32,563 nucleotides of DNA from Actinomyces israelii DSM 43320 (GTDB taxonomy: Bacteria; Actinomycetota; Actinomycetes; Actinomycetales; Actinomycetaceae): NCBI RefSeq assembly GCF_000711965.1, contig NZ_JONS01000022.1, positions 1 to 32,563 of the forward strand, written 5' to 3'. A program made the translations under genes and the position numbers. The notes below the pieces were generated by a model. It saw nothing but the letters and a program-made list of their open reading frames with translations, made no database searches and had not been told where the DNA came from. Shown in pieces: positions 1 through 32,563 of this stretch; position 1 is the stretch's first letter; each line of letters starts with the position of its first letter.

Positions 1-2
1 CC

Positions 3-107
3 CCGGAGAACACCTTCGCGGCCTTCACCGCCTACATCACCAACCGCACCTTCGACTACGACTTCGAGCACCTCCCAGTCACACCGCCACACACCGATCT
101 TGTTTAA
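3..107 (+). CDS. C-terminal end of an unidentified protein (5' truncated by window edge)
   Basis: An open frame runs in from the left edge and stops at TAA 105-107, leaving the last 34 residues, rich in aromatic and acidic residues (it contains NRTFDYDFEHLP). The other two forward frames over this stretch read as arginine- or proline-rich products typical of wrong frames in GC-rich DNA, so this frame is the likely coding one. I do not recognise the family. A transposase tail is possible because the following gap is rich in repeats, but no catalytic motif is visible. Nothing can be said about its start, operon or regulation. Confidence 0.5.
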   Translation, partial: PENTFAAFTAYITNRTFDYDFEHLPVTPPHTDLV

Positions 108-425
108 TTCCAGCCATAACAGGACCTTGATCTACGACCGCGAGAGGGCGGCGCGCTCAATGTCAGCGTCAGTTCGTCGTGTTCCAGAGCCCTTCGAGCG
201 GGCGAGTCGCACGCAGTGAGCGGCGCCCGCTCTGAGTGACTGATTTCGAGGCGAGGCGGGTTCCGCCCGGTCCTCGCGCGAGCTGAGGTACGACCGCGCC
301 GGTCGGACAGGGACGAGCACCCGGGCTTGGTCTTTTAGATGGTTGCTTCCGAGGCCTGCGGCTTCTTCTCGTCGGGATCGGTTCGAGGCGCCTGCCTGGC
401 GCTCCGCTGCGGGCTGCGGTACTTC

Positions 426-557
426 AAAAAGGTGGCTCCCACGCACTTTTAGCACCGATCCTCGCCCCTCCCTCGCCGCAGAACCGCGGAATCACGCCGA
501 TCCCCGCTGCGCCCGAGACCGATGAGCACCTTAAAAGTGCGTGGGAGCCACCTTTTT
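426..557. repeat. Perfect 26-bp inverted repeat with 80-bp spacer
   Basis: The left arm 426-451 (starting AAAAAGGTGGCTCCCACG) is the exact reverse complement of the right arm 532-557. Each arm contains a small GTGG-GAG-CCAC stem followed by an outward-facing CTTTTT run, so the whole resembles a bidirectional intrinsic terminator with an unusually long loop, or the ends of a tiny mobile element. The 80-bp spacer contains the dispersed module at 476-512. No transposase is present. Confidence 0.85.
476..512 (-). repeat. Dispersed intergenic module, partial copy
   Basis: Read on the minus strand this 37-bp stretch matches 2189-2225 on the plus strand at 31 of 37 positions by my hand alignment (shared core GGGGATCGG, then TCCGCGGTT). 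It lies inside the loop of the 26-bp inverted repeat. Related copies lie at 30487-30577 (+) and, weakly, about 7515-7534 (-). Confidence 0.65.
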
Positions 558-710
558 CTGGTCGACGCCTGGACTGTCGGGGATCCTTGAGAGTCCCGGA
601 GGGTTGGTGGAGGTCCGGCAGAGGGCCCGCTGAGCCCCCTTGAACCGGTCTCGGCGAAGAGGGTGACAGGGGTCGAGGGGCGGCGGGCGCAGCGTCCGGA
701 CGTCCGACAT

Positions 711-1646
711 CTAGCGAGGGCGGCGAGCCCGGCGCACCGCCGTCGCTGCGCCGACGACGACAATGACCGCCGCGAGTCCGGTGAGCCCGGCTGTGCCCCA
801 GAGGAGCCGCGAGCCGTCGGGCAGGCTCGGGCGGGGCATGCGGATCCGCACGCGCACCCGTACCGGCCGTTCGAAGTCCCGCACCGGCCAGCCCTGTGCG
901 GCGGCCAGGCGCCGTAGGTCGCGGTCGGGGTTGACGGCGACCGGGTGGCCGACAGCCTCGAGCATGGGGCGGTCGGAGATGGAGTCGGAGTACGCCCAGG
1001 AGCGGGCGAGGTCGATGTGGTGCGCGCTCGCGTCGGCGACCAGGGCGTCAACCTTCGCGCCGTGCAGGAGACTGTGCTCGATCCGGCCGGTGAAGCGGCC
1101 CTCGGTGTCGACCTCCATGCGGGTGGCGATGGCGCGGTCCGCCCCGACGAGCGCGGCGATCGGTTCGACCATCTCGGCCGAGGACGCCGAGACCACGACG
1201 ACGTCGTGACCGGCTCGATGGTGGGCCGCGATGAGGTCCAGGGCCTCGGCGTAGACGGCGGGCTCGATCACCGTAGCCAGGGCGTCGCGCACGACGGCCT
1301 GCATGTCCGCGCGCTCGACGCCCGCGGACATGAGTGCGAGGCGCTCCATGAGGCGGCCGGTCTGGTTCTCGTTGGCGCCCACCAGGAGGTAGGGAAGCTG
1401 GGCGATGACACCGCGCGCCAGGGCGGCGGTCGAGATCAGGCCGCTGCGTCGCATGGGGGAGCCCAGGGCGAGCGTGGTCGATGTCGCCAGGATGGTCTTG
1501 TCGAGGTCGAAGTAGGCGCAGGTGCGTGCGGGGGAGCCGCCGGGGGGCGGGGCGGCCGGCGGGGTTGGCGCGGCCGGTGCCGGGGTGTCTGGCGCGGCCG
1601 GCGGGGCGCTGCCGTCAGTGGCGCCGGGGCTCCTGGGGGTCGTCAC
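711..1646 (-). CDS. HAD-IB family hydrolase (SerB-like phosphatase) with C-terminal membrane anchor
   Basis: A 311-residue phosphatase-like protein of HAD subfamily IB, the group that includes phosphoserine phosphatase. Motif I is FDLDKT (D47, D49), motif II is the serine in VVVVSASS (about S153), the motif III lysine is near K198, and motif IV is YSDSISD (D221, D225). Residues 1-40 are a disordered Pro/Ala-rich leader. Residues about 281-303 form a hydrophobic helix followed by a basic tail, suggesting membrane anchoring. The GTG start at 1646 has a strong GGAGG ribosome site just upstream. In many actinobacteria a HAD-IB hydrolase sits divergent from the Tad/Ssd operon, exactly as here. The true substrate cannot be read from sequence, so a SerB role in serine synthesis should not be assumed. 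Confidence 0.9.
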   Translation of the reverse strand: MTTPRSPGATDGSAPPAAPDTPAPAAPTPPAAPPPGGSPARTCAYFDLDKTILATSTTLALGSPMRRSGLISTAALARGVIAQLPYLLVGANENQTGRLMERLALMSAGVERADMQAVVRDALATVIEPAVYAEALDLIAAHHRAGHDVVVVSASSAEMVEPIAALVGADRAIATRMEVDTEGRFTGRIEHSLLHGAKVDALVADASAHHIDLARSWAYSDSISDRPMLEAVGHPVAVNPDRDLRRLAAAQGWPVRDFERPVRVRVRIRMPRPSLPDGSRLLWGTAGLTGLAAVIVVVGAATAVRRARRPR

Positions 1647-2188
1647 GGTCGCTCACCTCCCGCTCCTCGCTGTGACAGGTGCCACAAGGATACTCGACTG
1701 TGCGAGGCGGTGCGAGGATGTGCTGCTCCGGGGCGCTCAGCCGGCGGCTGGAGCGCTCGGGCGGCGAGGCGGCAGGTGCTGTGGACACGGGAAGCCCCGG
1801 CGAAGCATACTAACGGGGAGTCACTCGGCGACCACCGGATGGCTCCTCAGAATCGACTGGGATGTTGACTCAACGACCCGTCAGGGCGTTGATCAGAGCT
1901 GCAAGGGCCCAGATCGACGGCGGAGGCATCTCCAACGCAGTCCGCCAGGTCTGGGCCTTTTGCGAGCCCGTCATCCCTGTGCGTGCCTTCTTCCCCTTCT
2001 TACGGGGGCGACGCTTCCGGTTCTTCGACGACGTGCCCAGCCTCACCCTCTCTCGGTGCACTCCCCGGCAGAGCTGATGCTGTGTTGACCCGGGGTGCGC
2101 TGTGGAGGAAGGACCAGTGTGCCGCAAGACACAGGACGGGCGCGGCGGGTTGCCTGGACACTCGGCCGGACGACTTAGCGTCCTCCAG

Positions 2189-2266
2189 GCGCAGTGGGGA
2201 TCGGTATGACTCCGCGGTTTGGCGGTGCGGGTAGGGCGGTACGAGGAACCGAAGGCGCGTGGGGCC
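2189..2266 (+). repeat. Dispersed composite intergenic module (A+B), copy 1
   Basis: Module A (2189-2225, core GGGGATCGG and TCCGCGGTT) is followed directly by module B (2222-2266, core GTGCGGGTAGGGCGG then GGCGCGTGGGGCC). Module B matches the minus strand of 7470-7514 at about 36 of 45 positions by hand alignment, and 30519-30577 on the plus strand. The module lies wholly between genes. Confidence 0.65.
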
Positions 2267-2327
2267 ATCGCTGTCCGAGACGCGGAGACGCCCGGCGTGT
2301 CCGGCGTGCGTCGGGCCGGCGCCTCGA

Positions 2328-2363
2328 ACCGATCTCGGCGCGGAAGTGAACTGATCTCGGCGA
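2328..2363 (+). repeat. 22-nt intergenic repeat array (about 1.6 units)
   Basis: Two units begin at 2328 and 2350, exactly 22 nt apart, with core ACCGATCTCGGCGCGGAA and then ACTGATCTCGGCG. Same family as 7345, 9197, 14794, 23708, 30883 and 32483. Plus orientation. Confidence 0.8.
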
Positions 2364-2611
2364 AAGATAACGGGCACGAGGGCCGGACAGAACCGGCGCC
2401 AGCGGAGGCGGGCTTCACAGGCGCCGTCGCGCATCCGTTTTCCACAGGGCTCAAGACGGTTGGATGCGGCACTGCGGTGTCATGGCCCACCCTGGAGACG
2501 CAGAGGCGGGGCGCCTGCGCCCCGCGCAGGCGGGGGATGCCCCGATCTCCGCACCGTCCGCTCTGTGCTCTTCTGCCTTCTTCCGCCCCTTCCTCGCCCC
2601 AAGGAGCTGCC

Positions 2612-4027
2612 GTGTCCGACTCGACCACACCTTCGGCCCTCCCGGACGCGCCGGGCCCCCGGTTCGCGGCGGATGCGTCGCGCCCGGCGCAGTCCCCCGC
2701 ATCTTGGTGCGCCGTGCCCGCTGCGTCCACAGCGCCCGTCGCCGACGAGGCGCCGCCGACGCCCGACGTCCGTGTCCTCGTTCTCACGCCTTGGGCAGTT
2801 CCCGCCGCTCGGGCGGGCACCGCCACTCGGGCCGATGCTGTCGTTCAGGCCGAGGCCGCTGCCCCTGCCTCGGCCGACGCCGCCGTTCCCGTCGTCCTGG
2901 CGGACCTCCCCGACCAGGCCGCCGAGGCCGACGCCGTCGCCCTTGTCGCACCGGAGGACCCGGCGTGCCCCGCCGCCTCGGCCGACCCCGCCGTGCTCCC
3001 GCCGGGCGCGTCTCCGCCCGATCTCCTGTCGGAGGCGCTGTCCGACACCCTGTCCGAGCCCCGGACCGAGGAGGTCCTCGCCCTCGTGCGCGCCTGCACC
3101 GGCGGCGACCCGGTGCTGTGCCCAGTGAGCGACCTGACCGACGTCGTCGACAAGCTCACGGAGACCGCCGCCGCCGTCCTCCTCCTGGGCGCCGCCGACG
3201 TGCTCGCCGACGCCCCCGTCGAGGACCTGGGCAGAAGCCGCCTGAACACTCTTGCCCTGGAGGAGCTCGCGGCGCCCGACGGCCCCGACCGCCTCGTCGC
3301 CGCCCTGCTGAGCGCCCAGCACCCGCCGCGCGCCCGCGTCGTCGCGCTCACCGGGGCCCGCGGCGGACTGGGCACCAGCACCTTCCTGCTCCACCTCGCG
3401 CGCGCCTGCACCGTCGCCGGCGCCCGGGTGGCGCTGCTGGACGCAGACCCGGCGGGTGGCCTCGGCCTGCTCATCGGTGACGACGTCGTCCCCGGCCTGC
3501 GCTGGGGCGACCTGCCCGCCGAGGAGGCCGCCTTCCGCCCCGACCGCCTGGTCCCCGCCCTGCCCACCTGGCTCGGCATGCCCGTCCTGACCGGAGACGG
3601 GCGCGGCGGGGCCTCCAGCCCGGCGTGCGTCGGCCCCGCCCTGGAGGCGCTGCGCGCCTACCACGACCTCGTCCTGGTCGACCTGCCCCGCGGCGCCGAG
3701 GTCCCGTCCGGCTGCCTCGTCCTGCTCGTGACCGGCTTGGACCTGCGCTCGGCCGTCGCCGCCGAGGCTCTGGCCGCCCGCGCCCGGCCGGCCGAGGGCG
3801 GGTCGGTGGCGCTGGCCGTGCGCCTGGTCGGGGAGGACGTCACCGCCGACGACCTCACGGTCATGGCCAGGGCGCCGGTGGTCGCCAGGATTCCTCACGA
3901 CCGGGCCGTCGCTCAGCGGGTGGCGCGAGGCGACGACCCGACCCGGGGCCGCGGCGGCGCCCGCCGCGCGGCCCGTGCCGTGGCGGCGGAGCTCGTCGGG
4001 CTCGTCGGGACGGAGCGGCCGTGGTGA
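2612..4027 (+). CDS. Ssd/CpaE-like P-loop protein of the Tad pilus/secretion locus
   Basis: A 471-residue protein of the actinobacterial septum-site-determining/CpaE-like family (MinD/ParA relatives found next to tad genes). Residues 1-150 are an Ala/Pro-rich low-complexity region. A receiver-like region precedes the nucleotide-binding core, whose P-loop GARGGLGTST (about residues 248-257) has Arg where MinD/ParA have the first Lys, as expected in this subfamily. LLDADPAGGLG follows as the Walker A' region. I chose GTG 2612 because AAGGAG lies 5 nt upstream; longer reading upstream passes through repeat sequence. Its stop overlaps the TadA start in a GTGA, so the two are translationally coupled. 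The likely role is positioning or control of the Tad ATPase at the membrane; a role in septation is only suggested by the family name. Confidence 0.85.
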   Translation: MSDSTTPSALPDAPGPRFAADASRPAQSPASWCAVPAASTAPVADEAPPTPDVRVLVLTPWAVPAARAGTATRADAVVQAEAAAPASADAAVPVVLADLPDQAAEADAVALVAPEDPACPAASADPAVLPPGASPPDLLSEALSDTLSEPRTEEVLALVRACTGGDPVLCPVSDLTDVVDKLTETAAAVLLLGAADVLADAPVEDLGRSRLNTLALEELAAPDGPDRLVAALLSAQHPPRARVVALTGARGGLGTSTFLLHLARACTVAGARVALLDADPAGGLGLLIGDDVVPGLRWGDLPAEEAAFRPDRLVPALPTWLGMPVLTGDGRGGASSPACVGPALEALRAYHDLVLVDLPRGAEVPSGCLVLLVTGLDLRSAVAAEALAARARPAEGGSVALAVRLVGEDVTADDLTVMARAPVVARIPHDRAVAQRVARGDDPTRGRGGARRAARAVAAELVGLVGTERPW

Positions 4028-5337
4028 GCCCGCGGCAGGGCCCAGGGCCCGCCGGGCGGGACAGAGACGGCGCCGGGGGCGCAGCGGGTGCCGGAGGCGC
4101 GGCAGGCTCTGGGAGCACCACTGGAGACGAGCTCGCCACCGTGCGCGGGGCGCTGGCCCGCGGCGTCAGCCTGGAGAGCGCTCTGGGCCGGGCCGCCGCG
4201 CCCACCACCGGCGCCGGCGGCCTGGCCCGCCTGAGCCGCCGCGTGCGCGCCGACGTCGAGGGCGCGGGCCCCGTGCTCCAGCCGCTGCTGGAGACCGACG
4301 GCGTCACCGACGTCCTCGTCGGGGCGGGGCGCACCTGGATCGACCGCGGCCGCGGCCTGGAGAGCATCGACGCCGCCGCCCTGCCGGAAGAGCGGGCGCG
4401 TGCGCTCGCGGTGCGTATGGCCGCCTCCTGCGGGCGCCGGTTGGACGATGCCAGCCCTGTGGTGGACGCGACCCTGCCCGACGGCACCCGCCTCAACGCG
4501 GTCCTGCCGCCCCTGTCCGCCGACGGCACGCTCATCTGCCTGCGCACTAAGCGGCGTCGTGCCTTCACCCTGGACGAGCTCGTCGAGGCCGGGACGGTCG
4601 CGCTCGGCCTGGACGCGGTGCTGGCCGAGCTCGTTGGGGCGCGGGCCTCCTGCCTGATCACCGGGGCGACCGGCACCGGCAAGACGACCCTCCTGGCGGC
4701 CCTCCTCGGCCTGGTCAGCACCGCCGAGCGCATTGTGTGCATCGAGGAGGCCGCCGAGCTGCGCCCCGACCACCCCCATGTCGTCCACCTCCAGGAGCGT
4801 GGCGACAACGTCCAGGGCGTCGGGGCGGTGCCCATGACCGCGCTCGTGCGCACGGCGCTGCGCATGCGGCCCGACCGCATTGTCCTGGGGGAGTGCCGCG
4901 GCCCCGAGGTGCGCGACGTGCTCACCGCACTCAATACCGGGCACGAGGGCGGCTGGGCGACCCTGCACGCCAACTCCCCGGCCGACGTCCCCGCCCGCCT
5001 GACGGCGCTGGGGGCTCTGGCTGGGCTCAATGAGGCCGCGGTCGCCGCCCAGGCCGTCAGCGCCCTGGACGCCGTCGTCCACCTGCGGCGCACTGACGGC
5101 GCGGCGGGCGGCGGGCCGAACGGCCCGTCTGGTGGAGCCGGCGGCGCCCCGTCCGGCACACGCCGCTATGTGGCCGGGATCGGCATGCTGCGCCGGGGCG
5201 TGCGGGGGCGGCTCGTGTGCGACGACGCGCTCCAGGTCTCCCTTGACGGCGCCGTGAGCGCCGGGCCGGCCGCCGACCGGCTGGGCGAGCGCATCGGGGG
5301 CGGGCCGGTCGCGGCGGCGCTGAGGAGCGGGGCGTGA
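4024..5337 (+). CDS. tadA: TadA-type secretion ATPase (VirB11/PilB-like)
   Basis: A 437-residue hexameric secretion ATPase expected to power assembly of a Flp/Tad pilus or a related secretion channel at the inner face of the membrane. After a Gly/Ala-rich leader, the N-terminal domain covers about 60-180. The Walker A motif is GATGTGKTT (about 214-222). IEEAAELRPDHPHV follows as the Asp-box region, GECRGPEVRDVL matches the Walker B region, and GHEGGWATLHANS is the conserved His-box. Length matches actinobacterial TadA/CpaF. The GTG at 4024 overlaps the preceding stop as GTGA. The gene ends in TGATG overlap with the TadB/C gene, so Ssd-TadA-TadBC is one operon. A glycine-rich stretch near 365-380 is low-complexity. 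Confidence 0.93.
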   Translation: MSPRQGPGPAGRDRDGAGGAAGAGGAAGSGSTTGDELATVRGALARGVSLESALGRAAAPTTGAGGLARLSRRVRADVEGAGPVLQPLLETDGVTDVLVGAGRTWIDRGRGLESIDAAALPEERARALAVRMAASCGRRLDDASPVVDATLPDGTRLNAVLPPLSADGTLICLRTKRRRAFTLDELVEAGTVALGLDAVLAELVGARASCLITGATGTGKTTLLAALLGLVSTAERIVCIEEAAELRPDHPHVVHLQERGDNVQGVGAVPMTALVRTALRMRPDRIVLGECRGPEVRDVLTALNTGHEGGWATLHANSPADVPARLTALGALAGLNEAAVAAQAVSALDAVVHLRRTDGAAGGGPNGPSGGAGGAPSGTRRYVAGIGMLRRGVRGRLVCDDALQVSLDGAVSAGPAADRLGERIGGGPVAAALRSGA

Positions 5338-6545
5338 TGGATCTCGGCGTGATCGCCGTCGGGCTGCTGGTGGCGCTGGCGGCCGCCGTCGTCGCACTGC
5401 CGGCTCGTCGGGGTCGCCCCGCCGGCATGGGCGCCCATCACGCCGGTGCCATGGCCGCTCCGGGGCTGGGCGGCGGACCCCCGGCGCGGCCCCGGGAGGA
5501 CTTCGACGTCGGCCTGCTCCTGACCGAGGTCGCCACCCTGCTGCGCGCCGGGGCGACGCCGCAGCGAGCCTGGTCCCGGGCTCTGGCGCGCGGAGGCGTG
5601 CTCGAGGGGGCGGAGCCGGGCGACGACGGCGTCCCGCCCGCCCTCCTGGGGCTCGGCCGGGCTGCTCCCGAGCAGTGGCGGCCGGTGCGGTCGGACGGCC
5701 GGTGGGCGTGGCGCCCGCCGCTGCCGGGACCGGGGCGCCGGGCCGTCCGGGAGCGGCAGCGGGCCGCCGCGGCTGCAGCGCCCGGGGCGGTGGCGGCATG
5801 CAGGCTCACCGCCGTGCTCGGCGCGCCGCTGGCCGAGGTCCTGGAGGCGGTCGCCGGCGGGGTCGCCGAGTCCGGGCACGCCGAGTCCTCGCGTCGCACC
5901 GCGCTGTCGGGGCCGCGGTCCACGGCCAGGATGCTGGCCGCGCTGCCGCCGGTCGGGCTGCTGCTGGGGGCGGCCGTGGGGGCCCGGCCCGAGGAGGTGC
6001 TGCTCGACGGTGGCCTGGGCAGCGCGCTGGGGCTTCTCGGCGTCGGCCTCATGGTCGCGGGGCACCGGGTGACGGCGCGGATGGTCGCGGCGGCGACGGC
6101 GAGCAGGAGCCGGGTGGACGAGGCGCTCGTACTCGACCTGGCCTCCGCCGCACTGGCCTGCGGGGCGTCCCTGCCCGGGACGCTTCAGGCCCTCGGGAAG
6201 GCGCTGGAGGAGGACGAGCTGGCGGTGGTGGGCCGGGCGCTGCTGCTGGGCGCCGACTGGGACGAGGCCTGGGAGACCCCCGACGACGAGGCGTGGCGGC
6301 AGCGGCGCACGCGGCTGGAGGGGTGCCTGCGTCCTGGCTGGGAGGACGGGGCCTCTCCCGCGGCGCTGCTGGCGGGGACGGCCGCCTCTTTGCGCGCCGG
6401 CAGGCGGGCGGCCGACGAGGAGGCGGCTGAGAGGCTGGCGGTGCGGCTGGTGCTCCCGCTGGGGCTGTGCCACCTGCCCGCCTTCATTGTGCTCGGGATC
6501 GTGCCGGTGGTGGCGAGCGTCGGACTGGACCTGCTGCACGGGTGA
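5337..6545 (+). CDS. Type II secretion F-domain membrane protein, apparent TadB-TadC fusion
   Basis: About 402 residues. An N-terminal hydrophobic helix (about 3-22) leads into a TadB-like region containing DVGLLLTEVATLLRAG, then a pair of hydrophobic segments near 200-245. A second, TadC-like half begins with VLDLASAALACGASL and ends with LPLGLCHLPAFIVLGIVPVV, which is typical of TadC C-termini. In most actinobacteria these are two genes of about 250-300 residues each; here one frame covers both, with a Pro/Arg-rich stretch around 100-150. It would form the inner-membrane platform for TadA. The start is ATG 5337 (TGATG overlap with tadA); GTG 5334 is one codon upstream and equally possible. 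AGGAG lies at 5323-5327. No pilin, TadE or TadF gene follows. Confidence 0.85.
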   Translation: MDLGVIAVGLLVALAAAVVALPARRGRPAGMGAHHAGAMAAPGLGGGPPARPREDFDVGLLLTEVATLLRAGATPQRAWSRALARGGVLEGAEPGDDGVPPALLGLGRAAPEQWRPVRSDGRWAWRPPLPGPGRRAVRERQRAAAAAAPGAVAACRLTAVLGAPLAEVLEAVAGGVAESGHAESSRRTALSGPRSTARMLAALPPVGLLLGAAVGARPEEVLLDGGLGSALGLLGVGLMVAGHRVTARMVAAATASRSRVDEALVLDLASAALACGASLPGTLQALGKALEEDELAVVGRALLLGADWDEAWETPDDEAWRQRRTRLEGCLRPGWEDGASPAALLAGTAASLRAGRRAADEEAAERLAVRLVLPLGLCHLPAFIVLGIVPVVASVGLDLLHG

Positions 6546-7076
6546 CTCGCCGAGATCGGTCGGGTGGCTCGGGTTTGGGGGGTTGTGCGCGGGGCCGTGG
6601 GTGAAGGGGACGGGCGATCGCGTTGGTGGCTGCTTGTCAGTGGTCTGCCGGCCCGGAGCAGTGGTGAGTCGGGTGGAGGGTGCCGCGGGGGCATTCCACC
6701 GTCCAGGGGTGAGGAGGGGCTGGGCGGCGGGTCGGCTGAGGTCCGGGGGCTGGCGCCTGGCTGCGCGGTGTCGGGAGTGGCGGGGCGGGATGTCTGAGAA
6801 AGGGCGGCGGCGTGCTTGACGAAGGGGTGCAGAAGCGACTCGGAAGGTAGGAGACCGTTGGCCGCCAGGAACGCGGCCGCCCGGCCCGTGCTGGTGCGCC
6901 GGCGGGGCCGGAGTACCCGGGGGTCCGGCCACCATGAGCCGGCGGGCCGGGTGCCGGCGACCACGATCACAAGGACGCAGACTGACTCCTTGCGGCCAGG
7001 GCCGGGGCTGCGACGCCTCCGTATCCGCACCCGGGAAGGACTGGGCTGTGCGACCAGGGCGACCGAGCGCGCCATC

Positions 7077-7149
7077 GCTTGCTACGCTCCTTTGTTCCTT
7101 TCTGTACGGCTAAAAGGAGCGTAGTAAGGCACGAAGGAGCGTAGCAAGC
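7077..7149. repeat. Inverted repeat with a third, directly repeated copy
   Basis: The left arm 7077-7092 (GCTTGCTACGCTCCTT) is the exact reverse complement of 7134-7149. A second right-hand copy at 7114-7128 differs by one base and lies 20 bp before the first. The left arm can therefore pair with either copy, giving two mutually exclusive hairpins. The region is richer in AT than its surroundings. Confidence 0.85.
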
Positions 7150-7344
7150 AATATTCCTGCGCGCGGCGGAGGCGCCGCCCAGTAGGCGGTCATGGACCAG
7201 CGGGAGGTGGTGGATGTGGTCAGCCCGGGGCGTTATGGAGGTTCTCCTCGTCAGGTGCGGGGCCGGCTCCGTGGCGGCCTGCGGTCCCGGAGGGCCTTCG
7301 CGGAGGCCGCCGGGACGACGACGGCGCCCCGGCGGCCTCCTTGA

Positions 7345-7382
7345 ACCGATCTCGACGCGGAATACGACCGATCTCGACGAAG
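7345..7382 (+). repeat. 22-nt intergenic repeat array (about 1.7 units)
   Basis: Units start at 7345 and 7367 (ACCGATCTCGACGCGGAA, then ACCGATCTCGACGA). Exact 22-nt spacing, plus orientation, in the gap downstream of both the Tad operon and the MFS gene. Confidence 0.8.
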
Positions 7383-7456
7383 AGGGACGCGCCGAGGGCA
7401 GTGCGGGGCGACGGCGGCGCTCCGGCGGGCTGCGCTCGGGCACGGCACCCGGGCGC

Positions 7457-7534
7457 CCCGGGAGACTGGTGCCCCGCGCGCCTCCGGCTCCTCGCGCCGC
7501 CCGGCCCGCACAGCGATACCGGGGAATCGCGCAG
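7457..7534 (-). repeat. Dispersed composite intergenic module, copy 2 (minus orientation)
   Basis: Read on the minus strand, 7514 down to 7457 carries module B (GTGCGGGCCGGGCGG, then GGCGCGCGGGGC and CAGTCTCCCGGGG). It aligns with 2222-2266 and, with one small gap, with 30519-30577, including the shared CTCCCGGGG end. A weaker module A match lies at 7515-7534. Confidence 0.6.
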
Positions 7535-7572
7535 TTCCTCGCACCCGATTCCAACGACTTCCGCAGCAGGAC

Positions 7573-9054
7573 CTACGCGCCCGAGCCGGTAAAGAGGGCG
7601 TCGAGCCGGCGGCGTGTCCCCCGCGCCCACGCGCTCGTTGAAACCACGCCTAGGGCCACGATCACCAGCCCGAGAACCGCGGCGAGCCAGAACACGGGGT
7701 GGCTCGCCGAGATGAGGCGGGCGTCGTCGGTGCCTGTGACCAGGCCGGCCACCGCCACGCCGAGGGCCACCCCCACCTGGCGCGAGGCCGAGGCGATCCC
7801 CGAGGCCGCACCCGCCTGTGACAGCGGCAGCCCCGCCACCGCCGTCGTCGTAATGGGCGGGTTGACGAAGCCGAGCCCGACTCCCAGCACCATGAAGGCG
7901 GCGATGAGGTACCAGGCCGGGGTCCCGCTGCGAATCAGCGCCAGCAAGACGCCGGTCACCGCGATCGCCGCGCCGCCGATGACCAGGGGCGGCCGGGTGC
8001 CGCGGCGGCCCACCAGCCGCCCCGACGTCGGCGAGCTGAGCGCCAGCACCGCCGCCATCGGCAGGATGAGCGCTCCCGTCGTGAGCGCCGAGTAGCCGAA
8101 GGGCCCCTGCAGCAGCAGCGAGATGAGGAAGAGGAATCCGCCCTGGACGGTGAAGACCGCCACCGCGATGAGTACCGAGGAGCTGAAGGCGGCCGAGCGG
8201 AAGAAGCGCAGGTCGATCAGCGGCTCCGCGACCCGCCGCTCCACGGCGATGAAGAGCACCAGGGCCACTGCGGCGAGCGCGGCCGCCGCGAGCACGGGCG
8301 CGGAGGACCAGCCGCTGTCCGGGCCCTCGATGAGGGCGCCGACCGTCCCCGCCAGGAGCACCATCATGAGCAGCTGGCCGGCCAGGTCGAACCGGCGGGG
8401 GTGCGCGGAGCGGGACTCCGGGACGAACAGCGCCGTCCCCGCGAGCGCGGCCAGGCACACCGGGACGCTCAGCCAGAAGTTCGCCTCCCACCCGAAGGCG
8501 TCGGTCAGCAGCCCGCCGATGAGCGGCCCGAGCCCGAGCGACAGGCCCGTGACCGCACCCCAGACGCCGATCGCGGCGGCCCGCCTCGCCGGGTCGGTGT
8601 AGGTCGCCGAGATGATCGACAGGGCGACCGGCGTCAGCAGCGCCCCGCCCACGGCCTGCAGGCCGCGGCCCGCAATGAGCCAGGTGATCGTGGGCGCCAG
8701 GGCGCACAGGGCCGAGGTCGCGGCGAACAGGGCCAGGCCCGTCATGAAGGCCCGCTTGCGCCCGAAGCGGTCGGCCATCGAGCCGCTGACCATCAGGAGG
8801 GTGGCGATCATGAGGGTGTAGGCGTCCACCACCCACTGCAGCTGGGTCGTCGAGGCGCCCAGGTCCGCGCGGATGACCGGCAGGGCCACATTGATCAGGG
8901 CCGCGTTCATGGAGGAGATGAACAGCGCCGTGCAGCAGGTGACCAGGACGACGGCGGGGCGCACGGTCCGGCCCCTGACCGTGAGGGGCGCGCCGGGGGC
9001 GGGCTTCTGCGTGTCGGGCGCGCCGGCGGCGGGCGGGGTGCTGGGCGTGCTCAT
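7573..9054 (-). CDS. MFS transporter, DHA2 drug:proton antiporter type (14 helices)
   Basis: A 493-residue membrane exporter of the EmrB/QacA (DHA2) group of the major facilitator superfamily. After a short Pro/Ala-rich cytosolic leader, about 14 hydrophobic helices follow. MFS motif A is GSMADRFGRKR between helices 2 and 3, and the motif C region is GPLIGGLLTDAFGWEANFW, whose end is typical of the DHA2 group. Such proteins usually expel drugs, dyes or toxic metabolites using the proton gradient; the substrate cannot be predicted. ATG 9054 is preceded by GAGGAG. A nested 43-nt hairpin (9107-9149) lies 53 bp upstream in the leader or promoter and may control expression. It is transcribed away from the PH-domain gene. 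Confidence 0.92.
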   Translation of the reverse strand: MSTPSTPPAAGAPDTQKPAPGAPLTVRGRTVRPAVVLVTCCTALFISSMNAALINVALPVIRADLGASTTQLQWVVDAYTLMIATLLMVSGSMADRFGRKRAFMTGLALFAATSALCALAPTITWLIAGRGLQAVGGALLTPVALSIISATYTDPARRAAAIGVWGAVTGLSLGLGPLIGGLLTDAFGWEANFWLSVPVCLAALAGTALFVPESRSAHPRRFDLAGQLLMMVLLAGTVGALIEGPDSGWSSAPVLAAAALAAVALVLFIAVERRVAEPLIDLRFFRSAAFSSSVLIAVAVFTVQGGFLFLISLLLQGPFGYSALTTGALILPMAAVLALSSPTSGRLVGRRGTRPPLVIGGAAIAVTGVLLALIRSGTPAWYLIAAFMVLGVGLGFVNPPITTTAVAGLPLSQAGAASGIASASRQVGVALGVAVAGLVTGTDDARLISASHPVFWLAAVLGLVIVALGVVSTSAWARGTRRRLDALFTGSGA

Positions 9055-9106
9055 CGAGGCTCCTCATCCGTGGGGCGGTGGGTTCGACGGCGGCGCCCGT
9101 CACGCG

Positions 9107-9149
9107 TGAGCACCCGCAGCCGGACGCTACGCGTCGCTGCGGGTGCTCA
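9107..9149. promoter_or_regulatory. Nested perfect hairpin upstream of the MFS gene
   Basis: The outer arms TGAGCACCCGCAGC (9107-9120) and 9136-9149 are exact reverse complements. Inside them, GACGC (9123-9127) pairs with GCGTC (9131-9135) around a TAC loop, leaving only a 2-nt bulge. It lies between the divergent MFS and PH-domain genes, closer to the MFS start. There is no T-run, so it is not a classical terminator. An operator for a dimeric repressor or a leader hairpin are both possible. Confidence 0.7.
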
Positions 9150-9196
9150 TGAGCAGTCTACGCCTGCTGCGCGCGGTGCGGCGGCCGGGCGCCCCG

Positions 9197-9255
9197 GACC
9201 GATCTCGGTGCGGAGACCTACCGATCTCGAGCCGGAGCTGACCGACCTCGGCGGC
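9197..9255 (+). repeat. 22-nt intergenic repeat array (three units)
   Basis: Units start at 9197, 9219 and 9241, each 22 nt apart; the third is degenerate (ACCGACCTCGGCGG). It lies just upstream of the PH-domain gene, so any promoter of that gene overlaps or abuts the array. Confidence 0.85.
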
Positions 9256-9297
9256 GCACCGTGAAGAGCCGTCAGCTCCGGCGAGTCATGGCACGAT

Positions 9298-9816
9298 ATG
9301 CCTATGGCTCTGTCGAAGAAGCTGCTCAGCCGCGACGAGGTCGTGGTGCGGCACATGCACACCCACATCAAGCTCCTCCTGTGGAGGATCATTCTCGAGG
9401 TCGTGCTGCTCGTGGCCGGCGTCGTCGGCTCGGTGCTGGCTCCGGCCTCGTGGTCCCCCTGGAGCCTGATCGGCATCTGGGCGGTGGTGCTGGTGGTGAG
9501 CGTGCCGCTGCTCATCGTGCCGTGGCTGCAGTGGTACACCCACACCTACACGGTCACCACCAAGCGCATTATCACCCGCTCCGGCGTCCTCAAGCGGGTG
9601 GGCCACGACCTCCCGCTGACCCGGATCTCCGACATCCAGCTGGACAAGGATCTCACCGACCGCTTCTTCGGCTGCGGCACCCTCGCGCTGCAGACCTCGG
9701 CCGACGACCCGCTCCTCCTGCACGACGTGCCCCACGTGGAGGTGGTGCAGGTCGAGATCTCCAACCTGCTCTTCAACGACGTCCAGGGAGCCATCGACGC
9801 CGACCCCCGCAGCTGA
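9298..9816 (+). CDS. PH-domain (bPH2/YdbS-like) membrane protein
   Basis: A 172-residue protein with two hydrophobic helices (about 28-48 and 56-75), followed by a bacterial PH-like domain. The stretch YTVTTKRIITRSGVL (about 84-98) and LPLTRISDIQLDKDLTDRFFGCGTL match the conserved strands of the bPH2 (former DUF304) family. The family is common in actinobacteria and its function is unclear; membrane localisation is expected. Start ATG 9298; ATG 9304 two codons downstream gives MALSKKLL, a typical beginning for this family, and is a real alternative. No strong ribosome site is visible, so a short-leader or leaderless message is possible. It converges with ahpD. Confidence 0.88.
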   Translation: MPMALSKKLLSRDEVVVRHMHTHIKLLLWRIILEVVLLVAGVVGSVLAPASWSPWSLIGIWAVVLVVSVPLLIVPWLQWYTHTYTVTTKRIITRSGVLKRVGHDLPLTRISDIQLDKDLTDRFFGCGTLALQTSADDPLLLHDVPHVEVVQVEISNLLFNDVQGAIDADPRS

Positions 9817-9867
9817 ACCGGCAGCAGGTGCGCGGGCCGATGCGCCCGGAAGGCCGGTAGTCCCGCG

Positions 9868-10398
9868 TCACCCCAGGGTCTCGACGACGCCGATCGCCTG
9901 GGCGACGCCCTGGATGGTCGCGGCGATGCGCACGGCCTCCCACACCTGCTCGGTGGTCAGGCCCTCGGCGCGCGCAGTGGCGTCGTGGGAGGAGACGCAC
10001 TTCTCGCAGCCGTTGATGGCGGACACCGTCAGGATCCACAGCTCGAAGTCGACCTTCTCGACCCCGCCGGCCGAGCCGATGATGTTCATGCGCAGGCCCA
10101 CGCGCTCGTTGTCGTAGTCGCCGCCCAGGAAGTGGCGGGTGCGGTAGGCGACGTTGTTCATTGCCGTGATCGCGGCGGCGCCGAGCGCGGCGGAGCGGGC
10201 CTGCTCGCTCAGGTGATCGCGGGCCTCCTCAGCGACCTGCACCAGGACGGACTCGTTGCGGGTGGCGGCGGCCGCGGCCAGGAAGGCGCCCCACTGCTGC
10301 TGCTCGGTCAGCGTGGTGGCGCGGGTGAGGCTGGACAGGTTCAGCGAGAGGTCCTTGGCCCAGTCGGGCAGGGCGGAGCGCAGGGTGGCGATGGTCAT
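9868..10398 (-). CDS. ahpD: Alkyl hydroperoxide reductase AhpD-type protein
   Basis: A 176-residue carboxymuconolactone-decarboxylase-fold protein that in mycobacteria passes electrons from the dihydrolipoamide system to AhpC. The redox centre is clear: E119, C131, C134 and H138 in the pattern E-x11-CEKCVSSH, matching the positions known in Mycobacterium tuberculosis AhpD almost one for one. AAGGAA lies upstream of ATG 10398. It follows ahpC on the same strand after 110 bp, so the two are probably co-transcribed from the ahpC promoter. It acts in the cytosol against organic peroxides and peroxynitrite. Confidence 0.95.
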
Positions 10399-10508
10399 GC
10401 GTATTCCTTACGTGAGGTTGTGGGTGGTGGTCTGTCAATGGGCCCGACGGCGGTGCCGGCGGTGCCCGGGTCGTGCTCGGGGCCGTGGTGGGCGGGCCGG
10501 TGTCCGAG

Positions 10509-11090
10509 TCAGCCCTTCATCTCGGACAGGGCGTCGATGGTGGCGGCGCCGGCCTTCCAGTTGCAGGCGCACAGCTCGTCGGACTGGAGGGCGTCGAGCT
10601 GGCGCAGGACCTCCTCGGTGTTGCGGCCCACGCTGCCGGCGTCCACGCAGACGAACTGGATGGTGTTGCTCGGGTCCACGAGGAAGGTGGCGCGGTCGCA
10701 CACGCCGTCGCGGTTCAGGACGCCCAGGGCGCTCACGAGCTCGCGCTTGAGGTCGGCCGCCATGGGGAAGGGCAGACCCTGGAGGGCCTCGTGGCTGCGG
10801 CGCCAGGCGTAGTGGGTGTACTCGTTGTCGGTGGAGACGCCCACCACCTCGCAGTCGCGGTCCTTGAACTCCTCGTACAGGTCGCCGAAGGCGGCGATCT
10901 CGGTGGGGCACACGAAGGTGAAGTCCTTGGGCCAGAAGAAGATCACGCGCCAGGTGCCCTCGGGCACGGCGGAGGAGACGGTGGTGAAGTAGTCCTCGGG
11001 CCTGTCCGCGGCGACGTCCTTGAGGTTGCCGGGGACGACGGCGGTGAGCTCGTAGTCGGGGAACTGGTCGCCAATGGTGAGAACGGGCAT
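10509..11090 (-). CDS. ahpC: Alkyl hydroperoxide reductase AhpC (2-Cys peroxiredoxin, mycobacterial type)
   Basis: A 193-residue peroxiredoxin that reduces hydrogen peroxide, alkyl peroxides and peroxynitrite. The peroxidatic cysteine is C61 in FTFVCPTE. Near the C-terminus C174 and C176 (in LCACNW) give the three-cysteine arrangement of mycobacterial AhpC, which is recycled by AhpD rather than AhpF. That fits the adjacent ahpD and the absence of ahpF. ATG 11090 has a strong AGGAGG site upstream; the frame stays open further upstream but without family similarity. An OxyR-like palindrome lies 60-100 bp upstream. No oxyR gene is in the window. Confidence 0.96.
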   Translation of the reverse strand: MPVLTIGDQFPDYELTAVVPGNLKDVAADRPEDYFTTVSSAVPEGTWRVIFFWPKDFTFVCPTEIAAFGDLYEEFKDRDCEVVGVSTDNEYTHYAWRRSHEALQGLPFPMAADLKRELVSALGVLNRDGVCDRATFLVDPSNTIQFVCVDAGSVGRNTEEVLRQLDALQSDELCACNWKAGAATIDALSEMKG

Positions 11091-11150
11091 GTGTGCTGCC
11101 TCCTGAGGTGGTCGGTCGTCGGTCTGTGCGCATGCACCACGGTAGAACCA

Positions 11151-11187
11151 ATAGGCGATAATTTCCAACAACCTATTCTTGATAGGT
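11151..11187. promoter_or_regulatory. OxyR-like operator candidate upstream of ahpC
   Basis: ACCTAT (11171-11176) and ATAGGT (11182-11187) form a perfect inverted repeat with a 5-bp spacer, and a third half-site ATAGG lies at 11151-11155. Alternating ATAG/CTAT half-sites are the hallmark of LysR-type OxyR sites, though the spacing here is not identical to the E. coli consensus. The surrounding stretch is clearly AT-richer than the genome average and sits where the ahpC promoter should be. The regulator is inferred, not seen. Confidence 0.45.
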
Positions 11188-11319
11188 GCAGAAGAACAAG
11201 TTATGGCGCCGCCGTTCTCCCCATGCCTCGCGGCGCCGGCCGGCGTCAGTCCTTGTGGGGCGCGCGGCGGAATGGCGGGGTCGTCGGCGTGTTGCCCCGT
11301 CGCCACGGCCGGTCACGGC

Positions 11320-11469
11320 GGCGCGCCCCTGCGCGCCCGGCCGGGCCCCCATATTTCGCGCAGTGGGGGATCATGCCCGGGGCGCGCCCCTGCGCGCCCG
11401 GCCGGGCCGACCTCTTCACGCCCGCATTCGCGTGGATGCCCGGCGCGCCCCTGCGCGCCCGGCCGGGCC
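11320..11469. repeat. Three identical 28-bp repeats at exact 61-bp spacing (CRISPR-like geometry)
   Basis: The unit beginning GGCGCGCCCCTGCGCGCC occurs at 11320-11347, 11381-11408 and 11442-11469 with 28 of 28 bases identical. The two intervening segments are each 33 bp, differ from each other and are less GC-rich. A 28-bp repeat with a 61-bp period is the geometry of type I-E CRISPR arrays. Against this, the sequence does not resemble the usual I-E repeat, the unit is GC-only palindromic filler, only three copies exist, and no cas gene is nearby. A minisatellite is an equally fair reading. Confidence 0.75.
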
Positions 11470-11538
11470 CGACGACCTCGTGCACGAGCCGCGCAAGCCT
11501 TGCGCGCCTGACGCGTACACGTTCTGAAGGGGAGCCGC

Positions 11539-11927
11539 ATGCGACTGAGCGCCCTCGAGCAGATCCCCTTCGCGGGCCGGACGCCCCGCCGGGCCGTTGA
11601 GGACACTGAGGACATTGAGGATACGGTCCGCCTGGCCCGCGGCCTGGAGGACAGCGGCTACCACCGCTTCTGGCTGGCCGAGCGCCACAGCACCAGCGCC
11701 TTCGCCTCCAGCGCCCCCGACCTGCTCATCATGCACATGCTGGACGCGACCGACCGCATCCGCGCGGGCTCCGGCGGCATCATGGCGATGCACTACGGCT
11801 CGCTGCAGGTCGCCGAGCGCCTCGCCACCCTGACACCCTCTTCCCCGGACGCGTAGACCTGGGGCTGGGCCGCGCGCCCGGCGGGCTGAGCCGGCGCGGG
11901 CGCCGCACCGCTACGGTCATCCCATGA
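11539..11927 (+). pseudogene. Broken luciferase-like (LLM) flavin monooxygenase fragment
   Basis: The first frame (ATG 11539, AAGGGGAG upstream) encodes an N-terminus typical of LLM-class oxidoreductases: MRLSALEQIPF, then GYHRFWLAERHS, SSAPDLL, and IRAGSGGIMAMHYGSLQVAE. It stops at 11854-11856. At about 11832-11840 the family sequence continues in another frame as LFPGRVDLGLGRAPGG, ending at TGA 11925-11927. So a frameshift plus loss of the last two thirds (family length about 330-350 residues) has destroyed the gene. The stop in the shifted frame overlaps the ATG of the next gene as ATGA. The remnant would lack the flavin-binding barrel and is unlikely to work. Confidence 0.85.
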
Positions 11928-13588
11928 GCGCACCGTCCCCGCCCTCGACCCCGCCGCCCGTCGCCACGGCGGAGCAGGCCTGCGCCCTGCGCGAGGACCT
12001 GACGGCCAGCGGCTGGGGCGTGGAGTCCACCCGGCGCCTCCTGGGGCCGGTCGCCGACGACGCCCTGCGCCGTGAGATCCGTCTGCCCGCCCTGCGCGCC
12101 GTCCGCGCGGCCCTGGCCGACAGCCGCGCCACCGGCGCCGCCCCGTCCCCGGTCGCGGTGCTCACCGCCCTGTTCATGCTCGGCGAGCCCGTCGGGGCCG
12201 ACGAGCTCGATGCCGCCCTGCCGCGCACTGGCGCCGGTGGCGCGCTGGCCATGGGCCTCGTCCGCCCCGCCGGGGCCGGTGGGCCCGACGCCGCGGCCCC
12301 GTCGTCGTGCCCCGGGCCACGCCCCGCCGTCTTGCGCACCGCCGTCGACCTGCGCCCCCACGAGGCGGTCGACGACACCGGCGACGTGCGCTGGTGGATC
12401 GCCTCCGACATCGGCGAGCTCACCACCGGCCACGAGCTCGCCCCCGACCACGTCCTGGGCATCGGCGGAGCGGGCCTGACCCTGGCGGGCCTGACCCCGC
12501 GCGCCCCCGTCGCCGCCGCCCTGGACCTGGGCTGCGGCTGCGGCATCCAGACCCTCTACCTCCTGCGCCACGCCGACCGCGTCACCGCCACCGACATCTC
12601 CGCGCGCGCCCTGGCCTTCACCGCCTTCAACGCCGCCCTGGCCGGCACCGGCCCCGACCGCCTGGAGCTGGTCCGCGGCTCCCTCCTGGAGCCCCTGGCC
12701 GGCCGCGACTTCGACCTGATCGCCACCAACCCGCCCTTCGTCCTGACCCCGCCCGCCGTGCGCGAGGCCGGCCTGCCGCTCATGGAGTACCGCGACGCCG
12801 GCACCCCGGTGCTGCCCGCCCTCGTGCCCGCCGTCGGCGAGCACCTGCGCCCCGGCGGCACCGCCGTCATGCTCGGCAACTGGGAGCACCACCGCGGGCA
12901 CGACTGGCGCGAGCGCGTGCGCGCCTGGCTGCCGGACGACCTCGACGCCTGGGTCGTCCAGCGCGAGCGGCAGGACCCGGTGGAGTACGCCGCCATGTGG
13001 CTGCGCGACGGCGGCACCGCCCCCGAGCGCGACGAGGCCGCCTTCAACGCCCGGCTCGGCGCCTGGATTGACGACTTCGCCGCCCGCGGCATCGAGGCGG
13101 TCGGCCTGGGCTACCTCATCGTGCACCGCCCCGGCCCCGACGACGGCGGACGCGAGCCCTGGCGAGTGCTGGAGGAGGTGGGCGCCGCCCCCTCCGGGCC
13201 GCTGGGGGAGCACGTGGCGCAGGTCATCGCCGCGCGCAGCCGCCTGGCGGCCATGAGCGACGACGACGTGGCCGCGCTGCATCCCGTCGTCGCCCCCGAC
13301 GTCACCCAGGAGCGCCACCTGCGCCCCGGCGCGAGCGACCCGACCGTCATCCTCATCCGCCAGGGCGGCGGCCTGGGCCGCACGGTGCGGGCCGACACCG
13401 CGCTCGCGGCGCTGGTGGACGTCGCCGACGGCGAGCTCAGCGTAGCCCAGATCGCGGGCGCGGTGGCCGCACTCACAGGGCTGACGGGCCTGACGGGGCC
13501 GGCGGGCGCCGAGGCCGAGGCGCTGCGGGCCGACCTCGTGGCGGCGACACGCGCGCTCGCGGGCGACGGCTTCCTCACGCTTCGATAA
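11924..13588 (+). CDS. Class I SAM-dependent methyltransferase (small/RsmC-PrmC-like, with flanking actinobacterial domains)
   Basis: A 554-residue protein. An N-terminal helical region (about 20-120) precedes a Rossmann methyltransferase core with motif I DLGCGCGIQTLYL (about 201-213) and motif IV NPPF (269-272). NPPF/NPPY is typical of enzymes methylating glutamine side-chain amides or exocyclic base amines. The C-terminal 200 residues form an extra domain seen in actinobacterial relatives, ending in a helical stretch with a TGLTGLTG repeat. The substrate (rRNA, DNA or a protein) cannot be told from sequence. ATG 11924 overlaps the stop of the broken LLM gene; an isolated ribosome site is not obvious. 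It is followed by a gap and the PAP2 gene on the same strand. Confidence 0.88.
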   Translation: MSAPSPPSTPPPVATAEQACALREDLTASGWGVESTRRLLGPVADDALRREIRLPALRAVRAALADSRATGAAPSPVAVLTALFMLGEPVGADELDAALPRTGAGGALAMGLVRPAGAGGPDAAAPSSCPGPRPAVLRTAVDLRPHEAVDDTGDVRWWIASDIGELTTGHELAPDHVLGIGGAGLTLAGLTPRAPVAAALDLGCGCGIQTLYLLRHADRVTATDISARALAFTAFNAALAGTGPDRLELVRGSLLEPLAGRDFDLIATNPPFVLTPPAVREAGLPLMEYRDAGTPVLPALVPAVGEHLRPGGTAVMLGNWEHHRGHDWRERVRAWLPDDLDAWVVQRERQDPVEYAAMWLRDGGTAPERDEAAFNARLGAWIDDFAARGIEAVGLGYLIVHRPGPDDGGREPWRVLEEVGAAPSGPLGEHVAQVIAARSRLAAMSDDDVAALHPVVAPDVTQERHLRPGASDPTVILIRQGGGLGRTVRADTALAALVDVADGELSVAQIAGAVAALTGLTGLTGPAGAEAEALRADLVAATRALAGDGFLTLR

Positions 13589-13797
13589 CGTTTTCCTGAT
13601 ATTTCTCTGACCTCGCGGTCGGCGCCCGCTGCGGGCGGCCGCGGCGCGGAATCAGCGCCCGCTCCCCGGACCGGGCGCGCTCGCGCCGGCGGCCGCGCGA
13701 CCGGGCGGGCCGTCGAGGGAACTGTGTGGTGGACGTCGTACCCGGGGGAGTGAGATAGCGCGCCGACACACCCAGGATCGGCTCCTACGATCTGCCG

Positions 13798-14751
13798 GTG
13801 ACCTTCTTCCGCCCGCTCGCGCACAGCCCTGCCAGGCGACTGCGCCTGCGCGGGGCGCTGCTCGCGGTGGTCTGCCTGGGGATGATCCTCGGCCTGTGGG
13901 GCGTCTTCGTCCTGTCCCGCAGGGGCCAGGAGCTGGAGGCGGCCGCGCTGAAGGGGTCCGAGATCGGCGCGCACTACATCAGCGCCCTGGCCCACACCGT
14001 GCTCTCGGTGGTCTCCATCCAGGCCGCGGCGGCGCTGGTCGGCATCATTCTGCTCATCGGCCTGCTGCGCAGGAGCCATCGGCGGGCGGTGTGGGCCGTC
14101 ATCGCCGTGGTGGGGTCGAACCTGTCCGCCCAGGCCCTGAAGTACTCGATCCTGTGGCGGCCGGACTACAGCATCTCCGCGCGCTGGGACAACGCCAACA
14201 CCCTGCCCTCGGGCCACACGACCATGGCGACCTCGGCCGCCGTCGCCCTCATCCTGCTGTCGGGCAGGAGGTGGCGGGCGCTGTCTGCCTGGGCGGGGGC
14301 GCTGTTCGCCATCGCCATGGGCTACTCCACCCTCGTGTGTCAGTGGCACCGCCCCTCCGACGTGATGACCGCCGTCCTCCTGCCCGTGGCCTGGGGCGCT
14401 CTGGCGGTGGCCGGGGGAGTGTGGGACTCGACCTTCTACGGCGCCCCGCAGGGAAGGGCCGGGGACGCCGGGGAGGGCTCCGACGACGCCGCGCGCCGCC
14501 CACCGCCGCTGCCGCGCCTGCGGGCCCAGAAGACCGGCAACACCCTGCTCGCGGTGCTCGGCGCGGTCAGCACGCTGGCGGCGGTCCTCCTGGGCGTCTG
14601 GGTCTGGATGAGGATCGATGCGCTGGCGACCCGCCGCGTGCTCTTCGCCTCCTACGCCACCGGGTCGGCCGCCGTCGTGGGAATCACCTGCCTGGCGATG
14701 GCGGCCCTGGTGGACCTGACCGACTGGGGGACGGCGCGGCACAGGCTCTGA
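13798..14751 (+). CDS. PAP2-superfamily membrane phosphatase
   Basis: A 317-residue integral membrane protein with about seven hydrophobic helices. The three PAP2 signature motifs are present: KYSILWRPD (K-x5-RP), LPSGHT (PSGH), and CQWHRPSD (H-x3-D with the catalytic His). Such enzymes dephosphorylate lipid pyrophosphates or phosphatidic acid at the outer membrane face, for example undecaprenyl pyrophosphate in cell-wall recycling. The specific substrate is inferred only. The SR normally found before the motif-3 His is replaced by CQ-W. GTG 13798 was chosen because it begins the conserved sequence; no strong ribosome site is seen. It converges with the histidine kinase gene, with a 22-nt repeat array between. 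Confidence 0.88.
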   Translation: MTFFRPLAHSPARRLRLRGALLAVVCLGMILGLWGVFVLSRRGQELEAAALKGSEIGAHYISALAHTVLSVVSIQAAAALVGIILLIGLLRRSHRRAVWAVIAVVGSNLSAQALKYSILWRPDYSISARWDNANTLPSGHTTMATSAAVALILLSGRRWRALSAWAGALFAIAMGYSTLVCQWHRPSDVMTAVLLPVAWGALAVAGGVWDSTFYGAPQGRAGDAGEGSDDAARRPPPLPRLRAQKTGNTLLAVLGAVSTLAAVLLGVWVWMRIDALATRRVLFASYATGSAAVVGITCLAMAALVDLTDWGTARHRL

Positions 14752-14793
14752 CGCAGGGCCGGGCCGCGCGCAGCCGTCGCGGATGCTGCGCGA

Positions 14794-14830
14794 ACCGATC
14801 TCGGCGCGGAGCTCGACCGATCTCGGCGGC
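14794..14830 (+). repeat. 22-nt intergenic repeat array (about 1.7 units)
   Basis: Units start at 14794 and 14816 (ACCGATCTCGGCGCGGAG, then ACCGATCTCGGCGG). It lies between the convergent PAP2 and histidine kinase genes, where it could serve both 3' ends. Confidence 0.85.
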
Positions 14831-14838
14831 CGACGGTT

Positions 14839-16698
14839 CTACGCGACGTCGTCGCCGGCGGCGGGCAGCGTCACCGTGAAGGTCGTGCCGTGCGGCGCGC
14901 CCTCGGGGGAGCCCTCGGGAGCCTGCCGGGAGTCCACGGTGAGCGTGCCGCCGTGGGACTGGACGATCGCCAGCGCGATGCTCATGCCCAGGCCCGTCGA
15001 CCCGGTGCGCCGCTCCCGCGAGGCGTCCCCGCGGGCGAAGCGCTCGAACATCCTGTCGCGCACCTCCGGGTCGATGCCCGGGCCGTCGTCGGCGACCGTG
15101 ATGACGAGCTCTCCGGGACCGCGGGCGGCCCCGGGTCCGGCGTCCCCGGTTCCGCGGGCCTCCGCCCGGTCGGCCGGCTCGCCGGTCCCCGCCTCGGGGG
15201 CGTCGGGTCCGGACGGTGCGCCCCGCGGGCCGGAGCCGGCGCCGTCGGGGCCGCCCCCGACCGGGCGGCGCGTCAGGGTCACGCTCACCCGCGAGCCCGC
15301 CGGCGTGTGGACGCGGGCGTTGGCCAGGAGGTTGACCATGACCTGGCGCAGGCGCGCCTCGTCGCCCAGCACCAGCGGCGGCTCGGGCTCGAAGTCCTCG
15401 CGCTCGTCCTCGCTCAGGTCCGCGGGCGGGTCGAGGACGGCCAGGCTGAGGTCCCAGACGTGGTCGGGGCCCGCGGCGTGGGCGTCGGAGACGGTGTCCA
15501 GCAGGATGCCGACCAGGTCCACCTCGTCGCGGCGCAGCTCGCGCCCGGCGTCGAGGCGCGCCAGGAGCAGCAGGTCCTCCACGAGCCGGCTCATGCGCAG
15601 CGACTCGGAGTGCACCCGGTCCAGGGCGTGCACGGCCTCCTCGGGCAGGGCGGCGTCGGCCCCCTCCCGGGCGATGAGCTCGGTGTAGCCGCGGATCGAG
15701 GCCAGCGGGGTGCGCAGCTCGTGGGAGGCGTCGGCCACGAACTGGCGCACCTGGGTCTCGCTGCGCTGCCGCGCCGCCAGGGCCTCCTCGACGTGGCCGA
15801 GCAGGGTGTTGAGCGCCGCGCCGACCTGGCCGACCTCCAGGGAGGAGGCCAGGTCCGCCTCGGGCACGCGCTCGTCGATGCTGACCTCGCCGCGCGCCAG
15901 GGGCTGGGAGGCGACGCGCTCGGCCGTGCACGCGACCCGCTTCAGGGGAGCCAGGGCGGAGCGCACCATGACGCTGCCGGCCAGCGCCACAATGAGGGTG
16001 CCGGCGACGGCGATGGCCCCCTCGATGAGGAGCTGGGCGCGCACGAGCGCGTTGTCTACCTTCATGGACAGGCCCGTGATGACGATGTCGCCGGTCTTGG
16101 TGTCCTTGGTCACCAGCACCCGGTAGTAGCCCAGGGAACCGATGTCGACGGTGACCGGCCGCCCGGTGGCCTCCAGGGACAGCAGCGCCTGGCACTCGGC
16201 CTGGGTCAGGCCCTGGTAGTGGCCGTCGTCGTCGATGTACCCGGCCGTCACGGTTGAGGAGGTCGATGCCGAGCCCTGGGCGTCCTGGCTGTCGCGCGCG
16301 CCTGAGGCGATGAGGGTCAGCGTGCCGGCGGACTGCCCGGCGGCGTCCAGGCCCGCGGGGATCGGCCTGGCGTCCCCGGGCGCCTTGCCGGGGCCCGGGG
16401 TCTCGCAGGCGCCGGGCTGCGGGGAGGCGGAGGCGGACGACGACGGGGCGGGGGCCGCGGCGTCCCCGCTGAGGTCGGACTCGTCGTGCTCCGTGCCGTG
16501 GCGGCGCATCTCGGCGCGGTGGGAGGCCGCCGTGAGCTGGTCGTCGAGCCGGTTCATGAGCGTGTGGCGCAGCGTGAGCGTGGAGAACGCGCCCATGGCG
16601 GCCGCCATGAGGAGCACGAGCCCGAGGACGCCGACGACGAGGCTGGTGCGCAGGCTGCGCGGGCGCAGCCCGGAGGCGGAGGAGTACTGGGCGTTCAC
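14839..16698 (-). CDS. Membrane sensor histidine kinase (HAMP-HisKA-HATPase)
   Basis: A 619-residue sensor kinase. Transmembrane helix 1 is about 20-42, an extracytoplasmic sensor domain covers about 43-220 (with an Ala/Ser/Pro-rich insert near 75-120), and helix 2 is about 222-246. A HAMP region follows to about 308. The HisKA box VADASHELRTPLAS carries the phospho-acceptor H326. The N box (VMVNLLANARVHTP) and G1 box (VADDGPGIDP) are intact, as is STGLGMSIA. A Gly/Pro/Ala-rich insert of about 50 residues splits the ATP-binding domain between the N and G1 boxes. GTG start at 16698, 18 bp after the response regulator stop, same operon. It resembles actinobacterial TcrY/TrcS-type kinases; the signal is unknown. 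Confidence 0.93.
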   Translation of the reverse strand: MNAQYSSASGLRPRSLRTSLVVGVLGLVLLMAAAMGAFSTLTLRHTLMNRLDDQLTAASHRAEMRRHGTEHDESDLSGDAAAPAPSSSASASPQPGACETPGPGKAPGDARPIPAGLDAAGQSAGTLTLIASGARDSQDAQGSASTSSTVTAGYIDDDGHYQGLTQAECQALLSLEATGRPVTVDIGSLGYYRVLVTKDTKTGDIVITGLSMKVDNALVRAQLLIEGAIAVAGTLIVALAGSVMVRSALAPLKRVACTAERVASQPLARGEVSIDERVPEADLASSLEVGQVGAALNTLLGHVEEALAARQRSETQVRQFVADASHELRTPLASIRGYTELIAREGADAALPEEAVHALDRVHSESLRMSRLVEDLLLLARLDAGRELRRDEVDLVGILLDTVSDAHAAGPDHVWDLSLAVLDPPADLSEDEREDFEPEPPLVLGDEARLRQVMVNLLANARVHTPAGSRVSVTLTRRPVGGGPDGAGSGPRGAPSGPDAPEAGTGEPADRAEARGTGDAGPGAARGPGELVITVADDGPGIDPEVRDRMFERFARGDASRERRTGSTGLGMSIALAIVQSHGGTLTVDSRQAPEGSPEGAPHGTTFTVTLPAAGDDVA

Positions 16699-16716
16699 GA
16701 TCCGGCCCCGGCGGCC

Positions 16717-17460
16717 TCAGCCCTGCGACCGGCCGGGGTCGGCGGGCTTGAGCACGTAGCCGACGCCGCGCATGGTGTGGATCATCGGCTCGCGGCCCTT
16801 GTCGATCTTGCGGCGCAGGTAGGAGATGTAGAGCTCGACGATGTTGGCCTGGCCGCCGAAGTCGTAGTTCCACACCCGGTCCAGGATCTGGGGCTTGGAC
16901 AGGACCCGCCGGGGGTTGCGCATGAGGTAGCGCAGCAGCTCGAACTCGGTGGCGGTCAGGTGGATCTCGTCCTCGCCGCGCCAGACCTCGTGGGAGTCCT
17001 CGTTCATGCGCAGGTCCCCGACCTCCAGCAGCTCGTCGCGCTGCTCGGCGCTCGCGCCGGAGCGGCGCAGGAGGGCGCGCAGCCGGGCGACGACCTCCTC
17101 CAGGGAGAAGGGCTTGGTGACGTAGTCGTCGCCGCCCGCGGTCAGCCCGGCGACGCGGTCCTCCACCGCGTCCTTGGCCGTGAGGAACAGGACGGGCACG
17201 TTCGACTGGCGGCCGTGGATGCGGCGCATGACCTCCAGGCCGTCGAAGTCGGGCAGCATAATGTCCAGGACGACGACGTCGGGCTCGATCTCCCGGGCGG
17301 CGCGCACGGCGGCGACGCCGGTGCCCGCGGTGGTCACCTCCCAGCCCTCGTAGCGCAGGGCCGAGGCCAGCAGGTCGGCCAGCATCTGCTCGTCGTCGAC
17401 GACGAGGACGCGCACGGGTGAGCCGTCGGGGCGGGTGAGGGTCTCAGAGGAGGTGCTCAT
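16717..17460 (-). CDS. OmpR-family response regulator
   Basis: A 247-residue regulator paired with the downstream kinase. The receiver domain (about 16-130) has the acidic pair D22/D23, phospho-acceptor D66 in VVLDIMLPDFDG, the LTAKD threonine, and the lysine in YVTKPF. The C-terminal winged-helix DNA-binding domain (about 148-240) includes LTATEFELLRYLMRNP and the recognition-helix region ANIVELYISYLRRKID. The closest named relatives I can recall are mycobacterial TcrX/TrcR-type regulators. ATG 17460 chosen because it begins the family sequence; no good ribosome site is visible. It is divergent from the tandem PAS genes across 276 bp holding a candidate operator at 17639-17654. Confidence 0.93.
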   Translation of the reverse strand: MSTSSETLTRPDGSPVRVLVVDDEQMLADLLASALRYEGWEVTTAGTGVAAVRAAREIEPDVVVLDIMLPDFDGLEVMRRIHGRQSNVPVLFLTAKDAVEDRVAGLTAGGDDYVTKPFSLEEVVARLRALLRRSGASAEQRDELLEVGDLRMNEDSHEVWRGEDEIHLTATEFELLRYLMRNPRRVLSKPQILDRVWNYDFGGQANIVELYISYLRRKIDKGREPMIHTMRGVGYVLKPADPGRSQG

Positions 17461-17638
17461 AGGAACATCCAACAAGAGTTTCCTGTGCCGCGACTGTGCG
17501 TCGCGGCCGTCGTCGCGGCCGTGTTCCGGGACTGGGCCGGGGTGTGGCGGGAGAATGTGACGGGCGCCCCGCCTGTGGTAGGACGATGGTGCGTCCACGG
17601 GTGTGATATGTGCCGCTTATAGGCCATTTCGGGACCAC

Positions 17639-17654
17639 GTTACATTTTTGTAAC
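17639..17654. promoter_or_regulatory. Perfect palindromic operator candidate between regulator and PAS genes
   Basis: GTTACA and TGTAAC form a perfect inverted repeat around TTTT in the AT-rich centre of the divergent region. It is 82 bp upstream of the first PAS gene and about 180 bp upstream of the response regulator. An AT-rich palindrome in such GC-rich DNA is a likely protein-binding site; which regulator binds is unknown. Confidence 0.45.
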
Positions 17655-17736
17655 CATCGAGGGTTGGGTGTCAGCGCGGCGCCTGAGGCAGGCTTACCGG
17701 TGAATATATTTCCCCTTCTACCTTACCGGGACACTC

Positions 17737-19122
17737 GTGGAAACCATCCAGGGCAATGAGCGCCTCTTCGGCGCCGAGGACGTCTTCTTCTCGACGACTG
17801 ACCTCAAGGGCGTCATCCGCAACGCGAACCAGACCTTCCTCACACTCGCGCGCCATCCGCGCGAGGAGATGATTGGTGCGCCGCACAACATTATCCGCCA
17901 TGACGACATGCCGGCCGGCGTCTTCAAGCTCATGTGGGACGACATCCAGGCCGGGCGGCCCGTGTGCGCCTACGTGCTCAACCGCGCCGGCGACGGGCGC
18001 GACTACTGGGTCTTCGCCACGGTGACGGCCATCGAGGACGGGTACGTCTCGGTGCGCACCAAGCCCCTCGATGACGGCACGTTCGCCGCGGTCCGCGAGG
18101 TCTACGGCCGCGTGCGCGCGATCGAGCGCGAGGCGGCCGAGCAGGGCGTCCCGCGCCGCCAGGTGGCCGAGAAGGGGGCCGAGGTCCTGCTGGCCGAGCT
18201 CGCCGCCCTCGGGTTCCCCTCGCTGTCGGCCTTCAGCGTCGCCTCCCTGCCCACCGAGGCCGTCCTCCTCATCGACGAGGGGGTGCGCGTTCCGGTCCGC
18301 CACGGGATGGAGGGCCCAGCCGCCACGATCCTGGGCTGCGCCCGCGACATCGAGCGCGACAGCGACACGCTCGTCGGGCAGATGGGCGGCTACCGCTCCC
18401 TGCTGGACGGCCTGGGCGCCTGGATGGAGGAGGCGCCCGCGATCATCGAGCGGGCGCGCCGTACCGGCGAGCTCGTCTCCATGTTCGACAGCCAGGACCC
18501 CGAGTCCTCGGTGCCCGCCGTGGCGGCGCGAGTGGCGGAGCGCACCGCTCACGCCGTCGAGCAGCTCACGGGTCTGACCGAGACCGTCTCCTCGCTGTAC
18601 CGGGCCGTCCAGGAGCTGAGCTTCCGCGCCTCCCTGATGCGTCTGCACACCCTGGTGCTCGGCTCCTACGCCGCTGCCGTGGTCGATGGCACGGAGGAGG
18701 ACGTCCCGGCCGCGATGACCGAGCTCCACCGCGCGCTGGCCGCCGACCTGGCGGCCGTCGGCGCGGCCTGCGCCGATCTCGGCGCCCGGCGCGACGAGCT
18801 CGACGGCGCCATGCGCCTGGTCGTCTCCGACCTCGACCGCACGAGGCGCCCCTTCGGCCGCTGGCTGCGCGCGCTGCAGGGGGAGTACGCCTCCCTGCGC
18901 GAGGGCAAGGAGGGCGACATCCTGGCGCTGCTGGGGGAGGCCGAGCGCCTGTCGGACGCGGGCTTTCCCGAGATGTCCTCGCTGGCGGCGCTCGCGGCCC
19001 GCTGCCGAGGCCTGGACCTCTCTTACAATGCGGATGCGATGGATGGTGCTAGCATGTCGGTATCTAGCGCGATCGCCGAGCTCGGTATGAGAGCCGCCTC
19101 TATCCCCGGAGGCGTGTGCTGA
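17737..19122 (+). CDS. Aer-type PAS-domain protein without signalling domain (paralogue 1)
   Basis: A 461-residue soluble protein. Residues 15-115 form a PAS domain of the type found in the E. coli aerotaxis receptor Aer: STTDLKGVI, then ANQTF, GAPHNIIRHDDMP, FKLMWDDIQAGRPV, RDYWVFATV and GYVSVRTKP line up with Aer in order. The Aer FAD-contact residues of the RH-x-D segment are kept, but the tryptophan in Aer's PW is Val-Cys here, so flavin binding is uncertain. The remaining 340 residues are Ala-rich and helical with no HAMP, methyl-accepting, kinase or cyclase domain and no membrane helix. GTG 17737 starts the family sequence. A near-identical layout gene follows after 30 bp. The output is unknown. 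Confidence 0.85.
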   Translation: METIQGNERLFGAEDVFFSTTDLKGVIRNANQTFLTLARHPREEMIGAPHNIIRHDDMPAGVFKLMWDDIQAGRPVCAYVLNRAGDGRDYWVFATVTAIEDGYVSVRTKPLDDGTFAAVREVYGRVRAIEREAAEQGVPRRQVAEKGAEVLLAELAALGFPSLSAFSVASLPTEAVLLIDEGVRVPVRHGMEGPAATILGCARDIERDSDTLVGQMGGYRSLLDGLGAWMEEAPAIIERARRTGELVSMFDSQDPESSVPAVAARVAERTAHAVEQLTGLTETVSSLYRAVQELSFRASLMRLHTLVLGSYAAAVVDGTEEDVPAAMTELHRALAADLAAVGAACADLGARRDELDGAMRLVVSDLDRTRRPFGRWLRALQGEYASLREGKEGDILALLGEAERLSDAGFPEMSSLAALAARCRGLDLSYNADAMDGASMSVSSAIAELGMRAASIPGGVC

Positions 19123-19152
19123 CGCGCCCCGAGCATTCAGGAGAGAGCAGAC

Positions 19153-20472
19153 GTGGAGTCTCAGGTCGGATACGAGAGGTTCTTCGAACCAGACGACATC
19201 TTCTTTTCGACGACCGATCCCAAGGGCGTCATTCTGCGGACCAACCGCACCTTCGACACCCTGTCGCGGTACACGCGCGAGCGGCTCATCAGCGCGCCCC
19301 ACAACATCATCCGGCACCTGGACATGCCCGCGGGCGTCTTCAGGCTCATGTGGGACGACCTCCAGGCCGACAAGCCGGTGTGCGCCTACGTGGTCAACCG
19401 TGCGGCGGACGGCCTGGACTACCGCGTCTTCGCCACCATCGTGCCGATCGACGGCGGGTACCTCTCGGTGCGCACCAAGCCGCTCGACACCGTCACGCAG
19501 CAGGCGGCCGAGCAGATCTACCGCACCGTGCGCTCCCGGGAGCGCACGGTCGCCGCGCGCGGCGCCTCACGGCGTCAGATCGGCGAGTACGGCGCCGGCG
19601 AGCTGACCCGCGAGCTGGGCGCCATCGGCATCGAGTCCCTGCACGCGATGACGCTGGCGCAGCTGCCCCGCGAGGTCTCCGACCTGGTCTCCGCGGGCGT
19701 GCGCGTGCCGGCGCCCCCGCCGGTGTCCGGTCCCGTGACCCAGATCCTGACGATCGTCGGCCACATCGAGAAGGACACCAACCTGCTCGTCTTCGAGCTG
19801 GAGGAGTACCTGCGGCTGCTGACCTCCCTGGCCAGCACCAAGGACGTCCTGCTCGACGTGGCCGACCGCACCGAGGCCTTCGGCGAGGTCGTGGGCGGCC
19901 GCGCGCTCAACATTATGGACAAGGCGGACGCCCTGGCCTCCCAGGTCATCGACCTGTCCCGCGCTACGGCGCCGGCGCTGCGCGCCCTGCCCGACCGCAT
20001 GGACGCCCTGCGCCAGTCGGTGCTGGACCTGCGCTTCTCGGTGGCGCTCATGCGCCTGCTCACGCTCATGGTGGGGCGCTTCGCCCGCTCCGTCCTGGAC
20101 GGCAGCGAGGAGGACCCCGCGGGATCGATCCGGGACCTGTGCGGGGCCCTCGAGGACGGCTTCTCCGGCCTCGGGCCGCTGTGCGCCGAGGTCGAGGAGG
20201 GCGTGGTCTCCCTCGACGCCGAGCTGGGCCGCATCACCCCGAGCCTGGACCGCATGGTGCGCCGACTCAGCCGCTGGGTGGACCGCTACAGCGGCCGGGG
20301 CGCCTCCGCCGCCGTCGCCCGGGCCACGGCCCTGGTCGAGCGCGGCACGCCCGAGGTGCGCGGCATGGCGGCGCTGGCCGCGGAGTGCCGCGGCCTGCAC
20401 CTGCCCTTCGACGACGCCGTGATCCGCCGTCGTCTGCGGACGCTCCAGTCGGCCCTGGCTGAGATCGGCTGA
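19153..20472 (+). CDS. Aer-type PAS-domain protein without signalling domain (paralogue 2)
   Basis: A 439-residue paralogue of the preceding gene, clearly from tandem duplication: the PAS domain (about 12-112) repeats the same motifs (FFSTTDPKGVI, APHNIIRHLDMPAGVF, LMWDDLQADKPV, YLSVRTKPLD), and the helical C-terminal region is more divergent but shares LMRLLTLMVG with LMRLHTLVLG. As in the first copy the Aer-like tryptophan is replaced and no output domain is present. It starts at GTG 19153 with GGAGAG upstream and is almost certainly co-transcribed with its partner. The stop lies inside a short 12-nt tandem repeat. A hetero-oligomeric redox or energy sensor is a reasonable guess, not shown. 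Confidence 0.85.
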   Translation: MESQVGYERFFEPDDIFFSTTDPKGVILRTNRTFDTLSRYTRERLISAPHNIIRHLDMPAGVFRLMWDDLQADKPVCAYVVNRAADGLDYRVFATIVPIDGGYLSVRTKPLDTVTQQAAEQIYRTVRSRERTVAARGASRRQIGEYGAGELTRELGAIGIESLHAMTLAQLPREVSDLVSAGVRVPAPPPVSGPVTQILTIVGHIEKDTNLLVFELEEYLRLLTSLASTKDVLLDVADRTEAFGEVVGGRALNIMDKADALASQVIDLSRATAPALRALPDRMDALRQSVLDLRFSVALMRLLTLMVGRFARSVLDGSEEDPAGSIRDLCGALEDGFSGLGPLCAEVEEGVVSLDAELGRITPSLDRMVRRLSRWVDRYSGRGASAAVARATALVERGTPEVRGMAALAAECRGLHLPFDDAVIRRRLRTLQSALAEIG

Positions 20473-20497
20473 CAGATCGGCTGACACATCGGCCGAT
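20462..20497 (+). repeat. Short 12-nt tandem repeat over the PAS gene stop
   Basis: AGATCGGCTGAC occurs at 20462-20473 and 20474-20485, followed by a degenerate third copy to 20497. Each unit supplies a TGA, so the stop codon 20470-20472 lies in the first. It resembles but does not equal the 22-nt repeat core. Confidence 0.7.
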
Positions 20498-20593
20498 GGA
20501 CCGGCGGGCCGGCGGGCGGCGTGTCGAGGCCGGTGTCGGGCGCCCGCGGGGGCCGGGGGACGAACCCGCGCCCTGCGGTGCCGGACGATGCGT

Positions 20594-20599
20594 TACAGT
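20594..20599 (+). promoter_or_regulatory. Possible -10 element for topA
   Basis: TACAGT fits the actinobacterial TANNNT pattern about 95 bp upstream of the topA start, in an otherwise very GC-rich gap. No convincing -35 is seen. Confidence 0.3.
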
Positions 20600-20691
20600 C
20601 GCCCGCAGGAGGCCGTCCGACGGTCTCCGGCATCTCCGGGCGGGCCCCGCGGTGGGGCGGGACCGTCGGAAGAAACGCGAGGAAGGCAGCC

Positions 20692-23600
20692 GTGTCCACC
20701 AAGCTTGTCATCGTCGAGTCCCCCAACAAGGTCCGTTCCATTGCCGCATACCTGGGCGACGACTTCGACGTCGAGGCCTCCGTAGGCCACATCCGCGACC
20801 TGGCCCAGCCCTCCGAGCTGCCGGCCGCTCAGAAGAAGGGCCCCTACGGCAAGTTCGCGGTCGACGTCGAGGACGGGTTCAAGCCCTACTACGTCATCAA
20901 CCCCGACAAGAAGAAAACGGTCGCCCAGCTCCGCAAGGCGCTCAAGGGCGCCGACGAGCTCTACCTCGCCACCGACGACGACCGCGAGGGGGAGGCCATC
21001 GCCTGGCACCTCCTCCAGGTCCTCAAGCCCAAGGTGCCCGTGCGCCGCATGACCTTCACCGAGATCACCAAGGAGGCCGTCACCCGGGCGCTGGCCGGCA
21101 CCCGGGACCTGGACATCCATCTGGTGGACGCCCAGGAGACCCGCCGCATCCTGGACCGGCTGGTCGGCTACGAGGTCAGCCCCGTGCTGTGGCGCAAGGT
21201 CCGCGCGGGCCTGTCCGCCGGCCGCGTCCAGTCGGTGGCCACGCGGCTGGTCGTCGAGCGCGAGCGGGAGCGCATGGCCTTCGTGCCGGCCGGCTACTGG
21301 GGCGTGGAGGCAGAGTTCTCAGCGTCCGCAGAGTCCGCGGAGTCCGCGGAGTCCGCGGCGTCCGCGGCGTCCGCGGGGCTGCCCGCCTCCTCCGAGGACG
21401 CCCGCGCCGGCGTCTTCACCGCCCGCCTGGCGACCCTTGACGGGCGCCGCGTGGCCACCGGCCGGGACTTCACCGACGCCGGGGCCCTGCGCCCCGCCGC
21501 GCTCAAGGCCGGCACCATCCACCTGCACGAGGTCGAGGCCCGGGCGGTGGCCGACGCCGTCGGACGCGGCCGCCCGCACGTGGCGCAGGTCGAGGAGAAG
21601 CCCTACCGGCGTCGCCCGGCCGCCCCCTTCACCACCTCCACCCTCCAGCAGGAGGCCTCCCGCAAGCTGCGCATGAACCCGCGCGAGACCATGAGGGTGG
21701 CGCAGAGCCTGTACGAGAACGGCTTCATCACCTACATGCGAACCGACTCCACGGTCCTGTCCGGCCAGGCCGTGGCCGCGGCGCGCACCCAGGTCGCCGA
21801 GCTCTACGGGGCCGACTACGTGCCCGCCGCCCCGCGCGTCTACGCCACGAGGTCCAAGGGCGCCCAGGAGGCCCACGAGGCCATCCGCCCCGCCGGGGAC
21901 CACTTCCGCACCCCGGCCCAAGTGGCGGACCGGCTCACCGGCTCCCAGTTCCGCCTCTACGAGCTCATCTGGAAGCGCACGGTCGCCTCCCAGATGGCCG
22001 ACGCCGTCGGCTCGACCGCCACCGTGCACGTGGATGTGCCCCTGGCCCCCGCCGCCGGGGCGTCGCGGGACGCGGGCCCGGGCTTCGCCACGGCCGGCTT
22101 CACGGCCTCGGGCACCGTCATCACCTTCCGCGGGTTCCTCGCCGCCTACGAGGAGGGGCGCGACGCCGAGCGCTACGAGTCGGACTCCGAGGGCGGCAGG
22201 ACCGGCGCCAGGGGGGGCAGGGACGTGCGCCTGCCGGCCATGAGCGCCGGCGATGAGCTCGCCGCCCTGTCCGCCGAGGCCTCCGGCCACGAGACCACCC
22301 CGCCGCCGCGCTACACCGAGGCCTCCCTGGTCAAGGCCCTGGAGGAGCGCGAGATCGGCCGTCCCTCCACCTACGCGGCGACCATGTCCACGATCTCGGA
22401 CCGCGGCTACGTCGACCACCGCGGGCAGGCGCTCGTGCCGACCTGGCTCGCCTTCGCCGTCACCCGGCTGCTGGAGGAGAACTTCGCCGAGCTGGTCGAC
22501 TACGACTTCACCGCCTCCATGGAGGCCGACCTCGACCGCATCGCCGCCGGGCGGGAGGACCGGGTCGACTGGCTCACCCGCTTCTACTTCGGGCAGGGCG
22601 CGCGGGCGACCGCCGACGGCGACAGCGGTGAGCGGGGCGCCGGCGGGCCGGTCGGCGCCGGGCGGGGCGATGGTGCGCAGGCCGGCGCCGAGCAGGGCCT
22701 CAAGGGCCTGGTGGAGAACCTGGGCGAGATCGACGCCCGCGCCGTCAACTCCATCGAGATCGGCGAGGGCATCACCCTGCGGGTGGGCCGCTACGGCCCC
22801 TACCTGGAGGACGCCGAGGGCAAGCGGGCCAATGTGCCCGCCGACGTCGCCCCCGACGAGCTGACCGTGGCCAAGGCGCGCGAGCTGTTCGAGCGCGCCG
22901 CCGACGACGGCCGCGAGCTCGGCGTCGACCCGGCCACCGGGCACACGATCATCGCCAAGGACGGCCGCTACGGGCCCTACGTCACCGAGGTGCTCCCCGA
23001 GCCCGCGGAGGCGGCGTCGTCGTCGGACGGCGAGGCGGACAGGACCGACAAGCCGAAGCGGCGCGCTGCCAGGACTGCCAGGGCGAAGGGCCCCAAGCCC
23101 CGCACCGCGAGCCTGCTGAAGTCCATGAGCCTGTCCGCGGTGACCCTCGAGCAGGCCCTCGACCTGCTGAGCCTGCCGCGCGTGGTGGGCCAGGACGCCG
23201 AGGGCGTGGACATCACCGCCCAGAACGGGCGCTACGGCCCGTACCTGAAGAAGGGGGCGGACTCGCGGTCCCTGGAGACCGAGGAGCAGATCTTCACGGT
23301 GACCCTCGAGCAGGCCCTGGAGCTGTTCGCACAGCCCAAGCGGCGCCGCGGCCAGGCGGCTGCGCGCGGCCCGCTGCGCGAGCTCGGCACGGATCCGCAG
23401 TCCGGCCGGCCCGTGGTCATCAAGGACGGCCGCTTCGGGCCGTACTTCACCGACGGCGAGACCAATGTGACCCTGCGGCGCGGTGACGACCCGGACACGG
23501 TCACCCCCGAGCGCGCCTACGAGCTGCTCGCGGAGAAGCGCGCCAAGGGCCCCGCCAAGAGGCGTACGACCCGCAGGACCGCGGCCAGGAAGACCGCTCA

Positions 23601-23703
23601 GAAGACGGCCGGGAAGACGACGGCGACCCGCAAGGCGACCGCCAAGAAGACGACCACCCGCAAGAGGGCGGCGGCCTCCCCCTCCCAGACCGAGAGCTCC
23701 TGA
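20692..23703 (+). CDS. topA: DNA topoisomerase I (type IA)
   Basis: A 1003-residue type IA topoisomerase that relaxes negative supercoils. The N-terminal TOPRIM domain begins KLVIVESPNK and contains the acidic TDDDREGEAIAWHL. The catalytic tyrosine is about Y348 in FITYMRTDST. The core ends near residue 660 and is followed by several topoisomerase C-terminal repeats with the recurring GRYGPY/GRFGPYF motif, as in actinobacterial TopA. It ends in a Lys/Arg/Thr/Ala-rich tail of about 60 residues, known in mycobacteria and streptomycetes to aid processivity. GTG 20692 has GAGGAAGG upstream and begins the conserved sequence. Unusual: a 9-bp tandem repeat at about 21319-21381 adds a Ser/Ala/Glu-rich stretch near residues 210-230. 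Likely essential. Confidence 0.97.
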   Translation: MSTKLVIVESPNKVRSIAAYLGDDFDVEASVGHIRDLAQPSELPAAQKKGPYGKFAVDVEDGFKPYYVINPDKKKTVAQLRKALKGADELYLATDDDREGEAIAWHLLQVLKPKVPVRRMTFTEITKEAVTRALAGTRDLDIHLVDAQETRRILDRLVGYEVSPVLWRKVRAGLSAGRVQSVATRLVVERERERMAFVPAGYWGVEAEFSASAESAESAESAASAASAGLPASSEDARAGVFTARLATLDGRRVATGRDFTDAGALRPAALKAGTIHLHEVEARAVADAVGRGRPHVAQVEEKPYRRRPAAPFTTSTLQQEASRKLRMNPRETMRVAQSLYENGFITYMRTDSTVLSGQAVAAARTQVAELYGADYVPAAPRVYATRSKGAQEAHEAIRPAGDHFRTPAQVADRLTGSQFRLYELIWKRTVASQMADAVGSTATVHVDVPLAPAAGASRDAGPGFATAGFTASGTVITFRGFLAAYEEGRDAERYESDSEGGRTGARGGRDVRLPAMSAGDELAALSAEASGHETTPPPRYTEASLVKALEEREIGRPSTYAATMSTISDRGYVDHRGQALVPTWLAFAVTRLLEENFAELVDYDFTASMEADLDRIAAGREDRVDWLTRFYFGQGARATADGDSGERGAGGPVGAGRGDGAQAGAEQGLKGLVENLGEIDARAVNSIEIGEGITLRVGRYGPYLEDAEGKRANVPADVAPDELTVAKARELFERAADDGRELGVDPATGHTIIAKDGRYGPYVTEVLPEPAEAASSSDGEADRTDKPKRRAARTARAKGPKPRTASLLKSMSLSAVTLEQALDLLSLPRVVGQDAEGVDITAQNGRYGPYLKKGADSRSLETEEQIFTVTLEQALELFAQPKRRRGQAAARGPLRELGTDPQSGRPVVIKDGRFGPYFTDGETNVTLRRGDDPDTVTPERAYELLAEKRAKGPAKRRTTRRTAARKTAQKTAGKTTATRKATAKKTTTRKRAAASPSQTESS
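21319..21381 (+). repeat. In-frame 9-bp tandem repeat inside topA
   Basis: About six units of GAGTCCGCG or its variants GCGTCCGCG encode alternating Ser-Ala-Glu and Ser-Ala-Ala. Because the unit is a multiple of three, copy-number change would alter length without breaking the frame. Confidence 0.85.
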
Positions 23704-23707
23704 CGCT

Positions 23708-23775
23708 GAGATCGGTCGTATTCCGGCTCGAGATCGGTCCTACGACCGATCTCGACGCGGAAGTGAACCGATCTC
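23708..23775. repeat. Inverted pair of 22-nt repeat arrays forming a 68-nt hairpin after topA
   Basis: Two minus-orientation units are followed by two plus-orientation units. The inner stem pairs TCGAGATCGGTC (23728-23739) with 23744-23755 around a CTAC loop, and the outer stem pairs GAGATCGGT (23708-23716) with 23767-23775; a 5-bp stem links them. It begins five bases after the topA stop, so it may end topA transcription or protect the mRNA 3' end, though there is no T-run. Confidence 0.8.
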
Positions 23776-23785
23776 GACGGGCGGC

Positions 23786-23839
23786 GTCGCAGACCTGCGA
23801 CAACACGGCGACAGGGCCGGGCCACGCAATCGGTAGTGT
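23786..23839 (+). promoter_or_regulatory. Candidate response-regulator operator and promoter of the DUF3060-regulator-kinase operon
   Basis: GTCGCAG (23786-23792), 2 bp, CTGCGAC (23795-23801), 4 bp, CGGCGAC (23806-23812): one inverted half-site, then direct half-sites exactly 11 bp apart, as OmpR-family regulators prefer. TAGTGT at 23834-23839 fits a -10 element, 28 bp from the start of the last half-site. The same arrangement recurs at 28204-28257. Confidence 0.55.
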
Positions 23840-23883
23840 GTGCTCCGCACAAACGCCCCAGCTGATTCCCGAGAGGAACTCAC

Positions 23884-24474
23884 ATGCGTCTTCCCAAGAC
23901 CGCTCTTGCCGGTACCGCCGCTCTGGCCCTGACCCTGTCCCTGGGGGCCTGCTCGCTGTCCGTCAACGGCTCCGACTCCGCCGCCACCGCCTCCCCCGCG
24001 GCCTCCCAGGCCCCGCAGGCGGACGCCGGCTCCGGTGCCGCGGCCGGCACCGACGGCCCGACCGTCAAGGGCGCCACAGCCACCAGGGACTCCGAGGACA
24101 AGGAGGACGCGGACGGCAAGAAGGACTCCGACGGCGACGACGAGAAGGCTCCCGTCACCGACCCGGCCTGGAAGGAGATTGTCGACACCGGCGAGCGCAC
24201 GGAGGTCTCCGGCGCCTACTCCGTTGCGGACGCGGGCGCGACCCTCAACCTGGTGGGCGACCTCGAGACCCTGACCATCCAGGGCGCCGGCGCCAAGGTC
24301 GCCGCCGAGAACGTCGGCACCCTCATCGTCCAGGGCTCCAACGTCGTCGTCTATGCTCGCGACATCGACCACGTCCAGATCCAGGGCGCCGGCGTCACCG
24401 TCCACTGGCTCGGGGACGACCCCGACATCCAGGACCAGGGCGCCGACAACACCACCGGAAGGCTCACCCAGTGA
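23884..24474 (+). CDS. DUF3060 lipoprotein (paralogue 1)
   Basis: A 196-residue secreted lipoprotein. The signal peptide ends in the lipobox LGAC, so Cys23 is expected to be lipidated. A charged Asp/Lys/Ser/Ala-rich linker covers about 30-95, then a DUF3060 domain (about 100-190) of short repeating beta strands: ATLNLVGDLETLTIQGAG, VGTLIVQGSNVVVYARDIDHVQIQGAG, VTVHWLGDDPDIQDQGADN. The regular spacing suggests a small beta-solenoid. GAGAGGAAC precedes ATG 23884. It heads an operon with a response regulator 28 bp downstream and a kinase overlapping that. DUF3060 has no settled function; a cell-surface sensor or accessory protein for the short-loop kinase is my inference. Confidence 0.88.
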   Translation: MRLPKTALAGTAALALTLSLGACSLSVNGSDSAATASPAASQAPQADAGSGAAAGTDGPTVKGATATRDSEDKEDADGKKDSDGDDEKAPVTDPAWKEIVDTGERTEVSGAYSVADAGATLNLVGDLETLTIQGAGAKVAAENVGTLIVQGSNVVVYARDIDHVQIQGAGVTVHWLGDDPDIQDQGADNTTGRLTQ

Positions 24475-24502
24475 ACCCAGAAGGCTCCGCAGCGAGGCCC
24501 GT

Positions 24503-25246
24503 GTGACCCGGCCCGCCGCACCGCTCCCCCCGCCCGCCGCGCCGTCCGCCACGGTCCTGCTCGTCGACGACGAGGCCCCGATCCGCCGCTCCCTGGGCCC
24601 CTACCTGGAGCGCAGCGGCTACCGGGTCATGCCGGCGTCGGACGGCGCGGAGGCCCTGGAGCTCCTGGCCGCCTACGAGATCGACATTGTCGTCTCCGAC
24701 GTCCTCATGCCGCGCATGGACGGGCGGGAGCTGGTGCGGCGGGTGCGGGCCGGCGGCGCCTGGACCCCCATCATCCTGCTCACCCAGGTCGATGCCTCCT
24801 ACGAGCGGGTCTCCGCCCTGGACGACGGCGCCGACGACTACCTGTCCAAGCCCTTCGACCCCGCCGAGCTCGCCTCCCGCATCCGGGCGGTCCTGCGCCG
24901 CACCCGGGGGACCGGGCAGCCCCTGACCGCCGCGACCCGCCTCGTGTCCGGCGACCTCGTCCTGCACCGGCCGGCGCGCCGCGTCGAGCTCCGCGGCCGC
25001 GAGTTCTCCCTGACGCCGAAGGCCGTGACGCTCCTGGACTACCTCATGAGCCACCCCGGCGAGCTCCACACCCGCGACGCCCTTCTGTCGGCCCTGTGGG
25101 GCATCGACTTCGCCTCCTCCACGCGCGCCGTCGACCACCGCGTGCGGGAGATCCGCCGGGTCCTGGGCGACGACGCCTCGGCCCCCGCCTACATCGAGAC
25201 CGTCCCCTCCGTGGGGTACCGCTTCCGCGCCGAGGTCCACGCGTGA
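24503..25246 (+). CDS. OmpR-family response regulator of the DUF3060 operon
   Basis: A 247-residue two-component regulator. The receiver domain (about 17-130) has the acidic D22/D23 pair, phospho-acceptor D66 in VSDVLMPRMDG, LTQVDA as the Thr region and the lysine in YLSKPF. The winged-helix domain (about 150-243) includes FSLTPKAVTLLDYLMSHPG and STRAVDHRVREIRRVLGD, the recognition-helix region. GTG 24503 was chosen to place the receiver near the N-terminus after a Pro/Ala-rich leader. Its stop overlaps the kinase start as GTGA. The direct-repeat operators at 23786 and 28204 are plausible targets, which would make it autoregulatory and a controller of the OmpA-like and hydrolase genes. Confidence 0.92.
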   Translation: MTRPAAPLPPPAAPSATVLLVDDEAPIRRSLGPYLERSGYRVMPASDGAEALELLAAYEIDIVVSDVLMPRMDGRELVRRVRAGGAWTPIILLTQVDASYERVSALDDGADDYLSKPFDPAELASRIRAVLRRTRGTGQPLTAATRLVSGDLVLHRPARRVELRGREFSLTPKAVTLLDYLMSHPGELHTRDALLSALWGIDFASSTRAVDHRVREIRRVLGDDASAPAYIETVPSVGYRFRAEVHA

Positions 25247-26223
25247 GACGGGACGGCGCGGACCGGTCGTCCTCGGAAGGGGGCTGGCCGGCCCGCCGCG
25301 CCCTGGCCGGGTGGGCCGTCGCCCTCGGGGCCGCGGTCGTGCTCACCGCGGTCAGCTGGCTGCTGTGGGGCGACCTGAGCCTGCGGGTGACGGCCTCGCC
25401 CGCGCTGGTGGTCGGCGAGATCCTGGCCGCCGCCCTCCTGGTCGCCCTGGCAGTGGCCGTCGGCCGGCGTCGTCGGGAGGCCGCGCTCCGGCGGGTGCGC
25501 CTCCAGGTCCAGGAGGAGGCGCGCACGCAGCACCGCCAGTTCCTGCGGCGCCTCGACCACGAGCTCAAGAACCCGCTGACGGCGGTGCGCGCCGCCGTCG
25601 CCGACGCCTCGCGGGGCGCGTCCCCCGCCATTGCCGTCAACCTCGAGGTCGTCGACGCGCAGTCCCGCAGGATGAGCCGGCTGCTGACCGACCTGCGCAA
25701 GCTCGCCGAGCTGGAGGCGGCGCCCCTGGCCCTGGAGGACGTCGACCTGGCCGAGACGGTCCAGGACGCCGTGACCGCCGTCATCGAGGAGGCCGCCGGG
25801 CGCGGGGTCGCCGTGCGCATCCGCCTCGACCTGCCGTCGGCCCCCTGGCCCCTGCCGCACGTGCGCGGCGACGGCGACCTCCTCTACTCGGCCGTCTACA
25901 ACATCGTGTCCAACGCGGCCAAGTACACCCCCGCCGGCGGGGCGGTGGAGGTGCGCGGCCGCGAGGAGGGCGGCGCGGTGACGATCGAGGTCGCCGACAC
26001 GGGCATCGGCGTGCCCAAGCGGGAGATGGGGCTCGTCTTCCGCGAGCTGGGCCGCGCCGGCAACGCCCGCGCCCTGCCCGGCTCCGGGCTGGGCCTGCCC
26101 CTGGTGCGCACGATCGCGCAGCGCCACGGCGGGAATGTGGGCATGGCCTCGCGCGAGGGCGTGGGCACACGCGTGTGGCTCGTGCTCCCGGTGGCGGGCC
26201 CTGGTCCCGCGAGAGCCGCCTGA
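25243..26223 (+). CDS. Short-loop (intramembrane-type) sensor histidine kinase
   Basis: A 326-residue kinase translationally coupled to its regulator (GTG 25243 overlapping TGA). Two helices (about 21-42 and 54-74) flank only about ten outside residues, so there is no extracellular sensor domain, as in intramembrane-sensing kinases such as LiaS or BceS, which rely on partner proteins. HisKA contains LRRLDHELKNPLTAV with phospho-acceptor H106; the N box (YNIVSNAAKYTP), G1 (VADTGIGVP) and G2 (GSGLGLPL) boxes are intact. No HAMP domain is evident. The lipoprotein that heads the operon is the obvious candidate partner. It converges with the hydrolase gene, 36 bp apart. Confidence 0.92.
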   Translation: MRRDGADRSSSEGGWPARRALAGWAVALGAAVVLTAVSWLLWGDLSLRVTASPALVVGEILAAALLVALAVAVGRRRREAALRRVRLQVQEEARTQHRQFLRRLDHELKNPLTAVRAAVADASRGASPAIAVNLEVVDAQSRRMSRLLTDLRKLAELEAAPLALEDVDLAETVQDAVTAVIEEAAGRGVAVRIRLDLPSAPWPLPHVRGDGDLLYSAVYNIVSNAAKYTPAGGAVEVRGREEGGAVTIEVADTGIGVPKREMGLVFRELGRAGNARALPGSGLGLPLVRTIAQRHGGNVGMASREGVGTRVWLVLPVAGPGPARAA

Positions 26224-26259
26224 GCCCGCGATCTCGGTGAAAAGGGGCGGGTCCGGGCG

Positions 26260-28155
26260 CTACTTCGCGAGCCCCTCGGCGACGTCGGCGGGCAGCGGGT
26301 CGATCGGGCAGCTCGCGCCCTCGTCGGGCAGCGCGCCATCGACCAGGTAGTCGCTGACGCGCGAGACGGCGCACGTGTTCGACAGGGAGGCGCCGTGCTC
26401 GTAGCCCTCGACGGTGAGCAGGTGCCCGGCGTCGAGCTGCGAGGCCAGGGACCGGGCCCACGAGTAGGGGGTCTGGGAGTCCCCGTCGACGCCGACGACG
26501 AGGATCGGCGCCGAGCCGGAGGCGTGGACCTCGGCCGGCGCGGAGCTCGCGGTGACGCCCCAGCCGTGGCAGTAGGCGTCGGTCCCGGCCGGCAGGGAGC
26601 CCATGGCGTTCATGAGCGGGTAGTCCTCGGCGGACTTCGCGGCCTCCGCGTTCCAGGTGGCCTGGTCGGCGACATCGGGCGAGTCGGCGCAGATCACCGC
26701 CGTGTAGGTCATGGCGTATGACGCCTCCTGCTGCGACGCCGGCTTTGAGATCTGCCCCGCGCCCGGGGCCAGGGCGCCCACGCGCGCGAGCTCGGTGCCG
26801 TCGTGCCGGCTCATCGCCTGGGACAGCGCCCTGGTCAGCGCGGGCCAGTACTCGGGCCGGGCCAGCCACAGGTTCTGCGCGTGGTTGAAGGCGGTCGCGG
26901 CGTCCATCCGGCCGGTCCGCCCGTCCGTCTGGGTGATGGTGAGCGGCTCGGTGCCCAGGCCCTTGAAGAAGGCGATCAGCTGGGAGACGGCGTCGTCGAC
27001 GGTGCCGGTGAGCGGGCAGCCCGCCTGCCCCAGGCAGGACTCGAGGTACGCCCGCGCCCGGCCCTCCCGGTAGGTGAGCTGGGTGTCGGCCACCTCCGTG
27101 CGGGTCAGCGCCGGGTCCTGGGCGCTGTCCAGGATGACGCGCCCGACACTGCCCGGGAAGAGCTCGGCGTAGGCGCTGCCGATGACGGTGCCGTAGGAGT
27201 AGCCGAGGTAGCTGAGCCGCTCGTCGCCGACCGCGGAGCGCAGGACGTCGAGGTCGCGGGCCACGTCGAACCTGCCCATGTGGTCGATGAGGCCTCCGAC
27301 CTCGGAGTAGGTCCGGCAGGCGTTGGCGTCGGCGGTCCCCTTGGCTGCCGTCGACGTCCAGAAGATGCCGTCGATCTTCGGGGTCGCGGTGGCGTCGCCC
27401 GACGGCGGGGTCTCGGCGCCTGCCGTCGGCGGCGCGGTGGCGTCGGGCGTCGGGGAGGCCTCGGTCTCCTCTGGGACCGGGCTGGGATCGGCCGCCGGGA
27501 CCGCGCTGATGCCCGACGCCGGGGCCGGAGCGGCGCCGTCGTCGACACTTCCGCCGGGCGGCGCCGCGTCACCGGCCACGCCGCCGCTCTGCGCGACCTC
27601 GTCGGCGTCCCAGCAGGTCAGGCGGGTCGAGTCACCGACGCCGCGCGGATCGAAGCCGACCAGGTCGTAGGAGGCGAGCATCTCGGGGGTGTACGAGGCG
27701 GCGGCGGTCGCGACCATGCCGGTGCCGCTGCCGCCCGGCCCGCCGGGGTTGAGGAACAGGGAGCCGAGCTCGGCCGTGCCGTCGGAGGCCGGTAGGCGCC
27801 TGAGGGCGATGGAGATGGTCTCGCCGTCGGGATCGTCGTAGCTCAGCGGGACGGTGGCGGTGGCGCACTGGTAGCCGTCCGCGCCGTCCGCGCAGTCGGC
27901 CCAGCTGAGCTCCTGGTCATAGAAGGTCTCCAGGCCCGCCGGGGCGCCGCCCGATGGCGAGTCCGGCGAGCCGCCTGCCGCTGGGTCGCCCGCGGACGGG
28001 TCGGATCCCGTCTGCGCGCCGGGCGGTCCCGACTCGTCGTGCGCGCCGTCGGGGCCCGCCGGACCCGGCCGGCAGGCCGTCAGGGCGGCGCACAGGCTGA
28101 GAGCCGCCAGCGCCGCTGCGGGACGCCTGAGACAGAATCTCCAGGCTGACGTCAT
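26260..28155 (-). CDS. Secreted alpha/beta-hydrolase lipoprotein (tripeptidyl-aminopeptidase-like)
   Basis: A 631-residue lipoprotein: signal peptide with lipobox LTAC (Cys28), then a Gly/Pro/Ser-rich linker to about 70. The hydrolase domain has the oxyanion region LNPGGPGGSG (about 136-145), nucleophile S320 in GYSYGT, and a C-terminal TAP-like region with D559 (VDGDSQTP) and H587 (GYEHG), a complete triad. This layout is that of Streptomyces SlpD/SlpE-type tripeptidyl aminopeptidases. A Pro/Ala/Thr-rich insert of about 75 residues (190-262) interrupts the core before the nucleophile. It probably trims peptides outside the membrane. A possible -10 TACTTT sits 7 nt before ATG 28155, suggesting a leaderless message. 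It shares its promoter region with the OmpA-like gene. Confidence 0.9.
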   Translation of the reverse strand: MTSAWRFCLRRPAAALAALSLCAALTACRPGPAGPDGAHDESGPPGAQTGSDPSAGDPAAGGSPDSPSGGAPAGLETFYDQELSWADCADGADGYQCATATVPLSYDDPDGETISIALRRLPASDGTAELGSLFLNPGGPGGSGTGMVATAAASYTPEMLASYDLVGFDPRGVGDSTRLTCWDADEVAQSGGVAGDAAPPGGSVDDGAAPAPASGISAVPAADPSPVPEETEASPTPDATAPPTAGAETPPSGDATATPKIDGIFWTSTAAKGTADANACRTYSEVGGLIDHMGRFDVARDLDVLRSAVGDERLSYLGYSYGTVIGSAYAELFPGSVGRVILDSAQDPALTRTEVADTQLTYREGRARAYLESCLGQAGCPLTGTVDDAVSQLIAFFKGLGTEPLTITQTDGRTGRMDAATAFNHAQNLWLARPEYWPALTRALSQAMSRHDGTELARVGALAPGAGQISKPASQQEASYAMTYTAVICADSPDVADQATWNAEAAKSAEDYPLMNAMGSLPAGTDAYCHGWGVTASSAPAEVHASGSAPILVVGVDGDSQTPYSWARSLASQLDAGHLLTVEGYEHGASLSNTCAVSRVSDYLVDGALPDEGASCPIDPLPADVAEGLAK

Positions 28156-28203
28156 GCTGAGAAAGTACCACGACGCGCGCGTCGCCCTCCGCCCGTCTCA
28201 TCT

Positions 28204-28257
28204 GTCGCAGGACGGCGACAGCGCGAGGACACCGCTGCGACATTCCGTTCGTAGGGT
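28204..28257 (+). promoter_or_regulatory. Second copy of the operator pattern, in the divergent hydrolase/OmpA-like promoter
   Basis: GTCGCAG (28204-28210), 2 bp, CGGCGAC (28213-28219), then CGAGGAC (28224-28230) and CTGCGAC (28235-28241), each 11 bp after the last. TAGGGT at 28252-28257 fits a -10 element, 17 bp from the last half-site start. That offset differs from the 28 bp at 23786 by exactly 11 bp, so the sites lie on the same DNA face. Transcription would start near ATG 28265, implying a leaderless message. Confidence 0.55.
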
Positions 28258-28264
28258 CGTCTCC

Positions 28265-29533
28265 ATGAACCACTCGATCCGCTTCCCCGCCGCCGGCCCC
28301 GGTGCGCGTCGCACGCGACCCGTCGCCTGCACGGTCCTGCTCGGGGCCGCCTGCCTCGCCCTGAGCGCCTGCGGCTCCTCGACGCCGGTGGCGACATCCT
28401 CCCCGCAGGCCGACGAGACCGCCCCGGCCACCGCCGTCGGCCCCGACCAGACTGCGGATGCGACGGAGTCGGCGACCGCGCCGACCGCGGCCGCCTCCGC
28501 CGGCGCGACGGCCCCCGGCTACGCCCCGGGCGAGGCGCCGCCCGTGCCCCTGTTCACCCTGCCCGACATGGGGCTGCTCGCCGCCGGGGACGGCGCCCTG
28601 ACATCCGATCAGACCGCCACCGTCGACTCCGTGCCCGGCGTCACCGTCTCCCCGGCCCGCTGCGACCAGTCCGGAGGCATCTCCGCGGGCTCCACCGGTA
28701 CCGTCCTGATCAGCGGCGGCCCGGCCGCCCCCGACAGCGGCGGCTCGACCGCCGGCGCCTCCTCCTCCGACGGCGGGGCGACCGTCGTCGACAATGGCAA
28801 CGGCTCCGGCTCCTACACGAATGGGACCACGAAGATCGTGACCAATGGCGACGGCTCAGGAACCTATGCGGATGCGACCCTGTCGGTGACCGTCAACACC
28901 GACGGATCGGGCACCTCCACCAACTCCGCCACCGGGGAGAGCATCGTGGTCAACAGCAACGGCTCGGGCTCCTACAAGCGGGGCTCCGTGAGCATCGTCA
29001 ATAACGGCGACGGCACGGGGAGCTACACGGACGGGGCGCTGTCCATTGTCAACCACGGCGACGGCACGGCGCTGGTCAACGGCCGGAGCACCGCCGCCAA
29101 GCCCCTGCCGCCGGTCGGCAAGGTCGGGTCCTTCCCTTCGATCGACGCCGTCAGGCCGGTGAAGTCCTGCGGCACCGCCATCTCCCTGGACTCCAGCATC
29201 CTGTTCGACGTCGACTCCTACCAGGTCCGCCCCGAGTCGAGCGAGCTGCTCAGCTCCCTGGCCCGGGTGCTCACCCAGGCCGGGGCCCCGAAGGCCACCG
29301 TGGCCGGGCACACCGACTCCGTCGCCGACGAGGCCTACAACCAGACCCTCTCCGAGCAGCGCGCCCAGGCCGTCGTCGACGCCCTGCGCGATGCCGGCGC
29401 CACCACCGAGCTCACCGCCGTCGGCTACGGGGAGACCCGGCCGGCCGCTCCCAACACCACTCCCGACGGCTCGGACGACCCTGCCGGGCGCCAGCTCAAC
29501 CGACGGGTTGAGATTATGGTTCCGGTCTTCTGA
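28265..29533 (+). CDS. OmpA/MotB-domain lipoprotein with Asn/Gly-rich repeat region
   Basis: A 422-residue lipoprotein in a Gram-positive. The lipobox is LSAC (Cys36). A Thr/Ala/Pro-rich region leads to a conserved segment (about 95-150), then about six repeats of 17-20 residues (about 176-277) with recurring NGDGSGSY/NGDGTGS motifs alternating with short hydrophobic strands (KIVTNGDG, SIVNNGDG, SIVNHGDG), which suggests a beta-solenoid. Residues about 304-422 are an OmpA C-terminal domain: SSILFDVDSYQVRP, VAGHTDSVADEAYNQTLSEQRAQAV, GYGETRP and NRRVEI, the peptidoglycan-binding signature. It probably ties the membrane to the wall. It is followed 135 bp later by a second DUF3060 lipoprotein on the same strand. 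Confidence 0.9.
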   Translation: MNHSIRFPAAGPGARRTRPVACTVLLGAACLALSACGSSTPVATSSPQADETAPATAVGPDQTADATESATAPTAAASAGATAPGYAPGEAPPVPLFTLPDMGLLAAGDGALTSDQTATVDSVPGVTVSPARCDQSGGISAGSTGTVLISGGPAAPDSGGSTAGASSSDGGATVVDNGNGSGSYTNGTTKIVTNGDGSGTYADATLSVTVNTDGSGTSTNSATGESIVVNSNGSGSYKRGSVSIVNNGDGTGSYTDGALSIVNHGDGTALVNGRSTAAKPLPPVGKVGSFPSIDAVRPVKSCGTAISLDSSILFDVDSYQVRPESSELLSSLARVLTQAGAPKATVAGHTDSVADEAYNQTLSEQRAQAVVDALRDAGATTELTAVGYGETRPAAPNTTPDGSDDPAGRQLNRRVEIMVPVF

Positions 29534-29668
29534 GCCGTGGCGGGCCGCGCCGGTTCGTCTGCGGACGGCCCCGGCGGACGGCCCAGCCACGGGCGCGCCG
29601 GCAACAGCGGGAGCACCCGCGCCGAGCACAAACCCCTGTCCACCTCACTTACCTGCAAGGAGCACGTC

Positions 29669-30400
29669 ATGACCGCTGCAAGCACCAGGAGCACTATCAG
29701 CGCCGCGAGCTCCGCTACCACCGTGAGCGCCGCCTCCGCGCTCTCAGCCGCCTCCGCCGTTGCCGACGCCGGCCCCATGCCGTCCCGTCCACGTCCTGCG
29801 CGCCGTCTGGTCGCCCTCGCCTGCGTCGTAGCGCTGAGCGCGGGTCTGGGGGCCTGCACGGTCAACCTGGACCGGGGCGGGTCGGCGGATTCGCAGGGCT
29901 CCGCGGGCGCCTCCTCCCACTCCGCCGCCGACCCGTCGCAGGAGTCCTCGGAGGATTCGGACGGGGACATGCCCACGCCGAGCGGCAGCCCAACCGCACT
30001 GCCTCCGCTGACGGACCAGGGAGGCACGGCGTCCCCCGATCCCGAGCGCCCGGGCGCGGGGGCCACTATCACCAGCAAGGAGTGGGTCCGCGCCCAGCAG
30101 TCCAGGGACAAGAAGACGATGACGCCGGACAACGGCCAGGTTGTTGTCGATCGCTCGTTCGCGACGGTTGTCATCGAGGGCGACGTGACGAACCTGACGG
30201 TGAGCGGCGAGCATGTCACCGTCATTGTCGACTACGCGCAGAACGTTATTGTCAACAGCAATTCCGCTGTCTATGTGCGCGACACCAAGAGCGTCACCGT
30301 CTCCAGCAGCTTCAGCACCGTGCTGTGGGCCGGCAACACTCCGCAGATCAAGGATCTTGGCGACCACAACACGATCAAGAACCAGGCCGAGGACGACTAG
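29669..30400 (+). CDS. DUF3060 lipoprotein (paralogue 2)
   Basis: A 243-residue lipoprotein with lipobox LGAC (Cys63). A Ser/Pro-rich linker covers about 70-130 and the DUF3060 domain about 145-240, with strand repeats VVVDRSFATVVIEGDVTNLTV, HVTVIVDYAQNVIVNSNSAV and SVTVSSSFSTVLWAGNTPQI. It keeps the same ending logic as paralogue 1 (WLGDDPDIQDQGADN against WAGNTPQIKDLGDHN). AAGGAG before ATG 29669 supports this start, but it puts 36 Ser/Ala/Thr-rich residues ahead of a normal signal peptide; ATG 29777 would give a textbook one but has no ribosome site. It lies downstream of the OmpA-like gene and is likely co-regulated. The 17-bp direct repeat begins in its last codons. Confidence 0.86.
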   Translation: MTAASTRSTISAASSATTVSAASALSAASAVADAGPMPSRPRPARRLVALACVVALSAGLGACTVNLDRGGSADSQGSAGASSHSAADPSQESSEDSDGDMPTPSGSPTALPPLTDQGGTASPDPERPGAGATITSKEWVRAQQSRDKKTMTPDNGQVVVDRSFATVVIEGDVTNLTVSGEHVTVIVDYAQNVIVNSNSAVYVRDTKSVTVSSSFSTVLWAGNTPQIKDLGDHNTIKNQAEDD

Positions 30401-30486
30401 ATGATCGAGTCCGGGGTTGGGCGCGCGCCTAGTAGGGAGAGCCATCCCATGCGGCTTTGAGATGGCCGACGCTCTTGGGCGCCGTG

Positions 30487-30577
30487 GGGATCGGCGCGGT
30501 TCCGGTTTCCGCGGCCTCGCGGCGCGGGTCGGGCGGCGCGGGTGAGGTCAAGGCGTCCGGGGCGCCGGTCTCCCGGG
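30487..30577 (+). repeat. Dispersed composite intergenic module, copy 3
   Basis: Module A-like sequence (GGGGATCGGCGCGGTTCC, 30487-30504) is followed by module B (30519-30577: GCGCGGGTCGGGCGGCGCGG, then GTCTCCCGGGG). The order and orientation equal 2189-2266; the CTCCCGGGG end equals the copy at 7457. Confidence 0.6.
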
Positions 30578-30633
30578 GCTGCGGGCGGGCTCGGGCGGGC
30601 TCGGCGTCCGGCCGCCCGCCCGGAGCGCACCAG

Positions 30634-30725
30634 AACGTGAACGTACCTTTGCAACACCGACGTACCTTTCTCCCATCCTACTGACCTCTGCCCCCAGTAG
30701 GATGGGAGAAAGGTACGTTCACGTT
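30634..30725. repeat. 24-bp perfect hairpin with an additional directly repeated arm
   Basis: 30660-30683 is the exact reverse complement of 30695-30718 (24 bp, 11-nt loop). In addition 30634-30650 (AACGTGAACGTACCTTT) is the exact reverse complement of 30709-30725 (17 bp). ACGTACCTTT thus occurs at 30641 and 30660, 19 bp apart, plus once inverted, so two exclusive hairpins can form. No T-run follows. Confidence 0.9.
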
Positions 30726-30882
30726 GCAGACCGCAGTCGACGTTGGCCGCGCCGCCCGCACTCCCAAGGAATCAATCGCTCCAGATGATCGAGTCCGGGA
30801 GTCTCCCGTCTCTCCGCCAGCTCGCGGCGTCCAAGGTACGACCCAGCAGAGAAGGGCGCCCGCGCGCGCCCGTCCCCTTCGC

Positions 30883-30948
30883 CGAGATCGGTCGAGTTCC
30901 GCGTCGAGATCGGTCCGGTTCCGCGTCGAGATCGGTTCAGTCCTGTGT
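30883..30948 (-). repeat. 22-nt intergenic repeat array (three units, minus orientation)
   Basis: CGAGATCGGT starts units at 30883, 30905 and 30927, exactly 22 nt apart, separated by TTCCGCGT-type sequence. This is the reverse complement of the family seen elsewhere. Confidence 0.88.
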
Positions 30949-31093
30949 CGCGCTGACCGTCTGGACGGCGTCGGGCGGTTGTCTCGCCCACCGATAAAGT
31001 TGTACAAGAACTCATACTTTCCGCGGACGGCAGGGCGAGTGGATACTGCTCTTGTTGCTTGGGCGCTAGCCCGCGTGAGACGAGGTGAGGACG

Positions 31094-31603
31094 GTGGCCG
31101 ACAAGGGTCGAGTCGTGGCGATCGTCGATGACCGTCGGATCATCAGTCCTGAGCTCCGAAGCGCACCGATCAGCGCCGGCGTTGCGGGCCAGGTAGTGCC
31201 GGCTCCCGGGGCATCGGCAACCGGGCTCCCAGCGGGCGCTGTTGCTGTGCTCGGCCTGCGCTCGAGCGATGCCCTCCGCCTCGGTGACACTAACGAAGTG
31301 CTGCCCCAGGTCCAACGCCCCGTCGTCGTGTACACCTTTGCCGACGACCAGAATCTCATCCATGAGACGCCCCTTGACCGGTTCGGGGCGAAGATTCCCT
31401 GTCCCGACAAGAAATTTGTTGATTCTCTGATGCGTGTGAAGGTGGCGGCGACCGCAGCCCATGTCTCAGGTGCGAAACCGCTGGTCGTCGTCCGCCGCAG
31501 GGGGCGGGAGCCTCAGCTTGTGGGTCGCGAAGTAATTCCCACGCAACAGTCTCCAGAAGCAACACGAGTTACAGTAGAGGATCTGGGCGATGATGCTATA
31601 TAA
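31094..31603 (+). CDS. Protein of unknown function, first gene of the CHAP cassette
   Basis: About 169 residues, not recognised. No signal peptide or membrane helix is seen, so it should be cytosolic. It opens VADKGRVVAIVDDRRI, has a hydrophobic patch PVVVYTFADDQNLIHETPLDRFG, and ends acidic. Codon third positions are mostly G or C in this frame but visibly less so than in neighbours, suggesting a real gene of foreign or recent origin. GTG 31094 is chosen because GAGGTGAGG lies just upstream; GTG 31085 is three codons earlier. Its last 14 nt overlap the CHAP gene start, so the two are translationally coupled and may work together. Confidence 0.6.
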   Translation: MADKGRVVAIVDDRRIISPELRSAPISAGVAGQVVPAPGASATGLPAGAVAVLGLRSSDALRLGDTNEVLPQVQRPVVVYTFADDQNLIHETPLDRFGAKIPCPDKKFVDSLMRVKVAATAAHVSGAKPLVVVRRRGREPQLVGREVIPTQQSPEATRVTVEDLGDDAI

Positions 31604-32471
31604 GAATCCGCAGTCGGTCTTGTCGGCCCCTCTTGCCAGGCGGACATTCGTTCGAGGCGCAATAGTTGGCGGGGTGATTCTTGGGATTCGCGAACTGGCG
31701 ACGCCGCCCGCCCAGGCAGCTCCGAGCTCCGACTTGTATTTCGTGAAGACGCGGAATACGGGGTCGGGTGCGGTGGAGGTGCACTCGGCGACGGCTGATT
31801 CGGACTACAAGTCTGCGGGTCTGCACTCGGTGAGCTGGATGTCTCCGGAGGACGCCGACAACGGGTGTTTCCAGATGGTTGGCTCCGACTTGTTCTTCGT
31901 GAAGACGCGGAATACGGGGTCGGGTGCGGTGGAGGTGCACTCGGCGACGGCTGATTCGGACTACAAGTCTGCGGGTCTGCACTCGGTGAGCTGGATATCT
32001 CCGGAGGACGCCGACAACGGGACTTACGGCATTCCTCCTGTGAGTCCTGCGTCCGGACAAGTCGCCCAGGAGGATGGAGGGCCGGTTGGAGATGACTATC
32101 CGTCCAATCTTAAGGGTGCCGCCCAGGACGTTCTTGTCGATCCCTGGAGATTTTACAATCGAGAGTGCACATCATTTGTTGCATGGTGCCTCAACAGTCG
32201 GAACGGAATCCCGTTCACCAATTCGTACGCGGGGGTCCACTGGGGAAATGCGCATGAGTGGGGATCTGCCGCAAGGTCTGCCGGGTTCGGCGTCGACAGC
32301 AGTCCTGAGCGCGGTGCCGTGGCCTGGTGGTCGGCGGGACATGTCGCCTGGGTGTCTGGCGTTTCTGGAAATGATGTCAGCATCGAGGAATACAATTACG
32401 GATACAGTGGGCAGTATCACACCCGCACTGTATCCGCATCGCAGGTCACGGGATTTATTCATGTTCACTGA
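31590..32471 (+). CDS. Tat-exported CHAP-domain cell-wall hydrolase with tandem repeats
   Basis: A 293-residue secreted protein. The N-terminus has a twin-arginine signal (RRTFVRG at about 17-23, then a hydrophobic stretch and PAQAA, cleavage near 45). Two copies of a 47-residue repeat follow (about 46-92 and 98-144; LYFVKTRNTGSG and LFFVKTRNTGSG), of the kind found in secreted actinomycete wall-binding proteins. The C-terminal CHAP domain (about 185-293) has C193 in RECTSFVAWC, H251 in GHVAWV and a candidate third residue in EEYNY. CHAP enzymes cut peptidoglycan amide or peptide bonds. The start is ATG 31590 (31593 also possible), inside the end of the preceding gene. Base composition is lower in GC than neighbours. 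22-nt repeats begin 12 bp after the stop. Confidence 0.88.
   Translation: MMLYKNPQSVLSAPLARRTFVRGAIVGGVILGIRELATPPAQAAPSSDLYFVKTRNTGSGAVEVHSATADSDYKSAGLHSVSWMSPEDADNGCFQMVGSDLFFVKTRNTGSGAVEVHSATADSDYKSAGLHSVSWISPEDADNGTYGIPPVSPASGQVAQEDGGPVGDDYPSNLKGAAQDVLVDPWRFYNRECTSFVAWCLNSRNGIPFTNSYAGVHWGNAHEWGSAARSAGFGVDSSPERGAVAWWSAGHVAWVSGVSGNDVSIEEYNYGYSGQYHTRTVSASQVTGFIHVH
31726..32021 (+). repeat. Near-identical 140-bp tandem duplication inside the CHAP gene
   Basis: 31726-31865 and 31882-32021 align without gaps with only three mismatches by my count, two near the start (TGTATTTC against TGTTCTTC) and one near the end (ATGTCT against ATATCT). The offset of 156 bp keeps the frame. Such DNA identity, beyond what protein similarity requires, implies recent duplication or gene conversion. 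Confidence 0.92.
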
Positions 32472-32482
32472 GAATATGCTTT

Positions 32483-32563
32483 CTGGACCGATCTCGGTGC
32501 GGGACTGGACCGATCTCGGTGCGGGACTGGACCGATCTCGGTGCGGGACTGGACCGATCTCGG
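32483..32563 (+). repeat. 22-nt intergenic repeat array, at least 3.7 units, running off the window
   Basis: Units start at 32483, 32505, 32527 and 32549 and are identical over the whole 22 nt (CTGGACCGATCTCGGTGC plus four bases), making this the most homogeneous array seen. It begins just after the CHAP gene stop and continues beyond the right edge. Confidence 0.93.

Follow-up and report, generated by a model that had tools for sequence, protein, structure and literature searches.

A Shared Array of 11-bp Direct Repeats Probably Couples an Undescribed OmpR-Family System to Adjacent Envelope Genes in Actinomyces

Introduction

According to the portions of the cited papers on which these comparisons draw, AfsQ1, AfsQ2 and AfsQ3 of Streptomyces are a regulator, a kinase and a lipoprotein, with sigQ as a target (PMC6988585, PMC9739842, PMC8999054). 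The locus considered here lies in a stretch of 32,563 nucleotides from Actinomyces israelii (the window, meaning all of the DNA analysed), and it resembles that system in having an OmpR-family regulator encoded with kinase and lipoprotein genes, in its 11-bp direct repeats (GTnAC-n6-GTnAC for AfsQ1) and in that AfsQ1 targets an ECF sigma gene, as is predicted for the relatives of our locus in Anaerolineae (PMC6988585, PMC9739842, PMC8999054). By description, it is set apart from AfsQ1 by four units in fixed register with a -10 element, by half-sites that in Actinomyces read GTCGC/GCGAC and by predicted targets that are adjacent lipoprotein genes. CseA/CseB/CseC–SigE, also of Streptomyces, shares the lipoprotein–regulator–kinase operon, a cell-wall theme and the autoregulation predicted here, and its SigE output resembles the Anaerolineae version (PMC9739842, PMC8999054); unlike it, the module in the window has no sigma gene that we could see, and the regulator scores 164 bits against the CseB model (NCBIfam NF041733), under the cut-off of 350.

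MtrA/MtrB/LpqB also has an OmpR-family regulator and a related kind of direct-repeat site (PMC13189361), but the predicted regulon here is narrow and local, and the score against MtrA (NCBIfam NF040689) is 152.2 bits, under the cut-off of 300. The pho boxes of PhoB/PhoP are again 11-bp direct repeats, the PhoP units carrying GTTCACC (PMC6988585). They differ from ours in half-site sequence and regulon, and the regulator reaches 160.9 bits against the PhoB model, under its cut-off of 296.2. In a further likeness to the regulator as proposed here, PhoB/PhoP is an activator placed over the -35. In LiaFSR of Bacillus, the kinase has little extracytoplasmic domain and works with an accessory envelope protein, LiaF, which is the apparent likeness to our locus; LiaR, however, is a NarL-type regulator, whereas the one here is of the OmpR family. 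In the literature on related two-component, direct-repeat and ECF control, at the level of titles and abstract openings, we found no description of the regulator–array system.

In this paper, we focus on one question: which genes does this regulator control, and through what DNA? We argue, with good though incomplete confidence, that the locus encodes an undescribed OmpR-family system that activates the adjacent envelope genes through a shared array.

Results

Two copies of one layout

The two operator-promoters, P1 and P2, are as follows.

23786..23839, plus strand: operator-promoter P1 (sequence, exact genome-wide match, profile model, Chloroflexota matrix)
P1 half-sites, plus strand: 23786-23790 GTCGC, 23797-23801 GCGAC, 23808-23812 GCGAC, 23819-23823 GGGCC (degenerate)
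P1 -10 element, plus strand: TAGTGT, 23834-23839
28204..28257, plus strand: operator-promoter P2 (sequence, profile model, Chloroflexota matrix)
P2 half-sites, plus strand: 28204-28208 GTCGC, 28215-28219 GCGAC, 28226-28230 AGGAC (degenerate), 28237-28241 GCGAC
P2 -10 element, plus strand: TAGGGT, 28252-28257

Half-sites and -10 elements lie where an earlier, sequence-only reading had placed them. That reading had also held that the two promoters differ by 11 bp in their distance to the -10 element; in register they do not. Each has its pentamers at offsets 0, 11, 22 and 33 and, at 48, a -10 element of the form TANNNT (23786 to 23834 in P1; 28204 to 28252 in P2), and the apparent difference arose because different half-sites were measured, the strong unit being the third at P1 (the fourth is degenerate) and the fourth at P2 (the third is degenerate). 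No sigma-70 promoter of the TTGACA type was found at P1 or P2. The 16-bp core might be taken for an inverted-repeat operator of the TetR- or CRP-like kind, an idea we reject: a pentamer of the GTNAC type is by itself nearly a palindrome, and over its full length the array repeats directly every 11 bp.

The genome scan proposed with the earlier reading bears out the observation: in the 4.03 Mb genome of the organism itself, exact GTCGCAGNNCKGCGAC occurs at 23786 and 28204 only (the match at 23786 is palindromic and so present on both strands), and the pattern read backwards has no exact match. Model R1, which excludes the window's two sites, finds P1 at E 1.8e-7 and P2 at E 2.1e-9. A 54-column matrix from 56 Actinomyces sites, the window's two included, scores these two at 46.6 and 41.2 and the rest of the window at no more than 3.0; a matrix from Chloroflexota, again excluding the window's two, ranks P1 first and P2 second in the window, both with negative scores (-7.8 and -7.9; next, -17.2). 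The best match in this genome beyond P1 and P2, among the matches listed down to E about 0.12, is G000:C2:198934 (E 3.2e-4, without the first half-site), which we treat as chance and not as part of a wider regulon. A gene for a binding-protein-like lipoprotein follows about 150 bases downstream of it.

The genes between and beside the sites

23884..24474, plus strand: DUF3060 lipoprotein (Pfam, alignment, structure model)
24503..25246, plus strand: OmpR-family response regulator (Pfam, orthologues, tree, putative recognition helix)
25243..26223, plus strand: sensor histidine kinase (Pfam HisKA and HATPase_c, hydropathy)
26260..28155, minus strand: TAP-like alpha/beta hydrolase lipoprotein (Pfam Abhydrolase_4 and Abhydrolase_1)
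28265..29533, plus strand: OmpA-like lipoprotein with GDGSG-type repeats (Pfam, P2 spacing, model, Foldseek)
29669..30400, plus strand: second, divergent DUF3060-like lipoprotein (pairwise search, gene order in relatives)

The regulator, encoded between the two sites, is of the OmpR family as the earlier reading had it, with Response_reg and Trans_reg_C domains at 102.7 and 79.7 bits (Pfam cut-offs, 30.2 and 26.2), and it is the likely candidate binder of P1 and P2. For its kinase, Pfam gives kinase domains only, and hydropathy in overlapping windows gives a hydrophobic stretch at the N-terminus (about residues 19-76) that includes a short loop, HisKA following.

Two DUF3060 lipoproteins had been proposed. 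The first stands (PF11259 at 31.4 bits; cut-off, 23.1), with a predicted lipobox whose Cys23 is invariant across 44 aligned rows and a confident beta-solenoid in the structure model (residues about 104-193); the model gives no function, since its comparison with the PDB returned no significant match (best E 0.099). The second is better called a divergent homologue: the longer frame, 29537-30400, has no Pfam match, and a pairwise search relates the protein to the first at 29% identity (E 1.5e-12).

The OmpA-like protein has the OmpA C-terminal domain (PF00691, 65 bits; cut-off, 27.2), and Foldseek matches its model to domains of the YfiB/OprF/Pal type (best E 2.4e-9). Its ATG lies 7 nt downstream of the P2 -10 element, a distance kept by the first ATG in 19 of 26 P2 sites, and the mRNA is therefore predicted to be leaderless. 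The second DUF3060-like gene is probably in the same transcript. The hydrolase, formerly counted in the set, is not core to it: only in 3 of 35 loci, the window and two near relatives, does it lie between the kinase and OmpA genes, and we found no array directed at it, the best score on the minus strand in that region being -4.6 with the Actinomyces matrix.

Array and regulator across the genus

Orthologues of the regulator occur in 35 of 49 same-genus genomes; G011 and G042, with a regulator match at 39% identity only, are counted as without it, and L069-L080, of the same genus, were left out of the analysis. With model R1, every one of the 35 genomes that have the regulator scores E 6.1e-6 or below (12 of them contributed no site to the model), and every one of the 14 that lack it scores E 0.012 or above. 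Every match below E 1e-5 falls at the locus; a weak match at E ≤1 occurs in all 49 genomes. These counts support the co-occurrence of array and regulator, part of which is co-inheritance because the two are linked in one locus.

Simple patterns are just as local. The one given in the earlier reading occurs at 42 places in the 49 genomes: 27 are perfect GTCGCAGNNCTGCGAC palindromes, all at this locus, one is 28204, and the other 14, all CGGCGAC variants away from the locus, look like chance. GTCGCN6GCGAC occurs 53 times in the 35 locus sequences (about 584 kb), each time upstream of the regulator operon, directly behind the kinase or before the OmpA-like or second DUF3060-like gene.

The Actinomyces sites were picked on positions 0-15 alone, with at most two mismatches, which gave 65 matches in 34 loci. 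The set of 56 consists of the 54 core matches in the two promoter places and the window's two; 11 others were left out, seven of them elsewhere within loci and the rest in front of additional gene copies at L034, L047 (two overlapping) and L060. Registers 22 and 33 emerge in the 56 sites, as does TANNNT at 48 or 49 (55 of 56), and the 16 Chloroflexota sites have the same direct-repeat registers of 0, 11, 22 and 33. The 11-bp array is kept in orthologous promoters; its absence from them would have refuted the earlier reading by that reading's own first test. Among individual loci, L034 and L047 carry additional gene copies preceded by weak cores only (11.0 and 11.7 bits), only the first operator was found in L035, L038, L044, L045, L046 and L059, and L066 has both sites and a seemingly frame-split regulator.

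Other genera and Chloroflexota

Of 41 loci that encode the regulator in other genera, 36 have the array next to it, 16 of the 18 from Chloroflexota among them. Where a downstream gene was called in Chloroflexota (15 loci), the array stands before a gene for a sigma factor in 13. Beside more distant paralogues, it was found in none of 41 (best, 8.3 bits). These searches, and the scoring of the later loci below, drew in part on the 54-column matrix, which contains the window's two sites. The regulator stands without a clear site in L092, L094, L162, L098, L093 (whose contig stops shortly beyond the kinase) and L251. Sites in L100, L101, L083 and L106 (14.8-17.1 bits) score under a match of 17.5 bits at L067 and were assigned by position; L067 lacks the regulator, and its match, which resembles coding sequence, is treated as false. 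Five loci found later comprise three with clear sites, one borderline and one without; L252 scores 11.8 vs. a reversed-control maximum of 11.6.

Of 17 Chloroflexota genomes scanned (covering 17 of the 18 loci, L101 being absent), 15 show a single site at E ≤0.1, at the locus, these sites being in the model. On 34 Actinomyces loci, the Chloroflexota matrix has as its top match the known site in 30, a position one 11-bp unit off in 3 and a place elsewhere in 1. Applied to 19 genomes from other genera, the Actinomyces model has the locus site as its best match in 12 and as a weaker one in 3; it does not find the site in the other 4, two of which have no known site, and so it becomes less specific beyond the genus.

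Relative to the AfsQ1 operator, GTnAC-n6-GTnAC, the spacing agrees; its letters stand in the first two units of the 16 aligned Chloroflexota sites, not in the GTCGC/GCGAC of Actinomyces. In a tree that left out L107 and 27 of the 41 distant paralogues, the array-bearing regulators cluster together, apart from the distant paralogues, and they have a common putative recognition-helix signature (L107, whose regulator match is split, is absent from the helix table). One putative helix residue is His212 in actinobacteria and Thr in Chloroflexota; the half-site letters are GCGAC in the former and GTNAC in the latter.

Discussion

How might such a system work? P1 and P2 would be copies of one promoter-operator, four half-sites 11 bp apart with 10 bases between the last of them and the -10 element. 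The regulator, phosphorylated by the adjacent kinase, likely binds this array and, if the usual -12 is assumed for the start of the -10 element, would span about -60 to -23, acting as an activator placed where no consensus -35 is found. Its predicted targets are its own operon (DUF3060 lipoprotein, regulator and kinase) and the genes for the OmpA-like and second DUF3060-like lipoproteins. The kinase, with apparently almost no extracytoplasmic domain, likely senses the state of membrane or wall, perhaps via a lipoprotein.

The regulator might instead be a repressor or play mixed parts, with autorepression at P1 and activation at P2. G..RC is kept by unit 3 in 97% of P1 sites and 85% of P2 sites, and by unit 4 in 47% and 92%, respectively, so occupancy beside the -10 element may differ; in both layouts, however, the array stops 10 bases short of the -10 element, has no unit past it and occupies the place of the absent -35, and we consider repression at either site unlikely. 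Less likely still, to the point of being improbable, is that another regulator, such as an MtrA- or GlnR-like global one, reads the array and the local regulator is a mere neighbour. In the parts of the sources cited, several actinobacterial OmpR-family regulators bind direct repeats of the GTnAC-n6-GTnAC type (PMC6988585, PMC13189361), so such half-sites do not point to a single protein; but many sites would be expected of a global regulator, and the strong matches of the genus scan fall at this locus only, while the array accompanies the local regulator into Chloroflexota and is absent beside distant paralogues. Chance, a dispersed repeat or a terminator remnant can be dismissed: G+C is high and loose matches are frequent (172 forward in the organism's own genome at two or fewer mismatches vs. 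243 for the reversed pattern), but the perfect palindromes fall at the locus only, GTCGCN6GCGAC within the locus sequences lies at module places only, and the spacing to the -10 element is conserved.

Activation by the local regulator thus remains our reading, and in other lineages the same regulator–array pair is predicted to serve other neighbouring genes, one for an ECF sigma factor in many Anaerolineae and ones for other lipoproteins in other actinobacteria. We lean, if only slightly, toward a portable cassette of Actinomycetota and Chloroflexota in which a kinase–regulator pair and a fixed four-half-site promoter are kept and the output is swapped between lineages, being either an ECF sigma factor or a lipoprotein (DUF3060, OmpA-like, VWA-like or other); a single recognition-helix residue, His212 or Thr, may set the half-site letters, GCGAC or GTNAC.

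Sigma control by transcription through a two-component system is known for SigE and SigQ of Streptomyces, in the part of the source drawn on here (PMC8999054), and many Anaerolineae ECF sigma factors are predicted to be controlled in this way. The array-bearing loci would offer a natural test set for the joint change of OmpR-family recognition helices and half-sites, and sequence alone may suffice to predict what an uncharacterised two-component system controls. A regulator–operator pair recognisable across two phyla, with its output changing, would help in assigning function to DUF3060 and to orphan envelope proteins.

A candidate operator-promoter array at two promoters

Downstream of topA, in a genome of 4.03 Mb, the genes run in the order DUF3060 lipoprotein, OmpR-family response regulator, histidine kinase, hydrolase (on the opposite strand), OmpA-like lipoprotein and a second DUF3060-like gene. 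What, then, do the two candidate operator-promoters within this stretch have in common? Both follow one layout, pentamer-N6-pentamer-N6-pentamer-N6-pentamer-N10-TANNNT, which we refer to as the array:

23786..23839 (+), P1, before the operon of DUF3060 lipoprotein, regulator and kinase: GTCGC, GCGAC, GCGAC, GGGCC, -10 TAGTGT
28204..28257 (+), P2, before the OmpA-like gene: GTCGC, GCGAC, AGGAC, GCGAC, -10 TAGGGT
24503-25246 (+), the regulator, candidate binder of the array

The first pentamer lies 48 from the -10 at P1 and at P2, and a scan for TTGACA-type sigma-70 promoters found none at either. Our Actinomyces set holds 56 sites, namely the 54 that lay in the two promoter places among 65 matches in 34 loci, plus the window's own two. 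Selection took no more than the first 16 positions into account, so that registers 22 and 33 and the spacing to the -10 are independent of it; the -10 stands at 48 in 43 sites and at 49 in 12 (55 of 56), the P2 site of locus L062 being the sole exception.

Other repeats lie nearby. A ACCGATCTCG-type element has dispersed and tandem intergenic copies at 23710-23780, 30883-30940 and 32480-32563, and a long, near-perfect inverted repeat (GTACCTTTCTCCCATCCTACTG ... CAGTAGGATGGGAGAAAGGTAC) occupies 30661-30718, downstream of the second DUF3060-like gene.

Specificity within Actinomyces

When 49 Actinomyces genomes were searched for the perfect palindrome GTCGCAGNNCTGCGAC, all 27 copies, spread over 17 genomes, lay at the regulator locus. 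A regulator orthologue (at least 78% identity) is present in 35 of the 49; two more genomes, with a match at only 39% identity, were counted as being without one. A sequence-only site model, built from 36 sites at 23 loci with the window sites excluded and with no site contributed by 12 of the 35 regulator genomes (our own among them), gave E <= 6.1e-6 for all 35 regulator-bearing genomes and E >= 0.012 for the remaining 14, and every match of the genus scan below E 1e-5 was at the regulator locus. This co-occurrence is partly co-inheritance, since regulator and site sit in one locus. Elsewhere in our own genome, a marginal array-like match (G000:C2:198934-198980, locus L193; E 3.2e-4) without the first half-site stands upstream of a binding-protein-like lipoprotein gene and is probably due to chance.

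Many of the 34 fetched loci share one gene order (topA, DUF3060, regulator, kinase, OmpA, second DUF3060), with individual genes gained or lost. Among these 34, the upstream DUF3060 gene went undetected in L039, L064 and L065, and the OmpA match was absent in L063 and present only as fragments in L056; the hydrolase sits between the kinase and OmpA genes in the window, L033 and L034 only. At least one site (>=34.0 bits) was found in 34/34 loci and two or more in 23, counts in which most sites are also training sites of the scoring matrix. The first operator alone was found in L035, L038, L044, L045, L046 and L059. In L060, the second DUF3060 gene has a full array in front of it (46.7 bits), and only weak cores stand before the additional gene copies of L034 (OmpA, 11.0 bits) and L047 (DUF3060, 11.7 bits). 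In L066 (genome G014), both sites are present and the regulator match (about 9402-10161, minus strand) is split over two frames, reflecting either decay or an assembly error.

The array beyond the genus

Outside the genus, we compared 41 regulator loci (identity 50-72%) from other Actinomycetaceae, Microbacteriaceae, Actinotalea, Phycicoccus, Brevibacterium and Chloroflexota. The array lies beside 36 of them, 35 by the Actinomyces matrix (14.8-48.5 bits) and L085 by the Chloroflexota matrix (29.6 vs a reversed-sequence maximum of 5.6); matrix scans found none at L092, L093, L094, L098 and L162. Control scores reached at most 11.6 bits in reversed loci (n=77) and 8.3 bits in loci of distant paralogues of the regulator (n=41). 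One false match, in a regulator-free locus, scored 17.5 bits, and the sites of L083, L100, L101 and L106, which score below it, rest on position. Five loci found later gave three clear sites (27.7-32.2 bits), one borderline (11.8) and one locus without a site. In L081-L083 (Microbacteriaceae), the -10 seems, by inspection, to be one more 11-bp unit away.

The reciprocal test used a matrix of 15 Chloroflexota sites. Run over both strands of the window, it put 23786 at the top and 28204 second, with negative scores (-7.8 and -7.9, next -17.2) that are usable as a ranking only. Across the 34 Actinomyces loci, its top match was the known site in 30, one 11-bp unit off in 3 and elsewhere in 1. The Actinomyces model, applied to 19 genomes of other genera, placed the locus site best in 12, scored it weaker in 3 (G089, G159, G236) and missed 4 (G232, G179 and the two of Brevibacterium, where no site is known); further weak matches occur elsewhere. 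At E <= 0.1, 15 of 17 Chloroflexota genomes have exactly one site, the locus site, and two have none, with a model that includes these sites. Of 394 genomes sampled from the class, 6, our own included, have the regulator itself at E <= 1e-65; horizontal spread would be in keeping with so rare and patchy a distribution.

Two loci have arrangements of their own. In Actinotalea (L102:8590-8700), a back-to-back pair of arrays faces an OmpA-like gene on one side and, on the other, a small membrane-protein-like frame on the opposite strand. At L162:2560-5570, three consecutive OmpA-like genes precede the regulator, two with a reduced array (GTATC-N6-GCGAC, followed by a -10 after about 49-50 bases) and the third with a GTTGC-N6-GCGAC core.

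The regulator and its putative recognition helix

An 89-row tree places 75 array-type regulators (70 with the array, 5 without) in one group, separated by a long branch from 14 distant paralogues; its support, 92/98, is slightly below the level that the tree program marks with a star. The stretch that we take, from OmpR-family structures, to be the recognition helix is TRAVDHR in 90% or more of the 35 Actinomyces rows and TRTVDTR in 90% or more of the 18 Chloroflexota rows; in 41 rows of distant paralogues, it is mostly SNSLDVYV. Residue 212 of the window regulator, His in actinobacteria vs Thr in Chloroflexota, tracks GCGAC vs GTNAC half-sites, which we treat as a lead only because two phyla are compared. 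Two groups, Brevibacterium and L162, bear the His without a clear array.

Genes behind the array

At the Actinomyces P2, the first ATG follows the -10 by 7 bases in 19 of 26 sites, a spacing from which we predict that the mRNA is leaderless. The Anaerolineae site follows the kinase gene and, in 13 of the 15 loci where a downstream frame was called, precedes an ECF sigma-factor gene; the sigma-factor assignments were made by eye and confirmed in Pfam for L087 (Sigma70_r2, Sigma70_r4_2):

L087:6724-6781 (+), Chloroflexota example site with a TA-type -10; 15 others, in alignment A4, are likewise mostly before ECF sigma-factor genes

Here the -10 lies 6 bases ahead of the first ATG in 9 of 13 sigma genes, and the Chloroflexota ECF sigma genes are predicted to be leaderless and transcriptionally controlled. 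A secreted-protein-like gene takes the place of the sigma gene in L100 and L101. In other loci, the gene behind the array encodes a DUF3060-like or an OmpA-like protein, a lipoprotein to which Pfam gives no match (L151) or, judged by eye, VWA-like lipoproteins (L249, L250).

The window's own DUF3060 domain is predicted to fold as a beta-solenoid (block pLDDT 91-98), for which no significant structural match was found in the PDB, and the predicted OmpA-like protein joins a region of short-strand repeats to a C-terminal domain whose matches are YfiB, OprF and Pal. The N-terminus of the kinase is hydrophobic and includes a short loop.

Discussion

How might such an array work? It covers the place of the -35 and ends 10 bases short of the -10, a position typical of activators that replace the -35, and activation by the regulator is therefore favored. 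The phosphorylated regulator would sit on the array as two dimers, side by side, and, once bound, would activate both transcription units, its own operon included (autoregulation). Activation, the dimer number and the regulator's signal are what we infer.

Among the best 25 of 100 NCBIfam families listed, the regulator reached no curated cutoff, its top scores being RpaB (169 bits vs 330) and CseB (164 vs 350). As described in parts of PMC6988585, PMC9739842 and PMC8999054, two known systems, AfsQ1/Q2/Q3-SigQ and CseABC-SigE, have similar control logic. The likeness to AfsQ1 is drawn from these descriptions, and the window regulator falls under the CseB cutoff. Within what is otherwise a known type of system, then, the unusual feature is a promoter layout conserved across phyla.
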